Positions 1 to 64,000 are shown, counted from the first letter of the stretch. The stretch: DNA of 64,000 bases from Bacteroidota bacterium (GCA_016194975.1 JACQAM010000003.1:124001-188000), one strand, 5' to 3'. A program made the numbers and translations. The notes: generated from the sequence alone by a model not told the origin.

Positions 1-633
1 TCTGTTCAATGATGCAGGAATGATGTGATCTTTTTCTCCAGCAATAAAAAGTAAAGGCACGTGTGGTTTTGAAAAATCAATGAAGCCGTCTTTCTTCGTA
101 CTGCTGCGTGGAATATTCCTGCTCTCGGGAACAACATATCCTTCGAATTCTTTCTGCGTTTGCATCATCGTCATCGTATTGCAGAACGCATAATGAAACC
201 AGGATACATCCGGCAGGCAAATGGAATCGCCTTTGAGTGGATTCACTGTAGGAAGGTTTGCTTTGAGGAAACTCCATTTGAAACTGAAAATTCCTTTTGG
301 CGGAGCCGTGTCTATTGCAACGGCTGCAACTCCTTTATCAAGTGAAATTAATTTCTGCACGGCGAGTCCGCCCATCGAATGGCCAATGAGAATTGGTTTT
401 TCCGGAAGCTTGTCTATGAAATCCGAAAGATGTTTGATGACTTCGCCGAATGTAAGTTTTCCCAATGCGGGATCCGGATTTTTTCTAAGTGCTGTTGGTT
501 CGCCTGCATGAAATGGATAAGCAGGAGCGTGGCAGGAATATCCTTTCGAAGAAAAATAGTCTATCCATTTTTTCCAGCTATGCGGATTTTGAAAAAGTCC
601 GTGAATGAAAACGATTGTCCTGGAATGTGTCAT
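1..633 (-). CDS. Alpha/beta hydrolase (3' end outside window)
   Basis: The frame stays open for 211 codons from the ATG at 631-633 to the window edge, so the C-terminus is missing. The protein begins MTHSRTIVFIHG, the first strand and oxyanion-loop HG of the alpha/beta hydrolase fold. It continues to a nucleophile elbow GHSMGG at about residue 80, with Ser as the probable nucleophile. A later segment, PLLFIAGEKDHIIP, matches the strand and loop that carry the catalytic Asp; the catalytic His would lie beyond the window. There is no signal peptide, so it is probably a soluble cytoplasmic esterase, lipase-like or C-C hydrolase. The substrate cannot be told from sequence. Fold assignment is secure, specific function is not. 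Confidence 0.85.
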   Translation of the reverse strand, partial: MTHSRTIVFIHGLFQNPHSWKKWIDYFSSKGYSCHAPAYPFHAGEPTALRKNPDPALGKLTFGEVIKHLSDFIDKLPEKPILIGHSMGGLAVQKLISLDKGVAAVAIDTAPPKGIFSFKWSFLKANLPTVNPLKGDSICLPDVSWFHYAFCNTMTMMQTQKEFEGYVVPESRNIPRSSTKKDGFIDFSKPHVPLLFIAGEKDHIIPASLNR

Positions 634-673
634 TTGTGAATATTAAATATCCGGGGGTTAAGAAAAGAGAAAA

Positions 674-1237
674 TTATTTTCTGCAATACCTGTCGGAAAT
701 ATCCACAGGATATTTTTTTTCAAGATCAATATCGTTGAAACTTTTTCTTCCTCCCCATGAAAAAAGTTTTTCAAAAAACGGAAGCATTTTTTTATTGCGG
801 ATCCGATCGAGAAAATAAATTTCGTGTTCTTTTTCCTTCATTCCCATTTCATACAGAATTTCATCGTGATCATGAATTCCGAGCGAATGGAAGAACTGCA
901 TCATTCGGAAATATTCACACACATTACCACTCTCTAATCGCCCTGCAAAATAATACGGCATGAACCAGCCGATCACATAACAACTTCCGGAAATTATTTT
1001 TCCCACAAAATGAAAACGGAATTCATAATACTTCGAAGGAAGAATTCCGTACTGCTCCATGATGCTCAGCACTTCTTTACGATGCGCCCACTCATCGGTT
1101 TCTATCTGCGCAATTGCTTTTTTTTCATCTGCATTCTTCACTGCGCCTGCATGTCCCTGGTAAGCGAATGCAGCTGCTTTCTCGGCAGAATAAGCGGTCC
1201 GGAGGAGATTCGTGAGTTCGCGATGTTGAAGTTTCAT
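674..1237 (-). CDS. COQ7/ferritin-like diiron protein
   Basis: This 187-residue protein has the spacing of a ferritin-like four-helix diiron protein. Candidate ligands are E19, an ExxH pair at E49/H52, E102 or E108, and a second ExxH pair at E135/H138. The layout resembles the COQ7 family (demethoxyubiquinone hydroxylase-like) more than storage ferritins. A hydrophobic stretch near residues 78-98 (GKIISGSCYVIGWFMPYYF) fits the membrane-contacting helix of COQ7 proteins. Bacteroidota generally use menaquinone, so a true ubiquinone hydroxylase role is doubtful and another oxidation reaction is possible. It is divergent from hemH, with a -7-like box 10 nt before its start. Confidence 0.7.
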   Translation of the reverse strand: MKLQHRELTNLLRTAYSAEKAAAFAYQGHAGAVKNADEKKAIAQIETDEWAHRKEVLSIMEQYGILPSKYYEFRFHFVGKIISGSCYVIGWFMPYYFAGRLESGNVCEYFRMMQFFHSLGIHDHDEILYEMGMKEKEHEIYFLDRIRNKKMLPFFEKLFSWGGRKSFNDIDLEKKYPVDISDRYCRK

Positions 1238-1247
1238 ATTGAAGAGC

Positions 1248-1255
1248 CAAATTTA
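1248..1255 (-). promoter_or_regulatory. Putative -7 box TAAATTTG upstream of the COQ7-like gene
   Basis: Read on the minus strand this is TAAATTTG, an exact match to the Bacteroidota TAnnTTTG -7 consensus. It ends 10 nt before the start codon at 1237, so the mRNA leader would be only a few nucleotides. No clear -33 TTG is visible. Confidence 0.4.
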
Positions 1256-1300
1256 CTTTTTCCCGACACATGCCTGACATAATTAATCCGGCGCGGCAAC

Positions 1301-1308
1301 TACATTTG
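1301..1308 (+). promoter_or_regulatory. Putative -7 box TACATTTG upstream of hemH
   Basis: TACATTTG matches TAnnTTTG exactly and ends 7 nt before the hemH ATG, implying a leaderless or near-leaderless transcript. It forms a divergent promoter pair with the box at 1248-1255. No -33 TTG is evident. Confidence 0.4.
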
Positions 1309-1315
1309 TATCCTC

Positions 1316-2335
1316 ATGAAAACAGGAGTTCTACTGATCAATCTCGGAACGCCCGATAGTCCTTCTACGCGTGATGTGCGCAAATACCTGCGCGAATTCC
1401 TGATGGACCGGAGAGTGATCGATATTAATTTTCTGAACCGATGGTTATTGATCAATCTTATCATTGCTCCGTTCCGCGCACCTAAGTCGGCAAAATTATA
1501 TCGCAAGATCTGGACTGAGAATGGTTCTCCGTTACTTTTTCATGGAATTACTCTGAAAGAAAAACTTCAGTCGGCGCTTGGTGAAAAATTTGTTGTTGAA
1601 TTGGGAATGCGTTATCAGTCGCCATCGATCGGTTTAGCGCTGGAAAAATTGAGCCGGGCAAAAGTCGGTCGCATTATTGCAATTCCGCTTTATCCGCAAT
1701 ACGCTTCTTCTTCCACCGGATCTTCTGTGGAAAAACTGATGAACGAATTGCGCGAATGGGAAGTGATGCCTGAATTGAAAATTATTTCGAAATTTCATCA
1801 TCTTCCCGGATTCCTGGATGCAGCAACAACGGTCGGAAAAAAATATGACCATCGTGAATACGATCACGTGCTTTTCAGTTTTCACGGATTACCGGAACGT
1901 CACATCCTGAAGAGTGATGCGCATCTTGGCGGCGGAAATTGTTCTTTCGGAAAATGTTGTGAAACTTCAACGACAGGAAATCAATTCTGTTATCGTGCCA
2001 ATTGTTTTCAAACTGCAAATGATCTTGCTGAGCGGCTTTCTATTCCGAAAGAAAAATATTCTATTGCGTTTCAGTCGCGTCTCGGTAAAGATCCGTGGAT
2101 CAAACCTTATTCGGATCACGAGATCGTGCGTCTTGCGAAAGAAGGAAAGAAAAAAATCCTCACGTTCTCACCGGCATTCGTTGCCGATTGTCTTGAAACA
2201 ATTTATGAGATAGGAACGGAATACCATGAATTGTTCCGTACCCATGGGGGTGAAAAAATTCAACTCGTCCCATCACTCAACAGTAACGAGGAGTGGGTGG
2301 ACGAGTTGAAAAAAATTATTCTGCGGAATTCTTAG
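1316..2335 (+). CDS. hemH: Ferrochelatase
   Basis: Inserts Fe(II) into protoporphyrin IX (or coproporphyrin III in the CPD branch) in haem synthesis. The 339-residue protein starts with the family N-terminus GVLLINLGTPDSP. It has the catalytic His in FSFHGLPERH (H190) and the conserved Glu in FSPAFVADCLETIYEI (E294). A Cys-rich insertion follows the active-site His (C209, C214, C215, C225, C230). Internal cysteine segments of this kind hold a [2Fe-2S] cluster in some microbial ferrochelatases, so a cluster is inferred here. The stop codon overlaps the stop of the convergent T9SS gene by 4 nt (2332-2335). Confidence 0.96.
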   Translation: MKTGVLLINLGTPDSPSTRDVRKYLREFLMDRRVIDINFLNRWLLINLIIAPFRAPKSAKLYRKIWTENGSPLLFHGITLKEKLQSALGEKFVVELGMRYQSPSIGLALEKLSRAKVGRIIAIPLYPQYASSSTGSSVEKLMNELREWEVMPELKIISKFHHLPGFLDAATTVGKKYDHREYDHVLFSFHGLPERHILKSDAHLGGGNCSFGKCCETSTTGNQFCYRANCFQTANDLAERLSIPKEKYSIAFQSRLGKDPWIKPYSDHEIVRLAKEGKKKILTFSPAFVADCLETIYEIGTEYHELFRTHGGEKIQLVPSLNSNEEWVDELKKIILRNS

Positions 2336-4878
2336 TGCGTGAGGTACAAACGCTGTGTAAATCGTTTTCCGTTTTCACCGGTGAGCGTTATGAAATAAAT
2401 TCCGGTGCTTGGTACTTTATTATCTACCTGGAAAAGATTCGTTCCAGATTGTGCAGTGAGATAATCTGAACTGATGAGATTACCACTCATGTCCATGATG
2501 TTCATCAGGTAAGTATTTCCGTCAGAAACATTCAGATTGATATTGATCGTGGACTCGGAAGAGTAAACGCTCATCGCATCTGTATTCATGCACGGAGAAA
2601 CAGTGACGATCTTCGAAGTTGTTGACTGTCCGTTATAATCCGTTTGGCGGATGCGATAATAGATCGTTCCTGATTTCTTATAATCATCGGTGTAGGAATA
2701 ATGATGTTCTGCGGAAGAAGTTCCTGCGCCATCGAGATGTGCAACTTCACTGAAAGTATTTCCATCATCGGACCTTTCTACTGTGAAGAAATGATTATTC
2801 GTTTCTGAAGCAGTAGCCCACTGAATATCATTCCCTGTTCCTGTGCAAACAGCAACAAGATTTACGAGTTCAATTGGAAGTGGAACTGTTGTAGAAGAAA
2901 GTACCCACGGCATAAAAGATGCAGCTACTGTAATTCCATTAGCTGTAACGGTGCCTACACCCGCTCCAACGGCAGCCGCACTTCCTATGTTGGAATTATT
3001 TGGCAACCATCCTCCCGACCAGTATTGCGCACCAAGATTTCCGGTGTTATACGGTGCCGACAATGTATTTTCAATTCCACGATACGAGAATGTTACATTG
3101 GCGGTAATGGATGCTGTTGAATTAAAATCCCACCATCTATCGACTGTTGCCGGAATTGCACCGCTCGCTGCGAGATTCGGATCATACATTTGTGTAACAC
3201 CTGTAGCCCATGGAAGATTATCATTTGCAGCAGTTGCACGCGTTGCTATTGAAACAATAGCAGCAGTAGCAGGAATTTTATTAAAAGTAATCGGGATATA
3301 AACACCCGCTACACCAAATGGGAAAATGTGGTTTCCGGTAGTAGCTCCCATATCCCAGGCGATGATACTTGGATTAGTAGCTAAGCTGGTTTCGCTAATT
3401 GCATAACCACTTGTGCGAACAATAGCGGCTGCTGCATTATTCTGAACGGTGATTGTTTTAGAATTCAAATGCACCGGTCCGTTTGTGAGCGTCCACACAT
3501 TTGAAACATTTTCGTTCTGAGTAAGCGTGCAACCGAATCCGGAAATATTATTATTGGTTAAATTGTAGAAAGTCGTTACTGACGATCCGCCAATATTCTG
3601 CCCGACAGCTCCACTATTGAAAAGGAAAGTATTTACGCCAACAGGAGAACCTGAGGTGAACGTTGCGTTGTTGGTATAGTCTCCCTGCAAAGTATATGTT
3701 TGGTTAGCAACAGCATTATCTGCAGAAGCATTCCAGGTCGCAGCAGTTTGAATGAGTGTATTGCCCACTACAGTAAGATTACTTGCGTTGTATGGGCCAT
3801 AAATGCATGTGCCCTGTGCAGTCATAGCGCTGGCAACAGTATATGCACCACCATAGGAATATTTCCATCCCGGGTTTCCATTGCCATCCACTATCAGATT
3901 ACCATAAGTATTGTTATGAATTCCCTGGTAGCCGGTAGAATTATACCAAACTGTACTCGTTGTTGCCAATGTGTAGGTGGTAAAATTCTGAAGAACGTTC
4001 CACCCATTGAAAGGTGCAAGTCCATTGGGGCATCCTGTTTTAAGAAGTGAATTTGCGCCCATCGTGAATGTTCCTCCGGTAGCATTGTACCTGTCCATAC
4101 GACACATATAACCTACAAGAGAAGAATCAGGAACAATAACGGTTGTATTTGCCGAGATCGTCATATTTCCATCGTAAGAGTCGAAATACACCGCCCCCTT
4201 TCCGTCAACTGTTACCGTAGGTGTATTAGCAGAACCAAAAGTCATGTTCTCCGACTTGAACATATAAGCACCGCCATTGCACTTGATGTTCAAAGTTTGT
4301 GCACCTGCAGCATCGAAAATCATGTGCGGCTCATACAGTCCGACTGTTCTACCATACGCTCCAACGCCAAGGTAACCGTTGAACCAAACGGTTCCAGGAT
4401 TGGTAGTAGCGCCGGTTGCAAAATTTCCGGTGGTGAGATACGTGTCTCCGCTTCCATTGGTATGGAAAAGACAGGAGCCGTTGAAAATGATATTTCCACC
4501 GGTATTTACGTTAACTTGAACAACATCATAATTGAGCGGATTCTGAATGTGAACCGCATTGAACAAAGAAGAACCATTGATGGTGAGTGTAAATGCACCA
4601 ACATCCAACCTGTCTGTAACAGCGCCTGCACTGTTGGCAACAAAAGTGAGGCCTCCAATAGTTACACTTGCGCTTACAGTAATGGTTTGAGTTACTGTTC
4701 CGGTATAAGTGAGAACATCTGTTGCAAGAAGTCCGCCGGCGCCGGTCCAGTTACCACCGTTATTGAAATCAAGATTTACAGCGCCAGTCCATGTGCGTGC
4801 TACACAAAAACCTTTTTCACTAAAAAGAAGAAGCGAAAAAAGAGCGACGAAGATTCTGAGAGTTAAGTATTTTTTCAT
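2332..4878 (-). CDS. T9SS type A sorting domain-containing secreted protein
   Basis: An 848-residue secreted protein. An N-terminal signal peptide (about residues 1-26, ending FCVA) is followed by a long Thr/Asn/Gly-rich stretch of short repeating strands typical of a beta-helix or autotransporter-like fold. From about residue 665 comes the common Bacteroidota segment PLPIELVNLVAVC...WATASETNNHFFTVERS...YYRIRQTDYNGQ, a fibronectin-like domain. The last about 75 residues form a type A T9SS sorting domain ending GKRFTQRLYLTH. It is expected to cross the outer membrane by T9SS and be anchored or released, perhaps as an adhesin. The gene follows 4896-5246 by 17 nt on the same strand. Confidence 0.9.
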   Translation of the reverse strand: MKKYLTLRIFVALFSLLLFSEKGFCVARTWTGAVNLDFNNGGNWTGAGGLLATDVLTYTGTVTQTITVSASVTIGGLTFVANSAGAVTDRLDVGAFTLTINGSSLFNAVHIQNPLNYDVVQVNVNTGGNIIFNGSCLFHTNGSGDTYLTTGNFATGATTNPGTVWFNGYLGVGAYGRTVGLYEPHMIFDAAGAQTLNIKCNGGAYMFKSENMTFGSANTPTVTVDGKGAVYFDSYDGNMTISANTTVIVPDSSLVGYMCRMDRYNATGGTFTMGANSLLKTGCPNGLAPFNGWNVLQNFTTYTLATTSTVWYNSTGYQGIHNNTYGNLIVDGNGNPGWKYSYGGAYTVASAMTAQGTCIYGPYNASNLTVVGNTLIQTAATWNASADNAVANQTYTLQGDYTNNATFTSGSPVGVNTFLFNSGAVGQNIGGSSVTTFYNLTNNNISGFGCTLTQNENVSNVWTLTNGPVHLNSKTITVQNNAAAAIVRTSGYAISETSLATNPSIIAWDMGATTGNHIFPFGVAGVYIPITFNKIPATAAIVSIATRATAANDNLPWATGVTQMYDPNLAASGAIPATVDRWWDFNSTASITANVTFSYRGIENTLSAPYNTGNLGAQYWSGGWLPNNSNIGSAAAVGAGVGTVTANGITVAASFMPWVLSSTTVPLPIELVNLVAVCTGTGNDIQWATASETNNHFFTVERSDDGNTFSEVAHLDGAGTSSAEHHYSYTDDYKKSGTIYYRIRQTDYNGQSTTSKIVTVSPCMNTDAMSVYSSESTININLNVSDGNTYLMNIMDMSGNLISSDYLTAQSGTNLFQVDNKVPSTGIYFITLTGENGKRFTQRLYLTH

Positions 4879-4895
4879 AGCGATTTAGCTGGAAT

Positions 4896-5246
4896 TTATT
4901 TAGGATTATTAGCTGTGGTCATGTATGGATTGCCGGCGCTTCTGTCCGGTGCGGGGGGAATTACTGCGGGCCCGTCGGCTCTGTTCAGAGTTGGGCCATG
5001 AACATCCTGAACCTGATTTCCGCCGGTAGCATTACCGTTATGCTGAACATCAGATCCGTTATTGTTATCCGCTTTGGAAGTTGTGCTATTACCATTCACA
5101 TCATTAAGCGAATTCTGCACATTCGAAGATGATACGGCAGAAGAATCGTGCTTGCCGTTATGATCTTTGTTGTGACCGATTGCGAAATAAGCCAATGTTG
5201 CAATTGCTACAGTTCCAATTAAAAGTACTGCTGGTTTAGCCGTCAT
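4896..5246 (-). CDS. Small membrane-anchored low-complexity protein
   Basis: This 116-residue protein has one N-terminal hydrophobic segment (AVLLIGTVAIATLAYFAIG, residues 6-24) followed by a hydrophilic Asn/Ser/Asp/Gly-rich tail of about 90 residues with no recognisable domain. The topology suggests an inner-membrane anchor with a disordered periplasmic tail. It is upstream of and co-oriented with the T9SS cargo gene (17 nt gap), so the two are probably co-transcribed. No function is assigned. Confidence 0.65.
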   Translation of the reverse strand: MTAKPAVLLIGTVAIATLAYFAIGHNKDHNGKHDSSAVSSSNVQNSLNDVNGNSTTSKADNNNGSDVQHNGNATGGNQVQDVHGPTLNRADGPAVIPPAPDRSAGNPYMTTANNPK

Positions 5247-5512
5247 GAGATTTATTTATTAAAAGTTGAATTATGTATTTGATTTGCCTTACGAAATGTA
5301 AATCAAAAATCCTGAATTACCAAGTGATCAGCGGGCAATATGTGGTATGTTATTTTGAACAAGAAATTCACTGTCGACGAATCACTATTTTTGCCCGATA
5401 AAAGAACATTTCCTGCATACTTTCCCGAAATTACATTACGCAAATTCATGAATAAAGTTTCAATGCTGCTAATGTTTTACAACTTTGTCGTCCTGTTTTG
5501 CGCCATCCGATA

Positions 5513-6721
5513 ATGGAAACCCCTTCTGCTGAAAAAAATTTGCATCTTGTTTTGGATGTTTCTGATCCTTCACCGGAATTATTTTTTTTAAAAGAAAATA
5601 CGATTGCTCTTGCCCCGGGATTTACGGGGAATGATCACTGGATATTTTGTGGAGCAGATGATTCTTCAGATGATCTCCCGGGATTTCCGGAAAAAAACAG
5701 CGAAGAGAAATGGTGCTTCGGCCATTTGGGTTACGATCTTAAAAATGAATTTGAAGATCTCTGTACAAATTTCCCTGATCATTCGGGATTCGGTTGCATT
5801 TCATTTTTCAACTCTGCAAACATTCAACAGATTCACCGCGATGCTGTTTTCCCAGGCGGAAAAAACGAAACTCCGCCCGAAAAAATCTTTCTTCATTCGC
5901 GCACCACGAAAGCAGAGTACCTGGAAAATGTAAGAAAGCTTAAGCAGCATATTCATCTCGGGAATATTTATGAGATCAATTATTGCATTGAATTTTTCGC
6001 TGAGAAAATACACATTGATCCGGTACGGACTTTTTCGCGGCTTTATGCAGAAACAAAAGCTCCGTTCTCCGCGCTTTACAAAAAAGGAAGTTCGTGGTTG
6101 TTGTGTGCAAGCCCGGAAAGATTTCTGCGGAAAAACGGAGATCATATTATTTCCCAACCGATAAAAGGAACTCGACCGCGCGGAAAAAATGATCGTGACG
6201 ATTTGCTTTTATTGAGCGAACTGAAAAATGATCCCAAAGAAAAAAGTGAGAATGTGATGATCGTAGATCTTGTAAGAAATGATCTTTCACGTATTGCAGA
6301 AAAGGGTTCAGTGAAAGTGGATGAACTTTTCGGCTTGTATTCTTTTCCTTCCGTTCACCAGATGATCTCCACGGTTAGCGCAGAACTGAAACACGGCACC
6401 GGTTTCCGCGAACTCATGCGCGCATCGTTCCCGATGGGATCTATGACCGGCGCGCCGAAGATCAGTGCGATGAAACTCATTGGTGAAACTGAAAATTTTT
6501 CGCGCGGAATATTTTCCGGCAGCGTGGGATACCTGGATCCACAGGGAAATTTTGATTTCAATGTCGTGATCAGGAGCATCGAGTACAATGCAGCTACCGG
6601 TTTCCTCTCGATAAAAGCCGGCAGTGCGATCACCGCAAATTGCGATGCAGAAAAAGAATACGAGGAATGTATGGTGAAGGTGGCTCCATTGCTTAAAGTA
6701 TTGAACGCGGTGCCTGAATGA
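5513..6721 (+). CDS. pabB: Aminodeoxychorismate synthase component I
   Basis: Chorismate-binding enzyme that makes 4-amino-4-deoxychorismate for folate synthesis. C-terminal chorismatase motifs are clear: PIKGTRPRGKN (K218, the Lys of PabB that replaces the Ala of anthranilate synthase), NVMIVDLVRNDLSRI, GSMTGAPKISAM, GIFSGSVGY, and GSAITANCDAEKEYEE. The PIKGT lysine is the main reason for calling PabB rather than TrpE or MenF. ATG at 5513 was chosen over an in-frame TTG at 5498. No PabA glutaminase or PabC lyase is adjacent. At 402 residues it is a little shorter than E. coli PabB, mainly in the N-terminal domain. Confidence 0.93.
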   Translation: METPSAEKNLHLVLDVSDPSPELFFLKENTIALAPGFTGNDHWIFCGADDSSDDLPGFPEKNSEEKWCFGHLGYDLKNEFEDLCTNFPDHSGFGCISFFNSANIQQIHRDAVFPGGKNETPPEKIFLHSRTTKAEYLENVRKLKQHIHLGNIYEINYCIEFFAEKIHIDPVRTFSRLYAETKAPFSALYKKGSSWLLCASPERFLRKNGDHIISQPIKGTRPRGKNDRDDLLLLSELKNDPKEKSENVMIVDLVRNDLSRIAEKGSVKVDELFGLYSFPSVHQMISTVSAELKHGTGFRELMRASFPMGSMTGAPKISAMKLIGETENFSRGIFSGSVGYLDPQGNFDFNVVIRSIEYNAATGFLSIKAGSAITANCDAEKEYEECMVKVAPLLKVLNAVPE

Positions 6722-6732
6722 AGTGACATCAC

Positions 6733-6740
6733 TAACTTTG
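6733..6740 (+). promoter_or_regulatory. Putative -7 box TAACTTTG upstream of tilS
   Basis: TAACTTTG matches the TAnnTTTG consensus and lies 58 nt before the ATG at 6799. A start site a few bases downstream would fall on the alternative GTG at 6745, which argues for the ATG at 6799 as the true tilS start. Confidence 0.4.
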
Positions 6741-6798
6741 ATCTGTGATAGATAAGAAAATTTTTTTCTCGGGGTTACTCGTCTCCTGCAATTACAGG

Positions 6799-8019
6799 AT
6801 GAACGAAAAAATTCTTCTGGCCGTGAGCGGCGGAGTTGATTCCATTGTGCTTGCACATTTGTTTCATTCGCTTGAAATTCCCTTCGAAATTGCCCATGTC
6901 AATTACGGCCTGCGTGGTAAGGAATCAGATGGCGATGAAAAATTCGTTAAAGATTTTGCCTCGAAACTGGAAATAAGATTTCACGTGAAGAAATGCATGA
7001 AGAAAGAGATCACAAAAAAAGATTCTAATCTGCAGGAGAAAGCGCGCGATCTCCGGTACACATTCTTTAATGAAATCGCCGGAAAAGAAAGAATACGGCA
7101 CATCGCCACAGCCCATCAGCAGGACGATAATATTGAAACTGTTTTACTCAATTTCATTCGGGGAACAGGCATCAGAGGATTGACAGGCATGCGTACGAAG
7201 TCGGGTAAGATCATTCGTCCGCTACTGAATTATTCCAGGAACGATATTCTCGCTTATGCAAAAAAGAATAAGTTGAAATGGAGAGAAGACAGCAGCAACC
7301 AGGAGGATAAATATACCCGCAACATCATTCGAAACCGATTTCTTGGTGAGCTGTCAAAACATGTTCCGCAAGGGCGAAAGGGAATGATCTCCTCGATGAG
7401 AAGATTGAATGAATCCGAGCAACTGATCACGCTGGCTATGAATCAATGGGTAAATGACAAGATCAGTACTGCGAACGGAATGCAACTGATCTCTTTGAAA
7501 AGTATTACCGACAAAGCGGGTATGACCTTTTTCTCTCAATGGCTTCGAAAACTCGGATTCAACGGTTCACAGGCAGGAATGGTAAAAGATAATGTGATCA
7601 GTGGAAGAAGTTCGTTCACGATCACAACGAAGAATCATTTCATCAATCGTGATCGCGATAATTTCTGGATAGGAAGCCGCGAACAAACAAAAGCGAAACC
7701 ACAACTGATCATTGAACTCTCCTCCTTTCCCACACGCAGCGATCTTGTACCCACTTGCGCTTTCGTGGATGCGGACCGACTGGGAAATATTTCTCACCGT
7801 AACTGGCAAAGTGGCGATTCGATGACGCCATACGGAATGAAGGGAAGAAAAAAAGTAAGTGATATTCTTAATGAATTAAAGTTGCCGGCTCACGAAAAAA
7901 AAGAACTTTTCGTGGTGCTGAGCGGCGATGAGCTGGTGTGGATACCCGGATACAGGATAGCCGATAAATTCCGCATCACGCCTGAAACGAAACGAGTCAT
8001 GAAGATCTCGTTCAAATAA
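6799..8019 (+). CDS. tilS: tRNA(Ile)-lysidine synthetase
   Basis: Modifies C34 of the CAU-anticodon isoleucine tRNA to lysidine using ATP and lysine, allowing AUA decoding. The N-terminal PP-loop reads LLAVSGGVDSIVLAHL. It is followed by HVNYGLRG, ARDLRYTFF, ATAHQQDDNIETVLLNFIRGTGIRGL and the tRNA-contacting stretch REDSSNQEDKYTRNIIRN. The C-terminal part (residues about 320-406, GMKGRKKVSDILNELKLP) matches the TilS C-terminal domain. The frame extends to a GTG at 6745, but the -7 box at 6733-6740 makes the ATG at 6799 more likely. The stop overlaps the next start (TAATG), indicating coupling. Confidence 0.95.
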   Translation: MNEKILLAVSGGVDSIVLAHLFHSLEIPFEIAHVNYGLRGKESDGDEKFVKDFASKLEIRFHVKKCMKKEITKKDSNLQEKARDLRYTFFNEIAGKERIRHIATAHQQDDNIETVLLNFIRGTGIRGLTGMRTKSGKIIRPLLNYSRNDILAYAKKNKLKWREDSSNQEDKYTRNIIRNRFLGELSKHVPQGRKGMISSMRRLNESEQLITLAMNQWVNDKISTANGMQLISLKSITDKAGMTFFSQWLRKLGFNGSQAGMVKDNVISGRSSFTITTKNHFINRDRDNFWIGSREQTKAKPQLIIELSSFPTRSDLVPTCAFVDADRLGNISHRNWQSGDSMTPYGMKGRKKVSDILNELKLPAHEKKELFVVLSGDELVWIPGYRIADKFRITPETKRVMKISFK

Positions 8020-8549
8020 TGGAAACGGAAAAAAAACTTTTCGAAGAGCGGCAGTTTCACGGATTGAACCGTCATTCCATTGTGCGGCGATTACTGTTTT
8101 CTGTTTTTTGTTTCGTCGCTTATTACTGGTCAGAAAATCCGAAGCCGGTGAACTTCGAACTTTTCCGGTTGGGAAGTTACCCGGGAAGAGATCACTCCGG
8201 GCAACTTTTTTTTGTGCTCGGCATCTGCATTCTTGCGCTCTCGGCCATTCTGCTTTTTATCATTCACATGAAAACGCACATTACCGCCAAAGCAGTGATC
8301 ATTGATGGAATATGGACCTCGCGGAAAGTGCGCATTGATCTGAACGGAATTGTTTCTGCAAGAAAAGTACGATTCAAACCTTCCTTTATTAATCGTCCGG
8401 TTTACAATCTTCATTCAAAAGGAAGAGTTCGTTTTTATACGTACGGAAATGAAGCGGTAGAACTCACCACGCGCGACGGACTTATTTACCGCATAGGCAC
8501 GCAACGGCCGGAGGAATTTCTTGCGGCAATAAATAAACCGGTTACGTGA
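8019..8549 (+). CDS. Small membrane protein with PH-like C-terminal domain
   Basis: This 176-residue protein begins at the ATG overlapping the tilS stop codon. Two hydrophobic segments (about residues 24-42 and 68-86) are followed by a soluble beta-rich region, AVIIDGIWTSRKVRIDLNGIVSARKVRF...VELTTRDGLIYRIGTQRPEEFLAAI. This pattern resembles bacterial PH-like membrane proteins, where the last segment lists a residue range within which a peptide is read off a lookup. No catalytic motif is present. Coupling to tilS probably reflects shared transcription rather than function. No specific role is proposed. Confidence 0.7.
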   Translation: METEKKLFEERQFHGLNRHSIVRRLLFSVFCFVAYYWSENPKPVNFELFRLGSYPGRDHSGQLFFVLGICILALSAILLFIIHMKTHITAKAVIIDGIWTSRKVRIDLNGIVSARKVRFKPSFINRPVYNLHSKGRVRFYTYGNEAVELTTRDGLIYRIGTQRPEEFLAAINKPVT

Positions 8550-8731
8550 TAACCGATGAAATGTTCAAAAGCCGTTCATTTCATTTTCATTAACTGTTAC
8601 CAATCCTGTTCATCGGCGTTTGAAAAACTGTGCGAAGTTCCATTTTGTGTTTTAATACAACCTTTATTCTTTTATTCTCGTAAACATCTCTGATATTCCC
8701 TCCCATGATCTAACAGTTACATCTCCCGCCA

Positions 8732-9025
8732 ATGAACGCTACACACGGCAATGCTGTCCTTATTCAAAAGGAACAGGTAAGTGAACTGCGGTTCCCTTCT
8801 TCTGAAGTACTCACTTCTACCGACGAAATAATCCGCAGGAAAAACGAATTATCGCGCGCACTCGTCCTCGGAAATGTGGATCATTCCAAGGTGAGGATTT
8901 TGTTTGTAGACACCGAAGGCCCCAAAATGGTGGAAACTACTATTTGGGCTGTAACTGAGTTAAGGGTGGTATTAAAGTCAGGAATGGTGATTCCTATAAA
9001 CAGGATCACCGAAATTGTAACCTGA
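8732..9025 (+). CDS. Conserved small Bacteroidota protein of unknown function
   Basis: A 97-residue soluble protein without signal peptide or membrane segment. The C-terminal half, RILFVDTEGPKMVETTIW and the following stretch ending IPINRITEIVT, looks like a small beta-barrel (SH3- or Sm-like). Similar short proteins with a VETTIWAVT motif appear to be common in Bacteroidota, from memory rather than a search. It stands alone between tilS-linked genes and the DsbD region. No function is assigned. Confidence 0.75.
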   Translation: MNATHGNAVLIQKEQVSELRFPSSEVLTSTDEIIRRKNELSRALVLGNVDHSKVRILFVDTEGPKMVETTIWAVTELRVVLKSGMVIPINRITEIVT

Positions 9026-9151
9026 ATATGCCTTTTCGTCGAATTCCTTATTAAAAGTGTAACCCAACTATGGCTTTTAGCGTTTAGTTGAGTTAGAATT
9101 AGTGGTGCAGCCACACACCTGCATTTTACATTGCACACTTACACACAAACC

Positions 9152-9640
9152 ATGAAAACAAGACCTATGGTCGCTCGGCTTTCGGCTGTAGTGATCGCTA
9201 TCTCCCTCGCGGGGCTTTTTCTCGGCTTCCGCAGTTCAGGAAATTCTGTGAGAGTAAAATGGAATGCTTACGTCATGCACACTGCCGACGGAGAAGCCGA
9301 CATTCATTTCACAGGAGAAATTCCGGGTGGATGGAGAATGTATTCTCAGAAAATGGCAGGAGTGGACGGGCCGCTCGGAGCCAATATTGAATTCGATCCC
9401 GATCCTACTTTTAAAATAGTTGGAGCACCGGCGGAGAGCGGTGATGCTGTGAGTTTCTATGAGGACGATCTCGGAATGGATGTAAGTTGCCTTGAGAATA
9501 AAGTGCAGTACGTGCAACATATCACTTACACTGAGAATAAAGCATTCGCCATTAAATGCATGATCAATTATATGCTGGAACGAAGCGGAGAAATTCTTCC
9601 GCCCGATGATGAGGATTTTACCATCACCGTTATGCCGTAA
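9152..9640 (+). CDS. Stand-alone DsbD N-terminal-like periplasmic protein
   Basis: This 162-residue protein has a signal peptide (MKTRPMVARLSAVVIAISLAG...). Its mature domain resembles the DsbD alpha domain: VKWNAYVMHTADGEADIHF, GWRMYSQ, then an LPPDDEDF strand near the C-terminus. The redox pair of DsbD alpha appears incomplete: one Cys is kept (IKCMINYM), but the partner expected just before LPP is Ile. It is therefore probably a redox-inactive or binding-only relative. ATG 9152 is chosen over the in-frame TTG at 9131 because it starts the signal peptide cleanly. It lies just upstream of the full-length DsbD gene. Confidence 0.8.
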   Translation: MKTRPMVARLSAVVIAISLAGLFLGFRSSGNSVRVKWNAYVMHTADGEADIHFTGEIPGGWRMYSQKMAGVDGPLGANIEFDPDPTFKIVGAPAESGDAVSFYEDDLGMDVSCLENKVQYVQHITYTENKAFAIKCMINYMLERSGEILPPDDEDFTITVMP

Positions 9641-9679
9641 TCGGATTCCCACAAATAGTTGACCTCTTTTAACTTTTAG

Positions 9680-9726
9680 TCGGTCGTGAATTTATTCCCT
9701 TTAATTTTGGGAAACTTCACGACCGA
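9680..9726. promoter_or_regulatory. 11-bp inverted repeat around a -7 box upstream of dsbD
   Basis: TCGGTCGTGAA (9680-9690) and TTCACGACCGA (9716-9726) form a perfect 11-bp inverted repeat with a 25-nt spacer. The spacer holds TAATTTTG (9702-9709), an exact TAnnTTTG -7 match, 24 nt before the dsbD ATG at 9734. It could be an operator that covers the promoter, or a leader hairpin. Confidence 0.45.
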
Positions 9727-9733
9727 TTTATTT

Positions 9734-11902
9734 ATGAAAATGCCGAAGAATAAATTCCTGAAACTTTTTTTCATTACGCTGATCTTTTTGTTCGGCAATA
9801 ATATTTCCGCACAGCAGAAATTAGCGCAGCATTATTCCTGGACGTACAGCACAGAAAAAACTGACGATTGTAATTTCGTTCTCGTCTTCACGTGCAAACT
9901 CGATAAAGGATTTCATCTTTATTCGCAGATCCCGCCTAAAGATGAAGGCCCGCTTCCTACTGCTTTTCTCTGGAACGATTCTGCCGATTTTAAATTCGTG
10001 GGAAGAACATCAGAACCAAAACCCATTGAAAAAGCAGAACCTGCATTCGACGGCGCGATCATAAAATATTTTGAGAACTCTGCTACATTCCGCCAGAAGA
10101 TCCACGTTATTCATGCGAAAAAATTTAAAGTCACCGGCGAGATCGACGGAATGGTTTGCAACGACGGAGGTTGTTTTAATTTTTATCCGCGTCCTGCTTT
10201 TTCATTTGATGTGGATGCAACATTATGCGGCGCGAGCGGTGCAACGGGAAGTACCGGTGCAACGGGAACAACGGGAAGCACGGGTTCAACAGGAACAGCA
10301 AACGCAACCGGAAATATTGGCGCAACCGGAAGCACAGGAATTTCTGCTGCAACAGGAAGTACGGGATTAATTGCAAATACAGGAACCACTTCAAATTCCA
10401 ATTGTACAGTTCAACCCGGTTCAACTGCAAAAGCGCCTGCTCCGAAAAAAACAGAATTCTGGCCGGCATTCGGCGGTGGTTTCGGCGGCGGACTCATCGC
10501 ACTTTTCATGCCTTGTGTTTTACCCATGATACCAATGACGGTAAGTTTTTTTACCAAACGCGCGAAGAACAGGAAGCAGGCGATACGCGATGGAATGATG
10601 TACGCATTTTCCATCGTAGCCATTTACGTCATTCTCGGATTGATCGTAACACTTGCAACGGGTGATGCGCAAACACTGAATCAACTTTCTTCGAACATCA
10701 TTGTGAATCTTGTTTTCTTCGCTGTATTTATTTTATTCGGAATTTCTTTTATTGGCGGCTTCGAAATAAATATGCCTTCGTGGCTCGTGAACCGATCGGA
10801 TAAAGCTGCAGACCAAGGCGGACTCATCGGAATTTTTTTCATGGCGTTCACACTTGCGCTCGTTTCTTTTTCCTGCACCGGCCCCATCATTGGCACCGCT
10901 CTTGTTGAAGCGCTGAAAGTAGGATTCACGGGCCCGCTGTATGTGATGCTCGGATTTTCATTGGCACTCGCCTTGCCATTCGCACTCTTCGCGATGTTTC
11001 CGACGTGGCTGAAATCACTTCCGAAATCAGGAAGCTGGATGACTTCGATGAAAGTTGTTTTCGGTTTGCTGGAATTTGCGTTAGCGATGAAATTCATTTC
11101 GAATATCGATCTCTCCTACCATTGGGGAATAATAACGCGCGAAATTTTTCTTTCCATCTGGATCGTTTGTTTCGCGCTCATTGGTTTTTACCTGATGGGA
11201 AAAATAAAATTTGCGCACGACGAAGATGTTCCGCATGTTTCTGTTCCGCGGGCTTTACTCTCCATTATTTCTTTTGCATTTGTCGTTTACATGATCCCGG
11301 GATTATTCGGCGCGCCTGTGCGCATGCTCAGCGGACTTTTGCCACCGTCTTATTACAGCGAGAATGCAAAATTCTTTTCCGGTGGAGGAAGTAATATTTC
11401 TGCTGCCGATACTGCTGTTGTTCCGGGAATGTTGAAAGATGAATGTCCGCAGAACCTGAGTTGTTTTCACGATTATGATCTCGCGCTTGCGTATGCGCGC
11501 AAACAAAAGAAACCGCTCTTCGTAGATTTCACGGGTTACAATTGTGCGAACTGCAGGAGAATGGAAGATTTTGTTTGGCCTGATCCTACTGTGCTCAATC
11601 AACTGAGAAAAGATTACGTGGTGGTTTCACTTTATTGTGATGATAAGGATCCTCTTCCTGCCGACAAGCAATACATCACGAAAGACGGCATCAAAATAAA
11701 AACGTGGGGAAATAAATGGAGCCAGATGCAGATTGATCGTTACGGATCGAATTCGCAGCCGCTTTATGTTTTGCTTGATAACAATGAAAAGATGCTGACC
11801 GATTCTGCTTACGGATATACGCCGATAGAACCGTATGCAAAATATCTGAAATCGGGAAGTGCTGAATTCGCGAAGCGGCCGGAGAAAGATTCGGTGAGGT
11901 AA
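9734..11902 (+). CDS. dsbD: Thiol:disulfide interchange protein DsbD with collagen-like linker
   Basis: Carries electrons from cytoplasmic thioredoxin across the inner membrane to periplasmic disulfides. Starting at the ATG at 9734 it is 722 residues. It has a signal peptide (ends FGNNISA), a DsbD alpha domain (about 30-165) with redox pair C142/C147 (VCNDGGC), and an eight-helix transmembrane DsbD domain with the redox cysteines in FMPCVLPMIPM (C261) and SFSCTGPIIG (C381). A C-terminal thioredoxin-like domain has CANC (C604/C607). Unusually, residues about 166-218 are a Gly-Ala-Thr-Ser repeat (GATGSTGATGTTGSTG...) between alpha domain and membrane domain. The in-frame GTG at 9686 lies inside the promoter inverted repeat and was rejected. 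Confidence 0.95.
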   Translation: MKMPKNKFLKLFFITLIFLFGNNISAQQKLAQHYSWTYSTEKTDDCNFVLVFTCKLDKGFHLYSQIPPKDEGPLPTAFLWNDSADFKFVGRTSEPKPIEKAEPAFDGAIIKYFENSATFRQKIHVIHAKKFKVTGEIDGMVCNDGGCFNFYPRPAFSFDVDATLCGASGATGSTGATGTTGSTGSTGTANATGNIGATGSTGISAATGSTGLIANTGTTSNSNCTVQPGSTAKAPAPKKTEFWPAFGGGFGGGLIALFMPCVLPMIPMTVSFFTKRAKNRKQAIRDGMMYAFSIVAIYVILGLIVTLATGDAQTLNQLSSNIIVNLVFFAVFILFGISFIGGFEINMPSWLVNRSDKAADQGGLIGIFFMAFTLALVSFSCTGPIIGTALVEALKVGFTGPLYVMLGFSLALALPFALFAMFPTWLKSLPKSGSWMTSMKVVFGLLEFALAMKFISNIDLSYHWGIITREIFLSIWIVCFALIGFYLMGKIKFAHDEDVPHVSVPRALLSIISFAFVVYMIPGLFGAPVRMLSGLLPPSYYSENAKFFSGGGSNISAADTAVVPGMLKDECPQNLSCFHDYDLALAYARKQKKPLFVDFTGYNCANCRRMEDFVWPDPTVLNQLRKDYVVVSLYCDDKDPLPADKQYITKDGIKIKTWGNKWSQMQIDRYGSNSQPLYVLLDNNEKMLTDSAYGYTPIEPYAKYLKSGSAEFAKRPEKDSVR
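10229..10387 (+). repeat. Degenerate GATGSTG-coding repeat within dsbD
   Basis: A run of 9-bp-like units (GGAAGTACC, GGTGCAACG, GGAACAACG and similar) codes Gly-x-Thr/Ser triplets, giving a collagen-like Gly-rich tract inside dsbD. Such tracts can change length by slippage while staying in frame. Confidence 0.8.
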
Positions 11903-11936
11903 GAGGCTGTCTAAATTTCATCCTTCTGTTACCATT

Positions 11937-12188
11937 CCTTCCGAAGCCCTCGTTATGCGTGGCGAGTACATAATTATGCCTTCCGATGCCCTCGCGATGC
12001 GTGGCGAAGGCATAATTATGCGTTCCGAAGGCATCGTTATGCGTGGCGAGTACATAATTATGCCTTCCGAAGCCCTCGTTATGCGTGGCGAGGCCATAAT
12101 TATGCGTTCCGAAGGCATCGTTATGCGTGGCGAAGGCATAATTAATCCTTCCGAAGCCCTCGTTATGCGTGGCGAAGGCATAATTATA
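11937..12188. repeat. Tandem repeat, 6 x 42 bp (12 degenerate 21-bp half units)
   Basis: Six head-to-tail 42-bp units start at 11937, 11979, 12021, 12063, 12105 and 12147, each beginning with C(C/G)TTCCGA. Each unit is two related 21-bp halves, CCTTCCGAAGCCCTCGTTATG-like and CGTGGCGAGTACATAATTATG-like. Unit junctions carry the perfect palindrome CATAATTATG. Because 42 is a multiple of 3, frames are open on both strands (14-residue repeats), so openness alone is not evidence of coding. The tract fills most of the gap between dsbD and the DUF3298 gene. Confidence 0.9.
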
Positions 12189-12225
12189 AAAAGTTTCAAC
12201 TAAGTTCGGTGTGTGCTTAAGTAAT

Positions 12226-13026
12226 ATGAGAAAGAGTAATTACAAACTCCGTAGAGTACCCGCGTTGATATTGGCAATGCCCGTTCTTCTATTGATTCTT
12301 GCCTTTATCAATTGCCAAAACAATTTTCCAGTTAATAAAAAGGTATCGGTAGAAAAAGACACTATTCAAATTCACACTTTGAATTATTCCAGCGATACCC
12401 CAAGCTGTAAACTTTCAATTGACTATGTTGTTCTTTCCGGAATGGATATGGATTCTCTTGAGAGAATTAGAAATGCTGAGTTTCTTGCTGAGGCCACACA
12501 AACCAGGAAATCATTGACTCAAGAGGCTGATAAATTATATTCCAATTATGAAGATTGTCGGAGTTCGGAAGAAGATTTTGCGTTCAGAATTACTCCCGGA
12601 TTATTAACGCCTTATTGCATTTCTTATTCAATAGAAAAAACAGGAACTGCTTTTTGCGCTCCACATTCATTTCACAGTTATGATTTCAGAACAATTGATT
12701 TGAATACCGGTAAACCGCTAACGTTGAAAAATATTTTCAACAATAGGGATTCTGCATGGGCAAAGGTAATTGCGACAAAAGCACGGCAAGGTTACCTTGA
12801 GGAAAGTCTTGGATTCAAACCTTCAGGTACAATCCTTTTCGAAGCAGCAGGTTATTATACGAATAATGATTTTGTACTCGAAGACACCGCGATTTCATTT
12901 CTCATTGATCCGATAACAATTCATGAATCACTTGATGGGCAATCGGATTTTTGGATGACAATTCCATATTCTGAACTTAAGTCAGTCATTCCTCCTGGAA
13001 GCCTGCTTTGGGAAAAAGTGAACTAA
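12226..13026 (+). CDS. DUF3298 (RsiV-type) domain-containing protein, probable lipoprotein
   Basis: A 266-residue protein with an N-terminal hydrophobic signal (VPALILAMPVLLLILAFINCQ); the Cys at its end could be a relaxed Bacteroidota lipobox. The conserved segment is FRTIDLNTGKPLTLKNIF, characteristic of the DUF3298 domain. An upstream region with paired cysteines (C...FAFRITPGLLTPYCISYS) resembles the DUF4163 partner domain. These domains occur in RsiV-like lysozyme-binding anti-sigma factors and in stand-alone Bacteroidota lipoproteins. There is no sigma factor next to it, so an anti-sigma role is unlikely. ATG 12226 preferred over GTG 12211. Confidence 0.8.
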   Translation: MRKSNYKLRRVPALILAMPVLLLILAFINCQNNFPVNKKVSVEKDTIQIHTLNYSSDTPSCKLSIDYVVLSGMDMDSLERIRNAEFLAEATQTRKSLTQEADKLYSNYEDCRSSEEDFAFRITPGLLTPYCISYSIEKTGTAFCAPHSFHSYDFRTIDLNTGKPLTLKNIFNNRDSAWAKVIATKARQGYLEESLGFKPSGTILFEAAGYYTNNDFVLEDTAISFLIDPITIHESLDGQSDFWMTIPYSELKSVIPPGSLLWEKVN

Positions 13027-13261
13027 CTTTTATCGTTCCGAGGCAATTTATTTTTTCTTTATCTCCCTTGACAAAAAATCAAGCTCGTGCTAAGTATCCC
13101 ATCGACCAAGTACATCTTACAGCTGTTTGGGACAAGATTAGTTTGTGCTTTGCTAATGTTGAGGAAAACCAAATAAAAAAATAAAGCGGCGACGATTCCT
13201 TTCACGAGACAGTGGGTTATAGAATCGAATGAAAAAAATATTTTTTACTGGCGCTGAACAT

Positions 13262-13990
13262 TTACGGAGTACGCAGCACAAAATTCTTTCCCAGGTAAAC
13301 TCTTCTCACCTGTTCGTCATTCGCCAATTCTTCTGCGGTTCCGGCTTTTAAAATTTTTCCTTCAAATAAAAGATACGCACGATCGGTGATGGAAAGTGTT
13401 TCGTGCACGTTATGATCGGTAATGAGAATACCAATATTTTTTTTCTTCAGATTACTCACCACTTCCTGAATATCTTCTACGGCAATAGGATCGACACCGG
13501 CAAAAGGTTCATCGAGTAAAATAAAATTCGGGCTGGTGGCGAGACAGCGTGCGATCTCCGTGCGGCGGCGTTCTCCACCGGAAAGTGAATCGCCCAAATT
13601 TGTACGGATGTGTTCCAATCCGAATTCATGCAACAACTGTTCGAGTTTATCTTTCTGTTCCTGCTTCGGAAGTTTTGTCAATTCAAGCACCGCCCTGATA
13701 TTATCTTCCACCGAAAGTTTCCGGAACACCGATGGTTCCTGCGCGAGGTAGCCCACGCCCAGCTGCGCACGCTTGTACATGGGCTCATTGGTAATTTCTT
13801 TTTCGTCGAGATAAATTTTTCCTGCGTTCGGTTTTATCATTCCCACAATCATGTAGAACGAAGTAGTTTTTCCTGCGCCATTCGGCCCGAGTAATCCCAC
13901 GATCTCGCCCTGCTTCACATTCACCGAAACGCCATCAACGACAGTTCGCTTCTTGTATTTCTTTACAATATTTTCTGCTCCGAGTATCAT
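13262..13990 (-). CDS. lptB: LPS export ABC transporter ATP-binding protein
   Basis: ATPase that powers LptFG extraction of lipopolysaccharide from the inner membrane. The 242-residue protein has Walker A GPNGAGKT (residues 35-42), ABC signature LSGGERRR (from 136), Walker B FILLDEP (156-162), and H-loop H193. LptB-specific context includes [12 protein letters not shown] and the C-terminal RVYLGKNF. It stands apart from other lpt genes, a common arrangement in Bacteroidota. A dispersed repeat element occupies the region just upstream of its start. Confidence 0.95.
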
Positions 13991-14015
13991 ACGCTACTAA
14001 ATTATGTAAGGGCGG

Positions 14016-14199
14016 AGTACGAAATACTAAATCCCGAATTAATTCGGGAAAAAGTTACGAAATGCAGATGAATACGAAATTGCCTCGCGCAAGATTGCTT
14101 CTCCCGATTAAAATCGGGATCGCAATGACCACCGCACGTTTCGAATTCAGTACGCATTCGTATTTCGTAACTTTTAGTAAACTTTTCGTTTTTCGTACT
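14016..14199. repeat. Dispersed inverted-end repeat, copy 1 (uninterrupted)
   Basis: The ends are AGTACGAAATAC... (left) and ...TTTCGTAACTTTTAGTAAACTTTTCG and TTTTTCGTACT (right). The interior includes an 18-bp perfect palindrome TCCCGAATTAATTCGGGA (14032-14049) and a second hairpin TCCCGATT/AATCGGGA (14102-14119). The right end stops 2 nt before the stop codon of the DUF5686 gene at 14202. The interior holds, in reverse orientation, the sequence that is interrupted by a MITE-like insertion in copy 2. Confidence 0.8.
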
Positions 14200-14201
14200 C
14201 C

Positions 14202-16658
14202 CTAAAAAAGCACCTGCATCGATATCCTCACTCCCACCGGTTTTGCATTCACATTATCGAGATAACTCAATCTCCAGAAAACATCAACACGGAAAAATTT
14301 AAAAATGTTTTCGATTCCCGCTCCTGCTTCCATGTACGGGCCGCGGCTGAGTGAATGAAGATTCGCAGGGAAGATCATCTCTGCCCGGTTTTTTTCATTC
14401 ACACTTCCTATGAGCCATTTGAACGAAGCAACTTCTCTCCATTTCAGTTTTCTCATGAGCGGAATGTGATTCAGAAAAAAGCCATCGAAGTGGTGAATGA
14501 ATGTGGCTTGCGCGTACTGATCACTCACAAATTCATAATAACTCATCATGTTGAACGCCGACCAGTCATACACGTACGTTTCATTTCCCGGATGCAGCAC
14601 CATGAGCGGATAAGGAACAAGTCCCCACGTTTTTCCGGCTTCAAGAATATAATTGAGATAACCGAATGGCCCGAACCGCAAACGGTCATCGATGTTGATG
14701 CTCATCCTGTGATATGCATAATCACTCATGAAAACTCCTTTTATTCCTTCGGTATAATTGAATTGAACGATCGGCCATTTTGTTCCTACGCTCACGCGCG
14801 AGAAAACTGCCTGCACATATTTTTCATTGAACGCAAAACGGATATTCAATTGCGCTTCACTCGAAGAAATGCGCTGAATGCTCGTAATGGAATTATCGGC
14901 GTTGAGATGCTGATACGTTAATCCTCCAATGGGATACATGTTCCTGTTGATGACAGAAAACCGCGTAGTGAATCCTAAAAACCAATCGCGTTCATACCAC
15001 ACTTCCAATTGTTCTACGTGCGTGAAATTGCTGAACGGTGTGCGGCGGAAAATTGTAGCGAGAATATTATCACTCGTGAATTGATTATTACTGAGCCCGA
15101 GAATTTCATTGTCATTTTTATAATTCACACCGGTCAGTTGCCGGTGCGGCGTTTTTGTAATGAATGTTTTAAATCCTGCGCCGTATTTGAATTGCTGATC
15201 TTTTGTTCCGTAAGCTGCATACCCGCTGAGTTCATACCACTTCGAAAAATTATTACTCGTGCGCCCACCCACACGCAGGCGCGCACCTTCGATGGGATTA
15301 AAACTTAAAGTTTTGTACCACGGCCCATATTCCACGGGGCCTAAAGTTTTGTAACCGGTGTATGCAGTAAGCACCACCTGTTCCCACGTATGATAGATCG
15401 GAAGTTTCTGCACCGAATCGACCATCGTATAAATTCCCTGTTCCTGTTTGTTCAGCGTGTCGTGACGCATGGCCACCCAGAAAGAATCGTTCCTGTTATC
15501 GGCGCCATTTGTTACGATGAGATTATCGGTGCGCTGGTAAAAAGCATCGTCCATCGGTTTGTTCACGACAATATTTTTGTACGAAGTTGTTTTTCTTCCG
15601 TACAAACCTTCTTTTCTTCCCACGATCTCGAAATCGCCGATCACTCTTTCTTTCGTCATCATCCACGCTCCGGAAGCATTATCGAATTCCTGGATCACAT
15701 AAAAACTCCGGATGTAGTTGATATTGGCGTCGGCAGAAATATTCATCTCCACACGCTTCACCGCAAATGAAGTATCTGCGATCCACACGTTGCCCACAAA
15801 AGTTGCTTCCTGTTTTCTTCGTGGTTTGAAAGCGATCTGGTGGCACCAGTGCCCGTCGATGGTCATACTGTCGACGAGATAATATTTGTAATACAATTCT
15901 CCATTGGTAGAAATGGGGCTCTCAAATGTTTTTCCGAATACCAGTAAATTATTTTTATAAACGTCCACGTTCTGGTACATGTCGCCGGTGAACTGCGATA
16001 CACTTGCGTTGTCGAGTCCGCTCACCTTCGATCCGAGAATCACTTCTTTCTGTGTACGCGGATTTGCGCGATAATAAAAATCGGAAACCGATTCAGAAAA
16101 GAACAAAGGCAGATGTGGTTTCTCACTCGGGTTGGTGGAATCGATATTATTGAAAATAAACTGCACCGGTTTCATCACTTTGCGCTGCTGCATTTCAGGA
16201 GAAATATCATTGAGATCAAATTCCAGTTTGTTATACACTTCGTACTGGTAGAAATCGACATAGCGTTTATCATTCACATCTTCATTCTTCCACACCTGTT
16301 TGAGAATAGTGATCGCCGGATTTTCGCCGGGAAGAATTACCACCGGTTCACGCTCCACATCGAAAGAGGCCATCGGGATATTGATGATCTGCGTTTGCCC
16401 CTCTTTCACTTTCAGCGTGGTTTGGTTGTAACCTACGTACACGCCGCGAATGGAATCTATTTTTCCGATAATGTCGATCTCGTAATTTCCATCAATATCG
16501 CTCACTGTTCCCTGCGAAGTTCCAACCGCAATGATATTCACGAAAGGCATCGGCTCATTGGTAGCAGAATTATAAACCTTCCCCGTAATATGGGTGGTTT
16601 GAGAGAAAACATTCAGAACCGAAGTAAGGAAGATGAATAGCGGAAGTCGAATGCGCAT
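14202..16658 (-). CDS. DUF5686 and carboxypeptidase-regulatory-like domain protein
   Basis: An 818-residue outer-membrane-type protein. It has a signal peptide (MRIRLPLFIFLTSVLNVFSQ) and an N-terminal CarboxypepD_reg-like domain (residues about 22-100, ITGKVYNSATNEPMPFVNI, YVGYNQTTLKV). The long DUF5686 region follows (GGRTSNNFSKWYELSGYAAYGTKDQQ...), ending in aromatic-rich strands and a terminal Phe (ISMQVLF) typical of an outer-membrane beta-barrel. This architecture is common in Bacteroidota but uncharacterised. A TACTTTCG box lies upstream at 16679-16686. Its stop codon abuts the dispersed repeat. Confidence 0.88.
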   Translation of the reverse strand: MRIRLPLFIFLTSVLNVFSQTTHITGKVYNSATNEPMPFVNIIAVGTSQGTVSDIDGNYEIDIIGKIDSIRGVYVGYNQTTLKVKEGQTQIINIPMASFDVEREPVVILPGENPAITILKQVWKNEDVNDKRYVDFYQYEVYNKLEFDLNDISPEMQQRKVMKPVQFIFNNIDSTNPSEKPHLPLFFSESVSDFYYRANPRTQKEVILGSKVSGLDNASVSQFTGDMYQNVDVYKNNLLVFGKTFESPISTNGELYYKYYLVDSMTIDGHWCHQIAFKPRRKQEATFVGNVWIADTSFAVKRVEMNISADANINYIRSFYVIQEFDNASGAWMMTKERVIGDFEIVGRKEGLYGRKTTSYKNIVVNKPMDDAFYQRTDNLIVTNGADNRNDSFWVAMRHDTLNKQEQGIYTMVDSVQKLPIYHTWEQVVLTAYTGYKTLGPVEYGPWYKTLSFNPIEGARLRVGGRTSNNFSKWYELSGYAAYGTKDQQFKYGAGFKTFITKTPHRQLTGVNYKNDNEILGLSNNQFTSDNILATIFRRTPFSNFTHVEQLEVWYERDWFLGFTTRFSVINRNMYPIGGLTYQHLNADNSITSIQRISSSEAQLNIRFAFNEKYVQAVFSRVSVGTKWPIVQFNYTEGIKGVFMSDYAYHRMSINIDDRLRFGPFGYLNYILEAGKTWGLVPYPLMVLHPGNETYVYDWSAFNMMSYYEFVSDQYAQATFIHHFDGFFLNHIPLMRKLKWREVASFKWLIGSVNEKNRAEMIFPANLHSLSRGPYMEAGAGIENIFKFFRVDVFWRLSYLDNVNAKPVGVRISMQVLF

Positions 16659-16678
16659 TGTAATTTATTGGCTCTTTA

Positions 16679-16686
16679 CGAAAGTA
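16679..16686 (-). promoter_or_regulatory. Putative -7 box TACTTTCG upstream of DUF5686 gene
   Basis: On the minus strand TACTTTCG matches a TAnnTTyG variant of the Bacteroidota -7 element, 20 nt before the start codon. No -33 element is obvious. Confidence 0.3.
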
Positions 16687-16811
16687 AGAATTAAAATCTT
16701 TTTCAGAAAAACAGGCGCCTGCCGGTATTAATAGACGCAGGAAAGCGAAAGAAGTTTACAGTGTAATTAAGAATATTTTCCAGATCCTGTTTAAAATTCA
16801 TTGTCCCCGAT

Positions 16812-17645
16812 CTAAACAACTCTCTTCTTCTCCACTCGTTTCGCAACAAAAATGCTCACTTCGAAAAGCATGTACAGCGGAACGGCTACAAGCATTTGTG
16901 TGAAAATATCTGTGGTGGGTGTGATGACCGCTGCTACAATGAGAATAACTATAAGTGCGTGTTTCCTGTATTTGCGCATGAATGCTGCCGTGATGATCCC
17001 GAGTTTCGCAAGAAAATAAATGATGATCGGTAATTCGAAAACAAGTCCCATCAGCAACACGAGTGTGGTGACGACAGAAATGTAAGAGTCGATCGTAAAA
17101 TTATTTTTGATGGAAGGATCTACCTGGTAATTCCCGAGAAAATAAATTGCCATTGGCGTAACGATGTAATAACCGAAAAGAATCCCGGTGAGAAAAAGTG
17201 CGCTTGCATAGACGATGAATCCTTTTGCAGCTTTCACTTCTTTTTGTTTCAGCGCAGGTTTAATGAATCGCCATAATTCCCAGAGCAAATATGGAAATCC
17301 CACCACTAATCCGGCAACGAATGAGCCCCACATGGCGAGTGTGAATTGCCCGGTGACCTCTATATTCTGAAATTTAAAATTGAAATCCTTGAAGCAAAGC
17401 GACTCTCCCATCCCCCATTTGTGAGAAAGATCACAGAGAAAAGTGTAAGTGAAAAAATTCGGATCCTTCGGGCCGAGAATTATTTTTCCGAAAAGAATTT
17501 CAGGAAAACAGAATGCAACACCGGCTAAGACCACGATCACCGCAGCCGACCGCACCAGGTGCCAGCGCAATGCATTCAGGTGGCCGAGAAAAGACATCTC
17601 GCCCTGTTTTTTTTTATCGCCGCTGCTGGATGAAAATAATCCCAT
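16812..17645 (-). CDS. tatC: Twin-arginine translocase subunit TatC
   Basis: The 277-residue polytopic protein has the TatC pattern of six transmembrane segments. The N-terminal cytoplasmic motif reads SFLGHLNALRWHLVRS, and the second loop has LWRFIKPALKQKE with the conserved Glu. The family N-terminal motif is HLxELR; here the Glu is Ala (HLNALR), an unusual change at a residue implicated in signal-peptide binding. A large periplasmic insertion (about residues 57-95, including KDPNFFTYTFLCDLSHKW) is typical of Bacteroidota TatC. No tatA is adjacent. A TATCTTTG box lies 10 nt upstream. Confidence 0.95.
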   Translation of the reverse strand: MGLFSSSSGDKKKQGEMSFLGHLNALRWHLVRSAAVIVVLAGVAFCFPEILFGKIILGPKDPNFFTYTFLCDLSHKWGMGESLCFKDFNFKFQNIEVTGQFTLAMWGSFVAGLVVGFPYLLWELWRFIKPALKQKEVKAAKGFIVYASALFLTGILFGYYIVTPMAIYFLGNYQVDPSIKNNFTIDSYISVVTTLVLLMGLVFELPIIIYFLAKLGIITAAFMRKYRKHALIVILIVAAVITPTTDIFTQMLVAVPLYMLFEVSIFVAKRVEKKRVV

Positions 17646-17655
17646 TGTGAGCCGG

Positions 17656-17663
17656 CAAAGATA
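17656..17663 (-). promoter_or_regulatory. Putative -7 box TATCTTTG upstream of tatC
   Basis: On the minus strand TATCTTTG is an exact TAnnTTTG match ending 10 nt before the tatC start. The implied leader is very short. Confidence 0.42.
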
Positions 17664-17722
17664 CGTATTGAGTACTGAGTTATGAGAATTTGGAATTTCG
17701 TATTAACCATTTCTAACCAATA

Positions 17723-17864
17723 GGTAGTGGCTCAGTTTGCTCTTTTCCGATTCAACTTCACGCCGGAGCTTGCCCTGAAGAATTGAAGGGCGGTTCCTAA
17801 ACCGTTCTTTTATTAAACCGCAAAGACGCTAAGGCGCTAAGAATTTTCAAACTGACCCACTACC
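17723..17864. mobile_element. MITE-like element, copy A (142 bp, 8-bp target duplication)
   Basis: Terminal inverted repeats GGTAGTGGCTCAGTTTG and CAAACTGACCCACTACC match at 16 of 17 positions. The element is flanked by perfect direct repeats AACCAATA (17715-17722 and 17865-17872), a target-site duplication. The interior carries GCCCTGAAGAATTGAAGGGC and a CGCAAAGACGCTAAGGCGC tract. There is no ORF, so it is non-autonomous. A second copy lies at 26373-26522. Confidence 0.85.
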
Positions 17865-17902
17865 AACCAATAACCCACAACTCATCACTCCTAACTCTTT
17901 CC

Positions 17903-17910
17903 TATCTTCG
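17903..17910 (+). promoter_or_regulatory. Putative -7 box TATCTTCG upstream of the TMTC-like gene
   Basis: TATCTTCG is a TAnnTTyG variant ending 6 nt before the ATG at 17917, which again implies an almost leaderless transcript. Confidence 0.3.
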
Positions 17911-17916
17911 TTACTT

Positions 17917-20211
17917 ATGAAAACGGTTCGCCGTACTGCAACGACAAAAAAAAATGTGGGGCCGGAACTGAAGCTTCACAAACAGCCCGCCTTCCTCATC
18001 AGCTCGCTAATTGTTCTGTTGCTTCTCATCTGGAGTTACAGCAATCATTTCAATAATCCGTTTTATTTCGACGATGCACATACGATCGAGAACAACACTG
18101 CGATCCGCCACCTGAGTAATATTCCCCGTTTTTTCACTGACGCATCTACCTTCAGCACGCTTCCTGCGAATCAGGCGTACCGGCCCGGGCTTACCACGCT
18201 CAATGCCATTGACACAAAACTGAGCGGAGGAACTCCGAATGCAAAAATATTTCACATCGATATTTTTATCACGTATGTCGTTCTTGGATTTTTATTTTTC
18301 GGATTTCTTCTTCACATTTTCAGAATAAGTTTTCCTGAAATAAATTATGCGCACTGGCTTGCGCTCGCGGGAACCGGGTTTTTTATGCTGCACACCGCGA
18401 ATGCAGAAACCATCAACTATATTATTTCCCGCGACGATTCTTTTTCCACGATGGCAGTTCTTGCCGCATTCAATTTGTATTTCTATTCCGAAATGGCCGG
18501 AAAAAAATTATTATTTCTCATTCCCGTCTTCATCGGATTTTTTGTGAAGGAGCCGACCATTATGTTCGCACCGATGTTGTTGGTTTGGATCTGGCTTTTT
18601 GGCGAAGGATGGAAAAAGAAACCGAATACATTTCATCTCTTCATGGCATTTGCACTCGGGGCAATATTATTTCTTCTGTCGCGATCCATGACTCCTCCCA
18701 ATTGGAAACCGGGTGGCGGTGAATGGTATTACTATCTCGCAACGCAGGCTTTCGTCATTGTACATTACATTAATAATTTCATTCTTCCCCTGAAACTCAG
18801 TGCCGATACCGACTGGGGCCCGGTGAATAGTTTTACGGATGATCGCGTGATGGCAGGTGCCGCTGTGATCCTGCTTTTATTTTTACTCGCGTGGAAATGC
18901 TCGAAACATCAGCGCACAAAACCGATCACCTTCGGAATCCTTTGGTTCTTTCTTGCACTCGCTCCTACCTCTTCTGTTTTTCCGCTCGCCGAAGTGCTCA
19001 ATGATCATCGGCCGTTCTTCGCTTACATCGGTTTGGTAATTGTGGTGGTTTGTTGCGCTGCACTGCTTCTTGAGAAAGCAAAAGAATTTCAGAAAACTAA
19101 AATTGTAAAACAATTACTCATCGCGTTCACAGGAATTGTTCTCGTTGCACACGCCATAGGAACGCATCGCCGGAATATTATCTGGCAATCGCCGAATTCA
19201 CTCTGGAAAGATGTGACAGAAAAAAGTCCGGGTAACGGGCGTGGGTGGATGCAGTACGGGATCGCACTGATGGGCGACACGTCGAAAATAAAACTCGACA
19301 GTGCAATTATTTGTTTTAATAAAGGATTGGAATTCTATCCTTACTATTCTTACCTCCACATCAATCTGGCAATTGCAAAAGCAAGAGAGGGTTTTGATTC
19401 AGAAGCGGAATTTCATTACAAATTCGCTTTGCACCAGGATACACTGAACCCGGAATGTTATTATTGGTACGGAAAATTCCTCGTGTCACGCGGCAGAGAT
19501 GCAGAAGCAATGCGTCTTTTTAATCTCGGACATAAGGTGAGTCCGCAACACGATGGGATTAACACCTTTCTCGCAACGCTGCAGAATGTAACGCCTGTTA
19601 ATTCAAACAATGCTACACCCATAATTTCTGCAGAACTTCTTGCGAAAAATAATCCGACTGCAGATAATTATGTGAACCTGAGTTTGCAGTATTACAATGC
19701 AGCGCGTTACCAGGAAAGTGCAGACGCCGCGTTGCAAGCCGCGAAGATCGATAGCAATTATGCACTTGCTTATAATAATATCTGCGCTGCTTACAATAAA
19801 CTCGGCGAGTGGGATAAAGCAGTTGCTGCCGGTGAAAAAGCACTGCTGAAAGATCCGAAAAACCAAAGAGTACACGCCAATCTTCTTGTTGCAAAAACCA
19901 GCCAGATGAAATTTGATTCATTGATAAGCAAAGCGGTGAAAATGCATTCCGATTCTCAGTGGTTGATCACCAGCACTACCTGGTATGAATCCGGAATTTA
20001 TCACAAAGCGATCGATGCGGCCAATGAAGCGTTGAAGATCAATCCGAAAAATTATGATGCTTACACGAATATATGCGCATCGGAAAATCAACTGAAAGAA
20101 TGGGACAAAGCGATCGCGGCAGGAGAAAAAGCAGTGGCGCTTGCACCGGATAATATACTTGCGAAAAATAATTTAGCGGAAGCACAAAAAGGAAAAGCGG
20201 GCGCGAAATAA
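17917..20211 (+). CDS. TMTC/PMT-like membrane protein with C-terminal TPR repeats
   Basis: This 764-residue protein has a polytopic N-terminal half (first membrane segment at about residues 28-46) and a C-terminal half made of tetratricopeptide repeats (about residues 425-760, for example YALAYNNICAAYNKLGEWDKAVAAGEKAL). The first extracytoplasmic loop has FDDAHTIENN and later YRPGLTTLNAID, the pattern of GT-C mannosyltransferase-like TMTC proteins; the DD pair is the probable catalytic acidic site. A lipid-linked sugar donor and protein O-glycosylation are inferred by analogy. It is followed 88 nt later by a carbamoyltransferase, a common partner in glycan decoration. Confidence 0.8.
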   Translation: MKTVRRTATTKKNVGPELKLHKQPAFLISSLIVLLLLIWSYSNHFNNPFYFDDAHTIENNTAIRHLSNIPRFFTDASTFSTLPANQAYRPGLTTLNAIDTKLSGGTPNAKIFHIDIFITYVVLGFLFFGFLLHIFRISFPEINYAHWLALAGTGFFMLHTANAETINYIISRDDSFSTMAVLAAFNLYFYSEMAGKKLLFLIPVFIGFFVKEPTIMFAPMLLVWIWLFGEGWKKKPNTFHLFMAFALGAILFLLSRSMTPPNWKPGGGEWYYYLATQAFVIVHYINNFILPLKLSADTDWGPVNSFTDDRVMAGAAVILLLFLLAWKCSKHQRTKPITFGILWFFLALAPTSSVFPLAEVLNDHRPFFAYIGLVIVVVCCAALLLEKAKEFQKTKIVKQLLIAFTGIVLVAHAIGTHRRNIIWQSPNSLWKDVTEKSPGNGRGWMQYGIALMGDTSKIKLDSAIICFNKGLEFYPYYSYLHINLAIAKAREGFDSEAEFHYKFALHQDTLNPECYYWYGKFLVSRGRDAEAMRLFNLGHKVSPQHDGINTFLATLQNVTPVNSNNATPIISAELLAKNNPTADNYVNLSLQYYNAARYQESADAALQAAKIDSNYALAYNNICAAYNKLGEWDKAVAAGEKALLKDPKNQRVHANLLVAKTSQMKFDSLISKAVKMHSDSQWLITSTTWYESGIYHKAIDAANEALKINPKNYDAYTNICASENQLKEWDKAIAAGEKAVALAPDNILAKNNLAEAQKGKAGAK

Positions 20212-20299
20212 TGTGCTAATTTAAAATGGACAAAATAATATTAATTGGTGAGTGGTTTTTTCAAACTTCATTAACTCAATAACCCAATAACCAACCACA

Positions 20300-22054
20300 G
20301 TGAATATTCTCGGTTTCAATTGTTACGGTCACGATTCTGCAGCGGTGCTGGTGGTGAATGATGAAGTTGTTTTTGCCGTGGAAGAAGAGCGGTTGAACCG
20401 GAAAAAACATTTCGGCGGAATTCCTGAGCACGCCATACGCGCCTGTCTCGCGCACGCGAATCTCACGCTCGCCGATATTGATCACATCGGATTTTTCTGG
20501 AAGCCCTCGATCTCTTATTCTAAAATTCCCGTTTACCTTCTGAAATACTGGCACAAAGTCCCCACGCTTCTCCGCGAACAAAAAACTTTTTCTGTCGAGG
20601 AAAATCTCGGCATGCTGAATTATCTGAAGGATATGAAAAAACTTCCGGAGACGCTGAGAAAAATGTTTCCGACGGAGCGTCCGGCAAAATTCAAATTTCA
20701 TTTACTCGAACATCATTTCTGTCACGCCGCAAGTTGCTTCTATCCTACTCCATTCGAAGACGCAGCCATTCTCACAATAGACGGCGCGGGCGAGTGGACG
20801 ACGAGTATGCTCGCGCACGGAAAAGGAAATTCCATCACGCGTATTGGTGGAGTGAACACACCTTATTCACTCGGCGCATTTTACCAGGCAGTGTCACGCC
20901 ATCTCGGATTCAAACTCATCGAAGGCCCCGGAAAATTAATGGGGCTTGCTTCATACGGAAATCCGGATACTGACGTGTACAAAAAAATGCGCGAGATCAT
21001 AAAACTTACCGGCGACGGCGGATTTAAATTCAACATGTCGTACCTGAGTTATCATTACACGAGAAAAACAGGAGTGACAAAAAAATTCACCGATGCTTTC
21101 GGTCCGTCGAAAGATAAAGGCGCTGATTGGAGCGATCATGAACTGAATGTTGCCGCAGCAGCGCAGCATATTGTGGAAGATGTAATTCTGCACATGGTGC
21201 GCACGCTGAAGAAAAAAACAAATTCCGAAAATCTCTGCATGGCCGGCGGTGTTGCGCTGAACAGTGTTACAAACGGACTGATCGCAAAAGAAAATCTTTT
21301 TAAAAATATTTTCATTCAACCTGCAGCCGGCGATTCAGGAACAGCAATGGGAGCTGCGTTGCTTTTGAATCACCGGGAATTTAACCGGAAGAGAAAGTGG
21401 ATCATGAAGACGGCTTTTCTCGGGCCGGAATATTCCAGCGAAGAATACGAGCGTGCAATAAAAAATTCCGGTTTACCTTTTGTTCGCTCATCACGATTCA
21501 ATGAATTTGCAGCGAAAAAACTTTCTGAAAATAAAATTCTCGGTTGGTTCCAGGGCAGAATGGAATTCGGTCCGCGTGCATTGGGAAACCGCAGCATCAT
21601 CACTTCTCCGCTTCATCCCGATATGAAAGCGATCGTGAACGCGCGCGTCAAATTCCGCGAAGCATTCCGTCCGTTCGCTGCGATCGTTCCCGAAGAAGAT
21701 TGCGGGAAATATTTCGACAACGATTTTCCAAATCCGTATATGCTTTTCGTTTACAATGTAAAAAAAGAATATCTCGGAAAAATGCCGGCGATCACGCACG
21801 TGGATCACAGCGTGCGCATACAAACGGTGAATGAAAATGAAAATCCGCAATTAAGAAACTTGCTCGAAGCTTTCAAAAAAGAAACGGATTGTTCTGTATT
21901 GCTCAACACTTCATTCAACATCAAAGGAGAACCGATCGTTGCATCGCCGGAAGATGCGGTGAAAAGTTTTGCAGCAGCGGATATGGATTATTTAGTGATG
22001 GGAGATTTTATTGTAGCGAAGATGAATGATGAAAAGAGTTTACCGAAGGACTAA
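20300..22054 (+). CDS. Carbamoyltransferase, NodU/CmcH family
   Basis: Transfers a carbamoyl group from carbamoyl phosphate through a carbamoyl-adenylate to a hydroxyl acceptor, usually a sugar or antibiotic. The 584-residue protein starts at GTG 20300 with ILGFNCYGHDSAAVLV. It has the N-terminal HHFCHAASCFYPTPF and DGAGEW motifs of the actin-like carbamoyl-adenylate domain. The C-terminal YrdC-like/NodU domain contains FGPRALGNRSI, FREAFRPFAA and NTSFNIKGEPIV. The acceptor is unknown; a surface glycan sugar fits the preceding TMTC-like gene. GTG is used because no upstream ATG stays in frame. Confidence 0.92.
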   Translation: MNILGFNCYGHDSAAVLVVNDEVVFAVEEERLNRKKHFGGIPEHAIRACLAHANLTLADIDHIGFFWKPSISYSKIPVYLLKYWHKVPTLLREQKTFSVEENLGMLNYLKDMKKLPETLRKMFPTERPAKFKFHLLEHHFCHAASCFYPTPFEDAAILTIDGAGEWTTSMLAHGKGNSITRIGGVNTPYSLGAFYQAVSRHLGFKLIEGPGKLMGLASYGNPDTDVYKKMREIIKLTGDGGFKFNMSYLSYHYTRKTGVTKKFTDAFGPSKDKGADWSDHELNVAAAAQHIVEDVILHMVRTLKKKTNSENLCMAGGVALNSVTNGLIAKENLFKNIFIQPAAGDSGTAMGAALLLNHREFNRKRKWIMKTAFLGPEYSSEEYERAIKNSGLPFVRSSRFNEFAAKKLSENKILGWFQGRMEFGPRALGNRSIITSPLHPDMKAIVNARVKFREAFRPFAAIVPEEDCGKYFDNDFPNPYMLFVYNVKKEYLGKMPAITHVDHSVRIQTVNENENPQLRNLLEAFKKETDCSVLLNTSFNIKGEPIVASPEDAVKSFAAADMDYLVMGDFIVAKMNDEKSLPKD

Positions 22055-22097
22055 AATTTTTGATTATGGATTTTTGATTTTAGATTCAAAAATAATA

Positions 22098-23327
22098 ATG
22101 CGCAATAAATTCATACTCACTTCTCTCGTTACACTTTTCACTTTCCTTGCAGGCGGGAATTTTTCTGCACAATCTTTACTCATTAAAAAAACTTACGTTA
22201 AGCCCGCCGACTACCAGCAATGGTGGGAAGCTGCTTTTTCCTATGAGAACGAATACGATTCTCTCGGAAGAAAAACAACGGAGACTACAAAAAAACAGGA
22301 TCCAAAAACGGGAGCGTGGATTCAATTTGCCATTGACAATTATTCTTACAATTCGACCGGGAAACAATCTTTGAAAATCCATTACCGCGATTATAATGGA
22401 ACAACAGGCATGATCCCGGAAGGGCGGCTTGAAAATTTTTATAACCGGAATGGTTTTTTATCCGAAAGCACTTACTCGCTCTGGGATAAGGACACGCAAT
22501 CATGGAAAAAAGATTACTCCGATTTTTATCTCGTCGATAGTTCAGGAACTATTCTGTGTGATACGATGAAGGTTTGGTACAGTGATAAATCCGAATGGGA
22601 AGACAGACAGTACACAAAAACCGGGAAGGGACTTGGTAAAACTTTCAATCCGTGGGATCCGAAGACAACTTATAAATGGGAAAACAACGGATGGACAGCA
22701 GTAGAAAAGATCACTACAACTTTTGATTCTGCCAGCAATTCAATAACCGTTCATGAATCTGATCTGAATTATGGAGGCATCGGCTGGCATGATGAAGGAT
22801 TCACCACGAGATATTATGATCCTAAAGGAAGAGTTGAGAAATTAGTTTGCGGAATTTACCCTGACTCATCTATTGCATTGTATGGAAATGAAACGCGGAA
22901 ATATTATTACGATGAATATGGAGACAATATCCGGATCGAAAAATTTACATGGAACAGGAAAACAAATCAAGTGGATGATCTAGGAACTGAGATCATGGTT
23001 TACAAACATCTTGCGAAACCAAAACAAAACGTGCTCACAAAAAATGATACGGCGAAAGGAACACAAATGCTTCTTGCGGATAATGATATTCTGCTTTCAC
23101 TTTCTCCGAAAAAGGATTCGCTGAAAATAACCAGAACAGGAAATGCGAATACAGAAAGTACGATTACTATTTTTGATGCGAGAGGAAATATGATCGCTTC
23201 TTTCGGAATGAAGGGAACTGAAATGACGATCAGTGTTGCCGAACTGCGGGCAGGATTCTATAATCTTTCACTCGAAAATGTTGATGATAATATTTTTGTG
23301 CTGAAGAATCTCGCGATCGAACGATGA
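22098..23327 (+). CDS. Secreted protein with YD-like repeats and T9SS-like C-terminus
   Basis: A 409-residue secreted protein. The ATG at 22098 starts a signal peptide (MRNKFILTSLVTLFTFLAGG...SAQ); the frame continues upstream to 22026 without a plausible start. The body is rich in short Tyr/Asp/Gly strands of the type seen in RHS/YD repeats (NSTGKQSLKIHYRDYNG, YYDPKGRVEKL, YYYDEYGDNIRIEKF). The C-terminal approximately 80 residues (STITIFDARGNMIASF...LRAGFYNLSLEN) look like a T9SS type A sorting domain. Cell-surface or secreted; function unknown. Confidence 0.75.
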   Translation: MRNKFILTSLVTLFTFLAGGNFSAQSLLIKKTYVKPADYQQWWEAAFSYENEYDSLGRKTTETTKKQDPKTGAWIQFAIDNYSYNSTGKQSLKIHYRDYNGTTGMIPEGRLENFYNRNGFLSESTYSLWDKDTQSWKKDYSDFYLVDSSGTILCDTMKVWYSDKSEWEDRQYTKTGKGLGKTFNPWDPKTTYKWENNGWTAVEKITTTFDSASNSITVHESDLNYGGIGWHDEGFTTRYYDPKGRVEKLVCGIYPDSSIALYGNETRKYYYDEYGDNIRIEKFTWNRKTNQVDDLGTEIMVYKHLAKPKQNVLTKNDTAKGTQMLLADNDILLSLSPKKDSLKITRTGNANTESTITIFDARGNMIASFGMKGTEMTISVAELRAGFYNLSLENVDDNIFVLKNLAIER

Positions 23328-23342
23328 AAGATTTAGCCCCGA

Positions 23343-24209
23343 TCAGATGGTGAATTCCTGTCGCAGCATTTCTTTCCCGGTGCTGCTGGTATAAACAACA
23401 GCGTACGTTCCCGGTTTCCATCCCTGCACTTTCAATTCAAAATCAAAAGTGATGTCGCCTGCTTCACAATGTGTTTTATTTGGATTCTGAAAAAGTACGC
23501 GGCCGGTGGCGTCCACAATTTTTCCCTGCAATTCCACATCATCATCAGAATGGAATTCTATTGTGCCTTTCACTTCATCCGGCACACGCACAATCTGGTT
23601 CTCTTCATTCGTGGTGATATACTCTTTGGTATTGTACCAGGTTTCTTTCTGCCCCGTTAGTGAGCAAACATATTTCCGCAAGGCACCGGCTGTTTCTTCA
23701 TCACCGGAAATATCCGACACACTTTCACTGTCGGTCACACACCAGATGCCTGACTGAATAAGACCGATATCATTCACTTTTGCGGAATCGAGATAATGAA
23801 CAAGTTTCTGAAGACTGGAATTCTGCGTGTTTGAAATGGTGAACGTGGATTGTAAAGAAGGGCAATTATCATTTGCCTCGGTACAGAACGCATTGATGTT
23901 GATCATTTTTGTTTCTGATTTTCCGAGCACGAAAACCTGTTGATCCGGCATCACGAGTGTTTGTTCATTACTATCATCGGGAACAAAAGTTGTTCCGCGG
24001 GGCAATTCCACATTCAGCAATCCGCCGGAAATATTGGTCACTTGTAAATTGATGGAATTCCCCTCGAAAGTTCCTGTAGGAATGATCTTCATCGTGATCT
24101 TTTTTTCATCGAGTACCTGCCGGAAGGGAACCGGTGCATTCGATCCGGTGAAGGAAAAAAAAGTAATGCTGCCTGTGCAGAGCATAAAAATATTCCGGGA
24201 GATACGCAT
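23343..24209 (-). CDS. Secreted protein of unknown function
   Basis: A 288-residue protein with an N-terminal signal (MRISRNIFMLCTGSITFFSFTGS). The mature part is beta-rich and ends with a probable Ig-like domain, QGWKPGTYAVVYTSSTGKEMLRQEFTI. Several cysteines (NAFCTEANDNCPSL, IWCVTD) suggest disulfides. A central stretch, IQSGIWCVTDSES, is the most distinctive motif but was not matched to a named family. It is convergent with the preceding YD-like gene with 15 bp between stops. No function is proposed. Confidence 0.65.
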   Translation of the reverse strand: MRISRNIFMLCTGSITFFSFTGSNAPVPFRQVLDEKKITMKIIPTGTFEGNSINLQVTNISGGLLNVELPRGTTFVPDDSNEQTLVMPDQQVFVLGKSETKMININAFCTEANDNCPSLQSTFTISNTQNSSLQKLVHYLDSAKVNDIGLIQSGIWCVTDSESVSDISGDEETAGALRKYVCSLTGQKETWYNTKEYITTNEENQIVRVPDEVKGTIEFHSDDDVELQGKIVDATGRVLFQNPNKTHCEAGDITFDFELKVQGWKPGTYAVVYTSSTGKEMLRQEFTI

Positions 24210-24350
24210 CGCTGAAAAGTTTTATTTCGTTTTACGGTGAAAGCTATATAGAAATAACGGTGCAGCGATGAGATTATTTTGTGAAGACTGATACGGCAAA
24301 AGGCGTATTCGATGAATTCCGGGTACTGAATTTATTCCTGGAATAATTTT

Positions 24351-25913
24351 TTACTTAGAGACAATCAACAATTTTTCTTCTTCCATTTTATTCCCATTCC
24401 GCATTATCAAAAAATAAATCCCTTCTGAAAATTCCGCAATGTCAATTTCATTTTTCCCGGCAGGAATATTTTTTCTCATCACTACTCTTCCCTGCATATC
24501 AACGATTGTAATTTCAGAATTTTCTCCGGCAAAAATATTCACAACATCATTTGCCGGATTTGGAAAAACATTGAACTCAGAACCCTGAACATTAAACCCG
24601 TCTTCCCCGGTAGGCCCCGAACAATAAACGGTCGCGGCCATATTCGCGGTGAGTTGCCCCGGTATTCCGAGATTAGTGGAATAATATTCTGCATTTGCAT
24701 TTCCACCGGTGTACGTAACAATAGGAATTGTTGTAACAGGAATGGTAACAACAGAATCGCGGCAGCCGCTTTGCCCGAGTGAATTTGTTTTCACGCACCA
24801 GCTCGACCGGCCGTTGCTTGCACCATAATTACTTCCTGCAATGAAAAAACCTGCATCGGCACATTCGGCAACCGTAAATAATTTATCGTCCACACCGGGC
24901 GCACCATATTCTTTACTCCATGAAATATTTCCGCTCGTATCTGTTTTAATGAGATAACTATCGTTATACAATCCCAGCGACTGATTGATATAATATCCGC
25001 CGATGAGTAAATTATTATCCTGTGTTTTCAGTAACGTCCAGGCGCCATCATATTCCTCGTAATTTTTTTGCCAGCGGAAATTCCCGGAAGTGTCGGTCTT
25101 CGCGAGAAAAATATTATCGATCGTGGCATTGTACAATCCTTCGCCGGAAAAATAAAATCCAACGCCGGGATATTCCTGGAAATCATAAATGCGATCGAAC
25201 CGCTGATTCTGCCCGAACGATTTCGCCCAGAGAATATTTCCATTGTTATCGAGCCGCACGAGATACGCTTCCGTTCCCACACCTGATGCGTAAGATGCCG
25301 TATAACCTGCGCACAAATAGCCGCCGGTAGAAACAGGTTTCGCCGCAAAAAATTCTTCGCCCTGAGTTCCTCCTATATATTTCGACCATTGCAAAACACC
25401 ATTCGAATCGACTTTTATAACGTACGCGATCGGTTTAAATCCTGCGCCATTGATAGTATCGGCATAACCCGACATGATGAGTCCGCCATCGGGTGTGCGG
25501 GCGAGTGAATGCAATTCATCGGGCTCTGCATTTTTTCCATAACATTTCGACCAAAGGATCATTCCATTTGCATCGATCTTGGTAAGATAAAACTGGTAAT
25601 TGCTGCTCACGACATTTCCGCCACCGAGATAATAGGCCCCCCAATTGGTTTGCAACGCATGAGAAATTTTTACACCGCCCACCGTTCTCGACCATTGCAC
25701 TGCTCCTGAATTATCCATCTTCACAGCGAGTCCGCCATAAGGTGAACCGGATGAATATCCGCAAGCGAGGTAACCGCCATCGAGGGTAGAAATTCCACAA
25801 AGGAATTCATCATCATTGGCGACATCAAAATTTTTCTGAAAAGCCATTTGAGCCGGCGAAAAAAGGGGGACAAGAAATATTCCCGCGAGGAAAAAAGAAG
25901 TGAAAAGTTTCAT
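24351..25913 (-). CDS. T9SS type A secreted beta-propeller-like protein
   Basis: A 520-residue secreted protein with a signal peptide (MKLFTSFFLAGIFLVPLFSPAQ). Repeats of the kind GGYLACGYSSGS, GGLIMSGYAD and NNLLIGGYYIN, alternating with VDSNGVLQWSKYIGG, TDTSGNISWSKEYG, form roughly six to seven blades of a beta-propeller of the PQQ/Kelch-like type. The C-terminus, VFPNPANDVVNIFAGENSEITIVDMQGRVV... to EEEKLLIVSK, is a standard T9SS sorting domain. Expected at the cell surface or secreted. Confidence 0.9.
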   Translation of the reverse strand: MKLFTSFFLAGIFLVPLFSPAQMAFQKNFDVANDDEFLCGISTLDGGYLACGYSSGSPYGGLAVKMDNSGAVQWSRTVGGVKISHALQTNWGAYYLGGGNVVSSNYQFYLTKIDANGMILWSKCYGKNAEPDELHSLARTPDGGLIMSGYADTINGAGFKPIAYVIKVDSNGVLQWSKYIGGTQGEEFFAAKPVSTGGYLCAGYTASYASGVGTEAYLVRLDNNGNILWAKSFGQNQRFDRIYDFQEYPGVGFYFSGEGLYNATIDNIFLAKTDTSGNFRWQKNYEEYDGAWTLLKTQDNNLLIGGYYINQSLGLYNDSYLIKTDTSGNISWSKEYGAPGVDDKLFTVAECADAGFFIAGSNYGASNGRSSWCVKTNSLGQSGCRDSVVTIPVTTIPIVTYTGGNANAEYYSTNLGIPGQLTANMAATVYCSGPTGEDGFNVQGSEFNVFPNPANDVVNIFAGENSEITIVDMQGRVVMRKNIPAGKNEIDIAEFSEGIYFLIMRNGNKMEEEKLLIVSK

Positions 25914-26100
25914 GAGGTTGATTTTGCCTCTATAAAAGTAGGGAAACGAGATGAAACGGGTTCAATGGGAATTATCCGGCTAAGGCCGTGCTTGTTTTTT
26001 GTAAAAATTCCTGATTTTTTTTCAAACCCATGCAACCTATACCCAATTTCCTGCATCTACTAATTAAACAGGGCAACACAATTAGAAATAACTGTAAAAA

Positions 26101-26250
26101 AAGTACTCTGTTTACGTGTGTTTAACAAACCGGTTGGCTTACCGGAAAGTGGCGGGCAAAAAGGGTAGCCTTCTTCTCTTTGACGCTGCTGAAGGAATAA
26201 ATCGGTGTGTAACGCCTGATCTGCTTGGGAGAACAGATCGGGCGTTCTTT
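26101..26250 (+). ncRNA. Candidate structured small RNA with terminator
   Basis: This segment lies in about 670 bp without a gene, divergent from the T9SS gene and upstream of repeats. It contains a CCGGT(TGGCTT)ACCGG hairpin (26130-26145), a possible GGCTTACC/GGGTAGCC long-range pairing, a CCTTC/GAAGG pairing, and ends with a strong terminator stem. No known RNA family was recognised; it does not match 6S, SRP, tmRNA, RNase P or common riboswitch motifs by eye. The 5' end is uncertain. Confidence 0.35.
26211..26250 (+). terminator. Rho-independent-type terminator
   Basis: AACGCCTGATCTG (26211-26223) pairs with CAGATCGGGCGTT (26234-26246) over 13 bp with one U.G, around a 10-nt loop, followed by CTTT. 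No coding gene on the plus strand precedes it, which is the main reason for proposing a small RNA. Confidence 0.6.
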
Positions 26251-26254
26251 ATGT

Positions 26255-26582
26255 GTACGAACTACGAAATTGATGAAATACGAAATACGAAAAATTTACT
26301 AAAAGTTACCTGCCTACCGCAGGCAGGCAAAATACGAAAACGTGCGGAGTCATTGCGAGCAACACGAAGCAAGGTAGTGGCTCAGTTTGCTCTTTTCCGA
26401 TTCCACTTCGCGCCTTGGCGCCGCAGCCTGCCCTGAAGAATTGAAGGGCGGTTCCTAAACCATTCTTTTATTAAACCGCAAAGACGCTAAGGCGCTAAGA
26501 ATTTTCAAACTAACCCACTACCCGAAGCAATCTTGCGCGAGACAATTTGGTAACTTTTAGTAAATTTTTCGTATTTCGTACT
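26255..26582. repeat. Dispersed inverted-end repeat, copy 2 (interrupted by MITE)
   Basis: The left end contains GTACGAACTACGAAAT and TACTAAAAGTTACC; the right end is TAACTTTTAGTAAATTTTTC followed by GTATTTCGTACT. The right end stops 2 nt before the stop codon of the XRE gene at 26585. The interior matches the reverse complement of copy 1 (CGTGCGG..GTCATTGCGA.. and ..TCTTGCGCGAG.CAATTT), split by the MITE at 26373-26522. Confidence 0.75.
26373..26522. mobile_element. MITE-like element, copy B (150 bp, 8-bp target duplication)
   Basis: Ends GGTAGTGGCTCAGTTTG and CAAACTAACCCACTACC are inverted repeats with two mismatches. Perfect direct repeats CGAAGCAA flank it (26365-26372 and 26523-26530). 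It is nearly identical to copy A, apart from a small internal difference near GCGCCTTGGCGCCGCAGCC. It is inserted in dispersed repeat copy 2; copy 1 shows the same region without this insertion. Confidence 0.87.
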
Positions 26583-26584
26583 AC

Positions 26585-26815
26585 TCAGAATTTATCTCTC
26601 CTGAAAAACTCCTCCATCGTAATACCGTGTATTTCCAGGATGCGGGCGAGACTTTTTATGGTGATGTTGGTTTTTCCTTTTTCTATTCTCCAGTATTGCA
26701 TCCGGGAAAGATTATTTTCTACTGCAAATGATTCGTAACTTTTATATCCTTTTTTCTTCCTCAGCTGAGTCAGTTTATTTCCTATAGAAAGAAGAATGAT
26801 GTGGTGCTTATCCAT
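26585..26815 (-). CDS. XRE-family helix-turn-helix regulator
   Basis: A 76-residue DNA-binding protein made almost wholly of a Cro/C1-type HTH: IGNKLTQLRKKKGYKSYESFAVENNLSRMQYWRIEKGKTNITIKSLARILEI-type layout. The positions match helices 2-3 (YESFAVENNLSRMQYWRIE) of XRE proteins. Palindromes upstream (26841-26864, 26967-26983) are candidate autoregulatory operators. The target genes are not evident. There is no adjacent toxin, so it is not called an antitoxin. Confidence 0.88.
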   Translation of the reverse strand: MDKHHIILLSIGNKLTQLRKKKGYKSYESFAVENNLSRMQYWRIEKGKTNITIKSLARILEIHGITMEEFFRRDKF

Positions 26816-26840
26816 TCCCGAAAATTCCTAAAGAAACGCG

Positions 26841-26864
26841 ACACGTGTTACCACATATATGGTA
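26841..26864. promoter_or_regulatory. Adjacent palindromes upstream of the XRE gene
   Basis: ACACGTGT (26841-26848) is a perfect 8-bp palindrome and is followed directly by TACCACATATATGGTA (26849-26864), with TACCA/TGGTA arms. They lie 25-50 nt upstream of the XRE start, where an autoregulatory operator would be expected. Confidence 0.35.
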
Positions 26865-26966
26865 TCTATCAGTTAATACAACTTTTATGAGGTATTTTAT
26901 TAATTTCACGCTCACATTTATTCTACAATTTATGAAAGCTGAAAGAGATGTCAAACAGATATACAC

Positions 26967-26983
26967 ACCATTTATCAAATGGT
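26967..26983. promoter_or_regulatory. Inverted repeat ACCATTT-ATC-AAATGGT
   Basis: A perfect 7-bp inverted repeat with a 3-nt centre in the divergent XRE/PAS gene interval, 46 nt upstream of the PAS gene start. It is a candidate operator for the XRE protein or another dimeric regulator. Confidence 0.33.
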
Positions 26984-27029
26984 TTGTTTTTGAAAGCACT
27001 GACCGGAACTGACATCTTAATGACGATTT

Positions 27030-27674
27030 GTGGATAAACTTTCTTCACTAGAAATTCTTAAAAATCTTCGCGCACTGGACCGTGCGGTAGATTCCAGCAT
27101 GATCTGTTCGATCACTGACATTAACGGGATCATCATTTACGCGAATGAACTTTTCTGCAGCACCACCAAATTCACGAGGGAAGAACTCATCGGGAAAGAT
27201 CACAATATCCTGAACTCCGGTTTTCATCCCCCGGAATTTTTTATCGAAATGTGGAATTCACTCCGGAGTGGGAAGATCTGGCACGGAGAGATCCGAAACA
27301 GGGCGAAGGATGGAAGTTTTTTCTGGGTAGATACGATGATCATCCCCGTGGTTGACCACAGTGGTTCTATAGCAAGGTTTTTATTTCTTCGCCAACTCAT
27401 CAACGATAAAAAGCAAATGGAAATGGAACGCGAACAATACCTGCGTTCGCTGGAAGACATGATCACCATGATCTCGCATCGCGTGCGTGCACCCATCTCC
27501 ACCATTAAAGGATTAGTAAGCGATTATCTAAAGAATATGCATCAACTGAGTCCGAAGGAACAGGAAAAAATCTTCTCCTACCTGAAAAATGCTTCCGATG
27601 ATCTTGAACAATTCACGCAGGAACTTATGAACGTGCTGCACGAGCAACTCCGTGAAAAAAAAACAGGGTACTGA
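27030..27674 (+). CDS. PAS domain protein with isolated DHp (HisKA-like) domain
   Basis: A 214-residue protein with an N-terminal PAS domain (about residues 18-120, SSMICSITDINGIIIYANELFC, GSFFWVDTMIIPV) and a C-terminal DHp-like helical pair carrying an H-box, MISHRVRAPISTIKG (H150). There is no HATPase_c domain, so it cannot phosphorylate itself by the usual route. It may be a phosphotransfer or dimerisation partner, or a decoy. GTG 27030 is used because the nearby upstream ATG runs into a stop after six codons. A similar truncated DHp occurs in 59952-60596. Confidence 0.8.
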   Translation: MDKLSSLEILKNLRALDRAVDSSMICSITDINGIIIYANELFCSTTKFTREELIGKDHNILNSGFHPPEFFIEMWNSLRSGKIWHGEIRNRAKDGSFFWVDTMIIPVVDHSGSIARFLFLRQLINDKKQMEMEREQYLRSLEDMITMISHRVRAPISTIKGLVSDYLKNMHQLSPKEQEKIFSYLKNASDDLEQFTQELMNVLHEQLREKKTGY

Positions 27675-27831
27675 TTACGAATGCTGCGGAAATACACCCG
27701 CCTGCTTGCCCGCGCATACGGGCGGGAATAACGAAGTCGGGCAGGGATCACCGATTGAGAAAAAATTCCGGGAACGAAATATTCATCTTATTATTTGAAG
27801 CATTGGAATTATTCTAAGCCGCAGAAGAATT

Positions 27832-28713
27832 TCACTTAGGAATGCTGTCCTTATTCGCGGCTGCGCGCAGGAGACTGTCGCGGTGCAATACTGAATTTGA
27901 AATTGAATCAGCAATGTGCTGCTGCCTCGCATACATTTTCTGCTGCTGTTCCATCTGCGTTATTTTTTTCAGGCTGTCTTCACGCCTTTCCTGCGCGCCG
28001 AGTGTCATTCTTATTCTCACCTGGTTTTCCTGGTCCGAATTTGATTTTGAATTATCGCCCGAAGAAATGGAATGTGCATTGGCAGAAGAAGCGAAAGAAT
28101 TGCCCGGGGAATTTGAATCGGCCGTATTTGTATGTCTGTGATTTTTTCCAGGAGTAAGCGCATCGGAATCTTCATCACTCGGATCGAATTTCCTTTTATT
28201 CGAAGTAGGTTGCGCATACTTATGATTCTTCTTATCGTTCGAAACCAATGAAGCATCATTAGCAGGAAGCGAAGGCTTGTCATTGTTGTGAACTGAATTA
28301 TTTCCGCTGACATTATTTCCATTGGAAGAATTAACTGCATCGTTATTTGCGTTCACGTTACGGGCATCATTATTATTTGTTGTGGTAATGTCACCCGGTT
28401 TTGTTTGACCGGATGGAAGATCCTGTTTTGAAGTAACGCCGGTCCCGGGATCATTGTAATTCCAGCCGGCAAGAGAAGAAACTTTATCGCCGGAAAAATA
28501 TTTTTTTATTTCACCGGAATAAAAAATTGCGGAAATGCCGGCCACCAACAATATTCCCGATAACCACCAGACCCATGCCGAAGGTTTTTTCTGCGTATCA
28601 TCCATCCGCGATTCGATTTTTTTCCAGGCCGAATCAGGCGGGGTTACTTCCTCCTCCGATAATTTCTGTCCGAAGAGCCGGTCAGTTTCATGTGTGTAGT
28701 TTTTTTCTTTCAT
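27832..28713 (-). CDS. Putative anti-sigma factor, membrane anchored
   Basis: A 293-residue single-pass membrane protein. The cytoplasmic N-terminus (TDRLFGQKLSEEEVTPPDSAWKKIESRM) has the PP.SAWKKIE form of Bacteroidota anti-sigma proteins. One transmembrane segment follows (VWWLSGILLVAGISAIFYSG, residues 48-67), then a long Asn/Ser/Asp-rich low-complexity region and a C-terminal coiled-coil with RREDSLKKITQMEQQQKMYARQ. Its start overlaps the end of the ECF sigma gene by 4 nt (ATGA), so the pair is translationally coupled. The extracytoplasmic signal is not evident. Confidence 0.78.
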   Translation of the reverse strand: MKEKNYTHETDRLFGQKLSEEEVTPPDSAWKKIESRMDDTQKKPSAWVWWLSGILLVAGISAIFYSGEIKKYFSGDKVSSLAGWNYNDPGTGVTSKQDLPSGQTKPGDITTTNNNDARNVNANNDAVNSSNGNNVSGNNSVHNNDKPSLPANDASLVSNDKKNHKYAQPTSNKRKFDPSDEDSDALTPGKNHRHTNTADSNSPGNSFASSANAHSISSGDNSKSNSDQENQVRIRMTLGAQERREDSLKKITQMEQQQKMYARQQHIADSISNSVLHRDSLLRAAANKDSIPK

Positions 28714-29276
28714 CGCGCTGGATTTTCTGTGATTTTTTCTTTCATGATCTTACGCAGCATTTCCTGGAGGAAACCGCGTGCTTTTGACAACTGGCTTTTT
28801 GATGTTCCTTCACTGATGCCAAGCATCTCCCCGATCTCTTTGTGCGAATAACCTTCGATCGCAAAGAGATTGAACACGACGCGGTAACCTTCGGGAAGTG
28901 TGTTGAGCATTTTCTTCAGTTCTTTTGCATTTATTTCATCAGCAGTGTTAGAATAACTTTCAGGATGATAATTGGAAGAAAGATCATCAATGTCGCGGAA
29001 ATCGGGTTCCCGTTTTTTCGTGCGCAGGTGCATGAGCGCTGTATTCACGATCACACGCCTTATCCATCCTTCGAGCGAACCATCGCGGCGGAACGAATGA
29101 ATACTTTTGAAAACCGTGACGAAACCTTCCTGCAACACATCTTCCGCTTCTTCACGATTACGGCAATACCTTAAACATAAAGCAAACATTTTTCCTGAGT
29201 GTTTTTTGTATAACATCTCCTGGAATTCGCGTTTGCCCGAAATACATCCTTCCAGAATGTGATCATCGGTTGCCAA
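28710..29276 (-). CDS. ECF-type RNA polymerase sigma factor
   Basis: A 188-residue sigma-70 family protein with region 2 (YKKHSGKMFALCLRYCRNREEAEDVLQEGFVTVFKSIHSF) and region 4 (LNTLPEGYRVVFNLFAIEGYSHKEIGEMLGISEGTSKSQLSKARGFL). The linker and HTH are full length. The start is TTG at 29274-29276; no ATG or GTG stays in frame upstream, and a rare start may limit expression. It is co-transcribed and coupled with the putative anti-sigma gene. Confidence 0.93.
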   Translation of the reverse strand: MATDDHILEGCISGKREFQEMLYKKHSGKMFALCLRYCRNREEAEDVLQEGFVTVFKSIHSFRRDGSLEGWIRRVIVNTALMHLRTKKREPDFRDIDDLSSNYHPESYSNTADEINAKELKKMLNTLPEGYRVVFNLFAIEGYSHKEIGEMLGISEGTSKSQLSKARGFLQEMLRKIMKEKITENPAR

Positions 29277-29364
29277 GTCGGATAGCTTCTTCTACTACTA
29301 AAGATGCGAAATAAGAGTGAAAAGTTGCCTGTAAATCTGAGATTTGTTACTGGTCATTAGAGAA

Positions 29365-29426
29365 TGGTCATTTGTTGTTTGTCATTAGTGACTTGTTTAA
29401 ATATTAACACCAATGACAAATGACCA
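29365..29426. repeat. Inverted repeat TGGTCATTTGT / ACAAATGACCA
   Basis: Two perfect 11-bp arms (29365-29375 and 29416-29426) surround a 40-nt spacer that itself repeats TTTGTCATT and GTCATTAGTGAC. The region lies between the Prc and ECF sigma genes and is built of degenerate GTCATT words, similar to other word-repeat intergenic segments here. Confidence 0.45.
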
Positions 29427-29431
29427 AAGAC

Positions 29432-31570
29432 TCATTTCATATCGCGGATCACATTCGCTCCTTCGCTGATGTACGGATCTTTTTTCATTTTATCGATCGC
29501 ATCATTCTTGCGCGCCATTTTTGCCGTATCGCCGGCCAGCGCTGCTTTATCCACATCGAGCATGTACACATTCAATCCTTTGATCGGATCTTCGAGCGGT
29601 TTGAATTTTTTATTCGCCTCCTCCATCGCCTGTCGCGACGCCTGATAATCGGGAAGATAAAGTGACTTGAGTGTATTGTCTTTCTCTCCCTTCAACTGAT
29701 CCGATTTTTCTTTGATGAGCGTGAATTCGGGGCTCGCGGCCACGCGGGAAGAACTGTTATTTTTCAGTTTGTTGTAATCGGGTTCTTTTTTCCACATCAT
29801 GTAGATCGCCGGAGGAATCTGGTCCCAGTCGAGCGGGTAGTCGAGATCTTTTTCTCCCTGTTCATCATAATCATAATAACCGGGAAGACGAATGTCGGGA
29901 GTAACGCCGCGCAGTTGAGTAGATCCTCCATTCACGCGATAGAATTTCTGGATCGTTACTTTCAATGAACCGAGTGGCATGAGATTTTCACTTCCTTTTG
30001 CCAGCCCGCGATCAAGATCATAGAAATTCTGCACCGTTCCTTTTCCGAATGAAGAAGAGGAAGAACCAATGATCACGCCGCGATGATAATCCTGTATTGC
30101 TGCAGCAAGAATTTCAGAAGCCGATGCACTGTTGTCATTGATGAGCACTACGAGTGGCCCATCATAAACTATTTTTCCTTTATCAGGATCATCGTAAGGA
30201 GTAACGCCCTGGTCGCGCGATTTTACCTGCACAACCGGTCCGTCGGGAATGAAAAGCCCCATCATCTTGATCACTTCGGAAAGTGAACCACCGCCATTGT
30301 CACGCAGATCAAGAATTACACCGGTAACTTTTGCATCTTCCAGTTTCAGCAATTCTGCTTTCACATCATCGGAACACTGGTGGCCGGCGCTTTTGTCTTT
30401 TGTAAAATCGGCATAGAAAGAAGGAAGCCGGATGTAGCCGATCTTTTTTCCCTGGTCGATGATCATACTCTGCGCAAAAGTTTCATCGAGAATCACCACA
30501 TCGCGCACCAGTGGAATGACGACAATGGATCCGTCCGGTTTTTTCACAGTGAGCCGCACTTCAGTTCCTTTTTTTCCGCGAATGAGTTTCACCGCCTGAT
30601 CCACGCGCATGCCGCTGATGTCAACAGGATCTTTATCGCCTTGCGCAACTTTCAGAATGAGATCATTCACTTTCAGTTCTCCTTCTTTCCAGCAAGGACT
30701 TCCGGTAACTATGCTCGTGACTTTAATGTAACCGTCTTTTTCCTGGAGCGTTGCACCTATTCCTTCGAGTTGGCCCGACATGCTGATGTCGAAATCATCT
30801 TTCGCAGCGGGAGCAAAAAATTCCGTGTGCGGATCGAAAACACCGACAACGACATTGAGATAAACCGACATGCGGTCATCGCGATCCACTTTATCGAGGC
30901 GATCGAAAATATCGTTCTCTGTTTTCAGAAGATTATTGCGCGATTCACGTTCCATTGTTGAATCGGCTTTCGGAGTAAAATCTTTTTTCCCGTCGGCGAT
31001 ATTTTTATCCTGTTCTTTTTTTGAATCGACGAAGCGAACCATCACCTGGTACTTGAGATATTTTCTCCACGCTTCTTTCATATCATTCTGATCTTTCGGA
31101 AAACCGGATTTGTCGGGATCGAGTTCTACATTTTCTTTGGCTGTAAAATCAAAAGGACGGGAAAGAATGTCAGTGTAGTAAGTGCGGTCATCTTTCACGC
31201 GCTGTTTTACAATATCGATTTCGCGATTGAAAAAATCGAACGTCTCACTCTTCACCTCATCATCAATGTCGCTGTAATATTTATTCTTCATCTCATCAAT
31301 ATCACTTTGCAGGAATATTTTTTTGCTGTAATCGGTGCGCTTGATGTACGTGTCGAAAACTTTGTGTGAATAATCGTCGTTGATCGCTACGGGGTTGTAG
31401 TGAAATGTTTCCAGCACTTTCATCGAGATATCGAGAATGGCTTTTTCTTTCGGTGAATTTATTTCATCAGCAGGTTTGAAAGCATTCGCACAACGCGTAC
31501 CGAGAAAAGTATATGCTGCAAGGCCGAGAACGACCGGGACTGCGAAAATGACTACACGGAACTTTTTCAT
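29432..31570 (-). CDS. prc: Carboxy-terminal processing protease (Prc/Tsp, S41)
   Basis: Periplasmic protease that degrades or trims proteins from a hydrophobic C-terminus. The 712-residue protein has an N-terminal signal/anchor (VVIFAVPVVLGLAAYTFLG), a Tsp N-terminal domain, a PDZ domain (MSGQLEGIGATLQEKDGYIKVTSIVTGSPCWKEG), and the S41 catalytic core. The catalytic Ser is in NDNSASASEILAAAIQDYHRG and the Lys in SSSFGKGTVQ. A C-terminal DUF3340-type tail follows. Length and domain order match Prc of Bacteroidota. A TAATTTCG box is upstream at 31593-31600. Confidence 0.95.
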   Translation of the reverse strand: MKKFRVVIFAVPVVLGLAAYTFLGTRCANAFKPADEINSPKEKAILDISMKVLETFHYNPVAINDDYSHKVFDTYIKRTDYSKKIFLQSDIDEMKNKYYSDIDDEVKSETFDFFNREIDIVKQRVKDDRTYYTDILSRPFDFTAKENVELDPDKSGFPKDQNDMKEAWRKYLKYQVMVRFVDSKKEQDKNIADGKKDFTPKADSTMERESRNNLLKTENDIFDRLDKVDRDDRMSVYLNVVVGVFDPHTEFFAPAAKDDFDISMSGQLEGIGATLQEKDGYIKVTSIVTGSPCWKEGELKVNDLILKVAQGDKDPVDISGMRVDQAVKLIRGKKGTEVRLTVKKPDGSIVVIPLVRDVVILDETFAQSMIIDQGKKIGYIRLPSFYADFTKDKSAGHQCSDDVKAELLKLEDAKVTGVILDLRDNGGGSLSEVIKMMGLFIPDGPVVQVKSRDQGVTPYDDPDKGKIVYDGPLVVLINDNSASASEILAAAIQDYHRGVIIGSSSSSFGKGTVQNFYDLDRGLAKGSENLMPLGSLKVTIQKFYRVNGGSTQLRGVTPDIRLPGYYDYDEQGEKDLDYPLDWDQIPPAIYMMWKKEPDYNKLKNNSSSRVAASPEFTLIKEKSDQLKGEKDNTLKSLYLPDYQASRQAMEEANKKFKPLEDPIKGLNVYMLDVDKAALAGDTAKMARKNDAIDKMKKDPYISEGANVIRDMK

Positions 31571-31592
31571 GAAATTGTTTATTGTATAACAA

Positions 31593-31600
31593 CGAAATTA
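31593..31600 (-). promoter_or_regulatory. Putative -7 box TAATTTCG upstream of prc
   Basis: On the minus strand TAATTTCG is a TAnnTTyG variant 22 nt before the prc start codon. No -33 match seen. Confidence 0.3.
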
Positions 31601-31854
31601 CTCAAAAAGCGTGCTGTTTTTTCTTAAGTTCTGTTAAGCCGCCAATGGAGTTGATAAGTGGTAATTATCGGATGTAATTGAACAAAAACTATTGATGCAG
31701 TATTCTGCTGAAAGCATTCTTTCCCAAATAATGATTGGTACACGAAAAATAATATTGCCACTCTTGCCCTCCTGCTCATTGGCTTTTGCTTCGGCAGGCG
31801 GGGATTCCCACAGATTACGCACAGATTATTTTCAATGCTGCTGCCGCCTTCTGC

Positions 31855-32367
31855 TTACTGCATGATCTCTTCTATCCGCGCAAGTGTTGACACATCACTC
31901 CAGTCAGCCGCGCCGATCTCTGAGAACGCCACGTGCCCGTGTTTGTCAATGATGTAAGTGGTAGGATACGTATTGATATTCAGTTCATGAAATTTTTTCT
32001 GCGAGATGAGATATTGAAAATGATAATCGTGTTGTGCAGAAAAGTTTTTGATCTTCGCCGGATCCTCTTCTGAAACGGTAATAAAAATAATTTTTGAAGA
32101 ATCGAGTTGCATGCGCGCCGCTTCTATAGTGGGCAATTCTTCCACGCATGGGCCGCACCAGGTTTCCCAGAAATTCACGAAGACTGTTTTTCCCTTAAAG
32201 GCGCTCAGCTTCACCGGTGTGCCATCGAGGGTTTTGAATTCCATATCTGTTGTAATGGCCGGTGGAACCCGATACTTGAACCAGAGATAAACCAATAGAA
32301 TTCCACCGAGAGCAAAGAAGGTGACGTTGATCCAGAATTTCCGATCGATCTTTATTTTATTGAACAC
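31855..32367 (-). CDS. TlpA/ResA-like membrane-anchored thioredoxin
   Basis: A 170-residue protein with a single N-terminal membrane anchor (INVTFFALGGILLVYLWF, residues 13-30) and a periplasmic TlpA-like thioredoxin fold. The redox motif is WETWCGPC (C71/C74), and the cis-Pro loop is NTYPTTYIIDKHGH. This family reduces disulfides in apocytochromes or other exported proteins. GTG 32367 is the only plausible start in frame. It lies 26 nt downstream of the fused E1 gene on the same strand, so the two may share a transcript, but no functional link is known. Confidence 0.88.
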   Translation of the reverse strand: MFNKIKIDRKFWINVTFFALGGILLVYLWFKYRVPPAITTDMEFKTLDGTPVKLSAFKGKTVFVNFWETWCGPCVEELPTIEAARMQLDSSKIIFITVSEEDPAKIKNFSAQHDYHFQYLISQKKFHELNINTYPTTYIIDKHGHVAFSEIGAADWSDVSTLARIEEIMQ

Positions 32368-32393
32368 AGAGAAAATTTTAGAGAATAATTTTT

Positions 32394-34478
32394 TTAATAC
32401 GCAAGGATCTTTTCAATCGCCGCAGAAACTTTTTCTTCATTCGGAAGCATCGTGTGTTCGAGTATAGAATTAAGCGGAATAGCGGGAAGATTTTCGGCGC
32501 CCACAAGTTCCACAGGAGCATCGAGCGATTCGAAACAGAATTTAGAAATTCTTCCTGCGAGCGCCTGCGCGAAACTATTGTTGTAGGATTCTTCTGTCAA
32601 TACCAGGCAACGTGAATGTTTGCGCACGGAATTGAAAACCGTTTCTTCATCAAGCGGAACAAGTGTACGCAGATCGACGATCTCGATTTTTCCCGGAAAA
32701 TTCTTCGAAGCATTCTTAGCCCAGTAAACGCCCATTCCGTAAGTGATGATCGTGAGTGTGGAATTTTTTTCCGAAGCAGAAACTTCCTGTACCATTCTCG
32801 CTTTTCCGAATGGAATAATGTATTCTTCGTCGGGCTCAATCGTTTTCGCTTCTTCTGTTCCTTTTATTTTGGACCAATAAAGTCCTTTGTGTTCCAACAC
32901 AACCACCGGGTTCGGATCATAGAACGCCGCTTTCAAAAGTCCTTTCAGGTCGGCGCCGGTAGAAGGATAAGCAATTTTAATTCCGCGGATATTGCACAGA
33001 ACAGATTCAACGGAAGAACTGTGATAAGGCCCGCCGCTTCCGTACGCGCCTATGGGCACACGTATCACGCAATTCACCGGCCATTTTCCATTCGACAGAT
33101 AATTCGATCGACTCACTTCCGTAAAAAGCTGATTCAATCCCGGCCAGATATAATCTGCGAACTGAACTTCTACAATGGGTTTGCATCCTGTTGCCGACAT
33201 TCCCACTGTAGAACCAATGATGAACGCTTCCTGTATCGGCGTATTGAAAACACGATTGTCTCCGAATTTTTGCGCAAGTGTTGCTGCTTCACGGAAAACT
33301 CCGCCCAATCTTCCGCCCACATCCTGTCCGTACAGCAATGCTTCCGGGTGTTTGGCAAGAATTTCCTGCACAGCGAAAAGTGCGCAATCCACCATCACTG
33401 TTTTTTCTTTTCCTGCCGGTTCACGCACACCTTTTTCTTCTGTCACCGGTGTTGGAGCAAAATCAAAATTGAAAAGATCTTCGGGACGCGGATCTTCTGC
33501 TGCCAATGCGCGATCATAATCTTCAGCAACTTTTTTTTCTGCTTTTAATTTTATTTCATCAAGATCTTTTGCATCAAGCCCGGCAACTATAAGTTGATTT
33601 CTCAGTTTGGGAAAAGGATCGCGCCGTGCAGCTTCATCGAGATCATTGCGGTACCATTCTTTTCTCACGCCTGATGTATGATGATTCAGCAATGGAACTC
33701 GTGCGTGAATAAGAAACGGCCGACGCTCTTTGCGCATGACCGCGATCACATCGCGCAAGGTTTCATACGAGCGCATGAAATCTGTTCCGTCAATGGTTTT
33801 TGTTTCGAGCCCTTTGAATCCGCGCGCGTATTCGCTCGCATCCATGGCGCGCGTTTCTTTCGCGGTAGCAGAAATATCCCATTCATTATCCTGCACAATG
33901 TAGAGTATCGGTAATTTTTTCAGCACCGCCATCTGGAAAGCTTCGGCCACCTCTCCTTCGGTAATGCACGCATCCCCGAGCGAGCACGCGATGATGGGAT
34001 TTTCTCCTTTGAAATCTTCGGCGATCTTTTGTTCTTCAAGATATTTCAATCCCATCGCAACACCTGTACTCGGAATGGCCTGCATTCCTGTAGCGGAACT
34101 CTGCATTGGAATTTTCGGTTTATCATCACGGCGCAATGCAGGATGCGAATAATAAGTTCTTCCACCGGAAAAAGGATCGTCGCGTTTCGCCATTAATTGC
34201 AGCATCAACTCATACGGTTCCATTCCTATTCCGAGAAGAATACTGTCGTCACGATAATACGCAGAAAGAAAATCCTGTTTTTTCAGTTGCAATCCAAGAG
34301 CGAGCTGAATGGCTTCATGTCCGCGTGAAGTAGCGTGTACATATTTTGCGGTTACTTCTTTGTGCGCTTCATAAATTTCGGTCATTGCTTTTGCGGTACA
34401 CATAAGCTCGAAAGCTTTCAGCGCTACAGATACCGGCACAGCTGCTTTTGCACGTTGTTCACTCACGGGAGAGGCCAT
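32394..34478 (-). CDS. Fused E1 alpha/beta 2-oxoacid dehydrogenase (2-oxoisovalerate type)
   Basis: Thiamine-diphosphate E1 of a branched-chain 2-oxoacid dehydrogenase complex. The 694-residue protein joins an E1-alpha-like half (residues about 1-330, with ACSLGDACITEGEVAEAFQMA and VQDNEWDIS for TPP/Mg binding) to an E1-beta-like half (about 355-694, YGQDVGGRLGGVFREA, GKWPVNCVIRVPIGAYGSGGPYHS). The TPP motif has GDA instead of GDG, which is found in this fused family. No E2 or E3 gene is adjacent. Whether it prefers branched-chain or other 2-oxoacids is inferred from the family. Confidence 0.9.
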   Translation of the reverse strand: MASPVSEQRAKAAVPVSVALKAFELMCTAKAMTEIYEAHKEVTAKYVHATSRGHEAIQLALGLQLKKQDFLSAYYRDDSILLGIGMEPYELMLQLMAKRDDPFSGGRTYYSHPALRRDDKPKIPMQSSATGMQAIPSTGVAMGLKYLEEQKIAEDFKGENPIIACSLGDACITEGEVAEAFQMAVLKKLPILYIVQDNEWDISATAKETRAMDASEYARGFKGLETKTIDGTDFMRSYETLRDVIAVMRKERRPFLIHARVPLLNHHTSGVRKEWYRNDLDEAARRDPFPKLRNQLIVAGLDAKDLDEIKLKAEKKVAEDYDRALAAEDPRPEDLFNFDFAPTPVTEEKGVREPAGKEKTVMVDCALFAVQEILAKHPEALLYGQDVGGRLGGVFREAATLAQKFGDNRVFNTPIQEAFIIGSTVGMSATGCKPIVEVQFADYIWPGLNQLFTEVSRSNYLSNGKWPVNCVIRVPIGAYGSGGPYHSSSVESVLCNIRGIKIAYPSTGADLKGLLKAAFYDPNPVVVLEHKGLYWSKIKGTEEAKTIEPDEEYIIPFGKARMVQEVSASEKNSTLTIITYGMGVYWAKNASKNFPGKIEIVDLRTLVPLDEETVFNSVRKHSRCLVLTEESYNNSFAQALAGRISKFCFESLDAPVELVGAENLPAIPLNSILEHTMLPNEEKVSAAIEKILAY

Positions 34479-34511
34479 CTTTTAAAAGGAAAAAAAAATT
34501 GAGGTGGAAAA

Positions 34512-34519
34512 CGAAGATA
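34512..34519 (-). promoter_or_regulatory. Putative -7 box TATCTTCG upstream of fused E1
   Basis: On the minus strand TATCTTCG (TAnnTTyG variant) lies 33 nt before the E1 start codon. Confidence 0.28.
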
Positions 34520-34643
34520 CAAAGTAATGTGGTAATGTGCCAATATTACAACTCCAGGGAAACCATTACCACATCAGCACATTTCCTCATTAGCAATATT
34601 CCCCTGTTACCCAATCGTGTTCTTATATTGAAGGCATATTAGC

Positions 34644-35222
34644 ATGAAAGAACAAAATCCCACCTATCAGCTTCTGTCCGGAAGAAGTGAAGCGTCTGTA
34701 AAAACTATTTACGAGCGTTACGGGAAAAAACTTTTCTTATTCGCGAAGCATAAATGGAAAATGAATGAGGACGACTCGTGGGACGTTGTGTACAAAACGC
34801 TCTATCGTGTGATCGATACTTATCCCGGTTACAAATTTGCTTCCGAAGAAAAATTCTCGGCATTTGTCTTCACTATTTTCATCAATTATCTGAGGAATTT
34901 TTACCGTGACAGGAAAAATCTTCCCGGAGAAATAACAGAGCTGGATGAGAATTTTTCTGAAGCGGTGATCGAAAGCGAAACGAGTATTTCTCCGGTCCTG
35001 CATCTCCTCGTGTGCGAGCTTGATCAACTCGAAGACTGGGAGAGAATCCTGCTGCTGATGCGGAGCCAGGATGTTCCGTATGCGGAGATCGCAAAATTCA
35101 TTGACAAACCGGAAGAACAATTGAAAGTTTACTATCAACGGCTGAAGAAAAAACTTTCGGAAAAATTAATCGGAAAAATCTACACTTCTAAAACAGGCAC
35201 ACATGGAAACCACGGAAAATAA
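34644..35222 (+). CDS. ECF-like RNA polymerase sigma factor
   Basis: A 192-residue sigma-70 family protein. Region 2 is recognisable (ASVKTIYERYGKKLFLFAKHKWKMNEDDSWDVVYKTLYRVIDTY) and region 4 is degenerate but has the HTH spacing (LEDWERILLLMRSQDVPYAEIAKFIDKPEEQLKVYYQRLKKKLSEKL). The last 20 nt overlap the start of the next gene, so the two are translationally coupled. By position the partner at 35203-36720 should be its regulator. Confidence 0.85.
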   Translation: MKEQNPTYQLLSGRSEASVKTIYERYGKKLFLFAKHKWKMNEDDSWDVVYKTLYRVIDTYPGYKFASEEKFSAFVFTIFINYLRNFYRDRKNLPGEITELDENFSEAVIESETSISPVLHLLVCELDQLEDWERILLLMRSQDVPYAEIAKFIDKPEEQLKVYYQRLKKKLSEKLIGKIYTSKTGTHGNHGK

Positions 35223-36720
35223 TTTTATCAGCGATCATCAATTCGATGTCCTGCTCCGCCATGCGCTGCTCGGTAAAGAAGAATTGTTCAACGAAAAAAA
35301 TATTGAAAAAATGGCAAACTCAGTTTTCAGTCAGCCGGCAGAAGAGATTTCTGTAGCTGATAACCGCGCGATCATTGAAAAACTTGTAAATGATCTCCGT
35401 AAAGGCGGAAACAAATGGAGAATGAATATTTTTATTCTCATCGCAATTTTATTGACGGCGACGACGATTTTCTTTTTCTTTCATCACGGAAATAATGCAG
35501 CGATCTCTCACAACGATTCACTGAACAAAGGACTGATCCTGTCATCAGGCGCTGCAACGGATCACCAAACACCGGAACCACCGATCACAGAGAATCCTCT
35601 TCCGGTCACGAATCCGCAAATTCTTGCGCTGTTCGATTCATTGGAAGACAGCACCGATGTTCCCGAACAGATACCGCAGCATGGCGAACAACATTACGTG
35701 ATGAACGATTCGCACATGAAGGAAGATTATTCTCTGCAGTATATAGATATTCCAACACTCACCGAGGAACAGAAAATTCAAACCGGGAAAGACAAAATGA
35801 AAATGATGAAAAACATTGCAAGAAAAAAAACGTACGGAAATTTACCGCCGGGAAAAACCATCGTGAACGGAAAAATGGTGAACGTCGATGGTTTTTCCAT
35901 TGAGAACTCGGAAGTTTCTAATCTTGAATACAGGACATTTTTGAATGATCTTCTTGTGGAAGGAAAGGATGACGAATATTTATTGGCGGCCCCGGTAAAA
36001 GGCCAATGGAAAACTGCAGGCATTCCCGAATTTGAAGAGGTGTATTTCACAAGCGCGAAGTACAATGATTTTCCCGCGGTGAGCATGACGCGAAAAGGAG
36101 CCGAACTTTATTGCGAGTGGCTGACAGAATCAATGAAGGGAGCCATTAATTCAAAACAGGTAAAGTGGAGCGGAGATGCGTTGCCCGATTTCCGGTTGCC
36201 TTCGGATGCCGAATGGATCTACGCAGCACGAGGATGCGATTCTACTGCGATGAAATATCCGTGGGGAAAATTTGTGCCGGACAGTGTGCAGAATAAGAAC
36301 GGATGCTTCCTCTGCGATTTCAATTATACTTCTTCAAAAGATTATTTTGCGGGTAAACACATTTGCGCAGGTTATCAGAAACTAAAACAAGCCGGATTTA
36401 ACAGGGAAATTATTACTACAGCCGGACTCGCGATCGACAGCCTGCTCACCTGCCCTGTGTATTCTTACAACCCGAATTCAACCGGACAATACTGCATGCT
36501 TGGAGATGTTTCGGAAATGGTCTGGACACTTGAAGCCGGCTCCGATCAACACGGTGCTCCACGTGCTATGGGCGGAAACTGGAATTCTTATGTGGATAAT
36601 ATCAGGATAGAAGCACCGGAACAATATGTCGGATTTACAGATGCATCACCAATGATCGGGTTCCGTCCTGCAATGAATGGCCATTACAATTATTCTATGA
36701 TAAAAAAAGTGAAGTTGTAA
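35203..36720 (+). CDS. Membrane-anchored FGE/SUMF1-like protein paired with a sigma factor
   Basis: A 505-residue protein overlapping the sigma gene by 20 nt. The N-terminal 75 residues are cytoplasmic and resemble the position of an anti-sigma domain. One transmembrane segment follows (NIFILIAILLTATTIFFFF, residues 76-94), a Pro/Glu-rich linker, then a periplasmic formylglycine-generating-enzyme-like domain (about 215-505, with NLEYRTFL, FRLPSDAEWIYAARG, GDVSEMVW, GGNWNS, IGFRPA). The Cys expected after the GG(S/N)W of functional FGEs is absent, so catalysis is unlikely. GldJ/GldK gliding lipoproteins use the same fold. Confidence 0.82.
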   Translation: METTENNFISDHQFDVLLRHALLGKEELFNEKNIEKMANSVFSQPAEEISVADNRAIIEKLVNDLRKGGNKWRMNIFILIAILLTATTIFFFFHHGNNAAISHNDSLNKGLILSSGAATDHQTPEPPITENPLPVTNPQILALFDSLEDSTDVPEQIPQHGEQHYVMNDSHMKEDYSLQYIDIPTLTEEQKIQTGKDKMKMMKNIARKKTYGNLPPGKTIVNGKMVNVDGFSIENSEVSNLEYRTFLNDLLVEGKDDEYLLAAPVKGQWKTAGIPEFEEVYFTSAKYNDFPAVSMTRKGAELYCEWLTESMKGAINSKQVKWSGDALPDFRLPSDAEWIYAARGCDSTAMKYPWGKFVPDSVQNKNGCFLCDFNYTSSKDYFAGKHICAGYQKLKQAGFNREIITTAGLAIDSLLTCPVYSYNPNSTGQYCMLGDVSEMVWTLEAGSDQHGAPRAMGGNWNSYVDNIRIEAPEQYVGFTDASPMIGFRPAMNGHYNYSMIKKVKL

Positions 36721-36756
36721 TTGATCTTGCATTTTTTCTGATTGAGAAATTTTATG

Positions 36757-36796
36757 AAAAATCCGACATTACAATTTGTGATGCCGGATTTTTTTT
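36757..36796. terminator. Bidirectional terminator hairpin
   Basis: AAAAATCCG (36757-36765) pairs with CGGATTTTT (36785-36793), with an inner CAT/ATG pair across one mismatch and T-rich flanks on both sides. It sits between the convergent FGE-like and DinB genes. Confidence 0.65.
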
Positions 36797-36816
36797 GCTC
36801 AAATTAAAAATCGTCT

Positions 36817-37317
36817 TCACGAATTGATCAATTCCCTGATGATGGAAAGATGATGATCGTCGTGCTCTGCAATGAAATACGCCATATCGACGACGCGCAT
36901 ATTTTTTTTCAGGCGCGGGTGCAGCGCGGATTGCGCGGGAGAAAGTTTTTTCAATCGAGAAATAAATTTAAGCCGTTCTTCGCGGAATTCTTTGATCAAT
37001 TCTGCAAGATCGCGTTTGTTGTGATCTGCTTCCTGCGTTTTTTTATTCGTCATGTCGGCAGGCCGTAATTCTTTTTTTTCACTGGTAAAATCATCGATGC
37101 GCCCGTCATGCAATTCATCGAGGCCGATGAGATGGCCTATATGTTCGAGTATGCTCCACGAATTATTATTTTTCTTCCTGAGAATTTCCAATGAGCTGTT
37201 TTTTGTCATCTCTTCAATTCTCGCTGCTGTCCCGTACAGGCGTTCGAGAATAAAAGGAAAATTCCCCGGCGGAAAATCAAAAATAAATTCGCGTGATGTC
37301 CATTTGATGGATGGCAT
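36817..37317 (-). CDS. DinB-family metal-dependent protein
   Basis: A 166-residue four-helix protein of the DinB/YfiT superfamily. The metal-binding His triad is visible as SILEHIGHL (first His), and the C-terminal AEHDDHHLSIIREL pair. Members act as thiol transferases or damage-induced proteins; most Bacteroidota copies are uncharacterised. No thiol partner gene is nearby. It is convergent with the FGE-like gene across a shared terminator. Confidence 0.85.
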   Translation of the reverse strand: MPSIKWTSREFIFDFPPGNFPFILERLYGTAARIEEMTKNSSLEILRKKNNNSWSILEHIGHLIGLDELHDGRIDDFTSEKKELRPADMTNKKTQEADHNKRDLAELIKEFREERLKFISRLKKLSPAQSALHPRLKKNMRVVDMAYFIAEHDDHHLSIIRELINS

Positions 37318-37350
37318 TGCTGGAAAAAATTAAAAACCAAATTCAAAATC

Positions 37351-38001
37351 TCATTTGATCTTTCTATCGAGATCTATCGTCGCACTATCACCACTCATCA
37401 CATCAGGATGTGAAATGATAATGTGCGTTTGCCCGCTTTGATTTTTCCAGAAAATGAAATAGGAAATATTTTTTACCAGCTGTCGTTTCATATCGGCGTC
37501 GGTGAGCCCTGTGAAAAATTTCTGTGCAGCGGTGGTCACATCGGGCGGGCCGGACTCCGAAAGTTCCTGCACGAGTTTACCTGTACGCGCGATCACGTCT
37601 GTGGAATCGATCGTGCTTATTTTCCCGAACCAGTTTGCTTTCCAGCAGGCGATCATTCCGGCAACATTCGGTTCACTTCCGAAATCACTGTTCAGCGCGA
37701 GGCGCATTTTTTCGCTTCCTGCAACGGAATCCGGAATTTCAATTACCTGGTCGCTGGTCAGGAATCTTTTGTAATCGGCCACGGTTCTTTTGCCGAGATA
37801 TCCTTTTGCAAAAAGATAATCGTCCATCAGGTTCAATCCAATGGAAATATCATAGCCCGGTTCGCGCGACCAGTTGCTACTCCAGCAGGCAAGCGTTGCT
37901 TTCTCGATCTCAGTGGAGGAGCCGGTTGTTGCATTTGTTTTCGGTGCGTCGGAACAGCGGATAAATCCGATACATAAAAATAAGGGGAGAATTTTTTTCA
38001 T
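37351..38001 (-). CDS. Lipoprotein of unknown function
   Basis: A 216-residue probable lipoprotein: signal MKKILPLFLCIGFIRC with the Cys at 16 as the likely lipidation site, then a Thr/Ser linker. Two similar internal segments are notable, TLACWSSNWSREPGYDISIG and IACWKANWFGKIST, suggesting an internal duplication around an ACW..NW motif. No family was recognised. It lies 10 nt downstream of the ABC-F gene on the same strand and may be co-transcribed. Confidence 0.7.
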   Translation of the reverse strand: MKKILPLFLCIGFIRCSDAPKTNATTGSSTEIEKATLACWSSNWSREPGYDISIGLNLMDDYLFAKGYLGKRTVADYKRFLTSDQVIEIPDSVAGSEKMRLALNSDFGSEPNVAGMIACWKANWFGKISTIDSTDVIARTGKLVQELSESGPPDVTTAAQKFFTGLTDADMKRQLVKNISYFIFWKNQSGQTHIIISHPDVMSGDSATIDLDRKIK

Positions 38002-38011
38002 TTTTATTTTT

Positions 38012-39925
38012 TTATGGCATTAATTCTGATAATTCCATCCAGCGGAAACTTTTTTCTTCCAGTTCTTTTTCGATAACTGCAAATCGTTCTGAAAGTTTTA
38101 TCAGTTCTTCATGATCGGAAATTACAGAAAGTTTTTCAGTGATCGATTTTTTTTCTTTTTCCAGCAATGGAATTTCCTTCTCCAGCTTCTCAAATTCGAA
38201 TTTTTCCTTAAAAGAGGGTTTCTTCCTGGAAGAGAGATCGGTATTCCCGGCTTTCGCGGCAACTTCCTTTTCAACATCCGTTTCTTTCTCAATCTTTGAA
38301 TCCTGCCTGGCCGCCACGACGGGAATCCTTGAATTATTGAATTCCCTCCACTGCGAATAATTTCCCGGAAAATCTTTTACCACACCATCGCCTTCAAAAA
38401 CAAAAAGATGATCGACGAGCTTATCCATGAAATAACGATCGTGCGAAACAATAAGTACACATCCCGGAAAATCTGCAATAAATTCCTCGAGAATTCCGAG
38501 GGTAAGAATATCGAGATCATTTGTTGGCTCATCGAGAATAAGAAAATTCGGGTTCTTCATGAGAATCGTGAGAAGATATAATCTTCTTTTTTCTCCGCCG
38601 CTCAATGAAGAAACAAAACTGAAATGCGAATGCGGTGTGAAAAGAAATCGCTGCAGCATCTGCGAGGCAGAAAGTTTCGCGCCATCCGCCAACGGGAAAT
38701 ATTCTGCAATATCTTTCACCACTTCGATCACTCTTTTGTCTTCTTTCAATACCATTCCTGATTGCGAATAATAACCGAACACGATTGTTTCTCCCGGTTG
38801 TATTTTTCCGGAATCGAGCGGTTCTGCTCCAAGTATCATATTGAGAAAAGTGGATTTTCCCGATCCGTTCTTTCCGATAACGCCAATCTTCTCTCCACGC
38901 TTGAAAGTGTAATCGAATTGCTGAAGTATTTTTTTTTCGCCGAAACTTTTATTCACGCGTATCATCTCAATGATCTTCCCGCCCATGCGCGACATTTTCA
39001 CTTCGAGTTTCAATTCTTCTTCTGGCAACTTCCCTCGTGCTTTTTCAGCAACAGTTTTGAACGCATCTTTTCTTGCTTTCTGTTTTGTTCCGCGCGCACG
39101 CGGCATCTTGCGCACCCACACAAGCTCACGCCGGTAAAGATTTCTTGCTTTCTCCAGCGAACTTGCTTCCTGCTCTTCCCGTTCTGCTTTTCGCTCAATG
39201 AAAAAAGAAAAGTCACCATCGTAATTGTAAAGCTGTTCATTGTCGATCTCGATAATGCGTTCACACACACGGTCGAGAAAATACCGGTCGTGCGTAACGA
39301 GCAGGAGCGTGTGCCCGCGCGAAGTGAGATAACCTTCGAGCCACTCGATCATATCGAAGTCGAGATGATTCGTCGGTTCATCGAGAATGAGAAATTCCGG
39401 TTCGGAAATGAGCAACTGCGCAAGCGCGAGACGTTTTTTCTGTCCGCCGGAAAGCGTTCCTGCTTTCTGAGCGAGATCCGTGAATCCCAATTTTGAAAGC
39501 AGCGTGCGCACATCATTCTCGTGATCCCATCCGTTCAGTGCGGTAATGAGTTCATTCAATTCATGCAAACGTTTCTGTGCAGAAACAGATTCATCGTGCC
39601 TGGTTTTTTCAAGCACGATCTCGTATTCGCGCACCATTTTCGAAACTTCCGATTCACCGAGCAACGCAGATTCGATCACCGTTTTTGTTTCATCGAATTC
39701 CGGTTCCTGGTCCAGCATCCCGATGCGCAGATCTTTCCGCAGCACCACTTTCCCCCTGTCAGGAGTATCTTTTCCGCAGAGAATATTCAGCAGCGTAGAT
39801 TTTCCTGCACCGTTTTTTGCAATGAGCGCCACACGTTCACCCTCTTCAAGGCCGAAACTCACTTCCTTAAAAAGAACGCGTTCGCCATAAGATTTCGAAA
39901 TATTTTCTACCGAGAGTAAATTCAC
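38012..39925 (-). CDS. ABC-F family ATPase (Uup-like)
   Basis: A soluble tandem ABC ATPase of 637 residues without membrane segments. NBD1 has ALIAKNGAGKST, LSGGQKKRLALAQLL and EFLILDEPTNHLD; NBD2 has GVIGKNGSGKST, LSGGEKRRLYLLTILM and NFLILDEPTNDLD. A charged linker joins them, and the C-terminal tail is a coiled coil (KEIPLLEKEKKSITEKLSVI...LEEKSFRWMEL), as in Uup. ABC-F proteins act on ribosomes; Uup has also been linked to replication or recombination. The start is GTG at 39925. No antibiotic-resistance signature is claimed. Confidence 0.93.
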   Translation of the reverse strand: MNLLSVENISKSYGERVLFKEVSFGLEEGERVALIAKNGAGKSTLLNILCGKDTPDRGKVVLRKDLRIGMLDQEPEFDETKTVIESALLGESEVSKMVREYEIVLEKTRHDESVSAQKRLHELNELITALNGWDHENDVRTLLSKLGFTDLAQKAGTLSGGQKKRLALAQLLISEPEFLILDEPTNHLDFDMIEWLEGYLTSRGHTLLLVTHDRYFLDRVCERIIEIDNEQLYNYDGDFSFFIERKAEREEQEASSLEKARNLYRRELVWVRKMPRARGTKQKARKDAFKTVAEKARGKLPEEELKLEVKMSRMGGKIIEMIRVNKSFGEKKILQQFDYTFKRGEKIGVIGKNGSGKSTFLNMILGAEPLDSGKIQPGETIVFGYYSQSGMVLKEDKRVIEVVKDIAEYFPLADGAKLSASQMLQRFLFTPHSHFSFVSSLSGGEKRRLYLLTILMKNPNFLILDEPTNDLDILTLGILEEFIADFPGCVLIVSHDRYFMDKLVDHLFVFEGDGVVKDFPGNYSQWREFNNSRIPVVAARQDSKIEKETDVEKEVAAKAGNTDLSSRKKPSFKEKFEFEKLEKEIPLLEKEKKSITEKLSVISDHEELIKLSERFAVIEKELEEKSFRWMELSELMP

Positions 39926-40009
39926 AGGGCGTGAAATTACGATTATAGATCAAGGTAGAGTGAAGATCAAATAATTGGTGGTGGCGGTTATTAAAATTTC
40001 GTTTTGCCT

Positions 40010-40040
40010 TTGCGCCTTCGTATATTGGTATAAGGCGCAA
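40010..40040. repeat. Hairpin TTGCGCCTT / AAGGCGCAA
   Basis: Perfect 9-bp arms (40010-40018 and 40032-40040) with a 13-nt loop, lying between two minus-strand genes. There is no T-tract, so it may be a repeat or mRNA-stabilising hairpin rather than a terminator. Confidence 0.5.
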
Positions 40041-40069
40041 TGACGCGAAGAATAAAATGGTGGCCGCTT

Positions 40070-40954
40070 TCAATAATACTTATAAGAATAACGGATATCT
40101 GTAATTCCCTGCGATTGTTTCGACGGAGTATGTTTGATCTCCGTTAGCTGCCCTTTCTCATTATAACTTCTCGTGATCCGGCAAGAGCGTTCTCCATTTT
40201 TGTTTCTGCCTATATAAGTGGCCATGTTATAATTTAAATTATATCTCGCTGAGTAAATCAATAAATTTTTCACTCCGCGATTATAATAATCGGAACAGGT
40301 TACTCTTCCCTGCTTGTCATAATAATCAATGATCGTTAAAATCAATTTTGATTTTTCATCATAGAAAAAACAAGAATCACAATGATGAAGGCTGTCGGAA
40401 TGAATTATTCGTGATGAATAAGCTCCGGTGTATTCTTCATCCCAATGCGTTTTGTTTTTTTCAGACGGTTCTGTATGACGGTGAATGACCGTATCGTTTC
40501 CGGTAATTCTTTTTTCGACAAGCAGCGTATCACCATATCTTTCATGAATGACCAAATAACCGGGACGATAAGAGTAATCCGTATTTCCTGAATTAAAAAA
40601 AAGAGTACTGTCACTAAAAACATCATTCTCTTTTGTAACGGACTTTGTCAATTTTCCATTCAAATAAAAATAATCGGAATGTGAGTGGTAATTCGCCTTG
40701 TCGAGAATGCTGCGGTAATCAGCGGAAGCGATATTACCATTCTTATCATACTTTCCCGTTTGGATAACCGCCGTATCGAGCAAAGTGGAATCGCGCTGAG
40801 ATCTTTTTTTATAATACGTAACGAGCACTGTGGTTTTCTGTTCGCCGATATTGTTTTTTTTAACGTAATCGGAAGCATAGCGCACATCTGTTCCGTAAAC
40901 CTGTGCAAAAAAATGAGCGGGAATAAAAAGGGAAGTAAGTAGAATTTTTTTCAT
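40070..40954 (-). CDS. Secreted YD-repeat-like protein of unknown function
   Basis: A 294-residue secreted protein. The Met at 40952-40954 begins a signal peptide (MKKILLTSLFIPAHFFAQ); the frame upstream to 40987 adds only an unlikely extension. The body consists of short strands of the type YDKNGNIASADYRS, YYDKQGRVTCSDYYNRG, SYNEKGQLTEIKH, akin to YD/RHS repeats, and ends in YSYKYY. It is similar in style to 22098-23327 but lacks a T9SS domain. No function is assigned. Confidence 0.72.
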   Translation of the reverse strand: MKKILLTSLFIPAHFFAQVYGTDVRYASDYVKKNNIGEQKTTVLVTYYKKRSQRDSTLLDTAVIQTGKYDKNGNIASADYRSILDKANYHSHSDYFYLNGKLTKSVTKENDVFSDSTLFFNSGNTDYSYRPGYLVIHERYGDTLLVEKRITGNDTVIHRHTEPSEKNKTHWDEEYTGAYSSRIIHSDSLHHCDSCFFYDEKSKLILTIIDYYDKQGRVTCSDYYNRGVKNLLIYSARYNLNYNMATYIGRNKNGERSCRITRSYNEKGQLTEIKHTPSKQSQGITDIRYSYKYY

Positions 40955-41002
40955 CCGGTGTGAATTTACTGCTATAACGTTTTTCATGGAAAAAGATACG
41001 CC

Positions 41003-41905
41003 TCAGTTTTTCAAATAACTGATCTTGAAAACAATCGAATTCTGTGTGAATTGAAGATCATATTTTCCCGGTGTAAGAATGGAAACATCAACATCGCTAT
41101 CCCCTTGCGGCAGTTTGTCTTTTTCCAGGATCATTTCTCCGTTCTCATTGTAAATCCCGAGATCGGCCGGAAGTTTTCCTTTGTTGTGAATGGTTACAAA
41201 TCCGGCGACAGGGCTTTCGCTCACGGTGATCGGAAGTGTTTTTGCCGGAGAAATACTGATGAGATCAATCCCCATTCGTAATGCGCCATTCTCATTTTTC
41301 TCCGAAAGTTCGTGATCGCTATCATCATCGAGGGGAAGAAATTTTATGAGATGCGATTCTTTTGTGGCTGTGAAAGTGATCTGCCTTTTTTCCCAGGCGA
41401 ATGCAAGTTCCTTCCAGGAATCATTGGTTTTCGATCTTTCAGAAATACCTCCGAGTGCTGTATCAATATAAATTTCCCAGGAGCCGCTCTGATCAAGTGC
41501 ATTATCCTGCTGAACAATTCCCTGGTAAAAAGTGATCGTGTATTTTTCACCGGGAATGAATCCATCTACTTGCTGCATGATGCCTTCCTGGAAATAAGAA
41601 GTTCCGGCGAGGCCATGCAACCCGCTCACAAAAGTTTTTCCTGAATATGGTTTTCCATTGATGCCGTATTCTACACTCGGTTGATCCTCACTCGTAAGAT
41701 CGGGGGAATCGCGCCCGGGCTCATTGGCAAGACAAACAGGATCATCGTATGGAATATTCTCCCAGTTGTTCGGCAATTCCGATTTTTCATGCACTTCACC
41801 TTCGAGATTACCGTTTTTGAATTCCTGCGCATTAAAATTAAATGGAATAAAAAAAATAAAACAACACCACAAAACTTTCCGATGAAAAATATTTACCACG
41901 AACAT
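41003..41905 (-). CDS. Secreted carbohydrate-binding-like protein
   Basis: A 300-residue secreted protein (signal ending FNFNAQ). The N-terminal part, FKNGNLEGEV...LPNNWENIPYDDP, then QQVDGFIPGEKYTITFYQGIVQQDNALDQSGSWEIYIDT, matches jelly-roll carbohydrate-binding modules found in Bacteroidota surface proteins. The C-terminal segment (ADLGIYNENGEMILEKDKLPQGDSDVDVSILTPGKYDLQF) is a T9SS-like sorting domain. Ligand unknown. Confidence 0.72.
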   Translation of the reverse strand: MFVVNIFHRKVLWCCFIFFIPFNFNAQEFKNGNLEGEVHEKSELPNNWENIPYDDPVCLANEPGRDSPDLTSEDQPSVEYGINGKPYSGKTFVSGLHGLAGTSYFQEGIMQQVDGFIPGEKYTITFYQGIVQQDNALDQSGSWEIYIDTALGGISERSKTNDSWKELAFAWEKRQITFTATKESHLIKFLPLDDDSDHELSEKNENGALRMGIDLISISPAKTLPITVSESPVAGFVTIHNKGKLPADLGIYNENGEMILEKDKLPQGDSDVDVSILTPGKYDLQFTQNSIVFKISYLKN

Positions 41906-41939
41906 GTTTCTCCTTTAGTGTTTCACTAAGTTAATGAAA

Positions 41940-42674
41940 CTATAACGCATCCTCGTCCGCATTCGTATTTTCATTTTTTTCTTTGTAAGAATAAATGATC
42001 TTCATTTGTGAATTATTATCATTTTCAGAAGGGAATTTTTCATTGGTGCCGGCCTCATTTTCCGGATTTGTTTCAGTTTCTTCTTCTTCTTCCTGGAAAT
42101 ATTTTTTCGGTTGCGGTCCTTCTTTCCGCAATACAATTGCAAGAACCAGCCCCGTGAGTCCGCCGTAGAGATGTGCTTCCCAGGAAACGTGCGGATCGAA
42201 CGGAAAAATTCCCCACACCAGGCTTCCGTAAAGAAAGATGACAAGAAAAGAAAGCATGGCCAGTTGCTGGTGACGGCGAATGAATCCACTGAAGAGAAGA
42301 AAGGAGGCCATGCCGTAAACCACTCCACTCGCACCGAGATGAATGGCGCTGCGCGCAAAGAGCCAGAGCAGAATTCCATTGAGAAGATAAATGAGCCAGA
42401 AAACTTTTCCGGCAATTTCGCGGTAAGAATTAAAAAGCAAAAATCCGAGGACGAGTAATGGAACCGTATTGCCGATGAGATGTTTCCATCCGGCATGCAG
42501 CAATGGTGAAGTGAAAATGCCGATGAGGCCGCCTGCTGTTCTTGGATTCACGGAATAAATTCCCCAATCCTGCTGGAGAAATCCCTGGGCGAGTTGAATG
42601 AGCCAGAGCAACACAACGAATGTGAATGGAAATAATCCGTTGAGAAGTACAAGATGTTTTTTCAATCCGGGCAT
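41940..42674 (-). CDS. Rhomboid intramembrane serine protease
   Basis: A 244-residue polytopic protein with the rhomboid core: HAGWKHLIGN (oxyanion-side His/Asn), GASGVVYG with catalytic Ser (S116), and the TM6 His in WEAHLYGGLTG (H168). This catalytic dyad cuts transmembrane helices. About 60 residues follow the last helix as a highly acidic tail (EEEEETETNPENE...), which is longer than usual and likely cytoplasmic. Substrates are unknown. Confidence 0.92.
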   Translation of the reverse strand: MPGLKKHLVLLNGLFPFTFVVLLWLIQLAQGFLQQDWGIYSVNPRTAGGLIGIFTSPLLHAGWKHLIGNTVPLLVLGFLLFNSYREIAGKVFWLIYLLNGILLWLFARSAIHLGASGVVYGMASFLLFSGFIRRHQQLAMLSFLVIFLYGSLVWGIFPFDPHVSWEAHLYGGLTGLVLAIVLRKEGPQPKKYFQEEEEETETNPENEAGTNEKFPSENDNNSQMKIIYSYKEKNENTNADEDAL

Positions 42675-42810
42675 GTGCTAAGTTGTCAATTGTTGTTCCA
42701 GAATTGATTTTGGTGACGGACTGTCAGATGAATTCATAATGAGGGGTTCATTTTTCCATAACGATGACATAATACTACATTTTTAATATTGTATCGTAAA
42801 ACAAATAATT

Positions 42811-43038
42811 ATGACAGAAGTCTTGTATGCCGGATCACCGGCGAGAATATTTTTCAAAACAGGGAAACAACAGATGGGATTATTATTGAATGATGTGGAA
42901 CAACCGGAACCATTTGACGACGGGGTGAAATTCATTCCGCATGAGAAACTCAGTGAATGGTTCGAATCTTATTCCCATGACTGCATTACCATTGTAGAAC
43001 CGGAACTGGTGGATGGAATAGATCTGCTGATGAAGTGA
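42811..43038 (+). CDS. Small protein of unknown function
   Basis: A 75-residue soluble protein, MTEVLYAGSPARIFFKTGK...FIPHEKLSEWFESYSHD and an acidic end. There is no signal peptide or membrane segment. The plus-strand gene is isolated among minus-strand genes. No family was recognised. Codon use looks like its neighbours and the start is a clean ATG, so it is kept as a gene with moderate confidence. Confidence 0.6.
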   Translation: MTEVLYAGSPARIFFKTGKQQMGLLLNDVEQPEPFDDGVKFIPHEKLSEWFESYSHDCITIVEPELVDGIDLLMK

Positions 43039-43039
43039 T

Positions 43040-43084
43040 GGGTTATGAGTTATCTCAAACCCATAACTCAGAACTCATAACTCA
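43040..43084. repeat. GGGTTATGAGTTAT word-repeat hairpin between convergent genes
   Basis: GAGTTAT (43047-43053) and ATAACTC (43063-43069) form an inverted pair within a segment made of GGGTTATGAG and CATAACTC words. Similar word-repeat intergenic sequence occurs at about 47297-47325 and 48412-48440. Confidence 0.5.
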
Positions 43085-43837
43085 CTACTTTAAATCCCTT
43101 ACCTTCTTGATATTCTCATACGCTTCCTGCACTTTCTGAAATTGTTCTTTCGCATTTTTCTGAGCTTCTTCTCCGAGGTCGGCCACTTTATCGGGATGAT
43201 ATTTCACGGCCATTTTGCGATATGCTTTTTTCACTTCTTCATCCGTTGCCTCCGCATCCACTTCGAGAATGCTGTAATCGTTACCGGCATCGCGCGCATA
43301 CATGGACTTCACGGAAAGAAAATCGTCATTCGAAATTCCGAGAGATGAAGCAATATCGGAAATGGCGGAAATTTCTTTCGGGTGAACTTCTCCGTCTGCT
43401 TTTGAAATTCCGAAAAGGTAATGCAGCAATTGCAAACGCTGCGGCTCGGGCATGTAGCGCCTGATCTGCGCGCACACCTCGTGCACGGGAATATCGCGGT
43501 TGAGCAGATCTTTCAGAACAGGAAGCAAACGCTGCGCCTGTTCATTGCCGAACTGTGCAACGAGAAAACGTTTTACAAAATCGAGTTCTGATTTTAAAAC
43601 TTTTCCATCGCTCTTCATTACGGCTGCGGTGAGTACGAGAAGACTCACTGCAAAATCGCCGCGTGCGGCAGTAGGATCATAATGCATGTCTGCATCTGTT
43701 CCTGTAAAATTTCCGGAAGAAACAGTGATGGTTGCTGAATCAAGAATGGCGCCGACAGTAAATCCAAGCAAAGCGCCGATAGGCCCGCCGAACGCCCAAC
43801 CCAATCCGCCACCGATCCACTTTCCGAATTTTACCAT
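43085..43837 (-). CDS. DjlA-like co-chaperone (TerB + DnaJ domains)
   Basis: A 250-residue protein with a hydrophobic Gly-rich N-terminus (GKWIGGGLGWAFGGPIGALLGFTVGAIL), a central TerB-like helical domain (about residues 60-170), and a C-terminal J domain (about 185-250) with the HPD triad in VKYHPDKV. The order anchor-TerB-J is that of DjlA, which stimulates DnaK. It is expected at the inner membrane facing the cytoplasm. Confidence 0.9.
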   Translation of the reverse strand: MVKFGKWIGGGLGWAFGGPIGALLGFTVGAILDSATITVSSGNFTGTDADMHYDPTAARGDFAVSLLVLTAAVMKSDGKVLKSELDFVKRFLVAQFGNEQAQRLLPVLKDLLNRDIPVHEVCAQIRRYMPEPQRLQLLHYLFGISKADGEVHPKEISAISDIASSLGISNDDFLSVKSMYARDAGNDYSILEVDAEATDEEVKKAYRKMAVKYHPDKVADLGEEAQKNAKEQFQKVQEAYENIKKVRDLK

Positions 43838-43882
43838 TGAAAAAAAAATTACAACAACTTCTTAGTCGCGCACGTGCGGCAA

Positions 43883-46800
43883 TTATTTTCCGCCGCCCTT
43901 TTTGATATCTTTTTTCGGATGATCGGCCTGCGTGTCTATACGCGTAATGGTTTCTGCGAGTTGCATATCGTCATACCAGGTTTGCGAGCGGATCTCCTGG
44001 CCGGCCGGAGAATAAAATTTCCACACGCCAAAATTATCACCGAGGATATAATACTCCGTGTGCTCGAGTTGCCCGTTCTCATAATAATATTTCTGAACGC
44101 CATCGAGCTGATCGCAGAAGTAGTTGAGTTCTTTGTGGAGGTTTCCATTGGAATAATAGTATTTCTGTGAACCCACATAATCGTAATGATCATAATTCTC
44201 GTCGTCAGAAATTTTTCCATTCGGATAATACGTGACCACGTGGCCGGTTAATTTTCCATTGTCATATTTTCCGCAGATGGAAGTATCGCCATTCTGGTAG
44301 TAGCCGGTGAAATCGCCACTGCCATCTTTCAGTTTGATCATCGGGGCTAATAAATTTCCGTCCTTATCAGGATAAGAATAGCCGAGTACATTTCCATCTT
44401 TGTAATACCTCGCATATTGCAGCGAACCGTTGTCGGAATAATATTCCAGTTCACCATTCACATTTCCCATTTCCCAGGTTCCCTGTTTGAAGATCTGCCC
44501 GTTCTCGTGATAATATTTCTGCATGCCATTGAGATCGCCGTCGTAATAATTTTCTTCCCATCGTTTGTTTCCATTCTCCCACCATGCATTGCTACTGCCA
44601 TTGCGATTGTCGTAATCCATATTTGTTTCGAGGAAAGGTTTTCCGGTGACCGGGTAAAATTCCTTGCGAACGCCGAACTGAACACCATTGATATAATTTG
44701 AAAGGATCAGGTCCTGCCCGTCAAAAGCGTACTTGTGTAATTCTCCTTCGCGGTAACCGTCCTTATAATTCGTGACCACAAAATCTTTTCCGCCCGGGTA
44801 AGGGAAATCGAATTTGCCTGTACCATTATCAGATTCCCATTTATAAATCACAGCGCCGGTAGAATCGAAACGCGTGCGTGACCAGAGAAAAGTTTCCTTG
44901 ATAAAATCTTCTTCATTCTTTCTTCCTTTTTTATCGAAGAAGATCTGCAGTCCGTGTTCACTTCCATTGATGTAATATTTATGCGAATTGAATCCTCCGC
45001 GCTCATTGTAATAATACCAGTCGCCGGCTTTTTCTCCGCCGGAATAATTTCCTTCCGATTCGAGTTTTCCATTGGAGTACCAGGATTTGTAATACCCATC
45101 CTGCGAATCGTAGAAATAATCGGATTCTTCTTTTTCAGTTCCATTCGGGAAATATTCTTTACGTGTGCCGCTCAGAAAACCATAACGATAATGTTCTTTC
45201 GCCCTGAGCCATCCGCCATTGGCAGAATAAATTTTCCAGTCGCCATCGCGGTGCCCGTCCACGTAATCTCCTTCTCCCGACACAGCACCATTCGGAAAAT
45301 ATTCTTTCACCGTGGTGGTTTCCTTCATCTCGTATTCTGCAATGGTTCCTCCAGATTTGTCGAAGTAAGTGACCGTTTTCAGTGTGCCGGAAGAATACAG
45401 ATCGGTCTCATAGAGGACGCCGTCGGTGTCAAATTGATTTACTTTCCCATTGTATTTTCCGCTCTTGTAAGTTGCGTCGGCAGAAACTTTTCCATTGCGG
45501 TAATATTCTTTCCATACACCTTCTCGGTTGCCGGCTTCCTTGAACATTCCCTCGCGCTGAATGTTCCCATTCTCAAAATAAATTTTCCATTCGTCAATGG
45601 CATCATCATTCTTGTAATCGCCTTCGCTTTTTGTTTTTCCATTGGAGAAATACTCCGTAGCGGTTCCGTTTCGCTTGCCCATGAGGTAATTTGTTTTCGA
45701 AGAAATTTTTCCGTCGAGCGTATAGAGATCGAATTCGCCAGTGAGATTTCCCGCTTTATAGTGCATAGAAGCGCGCACCGCTCCATTGCTGAAATAAGTG
45801 AACGCGTCTCCTTCGAAAACACCTTTGTTCATGCTTGCTTTTTCTTTTATTCCACCGTGGATCGCGTAAGTCGTGTATTCTCCATCGACCATATCCTTCG
45901 TGTACGTGCACTTGAATGCGAGCAATCCATTTTCATGGTACTGTTCGCTGGGCCCTTCCTTCAAGCCATTCACATACGTTGCTTTTTCCATGAGTTGCCC
46001 GTTTCGATAATACGTATTCCATTCTCCTTCTCTATTGCCCTGCGCGTTGTAACTTCCTTTTGAAAAAACAGCTCCGCATTTTTCCCAGAAGAAAATCCAT
46101 TCGCCTACCGGATTATCTTTCGCATCGGAATGGCCGACTCCTCCAATGGAATAATCATCATTGAACGTATAATCGGGATTCGTTTTATCGCTGAGCAGGT
46201 CGACCACAGGATGTTTCATATTCTGCTTGAGATATTTTACCGCCCACTTGGAGAATTCAGTGATCTTCTTTTTGTTCTTCTTGAATGATTTCATCACCGT
46301 CGTATTGTTCGATGCAACAGGAGCAAGCGATAAAGTAATGAACGGCGTAAAATAATTCTGCGCCTGCAGGGCATTAAAGAACGGAACATAATTTTCCATC
46401 CACCAGTTGCCGGTTCCGTCTTTATATTTCAATTGTTCAAAAAGCATTTGCATCTGCTTCACTAATTTCAAATTGATCTTCGTTTTATTCTTGTACGATT
46501 TATCGTACGCTTTTCCGGAAGCGATCATGTCATTGATGTCGCTGAAACAATCGTCGCCTGCTTCACTGATGCTGAGTTTCAGATCCGGGTCGGGCTGATA
46601 ATCTCCCGTGGTCATATCTTCGAGTGAAGAAACCACTTTCTGCGAACGTTCCGATTGGGCATCGAGCAACAGGTAAAATTCATAGGAAAGAATTGCAGGG
46701 ATCATTCGCCCCTGTTCAGAACATGTTTTTCCCAACATGAAATGACTGTCGGCGTGAAAAGGATTCAACTTCACCGCATCCTGAAAACATTCCTGTGCTT

Positions 46801-47251
46801 CTTTATACTTATTCATTTTCACATAAGCCATTCCCTTGGTGTAATGAAAAAGATAATAGTAGGGATAAAGTTTAATTGCACGATCGAGTACATGAAAAGC
46901 AGAATCATATTTACCCATTTCCTTCAGCGAATTTCCGAGGAGATTATAAAAATCGGGATCATATTCCGTATGAAGATCGAGTCCGTATTTACAGGTGTAT
47001 GCGCACAAACTATCTTCCTTATCGGCGCTGTAAGCGAGTGCAAGATCACGCGAGACCTCGGCATAATTCGTATCGTTCGCGCCGACTTTCTTATAAACTT
47101 CTTCTGCTTTGGAATAACTTCCGAGCGCATAATCGAGCGCACCTTCGAAGAGGATCGTACCGGAATTGACAAGTTCTACATCCATTTGCGCATGGATCTT
47201 TCCGGTGAAAAGCAATAAAACAGCAGGAAGCAGGAGATGAATTTTTTTCAT
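43883..47251 (-). CDS. Giant secreted TPR and MORN-repeat protein
   Basis: A 1122-residue protein with a signal peptide (MKKIHLLLPAVLLLFTGKIHAQ), N-terminal tetratricopeptide repeats (about residues 30-205, for example YPYYYLFHYTKGMAYVKMNKYKEAQECF), and about 29-30 MORN_2/YwqK-like repeats of 23-24 residues (consensus Y..NG....G.Y..G...G.W..YY.NG) from about residue 395 to the end. This repeat class is annotated as YwqK-family antitoxin-like but is also common in Bacteroidota exported proteins with no toxin. No toxin is nearby here. The tail is Lys-rich. A TATTTTTG box lies upstream at 47277-47284. Confidence 0.82.
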   Translation of the reverse strand: MKKIHLLLPAVLLLFTGKIHAQMDVELVNSGTILFEGALDYALGSYSKAEEVYKKVGANDTNYAEVSRDLALAYSADKEDSLCAYTCKYGLDLHTEYDPDFYNLLGNSLKEMGKYDSAFHVLDRAIKLYPYYYLFHYTKGMAYVKMNKYKEAQECFQDAVKLNPFHADSHFMLGKTCSEQGRMIPAILSYEFYLLLDAQSERSQKVVSSLEDMTTGDYQPDPDLKLSISEAGDDCFSDINDMIASGKAYDKSYKNKTKINLKLVKQMQMLFEQLKYKDGTGNWWMENYVPFFNALQAQNYFTPFITLSLAPVASNNTTVMKSFKKNKKKITEFSKWAVKYLKQNMKHPVVDLLSDKTNPDYTFNDDYSIGGVGHSDAKDNPVGEWIFFWEKCGAVFSKGSYNAQGNREGEWNTYYRNGQLMEKATYVNGLKEGPSEQYHENGLLAFKCTYTKDMVDGEYTTYAIHGGIKEKASMNKGVFEGDAFTYFSNGAVRASMHYKAGNLTGEFDLYTLDGKISSKTNYLMGKRNGTATEYFSNGKTKSEGDYKNDDAIDEWKIYFENGNIQREGMFKEAGNREGVWKEYYRNGKVSADATYKSGKYNGKVNQFDTDGVLYETDLYSSGTLKTVTYFDKSGGTIAEYEMKETTTVKEYFPNGAVSGEGDYVDGHRDGDWKIYSANGGWLRAKEHYRYGFLSGTRKEYFPNGTEKEESDYFYDSQDGYYKSWYSNGKLESEGNYSGGEKAGDWYYYNERGGFNSHKYYINGSEHGLQIFFDKKGRKNEEDFIKETFLWSRTRFDSTGAVIYKWESDNGTGKFDFPYPGGKDFVVTNYKDGYREGELHKYAFDGQDLILSNYINGVQFGVRKEFYPVTGKPFLETNMDYDNRNGSSNAWWENGNKRWEENYYDGDLNGMQKYYHENGQIFKQGTWEMGNVNGELEYYSDNGSLQYARYYKDGNVLGYSYPDKDGNLLAPMIKLKDGSGDFTGYYQNGDTSICGKYDNGKLTGHVVTYYPNGKISDDENYDHYDYVGSQKYYYSNGNLHKELNYFCDQLDGVQKYYYENGQLEHTEYYILGDNFGVWKFYSPAGQEIRSQTWYDDMQLAETITRIDTQADHPKKDIKKGGGK

Positions 47252-47276
47252 AAATACTTTTTTGTGAGGGTTAAAA

Positions 47277-47284
47277 CAAAAATA
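47277..47284 (-). promoter_or_regulatory. Putative -7 box TATTTTTG upstream of the MORN gene
   Basis: On the minus strand TATTTTTG is an exact TAnnTTTG match, 25 nt before the start codon. No -33 TTG is visible. Confidence 0.4.
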
Positions 47285-47383
47285 GGGAAAAAGATTGGTT
47301 ATGGGTTGCGGGTTATGAGTTATGAGAATTTAATCTGTGGCAATATTAATCCGGTCGCCAATGATAACTCCTTCAGGATAAAA

Positions 47384-47866
47384 TCACGGTTTTTCATTGT
47401 ACACCTTTTCTTTCAGCAACAGGATCGTTTGTTTTCGCTCTGCAGAAAAAGTGGCGGTGTCAGTTTTATCGGCGAATTCATAAAGGCACAACGCTTTCCT
47501 GAAACGGTCTTTCTCCAATGACAACGGGTGAACTCCAAGAATATTTCCTTCCGTCATCAGCGCTTTCGCAAGAATTTCCAGCTGCGAAACAGAAAGTTTT
47601 TTTTCGTTCACCAGCAACTCCAGAAATTCTTTTTCACTCATCGACAAAAAATCTCCGGAGTTCAGTCCGTACCACGTACTGTAAGCTTTCCGCAATTCTT
47701 CCAGCGCTTCACTGTCTCTTCCGGAATCTTTCAAACCAATGGAAACTGCGATCGCTCTTGCAAATTCTTCGATCATTTTCAGAATGTAATCGCGACGGTA
47801 CATGTTGGTTGCTTGTGTTTGTTGTGTTGCTTTTGTTTGTTGGGATTTGTTGTTTGGAATTTTCAT
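47384..47866 (-). CDS. DUF6483-like soluble protein
   Basis: A 160-residue soluble, mostly helical protein. After a Thr/Gln-rich N-terminus (NKSQQTKATQQTQATN) the core MYRRDYILKMIEEFARAIAV resembles DUF6483-type proteins. The start overlaps the end of the upstream gene by 4 nt (ATGA), so it is translationally coupled and the low-complexity N-terminus is probably real. Function unknown. Confidence 0.7.
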   Translation of the reverse strand: MKIPNNKSQQTKATQQTQATNMYRRDYILKMIEEFARAIAVSIGLKDSGRDSEALEELRKAYSTWYGLNSGDFLSMSEKEFLELLVNEKKLSVSQLEILAKALMTEGNILGVHPLSLEKDRFRKALCLYEFADKTDTATFSAERKQTILLLKEKVYNEKP

Positions 47867-48402
47867 TCACGAACCGGGTAAGGGTGCCAGAATTTTTTAT
47901 TGGGTTTGTGAAAAGGATAATTGAATTCCACTTCCAACCGTGATCCTTTCACACCGACGGGATCAATATTCTGCATTGGAAAAACATATTCCCCGCTCAC
48001 AAAAATATATCCGCAAATACTCAAACCTATCGCGGGCACGAACGCATACGTGATGTTGGTTCCGGAAATAAAAACCGCAGCTTTCGCGCGCACGCCTGCA
48101 ATCAGGAAATGAAAAGAAGCATCGGCATAATATTCCTGGATCATTTTCGGAGCGCCTATCCTGTACTCCGCTCCTATTCCGAATATCCTTGAAGCGATCG
48201 TCATGTCGGCTGAAGTATCACTTGCCTGTTTGAAACGCTGAAAATATATTGGAGCAATGCCAATGGAACTCCAGTGGCCATCGTAGTTGTAGCTTGCACG
48301 AAGCCCGAAATTGCCGGTGTGTTTCCAGAATTGAGCGCATAAATTGCAGGAGAAAAATATTATTGCTGCTGAGAGAAAAATCCTCCGGAAAATAATTTGC
48401 AT
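47863..48402 (-). CDS. Outer-membrane-like protein of unknown function
   Basis: A 179-residue protein with an N-terminal signal (IFLSAAIIFFSCNLCAQ) and alternating aromatic strands (FGLRASYNYDGHWSSIGIAPIYF; YVFPMQNIDPVGV), as expected of a small outer-membrane beta-barrel. It ends in a 4-nt overlap with the DUF6483-like gene. No family was recognised. Confidence 0.68.
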   Translation of the reverse strand: MQIIFRRIFLSAAIIFFSCNLCAQFWKHTGNFGLRASYNYDGHWSSIGIAPIYFQRFKQASDTSADMTIASRIFGIGAEYRIGAPKMIQEYYADASFHFLIAGVRAKAAVFISGTNITYAFVPAIGLSICGYIFVSGEYVFPMQNIDPVGVKGSRLEVEFNYPFHKPNKKFWHPYPVRE

Positions 48403-48492
48403 GTGCCTGGTTATGGGTATTGAGTCATGGGTTATGCGTATTGAGAAATTTTTTTCGACTACTTTCTGCCACTGACAACTGCCACTGCTTAC

Positions 48493-50391
48493 TCAAATCC
48501 TCTCCGCACTTCGTTTGATAAAATTCGTCAGCTCTTCTCCCTTTAGTAATCCTTGCGCGAGCAAAGCAAGATCGGTTGCCTGTTTTACAATTTCCTTTTT
48601 TTTCACTTCATCTTTTTCATTGAGAATTTTTGAAGCGAGTGGATGATTGGCATTCACCACAAGATTATGCATGTCGGGAAAGTTGCCGAACATATTCCTG
48701 CTCCCGCCCGAGAGCGCGCTCATGTCCTTCATGCGGCGCATGAATTCAGGTCGCGTAACGAGCATGGGTGCGTCTGTGTCCAGAAGACTTTCGAATGTGA
48801 CGTTGAATTTTTCTTTTGGCATCACCGCTTCGATCACGTTTTTTATTTCTTCCTGTTCTTTGTCGGAAAGTTTCGAAGGAAGATCGTCCGATTTTTTAAT
48901 GAGCCGGTCCACCGTGTCACTGTCCACGCGCACGAAAGAAACTTTTTCCATTTTCGATTCGACGTGATTGATGAAATGCGCGTCGATCATGCTGTCGAGA
49001 ATGAGCACATCGTATCCTCTTGATCCCGCCGCGTCAATAAAACTGTGTTGCTCATCGGCATTCGATGCATAGAGGAAAACCTGTTTGCCGTCTTTATCGG
49101 TTTGCGTGGCAGAAATTTTTTCACGGTATTCCTCCAGCGTAAAACATTTTCCTTCTGTATTTTTCAGCAATGCGAATTTCAATGCTTTCTCGTAGAATTT
49201 TTCATCGCTGATCATTCCGTATTGAACGAAAATGCGGATGTCTTCCCATTTCGTTTCAAAATCCGTTCTGTCTTTTTTGAAAAGTTCTTCCAGTTTATCC
49301 GCTACTTTTTTTGTGATGTGTGAAGAAATTTTCTTCACGTTCGAATCGCTTTGAAGATAAGAGCGGGAAACGTTGAGCGGAATATCGGGCGAATCGATGA
49401 CGCCGCGGAGCAGCGTAAGAAAATCGGGAACGATCTCGCCCACATTATCCGTTACAAAAACCTGATTGCTGTAGAGTTGAATTTTTTCTTTCTGAACTTC
49501 GAAACTCTTTTTGATTTTTGGAAAATAAAGTACGCCTGTGAGATGAAAAGGATAATCTACATTGAGATGGATCCAGAAAAGCGGTTCTTCAAAATTCATC
49601 GGGTACAATTCGCGATAGAATTTTTTATAATCATCGTCGGTAAGTTCAGCAGGTTTTTTAGTCCACGCCGGATTCGGATTATTGATCACGGCAGGAACCG
49701 TTTCTTTTTCCGCTGGTTTTAGTTCTTTCCCGTCCTTATCCTTTTCAGCAGGAACAATTTCAATTTCATGCGTTCCGAAACGGATTTCCACCGGAAGAAA
49801 CCGGCAATACTTTGTGAGAATTTCTTCAATGCGGTTCTCTTCGAGAAATTCCGCTGAATCATCAGCAATATGCAGGATCACATCGGTTCCTCTCCCGGAT
49901 CTTTCCGAAGGTTCTATCGTGTAATTAGGGCTTCCATCGCAACTCCATTTCACGGCAGAAGAATCGTCTTTATAACTTTTTGTAACGAGTTCGACTTTCG
50001 CCGCCACCATGAATGCCGAATAAAATCCGAGGCCGAAGTGCCCGATGATTCCCTGCACCGCATCGGTTTTGTCTTTGTATTTCTGCACAAATTCTTCGGC
50101 GCCGGAAAATGCAACCTGTGTGATGTATTTTTCCACCTCTTCTTCTGTCATCCCGATTCCGTTATCCGAAACCGTGATCGTTTTATTTTCTTTATCAATG
50201 TTAATGGTAACTGCAAGCGATCCTAATTCGCCGGCGAATTCCCCGAGTGAATTCAGCGCTTTCAGTTTTTTCGAAGCATCAACGGCATTCGAAACCAATT
50301 CTCTCATAAAAATTTCGTGGTCGGAGTAGAGGAATTTCTTGATGATCGGAAAAATATTTTCCGTTTGTACGTTGATGGTTCCTGTTGACAT
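48493..50391 (-). CDS. htpG: Molecular chaperone HtpG (Hsp90)
   Basis: A 632-residue Hsp90. The GHKL ATPase motifs are clear: RELVSNAVDASKK, TVSDNGIGMT, GHFGLGFYSAFMVA. The middle domain has NVSRSYLQ, and the C-terminal dimerisation domain is present. Length matches bacterial HtpG. The gene is isolated on the minus strand, divergent from the Hyf-like operon, with a 271-bp interval that shows no further convincing gene. Confidence 0.97.
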   Translation of the reverse strand: MSTGTINVQTENIFPIIKKFLYSDHEIFMRELVSNAVDASKKLKALNSLGEFAGELGSLAVTINIDKENKTITVSDNGIGMTEEEVEKYITQVAFSGAEEFVQKYKDKTDAVQGIIGHFGLGFYSAFMVAAKVELVTKSYKDDSSAVKWSCDGSPNYTIEPSERSGRGTDVILHIADDSAEFLEENRIEEILTKYCRFLPVEIRFGTHEIEIVPAEKDKDGKELKPAEKETVPAVINNPNPAWTKKPAELTDDDYKKFYRELYPMNFEEPLFWIHLNVDYPFHLTGVLYFPKIKKSFEVQKEKIQLYSNQVFVTDNVGEIVPDFLTLLRGVIDSPDIPLNVSRSYLQSDSNVKKISSHITKKVADKLEELFKKDRTDFETKWEDIRIFVQYGMISDEKFYEKALKFALLKNTEGKCFTLEEYREKISATQTDKDGKQVFLYASNADEQHSFIDAAGSRGYDVLILDSMIDAHFINHVESKMEKVSFVRVDSDTVDRLIKKSDDLPSKLSDKEQEEIKNVIEAVMPKEKFNVTFESLLDTDAPMLVTRPEFMRRMKDMSALSGGSRNMFGNFPDMHNLVVNANHPLASKILNEKDEVKKKEIVKQATDLALLAQGLLKGEELTNFIKRSAERI

Positions 50392-50662
50392 GGTGTTTTG
50401 TGTTTACTGTTTCCGGTTTTCAGTTGTGATAATTCATTGTTGATCACAACATGCAGAATTGAGTTATTGCAAGATCAAAGGTAATGCCAATAGGAAAACG
50501 GTGACACATTGACAGCGTAAATTGCTTTATCAACCATATACAGTTCCTAATTTTCTGCGAATTTGTCTCTGACAAATAATTTTCGCCTGTACATTCGCTT
50601 GTTTTAATTCCACATCCATCCATACTTAATGTCAACAGAAAAACTCCGGTAAAATATTTTGT

Positions 50663-52657
50663 GTGGAAAACTTTCAATTTATTTCCTGGTCATTGATCTT
50701 TTGCGGAGCGGGAATCGTGCTGATCCCGTTCCTTCCCGCAGCTTATCGCTCTGTTGCAGGTTTTGTGCTGGTACTTCTGAATGCAGTGGTAACCTCTGTT
50801 CCTGCCATACATGCATTGGCCGGTAAACCTTTGGAAATTCACCTTTATGGAATTTCTTTTTTCAGTGATGTTCCGCTTAGGATCGACGGGCTTTCCGCCT
50901 GGTTCATGCTCATTATTAATTTCACTTGCGTGAATGGTGCATTGTACGGAATCGGTTACATGAAACCTTATAAAGATCAAAAAGCAAATATTTCTTTACA
51001 CTGGATATTATTTGTGTTGTTCCAGGTTTCCATGCTATGGGTTTGCATGCTGCAGCACGGACTTGCTTTTTTAATTGCGTGGGAGATCATGTCGCTGACT
51101 TCCTTGCTGCTGATCCTGTTTGAACACGAGCGTTATCAAACTATTAAAGCAGGTGTAAATTATTTTGTGCAGATGCATCTTGCAGTGGTGTTTCTTTCCA
51201 TCGCCTTCATCTGGATTTATTTTTCAGAAGGATCTTTTGATTTTAATTCCGTCGCCTCATTTTTTCATCATCACCGTGCAGGATGGTTGTGTGTACTTTT
51301 TTTTCTCGGGTTCGGCATCAAAGCAGGATTTGTTCCCTTACACACCTGGCTGCCGCACGCGCACCCTGCAGCGCCCTCGCACATATCGGGCGTGATGTCG
51401 GGAGTCATTGTCAAGATGGGCATTTATGGTTTGCTTCGAATGAGCGCCTATCTATGTTCCGATTTGCTGAGAGCCGGAGAAATTATCCTCGTGTTATCTG
51501 TACTCACTGCTTTTTACGGGATTCTCAATGCCGCTGTACATTCCGATTTCAAACGCATGCTTGCTTTCTGCACAATAGAAAATATCGGGATCATTGGTAC
51601 GGGCATCGGACTTGGATTGATCGGGAAAGGAAGCGGGAATAATTTTATCATGTATATCGGATTTGCCGGCGCTTTGCTTCATACGCTGAATCATTCACTT
51701 TATAAATCGCTGCTGTTTTTCGCGGCAGGAAATATTTATCGTCAAACGAACACGAGAAACATGGAGCAACTGGGCGGTCTGATAAAAAAAATGCCTTCCA
51801 CTGCTTTTTTCTTTCTCGTGGGAGCGCTCGCCATCTGCGGGCTTCCACCGTTGAATGGATTTATTTCTGAATTCCTTATTTATTCCGGGTTGATCGAGGG
51901 AATCAAATCCGATAATATTCAATTCAGTTCGCTCATGATCCTTAGCATATCGGGACTTGCGATCGTTGGAGGAATTTCCCTGCTCACCTTTACAAAAACA
52001 TTCGGAACAATATTTCTCGGTTCGCCACGTACGGAATTACAACATGAGCCGGAAGAAGTTTCTTTTATCATGCGTTTGCCGCTCTATCTTATTTTTTCGG
52101 TCATGCTTTTCATCGGAATTTTTCCGGGTATTGTTCTGCACTCGGTAACTTCAATCGTGAGCGTATTTGATCCTGCTTTTTCCCCGGGGAATTTTGTTTC
52201 GCTTTCCCTGCAAACGATGACCATGGTCGGAAAAGTTTCGTTGATCATGGCAGGAATTGTATTCCTGATTTTCCTGGCGAGAAAAAATATTACTGCACGC
52301 AGAATATCCTCTTATTATAACACGTGGGGTTGCGGATATGTTGCACAAAACAGGAGAATGCAATACACGGGCAAATCATTTTCCAAATCGCTGGCAAAAC
52401 TTCTGAGTTTCATTACTTCGGAAAAAAAGAAATATGCCGAAATGGATGCACAGACTGTTTTCCCCGGAAAAAGAAAATTCACTTCGCACTACATCGAATT
52501 TTTTGAGGCCAATATTATTCACAAAGCAAACAACCGCATCATCGGTTTCTTCAACTATTTCGCGTTCATCCATAATGGAAAAATTCAGACGTACGTGCTT
52601 TACGGATTTTTCTTTATTGTGGCGCTGATCGCAGCAACATTCTTTAACTGGTTATAA
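50663..52657 (+). CDS. Hyf-like operon: HyfB-type proton-translocating subunit (copy 1)
   Basis: A 664-residue polytopic protein related to HyfB/HycC/NuoL. The conserved pump residues are present: the TM5-type Glu in AWEIMSLTSLLLILFEHE, the TM7-type Lys in GFGIKAGFVPLHTWLPHAHP, and the TM8-type Lys in LNHSLYKSLLFF. It starts the seven-gene operon at GTG 50663 and ends exactly next to copy 2 (0 nt gap). It should translocate protons or sodium. No Na+/H+ antiporter label is given because the redox arm is unusual. Confidence 0.9.
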   Translation: MENFQFISWSLIFCGAGIVLIPFLPAAYRSVAGFVLVLLNAVVTSVPAIHALAGKPLEIHLYGISFFSDVPLRIDGLSAWFMLIINFTCVNGALYGIGYMKPYKDQKANISLHWILFVLFQVSMLWVCMLQHGLAFLIAWEIMSLTSLLLILFEHERYQTIKAGVNYFVQMHLAVVFLSIAFIWIYFSEGSFDFNSVASFFHHHRAGWLCVLFFLGFGIKAGFVPLHTWLPHAHPAAPSHISGVMSGVIVKMGIYGLLRMSAYLCSDLLRAGEIILVLSVLTAFYGILNAAVHSDFKRMLAFCTIENIGIIGTGIGLGLIGKGSGNNFIMYIGFAGALLHTLNHSLYKSLLFFAAGNIYRQTNTRNMEQLGGLIKKMPSTAFFFLVGALAICGLPPLNGFISEFLIYSGLIEGIKSDNIQFSSLMILSISGLAIVGGISLLTFTKTFGTIFLGSPRTELQHEPEEVSFIMRLPLYLIFSVMLFIGIFPGIVLHSVTSIVSVFDPAFSPGNFVSLSLQTMTMVGKVSLIMAGIVFLIFLARKNITARRISSYYNTWGCGYVAQNRRMQYTGKSFSKSLAKLLSFITSEKKKYAEMDAQTVFPGKRKFTSHYIEFFEANIIHKANNRIIGFFNYFAFIHNGKIQTYVLYGFFFIVALIAATFFNWL

Positions 52658-54679
52658 ATGAGTTTCAGTAACTGGATATTCCTGGTGACCGTTCTTTTTC
52701 TCTTCCTCACGATCTTCGTGAACGAAGGATGGAAAGGGAGCATGGCTGCGCTTGGTGTATTGGTAAATGCAGGATTGAGTTCATTTATCGCTATTAAAGT
52801 TTTTTGCGGACAACCCTGCCAGGAAAATATTTATGGAGGATATATTTTCGGGAATATCCCCGTGAGAGTGGATGCGCTTGCCGCGTGGTTTATTTTACTG
52901 ACGAATTTCACTTTGCTTACCGGCATCCTGTACGGAAGGCGTTATATGAAACAGTATAAAGGACAGCGGGCCAATCTTTCTTTGCATTTCGTGAGCTATA
53001 TAGTGATCCATTTTTCTATGATCGGGATTTTCTGCGTTCAGAATTTTCTTGCTTTTCTCTGCGTGTGGGAAATGATGGCGATCTGCTCTTTCCTTCTGGT
53101 AATTTTTGAACACCACAAAATTGAAACGATAAAAGCGGGGATCAACTATCTCGTGCAGGCGCACATAGGAATTGTTTTCCTGATGATCGGTTTTATCTGG
53201 ATTCATTTTCATACCGGCTCTTATGATTTCAACGCGATCACACAGTACAGTTCTGCAGTGACACACGCTGTAAGTTTTGTTTTATTTTCCTGCTTTTTCA
53301 TTGGATTCGGGATCAAAGCCGGTTTTGTTCCGTTTCACACCTGGCTTCCGTATGCGCACCCTGCAGCACCGGCACACATTTCAGGAATAATGTCGGGTGT
53401 AATTATCAAACTCGGGATTTTCGGGATCCTGCGAATGCTGTTGCTGATAAAAGGAAATTATCTCGTGATGGGTTACACGGTGCTCATCATTTCAGTAATT
53501 TCAGGAGTGTATGGGGTGATGCTTGCGATTGTGCAGCACAACGTAAAAAAATTGCTGGCGTATCACAGCATCGAGAACATCGGCATTATCGGAATAGGAA
53601 TCGGGTTGGGTGCAATAGGAATTGGAATGCATAATTCTTATCTGGCATTTGCAGGTTTTGCGGGCGCGCTCCTGCACACACTGAATCATTCTCTTTTCAA
53701 ATCACTTTTGTTTTACTGCGCAGGAACGGTTTACCAGGCCACGCATACAATGGATATTGAACACCTCGGTGGATTGATCAGGAAAATGCCGCATACGGCT
53801 TTTCTTTTCTTAGTTGCTGCATTGGCCATCTGCGGCCTTCCCCCATTCAACGGATTTATTTCTGAATTTCTTATTTACTCAGGTTTATTCCACGCCATTC
53901 ATCTCGACAAACTTTCGCTGGCGATGAATATGATCGTTTCCATTTGCGGGCTCGTACTCATCGGCGGACTGGCGCTGCTCTGTTTCACAAAAGCATTCGG
54001 CGTTATTTTTCTCGGAACTGAACGCCATCCGCATCAAGCGCAGGTTCAAGAAGCTGAGTTTTCAAAACTTTTTCCGAAATATCTTGTTGCAGTTCTTATT
54101 ATTCTCATCGGGATAGTTCCACAATTTTTCGTTGGCGTTATTGAAAAACCACTTGCACTTTTTACAAGCGGGCTACCTGCTGATGCTTCCGTTTCTGCAT
54201 TTATTTCCACGCTGCAGAAGATCAGCATTTCGGTTGCAGGATTGATCCTTCTCTCTGCGCTCACCTTCTTAGTGCGAAAAAAAATAACAGCTTCGAAAAA
54301 TATTTCAAGCGCTCCTACGTGGGGTTGCGGATATGTTGCCCCGACACCGAAACTCCAGTACACCGCTAATTCTTTTGTTCGTTCCTACCGTAAGCTGGTA
54401 AAACCAGTTCTGATGATGAATAAAAAGGAAACTGAAATGAAGGGCATATTTCCGGAACCGGTTCACACCGTTACACATCCTTATGACCGGATGGAGGCTT
54501 TACTGATAGATACTCCGATCAGGTACCTGAAAGGTTTTATGAGAAGATTTCGTTTTTTACAGAATGGAAATCCTCAATTCTATATCCTTTATGGAGTAAT
54601 CTTCATTTTTATTGCAATTGTAATTCCATTGCTGCTGAATGTGGCTCATTACATAATTCAACTATTTAAACAGATTTAA
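52658..54679 (+). CDS. Hyf-like operon: HyfB-type proton-translocating subunit (copy 2)
   Basis: A 673-residue paralogue of copy 1 with the same motifs (VWEMMAICSFLLVIFEHHK, GFGIKAGFVPFHTWLPYAHP, LNHSLFKSLLFYC). The two share an unusual HyfB-type C-terminal extension (WGCGYVAQNRRMQYTGKSF and WGCGYVAPTPKLQYTANSF). The pair arose by tandem duplication and both keep the pump Lys and Glu, so both are predicted to be active. Adjacent to copy 1 and 2 nt before HyfC. Confidence 0.9.
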   Translation: MSFSNWIFLVTVLFLFLTIFVNEGWKGSMAALGVLVNAGLSSFIAIKVFCGQPCQENIYGGYIFGNIPVRVDALAAWFILLTNFTLLTGILYGRRYMKQYKGQRANLSLHFVSYIVIHFSMIGIFCVQNFLAFLCVWEMMAICSFLLVIFEHHKIETIKAGINYLVQAHIGIVFLMIGFIWIHFHTGSYDFNAITQYSSAVTHAVSFVLFSCFFIGFGIKAGFVPFHTWLPYAHPAAPAHISGIMSGVIIKLGIFGILRMLLLIKGNYLVMGYTVLIISVISGVYGVMLAIVQHNVKKLLAYHSIENIGIIGIGIGLGAIGIGMHNSYLAFAGFAGALLHTLNHSLFKSLLFYCAGTVYQATHTMDIEHLGGLIRKMPHTAFLFLVAALAICGLPPFNGFISEFLIYSGLFHAIHLDKLSLAMNMIVSICGLVLIGGLALLCFTKAFGVIFLGTERHPHQAQVQEAEFSKLFPKYLVAVLIILIGIVPQFFVGVIEKPLALFTSGLPADASVSAFISTLQKISISVAGLILLSALTFLVRKKITASKNISSAPTWGCGYVAPTPKLQYTANSFVRSYRKLVKPVLMMNKKETEMKGIFPEPVHTVTHPYDRMEALLIDTPIRYLKGFMRRFRFLQNGNPQFYILYGVIFIFIAIVIPLLLNVAHYIIQLFKQI

Positions 54680-54681
54680 CC

Positions 54682-55596
54682 ATGCCTGTCACGAGTTTGC
54701 TTCTGATCATCATTACCAGTTTGTTTTTTACGGGAATCATCATCCGCACAAAAAGTATTTTGTCGGGGCGCAAAGGTCCGGGAATTTTTCAGCCGCTGAA
54801 AGATATCTGGCGCCTGTTCAGGAAAGGCGCCGTGTACAGCAAGACAACCAGTTTTGTTTTTCAGGTTGCACCTTCTGTTTATTTTTCATCGGTGCTGGTA
54901 GCAGTGCTGTTCATTCCTTTCGGCGACCAGCGTGGATTGATTTCTTTCAACGGAGATTTTGTTTTTTTCGCTTACACACTGGCACTCGGAAAATTTTTCA
55001 TGATCATTTCTTCGCTCGACACCGGCAGCAGTTTTGAAGGAATGGGAGCGAGCCGTGAGGCGCTTTATTCCTTGCTGGTGGAACCCGCATTTTTTATTCT
55101 CATGGGATCATTTGCCTTGCTGACCGGGCACACTTCCTTTTTTGAAATTTTCAGCACTCTCCATTTTGGCTCCTACATTTCTTATGCTGTGGGAACGCTG
55201 GCTGCTTTTGTCATTGTCATCATCGCGATGGTAGAGAACAGCCGAATGCCGGTAGATGATCCGAAAACACACCTGGAATTAACGATGATCCACGAAGTGA
55301 TGATCCTTGATAACAGCGGATTCGATCTCGGACTGATTTTTTATACCACCAACCTGAAATTCGCCATGTACGGCGCCATCATCGCCAATTTTTTTCTTAC
55401 ACCCGGTCATGAATTGTATTATTCCATTCCCATTTTCATTGCCACGCAGGCGCTGTTCGCTATCGGGGTAGGGATCATCGAATCGTTCATGGCGCGTTTC
55501 AGGATGAACCACAACCCACAGTTCATTTTCACACTCACTTCCATTTCACTGCTCATTTTCCTGGGTGTATTACTGATGCTCGGGAAAATTATTTAA
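54682..55596 (+). CDS. Hyf-like operon: HyfC/NuoH-type membrane subunit
   Basis: A 304-residue polytopic protein of the respiratory complex I subunit 1 (NuoH/HyfC/HycD) family. It has GRKGPGIFQPLKDIWRLFRKG near the N-terminus, GASREALYSLLVEPAF, and ENSRMPVDDPKTHLELTMIHEVM, the conserved acidic loops near the quinone/electron-transfer cavity in complex I. It links the membrane arm to the peripheral arm. Intact. Confidence 0.92.
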   Translation: MPVTSLLLIIITSLFFTGIIIRTKSILSGRKGPGIFQPLKDIWRLFRKGAVYSKTTSFVFQVAPSVYFSSVLVAVLFIPFGDQRGLISFNGDFVFFAYTLALGKFFMIISSLDTGSSFEGMGASREALYSLLVEPAFFILMGSFALLTGHTSFFEIFSTLHFGSYISYAVGTLAAFVIVIIAMVENSRMPVDDPKTHLELTMIHEVMILDNSGFDLGLIFYTTNLKFAMYGAIIANFFLTPGHELYYSIPIFIATQALFAIGVGIIESFMARFRMNHNPQFIFTLTSISLLIFLGVLLMLGKII

Positions 55597-55608
55597 TACT
55601 TAAATGCA

Positions 55609-56238
55609 ATGACCAACATCCTGCTGATTACTTTCCTGATCACGCTCATCTATATCGGTGTGGCGAAGCGGCTCTATACGTACATTTCCATTCTTGCGAT
55701 ACAGGGGGTGTTGCTTTTCGGCGTGGCTTTTATTGAGCTGATAGAAATAAATACCATTAACCTTGTTTTTGTCCTGATGGAAACTATTGTATTTAAAGCT
55801 ATAGTTATTCCATTGTTCCTGAATTATATCATCAACAAGAACAATATCACCCGGGAGGCAGAACCTTTTCTTCCCAATTTTATTTCACTCGTCATCATCA
55901 CCATCATCATCCTCGGTTCATTCCTGCTGTCGAATACAATTCATGATCCTCATCTCCGGAAAATATTTTTCGTAGTGGCTTTGTCCGCGCTTTTTACCGG
56001 GCTTTTCATCATCACAACCAGAAGAAAGATCATCACACACGTCATGGGATTCCTGGTCATCGAGAATGGTGTATTTGTTCTTTCTCTTGCAGTAGGAAAT
56101 GAAATGCCAATGCTGGTGAATACCGGAATCCTGCTCGACATCTTTGTGGGGGTGCTCCTGCTCGGAATTTTTGTAAATAAGATCGGCGATGTTCTGAAAG
56201 AACAGGATGTAGAGCAACTCAGAAATTTAAAAGACTAA
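55609..56238 (+). CDS. Hyf-like operon: HyfE-type membrane subunit
   Basis: A 209-residue polytopic protein that is NuoK-like in part and typical of hydrogenase-4 HyfE (family length about 215). It has ELIEINTINLVFVLMETIVFKAIVIPLFLNY and VIENGVFVLSLAVGNEMPMLVNTGILLDI, with the membrane Glu pair seen in NuoK (ENGVF). It lies 12 nt after HyfC. Confidence 0.88.
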   Translation: MTNILLITFLITLIYIGVAKRLYTYISILAIQGVLLFGVAFIELIEINTINLVFVLMETIVFKAIVIPLFLNYIINKNNITREAEPFLPNFISLVIITIIILGSFLLSNTIHDPHLRKIFFVVALSALFTGLFIITTRRKIITHVMGFLVIENGVFVLSLAVGNEMPMLVNTGILLDIFVGVLLLGIFVNKIGDVLKEQDVEQLRNLKD

Positions 56239-56250
56239 TGAACTGAAATT

Positions 56251-57678
56251 ATGATTGGAATTTATCTTATTGGAGCATTTGTCATCGGCGTGTTATTATT
56301 CTACAACCGGAATAAAACCGTGAACTACCTGCTATCCGGAATTTTTTTATTGTTGCAATGGATCTTTACTATTTACGAATACAGGCACCTGAACATTGAA
56401 GATTCGGGATATTTTATGCCGGATTCGCTGGCCGTTATTTTCCTCGTCGTATTGAGTATTGTGTGCATTCCCGCTTTTTATCACAGTTATATTTATTTCA
56501 AACATAACCGCGACATTCCGCGTGAGCGCGGAATTTATCATGCGGCAACAGTGTTGCTCATTGCGTCGCTGAGTGCGGCTTATCTTGCCAGCCACATTGG
56601 TGTTACCTGGGTTTTTGTTGAGCTCACCACGCTGAGTGCTTCCGCTCTTATTTATCACAGGAGAAATGTGCGCACGCTGGAAGGCACCTGGAAATATATT
56701 TTTGTCTGCTCGATCAGCATTACACTTGTTTTCATCGGTATTCTTTTTCTGACGCTTGCTTTACAGGAAGCAGGATTGAAAAATCTTTCTTACCAGTCGC
56801 TGATCGAAAAAGCCCCGGTTCTAAATGTCTTCTGGTTAAAACTCGCTTTCCTTTTCATCTTCACCGGTTACACAGCGAAAGCCGGATTGGTTCCGATGTA
56901 CACAGCGGGCATTGATGCAAAAGACAAAGCGCCTTCGCCTGCAGGAGCGCTGATAGGAAGTGTACTCATGACTGTAGGATTTTTCGGCATCTTTCGTTTT
57001 TACGAAATCATCAGTCACACTTCCATCTACAGTTGGTCGAATAAAATTATTCTCATCTCCGGAGTTCTTTCTGTTTTTGTTGCGACGGTGTACATGCTCC
57101 GTGTAAAAAACATCAAACGCATGCTCGCGTACTCGGGCGTGTATCACATGGGATTGGTGGTGATCGGCCTGGCTGCAGGGGGAATAGGCCGTTATGCTGC
57201 GATCCTTCATCTTGTTCTTCACTCTTTCACCAAGCCGACTTTATTTTTTCAAACCGGTCAGATCTACCGGATTTATAAAAGCAAAAGCATTTACGACATT
57301 GGAAATTATTTCAAATACAATCTCACCGGTGCGCTGGTGTTGTTGTTTGCTTTTTTCATTGTCACCGCAATGCCTCCATCAGGAATGTTCGTAAGTGAAT
57401 TCCTCGTCTTCCGTTCTTTGTTCGAATCAGGAAACTGGTGGATACTCGCTTTTATCCTGCTTCTTCTTACACTGATCATCTGGTCGTTCGGAAAAAATAT
57501 TTTAAAAATACTTTTTATTCCTCCGGTTGGTTTTAATGACGAGAAAGTGGAAAAAATTCCTGCCGTTGAATCGTACAGCCATTTTATTTTACTCGCACTC
57601 GTGATCTATCTCGGGCTCCATCCCCCGGCGGAATTTGTACAACTTATCAATAGTGCAATCACCCATTTACCACATTGA
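56251..57678 (+). CDS. Hyf-like operon: HyfF/NuoN-type membrane subunit
   Basis: A 475-residue polytopic pump-type subunit. The Glu of TM5 (WVFVELTTLSASALIYH), the Lys of TM7 (FTGYTAKAGLVPMYTAG) and the Lys of TM8 (LHSFTKPTLFF) are present. HyfF-type position in the operon supports the call; NuoN cannot be excluded by eye. It overlaps or abuts HyfG. Confidence 0.87.
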   Translation: MIGIYLIGAFVIGVLLFYNRNKTVNYLLSGIFLLLQWIFTIYEYRHLNIEDSGYFMPDSLAVIFLVVLSIVCIPAFYHSYIYFKHNRDIPRERGIYHAATVLLIASLSAAYLASHIGVTWVFVELTTLSASALIYHRRNVRTLEGTWKYIFVCSISITLVFIGILFLTLALQEAGLKNLSYQSLIEKAPVLNVFWLKLAFLFIFTGYTAKAGLVPMYTAGIDAKDKAPSPAGALIGSVLMTVGFFGIFRFYEIISHTSIYSWSNKIILISGVLSVFVATVYMLRVKNIKRMLAYSGVYHMGLVVIGLAAGGIGRYAAILHLVLHSFTKPTLFFQTGQIYRIYKSKSIYDIGNYFKYNLTGALVLLFAFFIVTAMPPSGMFVSEFLVFRSLFESGNWWILAFILLLLTLIIWSFGKNILKILFIPPVGFNDEKVEKIPAVESYSHFILLALVIYLGLHPPAEFVQLINSAITHLPH

Positions 57679-57680
57679 AC

Positions 57681-59180
57681 ATGACAGAAGATACAAGCAT
57701 TAAAAACAATCAAACCATTGCTCTCGGTGAGATACCTGTGCTCGATTACGCACAATTTTCAGCACACAATATTTCTCTCCTTCAGCAGGAATACAATCAT
57801 TGTGTAAATTATTTTGCTTTCCCCGAAGGAAATAAACTCAAACTGATTTCCTGCATCGCGAATGACATGGAACATACCATTGCTGTTTTTTCCACCGTTG
57901 TACTTTCCGATTCCACATTGCCCTCACTTACAAAACATCATCTTGCTTTTCACTCATTCGAGAGAGAGATCCACGAAAACTATGGCATCAATTACAGCGA
58001 TCATCCCTGGCTGAAACCGCTGCGTTTTCCATTTGACCGCGCTGATAAAAATTCCCGGATTGATAATTATCCGTTCTATTCGATAGACAGCGAAGAACTG
58101 CATGAAGTAGGAGTTGGCCCAATTCACGCCGGAATAATTGAACCCGGGCATTTTCGTTTCACCTGCAATGGAGAACAGATCCTCCACCTGGAAATTCAAC
58201 TCGGATACCAGCATCGTGGAATTGAAAAATTATTTCTGAAAAAGAAAAAACTCTTGCAACGAACGACCCTTGCAGAAAATATTGCCGGCGATACCGTGGC
58301 TGGACACACTACTGCATTTGTAAATCTCCGGGAAAGTTTGTGCGGCTACCGTGCAGAAGAAGATCTTCAATTCGTGCGCACGCTGGCGCTGGAACTGGAA
58401 CGCATTGCTATCCACACCGGCGACCTGAGCGCGATTTGCACAGACATCGCTTACCAGCTTGGCAGTTCAGTTTTCGGAAGATTGCGAACGCCGGTTATTA
58501 ATTTTTTACAGTTGTGGTGCGGGAACCGGTTATCGAAAGGACTGATACGTGCGGGAAAAAATAATTTCCCATTCACAAAAGAAAACGGGGAACAACTGAA
58601 AAATCTTTTTGAAGAATTTGAGCCCGATTTCAATGAAATGTATCGTGAATTCAAAACATTGCCGAGTGTCTTATCGCGATTGGAAAAGACAGGAATGGTA
58701 AGTAATGAGCAGGCCCTTGCTACAGGAACAGTTGGCATGTCGGCAAGAATGTCGGGGATTGTACGTGATATACGCAGCACGCATCCGCACGACCTGTATC
58801 CGCAATTGAATCACGATCCCGCAATAAAAAATCACGGCGATGTTTACTCGCGCACACAGATACGCAGGGAAGAAATATTACAATCGATCGGTTACATAAA
58901 AGAAATGCTGAAAAATATTCCTACAGAAAATAAAAGCCGGCAGGAATTAAAATCACCTTCGCCATCTTCTTTCTCGCTTTCACTTGTCGAAGGATGGAGA
59001 GGTGAAATTTGCCATTGCGCCATCACCGATGAAAAAGGAGAATTACTGCATTATAAAATAAAAGATCCATCGCAGCATAACTGGCTTGCCTTGGCTTTAG
59101 CCGTTCGCAATAATGAGATCTCTGATTTTCCCATTTGCAATAAAAGTTTTGACCTGAGTTATTGCGGCCATGATCTTTAA
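57681..59180 (+). CDS. Hyf-like operon: HyfG-type large subunit lacking [NiFe] ligands
   Basis: A 499-residue fusion of a NuoC-like N-terminal domain and a NuoD/hydrogenase-large-subunit-like domain (GPIHAGIIEPGHFRF, LGYQHRGIEKLF). In [NiFe] hydrogenases the first ligand pair is RICGIC; here the aligned sequence is NIAGDT, so both Cys are Ala and Thr. The C-terminal DPCxxC is replaced by FDLSYCGHDL, also without the pair. The protein is therefore not a hydrogenase. ATG 57681 is used; a TTG at 57675 overlaps the HyfF stop. Confidence 0.9.
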   Translation: MTEDTSIKNNQTIALGEIPVLDYAQFSAHNISLLQQEYNHCVNYFAFPEGNKLKLISCIANDMEHTIAVFSTVVLSDSTLPSLTKHHLAFHSFEREIHENYGINYSDHPWLKPLRFPFDRADKNSRIDNYPFYSIDSEELHEVGVGPIHAGIIEPGHFRFTCNGEQILHLEIQLGYQHRGIEKLFLKKKKLLQRTTLAENIAGDTVAGHTTAFVNLRESLCGYRAEEDLQFVRTLALELERIAIHTGDLSAICTDIAYQLGSSVFGRLRTPVINFLQLWCGNRLSKGLIRAGKNNFPFTKENGEQLKNLFEEFEPDFNEMYREFKTLPSVLSRLEKTGMVSNEQALATGTVGMSARMSGIVRDIRSTHPHDLYPQLNHDPAIKNHGDVYSRTQIRREEILQSIGYIKEMLKNIPTENKSRQELKSPSPSSFSLSLVEGWRGEICHCAITDEKGELLHYKIKDPSQHNWLALALAVRNNEISDFPICNKSFDLSYCGHDL

Positions 59181-59191
59181 AAAAGAAAAAA

Positions 59192-59944
59192 ATGTTTGGA
59201 AATTTTAAAATACTGATCCACCAGGGAAAGCAATACATTCCCGATGTAACAAAAGCAGAAGTGCCCGGAATTTTCAGGGGAAGGCCACAAATCTCCAATG
59301 AAAAAACCGATACTACAGCTCTCGCAGAAATTTGTCCTACTGAAGCTATTTCACTTAATCCTGTGAGCATTGATCTCGGAAAATGTACTTTCTGCGGAGA
59401 ATGTGCGATCGCTTTCCCCGACAAAATAAAATTCACGAAAGATTACAAACTATCCACGAATGATCGTGAACGATTAATTGTAAAAGAAGGAGACGATAAA
59501 TTAATTACGCTAAATCGGGAAATTGTGCGGAAAGAGATCTCAGAATATTTCAGTGGTTCATTGAAACTGCGGCAGGTTTCTGCAGGAGGGGATAATAGCT
59601 GTGAACTGGAATTGAATGCATGCGGCAATGTGAATTTTGATATGGGAAGATTCGGAATTGAATTTGTTGCTTCACCGCGTCATGCCGATGGTATTGTGAT
59701 CACCGGGCCCATCACTGAAAATATGGCGGCTCCGTTACAGAATTGTTATGACGCAATTCCTGAACCTAAAATCATAATTCTTGCGGGAACAGATGCTATC
59801 AGTGGCGGAATTTTCATTGACAGTCCTGCGTTGAACAGGAGTTTCCTCGATAACTATAAAATCGATCTGTATGTGCCTGGAAATCCTGTTCATCCTCTTA
59901 CTTTCATCAATGGAGTTTTGGAATTGATAAAAAGAAGAAAGTGA
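59192..59944 (+). CDS. Hyf-like operon: ferredoxin/NuoB-type small subunit fusion with reduced clusters
   Basis: A 250-residue fusion of a ferredoxin-like N-terminal domain and a NuoB/HyfI-like C-terminal domain (FGIEFVASPRHADGIVITGPITENM, EPKIIILAGTDAISGGIF, YVPGNPVHP). The ferredoxin part keeps C48, C65, C68, C71, which together fit one [4Fe-4S] cluster. Of the four N2-type ligands, aligned positions are D134, C137, D201 and N231, so three of four Cys are lost. Extra cysteines C144 and C185 exist. It ends the operon 7 bp before the convergent regulator gene. Confidence 0.88.
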   Translation: MFGNFKILIHQGKQYIPDVTKAEVPGIFRGRPQISNEKTDTTALAEICPTEAISLNPVSIDLGKCTFCGECAIAFPDKIKFTKDYKLSTNDRERLIVKEGDDKLITLNREIVRKEISEYFSGSLKLRQVSAGGDNSCELELNACGNVNFDMGRFGIEFVASPRHADGIVITGPITENMAAPLQNCYDAIPEPKIIILAGTDAISGGIFIDSPALNRSFLDNYKIDLYVPGNPVHPLTFINGVLELIKRRK

Positions 59945-59951
59945 AATAAAA

Positions 59952-60596
59952 TTATGAATCGTACTCAGTATTTTCAATATCATTGGTCTTGTCAACGATC
60001 TTGCGCACGACTTTATCAAAATCTTTTAGGGCTACTTTCAGGTTACTGAATACTTTTTCATTCTTCGGATTTTTCTGGTTCCCGAAGTCAATGAGTTCGA
60101 TGAGCCCGAGAATGCTCGCAAGCGGGCTGCGCACCTGGTGCGACTGAAGGAAAGCGATCTCATTCAGTTTTTCATGCTGCACTTTTATTTTCCTGTCGGC
60201 ATTTTTCTTTTCAATCTCTTCTTCATGTTCTTTTATTGCTCTTTCGATCTTTGGCCCGAGTGTGAAAATTTTATCCTTTAATGCATAATCAGTAACACCG
60301 GACTTGATCAGTTCCACTGCCTTTTCTTCACCGATGGTTGCAGAAACAATGATGAAAGGAATACCTGGTAATTTTTTCTGCTGAATGCGGAAAGCTTCAA
60401 GGCCATTAAGCGATGGCAGGTGATAATCGGCAAGAACAAGATCCGGCTTGAATTCGGGCAGCGCTCTTTCATATTCCTTTCTTGTGGTAACGTGCATCCA
60501 ATCGAAATTGAATCCGGCTTTTTCAAGATGGCGTTTCAGCAATTCAGCGTCAGTAGGATTATCCTCGACAGCAAGTATTTTTATTTTTTCTTTCAT
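59952..60596 (-). CDS. Response regulator with C-terminal DHp domain, no ATPase
   Basis: A 214-residue protein with a receiver domain (about 6-125, phosphoacceptor D57 in LVLADYHLP) joined by a coiled coil to a DHp-like helical pair with H-box FLQSHQVRSPLASILGL (H153). No HATPase_c follows. A similar isolated DHp occurs in 27030-27674. It lies 6 nt after the Rcp1-type regulator gene in the same operon, so a phosphorelay among the three proteins is plausible. Confidence 0.85.
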   Translation of the reverse strand: MKEKIKILAVEDNPTDAELLKRHLEKAGFNFDWMHVTTRKEYERALPEFKPDLVLADYHLPSLNGLEAFRIQQKKLPGIPFIIVSATIGEEKAVELIKSGVTDYALKDKIFTLGPKIERAIKEHEEEIEKKNADRKIKVQHEKLNEIAFLQSHQVRSPLASILGLIELIDFGNQKNPKNEKVFSNLKVALKDFDKVVRKIVDKTNDIENTEYDS

Positions 60597-60602
60597 AGCG
60601 AT

Positions 60603-61037
60603 TCAATTTGGCGGTTGATTGATGAGCGTCCAGTATAATCCTAATTCACTTACTGCTTTTACGAACTGATCGAATTGCACGGGCTTCACCACGTAGCTGT
60701 TCACTCCCAGTTCGTAGCATACGCGGATATCGGGATCTTCGCGCGAAGAAGTGAGTACCACGACAGGAATTTTTTTTGTGCGCTCATTACTTTTCATTTT
60801 CTTCAACACTTCTATTCCATTCACTTTCGGCATTTTCAGGTCAAGTAAAATAACTTTTGGCGTTGCATCATTTTTAGCCGGTGAATTTTCATTCCCGAAA
60901 AAATAATTGAGCGCTTCCTCTCCGTCTTTCAGGTGAATGATCCGGTTGATGAGATTATTTTTTTTCAACGCTCGAAGGATCAGTTCGGCGTCACTCTTGT
61001 TGTCTTCGATGAGAATTATTTCAATATTCTGTTGCAT
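60603..61037 (-). CDS. Response regulator, Rcp1-like single-domain type
   Basis: A 144-residue single receiver domain. The Met at 61035-61037 precedes [23 protein letters not shown]; the open frame upstream to 61217 overlaps the kinase gene and is not used. The acceptor Asp is in [14 protein letters not shown] and the Thr/Lys are in [13 protein letters not shown] and SYVVKPV. It overlaps the kinase stop by 17 nt, so coupling is strong. There is no DNA-binding output domain, as in Rcp1 proteins. Confidence 0.92.
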
Positions 61038-62724
61038 GTTGCCCGTTTTTTGGTAATGAAAAATAAAATGTGGCTCCTTTGCCGGTTTCACCTTCGGCCC
61101 ATACACGGCCACCCTGACGGAAAATGATCCGCTGAACAATAGCAAGGCCAACACCGGTGCCTTCAAATTCTTCTTCCGAATGCAAACGCTGGAAAACGCC
61201 GAAAAGTTTTTCAGCATATTTCATATTGAATCCGGCTCCATTGTCTTTCACCGAAAAAATAATTTCATTGTTTTTTTCTCCGGAAGAAATCTCTACTGCA
61301 GGATTTTCTTTTTTCGAAGAATATTTGAATGCATTCGAAACAAGGTTGAACATCACCTGGTGCATCAAACCATAATCGGTATTCAAATGATGAAGTTTCC
61401 CGGTGGTTACCGACGCTTTGTAATGATTTGCTTTCCCGACTTCGAGAAGCACACCTTCCACCAGTTCATTCATGTCAACATCTGCCCGCTGTATTTCTTT
61501 TCTTCCCAGTCGCGAAAAAGCAAGAAGGTCATCAATAAGCGATCCCATTTTTGCGGCGTTGTAACGCATCGTATCGATGATGCGGTTTCCTTCCTCGTCA
61601 AGCTTTGATCCGTAATCTTCTTTCAGCATCTGCGCATAACCATTCACCGCGCGAAGGGGCGCGCGAAGATCGTGCGAAACGGAAAAAGTAAATGCTTCCA
61701 GCTCTTTATTCACTGCTTCCAATTGTTCCTCTGCTTTTTTCCGGTCGGTGATATCGTAAATAATATTGATCGTATATTTTTCTCCATTGTAAAAAATTGT
61801 TTCAATGGCTGTCATTACTTCAATAAGTTCTCCATTTCGATTGCGAACAGTCATTTCAGAATTTTTCACAGAACCGGTTTCCTTCAATTGCTTTAGCACT
61901 TCTTCGCGCTTTGGTAAATTTGCAACAAGCCGGAGTTCAGTAGAAGTGTGGCCGATGAGTTCCTCGCGTGAATAGCCGGTCATTTTCGCGAACGCATCGT
62001 TCACATCAAGATAAGTGGTGTCTGACATACGTGTAATGGTGATGCCTGCTGCGCTTGCCCGAAAAGCTTTTTCAAATTTCTCTTCACTTTCCTGCAACTC
62101 CCGGATCTTTTTTTCGAGTTCAGCTGTTCGCTCCGCAACTTTCTGTTCCAGCTTTTCATTCATCGTGCGAATTTCCTCTTCTGCATTTTTCCTTTCAGTG
62201 ATGTCGCGGAAATTCGACACGAGCGCACGAACATCTTTATTGTGCAGCATATTTGTGATGAATCCTTCTGTCCAGATATAATGACCATCCTTATGTTGCA
62301 GGCGGTGTGTACTGTGAACTGATTGTCCGGGATTGGCTACAGCTTCGTTGAATATTTTCAGCAACCGTTCACGATCATCAGGATGCATGAAAGAAAATCC
62401 TGGAATTTCCTTTCGCTCTTCCAGTGTCCATCCGAGCATTCTTTCTGTTGAAGGGCTCTGGTATAAAGGCATCCCCCTGCTATCGTTGAGCGTGATCGCA
62501 TCGTAATTATTTTCAATCAGCGTGCGGAAACGCCCTTCATTTTTTCTGAGTTCATCTGTTCGTTCGGCGATTCTGTTTTCAAGATCGGCTTTCAATCGCG
62601 GCCATTCATCTTCAGCATTTTTCCGGTTTCTCATTTCATTGATCAATAAAATCGCCAGAGTAACGCAAAGCACTACCAGAATAATGCAGAATGTAAATTG
62701 AAAATTGAATTCCAGAACTATCAT
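61021..62724 (-). CDS. PAS-domain sensor histidine kinase
   Basis: A 567-residue membrane kinase: N-terminal membrane segment ([19 protein letters not shown], about residues 10-28), two PAS domains (about 62-180 and 214-330), a DHp domain with H351 in [14 protein letters not shown], and an HATPase domain with N-box NLVSNAFKY (N464), then GVGLAIV. It overlaps the Rcp1-like regulator by 17 nt. The ligand is unknown. There is no output regulator with a DNA-binding domain nearby. Confidence 0.94.
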
Positions 62725-63023
62725 CTGTCAATGAGTATTTGACGGGTTTGAATTACCAGGACCGATGATGTGCGGTTTAGCGCTACAATAAGATATTATT
62801 ACAAAACTAATGTAATTTACTATTTTAATGTTATCATTTATTTTAATTTATTATTTCGAAGTGTGTTTTTGAATTAATGCTACAATTTAATCGATTATTT
62901 ATAAATTATTGGTTAACGGCCTGTCTTTATTCTTCGATATCCTGCGCCTGCTCTCCTATACGGAAAATTTTATGGCCCGATATCCGGTCATTTGTCTCCG
63001 AAGTTTTTTTTCAACTTCGCACA

Positions 63024-63728
63024 ATGAAATATTACACATCGCCTCTCCTTCGAACTACTCATGCTTTTTTCACGCGTCATGGTGGAGTTTCTCCTCAACC
63101 ATTCGATTCACTCAACTTCGGGGGAAGCGATGACGATCCCGGAAATATTTCGGAGAACAGGAAACGGGCATTGCTTCATGCAGGAATGGATCCGGAAAAT
63201 GTGGCGCGACTCAACCAGGTTCATGGCAATGAAGTTTGTTTCGCAAAAAAAGGAAATCAAACGGGAGACGCACTTGTTACGCATGAAAAAGGAATTACAC
63301 TTGCGATCGGTGCAGCCGATTGTTACCCGATTCTTTTTCACGATGCAGAAAAAAATATCATCGGCGCTGCACATGCGGGATGGCGCGGAACACTCGCACG
63401 CGTTGCGCGGAACACGGTGATTGAGATGGAAAAACTCGGCGCCGAAAGAAAAAATATATGTGCGGCGATCGGCCCCGGAATTTCCTGTGAAAATTATGAA
63501 GTGAGCGAAGAGATCGTTCAGCAATTTCTTGACGCGGGGTTTCCGGATGAAATTCATACAGGAAAAAATCTCGATCTTCTTGCTGCTAATAAATTTGTGC
63601 TTGCTGAATGCGGAATTACCAGTGAAAATACCTGGGCATTGGAAAAATGTACAACCGGAAAAGATTTTTTTTCTTACCGGAGAGATAAAGGCAAAACGGG
63701 AAGAATGTGGGCGGTCATCATGTTATAG
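63024..63728 (+). CDS. pgeF: Peptidoglycan editing factor / laccase-domain protein
   Basis: A 234-residue YfiH/PgeF-family protein. It has LNQVHGNEV, AIGAADCYPILF, GAAHAGWRGT and AIGPGISCENYEV, the Cu/Zn and nucleoside-binding region of the family. Activities reported for the family include purine nucleoside phosphorylase/adenosine deaminase and removal of misincorporated L-Ser from peptidoglycan precursors; the one that applies here is not known. The ATG at 63024 is preferred to the in-frame upstream extension to 62877. The stop codon overlaps the start of a dispersed repeat. Confidence 0.93.
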   Translation: MKYYTSPLLRTTHAFFTRHGGVSPQPFDSLNFGGSDDDPGNISENRKRALLHAGMDPENVARLNQVHGNEVCFAKKGNQTGDALVTHEKGITLAIGAADCYPILFHDAEKNIIGAAHAGWRGTLARVARNTVIEMEKLGAERKNICAAIGPGISCENYEVSEEIVQQFLDAGFPDEIHTGKNLDLLAANKFVLAECGITSENTWALEKCTTGKDFFSYRRDKGKTGRMWAVIML

Positions 63729-63853
63729 TACGAAATACGAAAACTCTACTAAAAGTTACGAAATACTAATGTGTACTAAATCTGTACAGGATGAAATCGA
63801 TTTCGTATTCATCTGCATTTCGTAACTTTTAGTACCTTTTGGTATTTCGTACT
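63727..63853. repeat. Dispersed inverted-end repeat, copy 3
   Basis: Left end AGTACGAAATACGAAAACTC with TACTAAAAGTTACGAAATAC, right end ATTTCGTAACTTTTAGTACC and GGTATTTCGTACT. It lies between the convergent pgeF and dnaX genes and the right end is 1 nt from the dnaX stop codon. Compare copies at 14016-14199 and 26255-26582. Confidence 0.82.
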
Positions 63854-63854
63854 C

Positions 63855-64000
63855 CTAATACTCCACATCAAGATCGAACTGCGTCCTCAATTTATCAAGC
63901 GCCGGATTTATTTTTACAAAATGTTTGTATTTATCGGCCGACGTATAAATTTTTGAACCACTCTCGTCTTTAGTCACGATGATCTCGAGATTGAAAGAAT
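63855..64000 (-). CDS. dnaX: Likely DNA polymerase III gamma/tau subunit, C-terminal end (partial)
   Basis: Only the last about 47 codons are in the window. The end reads LEIIVTKDESGSKIYTSADKYKHFVKINPALDKLRTQFDLDVEY, shown here in parts: SADKYKHFVKINPALDKL and RTQFDLDVEY. The pattern of a short tail ending NPAL..LR..FDLD matches the C-terminus of Bacteroidota DnaX from memory. The call is tentative because no N-terminal part is visible. The stop is TAG at 63855-63857. Confidence 0.5.
   Translation of the reverse strand, partial: SFNLEIIVTKDESGSKIYTSADKYKHFVKINPALDKLRTQFDLDVEY

Follow-up and report, generated by a model that had tools for sequence, protein, structure and literature searches.

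Positions 50663–59944 of the window, the 64,000 nucleotide stretch of a Bacteroidota bacterium genome analysed here (GCA_016194975.1, JACQAM010000003.1:124001-188000), almost certainly encode an Ehr complex without the N2 cluster ligands, as judged from the predicted proteins, and such a complex probably transports ions without relying on the electron path normally used. Seven co-directional open reading frames on the + strand, 0–12 nt apart, are arranged in the order HyfB-HyfB-HyfC-HyfE-HyfF-HyfG-HyfI. Two HyfB-like antiporter subunits (50663–52657 and 52658–54679) are followed by HyfC/NuoH-like (54682–55596) and HyfE/NuoK-like (55609–56238) subunits, a HyfF-like antiporter subunit (56251–57678), a HyfG/NuoCD-like large subunit without [NiFe] ligands (57675–59180, or from an alternative ATG at 57681), and a HyfI/NuoB-like small subunit fused to a ferredoxin domain (59192–59944). 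The seven proteins give Pfam/NCBIfam matches to Proton_antipo_M (three proteins), NADHdh, Oxidored_q2/HyfE (weak), Complex1_49kDa with 30kDa, and Oxidored_q6 with Fer4. These coordinates and domain families confirm the tight operon described in a sequence-only reading of the same DNA. Its suggestion that the complex is Ehr-like is also upheld: a complex-I/group-4-like membrane arm and NuoCD-/NuoB-like soluble subunits lie in one operon, the [NiFe] cysteines are absent, and the tree position agrees. None of the genes at the window locus is disrupted. An HtpG/HSP90 gene (48493–50391, − strand) is divergent from the operon, and a similar gene lies within the analysed stretches of L045 and L099; further to the left, 43883–47251 (− strand) encodes a 1122-aa protein with a TPR-like N-terminus and many MORN-like repeats identified by eye.

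When 84,980 species genomes were scanned with the small subunit, 212 relatives were confirmed, and the best 80 of these were analysed. In these 80 the small subunit is 71–83% identical to that of the window, and nearly all are Bacteroidota MAGs or isolates, together with one Marinimicrobia MAG and one Spirochaetia MAG. The gene order is unchanged in the loci of relatives whose stretch extends far enough. In 49 loci the contig takes in the operon's 5′ end; 37 of these carry two HyfB copies and 12 carry one. Between close pairs dN/dS is ~0.04–0.16 for nearly every subunit and pair, with even smaller values in some cases for HyfC and HyfE, indicating that both soluble subunits are under strong purifying selection. 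The operon is present in three of 59 sampled relatives (counting the window's own genome), and this patchy distribution together with the high identity suggests horizontal spread.

The membrane arm appears to be a normal ion-translocating arm of the complex-I/hydrogenase-4 type, as read from its conserved residues, and the window complex would be expected to translocate ions. The antiporter-type Glu and Lys residues are invariant in the first HyfB subunit (E141, K220, K251 and K348; 44 sequences), the second (E138, K220, K251 and K348; 56 sequences) and HyfF (64 sequences), bearing out the earlier claim that the pump residues are retained. Most charged residues of HyfC and HyfE are likewise invariant (62–63 sequences); HyfE has no sequence match among solved structures.

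The large subunit has no [NiFe] site. In alignment with HycE, CGIC corresponds to AGDT (ENIAGDT vs DRVCGIC), so that AGDT (residues 204–207; 58284–58295, + strand) occupies the hydrogenase CGxC position, and DPCYxC corresponds to DLSYCG, with SYCG (residues 495–498; 59157–59168, + strand) at the C-terminal CxxC position. The four [NiFe]-binding cysteines of group 4 [NiFe] hydrogenases are not found, and the loss of the site that had been deduced from these two motifs is confirmed. The predicted fold matches 7z0s_E (Z 36.0, 2.8 Å over 438 residues), with pLDDT below 50 at residues 114–125, 127–178 and 482–501 of the single-chain model. Alignment to 2fug_4 places Gly205 at the quinone-site Tyr of complex I, which we take to be Y87 in T. 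thermophilus Nqo4 numbering. A signature consisting of EPGHFRF, xGD[ST], DPS and DFPxxNKS is common to most of the sampled Ehr, with or without N2, and a fluoride-linked branch (see below) departs from it. The [NiFe] cysteines are missing from every large subunit examined, deeper relatives included, and a 100/99 branch in the large-subunit tree parts all [NiFe]-less members from HycE and MbhL; by these alignments the absence of the [NiFe] site characterises the Ehr family as a whole. The loss is already documented in published reports, which give the function of Ehr as unknown (PMC6349859, PMC10284858, PMC12342949, PMC6728331).

In the small subunit, alignment to MbhJ and HycG shows that the N2 motifs CxGC, GxC and PGCP correspond to D134-N-S-C137 (59591–59602, + strand), GTD201 (D201 at 59792–59794, + strand) and PGN231P (N231 at 59882–59884, + strand), respectively, so that the protein reads GDNSC, GTDA and GNP where MbhJ, HycG and NuoB have the N2 cysteines. 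The Asp, Cys, Asp and Asn recognised earlier at the four ligand positions are therefore D134, C137, D201 and N231. The same substitutions are shared by homologues, which had been proposed as a check: among the window and the best 80 of the 212 relatives, D134 and D201 are each present in 81 of 81, N231 in 80 of 81, and C137 in 78 of 81, the exceptions at C137 being N or V. With four deeper members added the counts are 85/85 for D134 and D201 and 84/85 for N231, and the D.x.D.N pattern is present in L148, L149, L119 and L150 with C, N, C or S at the second position. By comparison, positions 134, 201 and 231 are all Cys in each of 16 N2-intact relatives. The predicted fold matches 7z0t_G (Z 11.8, 2.7 Å over 130 residues), and the N2 loop (residues 134–148) has pLDDT below 50 in the single-chain model. 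The invariance of D134, D201 and N231 with a variable C137 (C, N, S or V) argues against a rebuilt four-ligand cluster. We also considered whether cysteines elsewhere fill the site, and reject this. In the small subunit only C48, C65, C68 and C71 are invariant, with C137, C144 and C185 all varying; the conserved C164 and C446 of the large subunit do not form such a set with the small-subunit cysteines, and C446 is V in the N2-less L150.

The fused ferredoxin domain keeps, by its cysteine pattern, exactly one [4Fe-4S] site. Motif 1 retains only its last Cys (C48; 59333–59335, + strand) and motif 2 its first three (C65, C68 and C71 in CTFCGEC; 59384–59404, + strand), and all four are invariant in the same 81 sequences. 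By assignment from NuoI we take these to be the N6b ligands, N6b being the direct neighbour of N2, with the N6a set lost. The complex is thus not fully redox-dead. The sequence-only reading, in which nearly all redox ligands were lost, was right for [NiFe] and N2 and overlooked this full N6b set; its further suggestion of a complete lack of redox coupling is not established, because the catalytic arm retains that site.

Deeper relatives were sought in the phylum and class, and the search of Deinococcota and Actinomycetota covered plasmids. All four N2 cysteines are kept in L120, L121–L133, L151 and Variovorax L152. The history of N2 was read from the large-subunit tree, since that subunit holds no N2 ligands. 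In this tree the N2-less window clade is monophyletic (98/95) with the N2-intact L120 as its sister; the same branch is weaker (87/75) in a second tree containing fewer close and more distant members, and in the short small-subunit tree the window adjoins L120 with weak support, such that clade monophyly rests on the large subunit. The window lineage thus lost N2 once, its ancestor having carried the cluster. In these trees the window clade lies among N2-intact relatives, and N2 loss is not family-wide.

There are two further N2-less Ehr, both encoded on plasmids. One is in the culturable thermophile Allomeiothermus silvanus DSM 9946 (pMESIL01; L154:3975-11150, NC_014213.1), where the N2 positions are T/D/E/S and the small subunit has four cysteines in total, corresponding to the N6b set. 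The other is in Mycobacterium branderi (pJCM12687; L159:2600-10654, NZ_AP022607.1), with N/D/D/A at the N2 positions, the N6b set kept, and fluoride riboswitches and an enolase gene nearby. We tested whether all N2-less forms go back to one loss, and AU tests reject this (p ~1e-195 for the large subunit; 4e-6 for the small subunit with the ligand columns removed), and on these phylogenies N2 has been lost at least three times. Mycobacterium groups with Burkholderia on long branches, and the grouping is independently backed by gene order (HyfC first, HyfB last) and by the fluoride riboswitch context. In each N2-less lineage (D/C/D/N, T/D/E/S and N/D/D/A) acidic residues occupy two, and no more, of the four positions that once held N2 ligands, always including position 201, and each lineage retains N6b.

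Most of the proteobacterial Ehr examined show the mirror state, with the N2 cysteines present and the ferredoxin domain absent; those of Rhizobium, Bradyrhizobium, Azospirillum, Burkholderia (L157) and Methylocalor are of this kind. Their small subunits are 171–179 aa, and their operons contain no annotated ferredoxin gene, which could lie elsewhere in the genome; Cupriavidus L175 is also in this state, judging by sequence. Among other proteobacterial Ehr, both the ferredoxin domain and N2 are kept in Variovorax L152, Burkholderia L160 and L162, and Caballeronia L173. The sampled Ehr therefore fall into four cluster states: N6a+N6b+N2, N6b+N2, N2 alone and N6b alone. None of these Fe-S centres is present throughout the sample, and the large-subunit signature mostly is. 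The novelty is confined to the loss of N2, as Ehr and its [NiFe] loss were already known; in the literature covered, whose scope excluded most subscription journals and the Ehr-defining paper, no report of a conserved, repeated N2 loss was found.

Among the 80 window-clade loci (the best of 212) there is no universal neighbour gene, a Crp-like regulator being present in 12 and others scattered, and neither a dehydrogenase nor a donor gene accompanies the operon with any consistency. Among N2-intact Bacteroidota loci, 13 have a gene for a PtsN-like EIIA adjoining HyfB, and five of them have SulP beside EIIA; L135 has a SulP-STAS-EIIA fusion between its G and I genes (L135:6939-9137), and SulP is immediately 3′ of the I gene in L120 and in the N2-less L150. 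Altogether SulP, often with PtsN-like EIIA, is in or beside the Ehr operons of L135, L126, L129, L130, L131, L133, L120 and L150. The gene for a protein with two TM segments, which weakly resembles the C-terminus of SulP and has no Pfam match, overlaps the end of the I gene at L021:10750-11286, L025:2424-2966 and L041:10750-11310, and an arsenic-resistance-like cluster (arsenite permease, ArsM, and ArsC-/ArsR-like genes, identified by eye) is 3′ of the small-subunit gene in the N2-less operons of L074, L077, L082, L086 and L094.

A divergent Ehr branch is associated with fluoride riboswitches, which lie 5′ of the operons in Burkholderia L160 and L162 and near that of M. branderi, and the genes around these fluoride-linked Ehr include pyrophosphatase, enolase, CrcB and ClC. 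On the Burkholderia plasmids (L160:2971-10704 and L162:2858-10584) the genes called 'formate hydrogenlyase/NuoB' are [NiFe]-less, N2-intact Ehr, and there is no formate dehydrogenase gene beside them. Fluoride-riboswitch genes have been tied to pH and Na+ homeostasis, and those named in a review as most common include Na+/H+ antiporters and 'formate hydrogen lyase' (PMC11139923); our observations suggest that at least some of the latter are Ehr. The presence of SulP, PtsN-like EIIA and fluoride riboswitches beside some relatives suggests a role in ion or pH homeostasis. At the window locus all three associations are absent, and an Rfam search of the window and the Bacteroidota relatives found no riboswitch. 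The host genome has two separate complex I gene sets, on contigs C4 (33997–44838) and C22 (16082–26947), with NuoF found on C22 only; neither SulP nor a [NiFe] hydrogenase (no PF00374 match) was detected in it.

The reading we favour, tentatively and at somewhat short of an even chance, is that the complex is an ion- or pH-homeostasis machine driven by binding at the subunit interface rather than by N2-mediated electron transfer. An ion, proton or small substrate would bind where the large and small subunits meet, and the resulting charge movements would drive the antiporter-like subunits or gate them. Binding of a proton or cation by the two carboxylates in the old N2 cavity could supply the change in charge, and the single N6b cluster might be a redox gate, a sensor or a structural element. 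Electron transfer through N2 is most likely not what drives the complex, because the large-subunit signature is kept whether N2 is there or not and because some family members do without N2 and others without the ferredoxin domain. We count in favour of this mechanism the replacement of N2 ligands by invariant acids and Asn, the purifying selection, the repeated loss of N2, the ion-transport neighbours in relatives, and a host with two complex I gene sets and no detected [NiFe] hydrogenase. Counted against it are the retention of N6b without exception in the clade, which would suit a genuine redox role, and the fact that the SulP, EIIA and fluoride clues come from relatives and not from the window locus or its host. 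A broader form, in which the Fe-S wire of Ehr is dispensable and a non-redox event at the old N2 site powers a complete complex-I-type machine, with a carboxylate pair replacing the cluster independently in three lineages, is somewhat less likely still. It also counts against a non-redox drive that we know of no demonstration of a complex-I-type arm being driven in this way, except for the NuoL/HyfB-like DabB of the DAB carbon pumps.

The main rival to such a non-redox mechanism is a shortened redox wire, in which a soluble ferredoxin-like donor would reduce N6b and electrons would pass directly into the emptied N2 site, where a substrate or some unknown cofactor is bound, with this reduction driving pumping. 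The invariant N6b ligands, kept also in both independent N2-less lineages, speak for this, as does the recurrent loss of N6a, as though electrons enter at N6b. In complex I, N6b is ~10 Å edge to edge from N2, a spacing that allows direct transfer into the pocket. However, the three N2-less lineages have no common set of cofactor residues except two acids, the 80 loci offer no consistently linked donor, and the ferredoxin domain is missing from most proteobacterial Ehr examined; we consider the shortened wire somewhat unlikely. Still less probable is that a different metal or cluster (mononuclear, [3Fe-4S]-like, or Mg2+/Ca2+) at D134, C137, D201 and N231 takes over the role of N2. Asp ligates Fe-S clusters in some ferredoxins, and two acids recur in every independent loss, but some members that are otherwise D/D/N have N, S or V in place of C137, and the non-acidic positions differ among lineages (N, S, A), so that no common ligand set is conserved. 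It is also improbable, and more so, that the complex is purely a cation/proton antiporter, similar to Mrp, with a structural or regulatory soluble arm: the antiporter residues are invariant and relatives have ion-transport neighbours, but a mere scaffold is expected to drift, and the small subunit (71–83% identity) equals or exceeds most membrane subunits in conservation and has invariant motifs. Finally, N2-intact relatives such as L120 do exist, which the sequence-only reading had said would point to decay, but a decayed or misassembled copy has a negligible likelihood and decay of a single copy is refuted, given identical substitutions in 80+ loci, the low dN/dS, a monophyletic clade and undisrupted window genes.

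The main question still to be answered about complex I is how redox chemistry at N2 and the quinone site moves ions up to 200 Å away. A conserved relative that retains its entire membrane arm and the greater part of its soluble arm, with a loss of N2 that has occurred at least three times and is mirrored by ferredoxin-domain loss in relatives, provides a natural deletion series for coupling. A non-redox drive, if true, would part the charge-stroke of complex-I coupling from electron transfer, and ion or pH homeostasis is a testable lead for the Ehr of Nitrospira, mycobacteria, rhizobia and Bacteroidota.

Among known systems, the window complex is closest in composition to Ehr as described for Nitrospira (EhrL) and M. 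tuberculosis (Rv0081-0087), with a HyfB/C/E/F arm, NuoCD-/NuoB-like subunits and no [NiFe] cysteines; these reports describe the [NiFe] loss, whereas the window clade also lacks the N2 ligands (PMC10284858, PMC6728331, PMC12342949). The group 4 [NiFe] hydrogenases (E. coli FHL/Hyd-4 and P. furiosus MBH) are the best structural and sequence matches of the window subunits, but the window complex has neither their [NiFe] ligands nor the proximal (N2-equivalent) ligands, and only one ferredoxin-type cluster. With respiratory complex I it shares antiporter-like subunits and NuoH-, NuoK-, NuoCD- and NuoB-like folds; unlike complex I it has no N2 ligands, Gly205 at the quinone-site Tyr, and no NADH module, NuoEFG being absent from 50663–59944. 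The Mrp antiporter (MrpA-G) has no NuoCD/NuoB arm, in contrast to the soluble arm here, and no MrpE, MrpF or MrpG is among the seven proteins. The DAB (DabA/DabB) inorganic-carbon pumps also have a NuoL/HyfB-like subunit, proposed to be coupled to a non-redox reaction; unlike them, the window operon encodes no DUF2309/DabA domain in its seven proteins and its complex keeps a full complex-I-type soluble arm.
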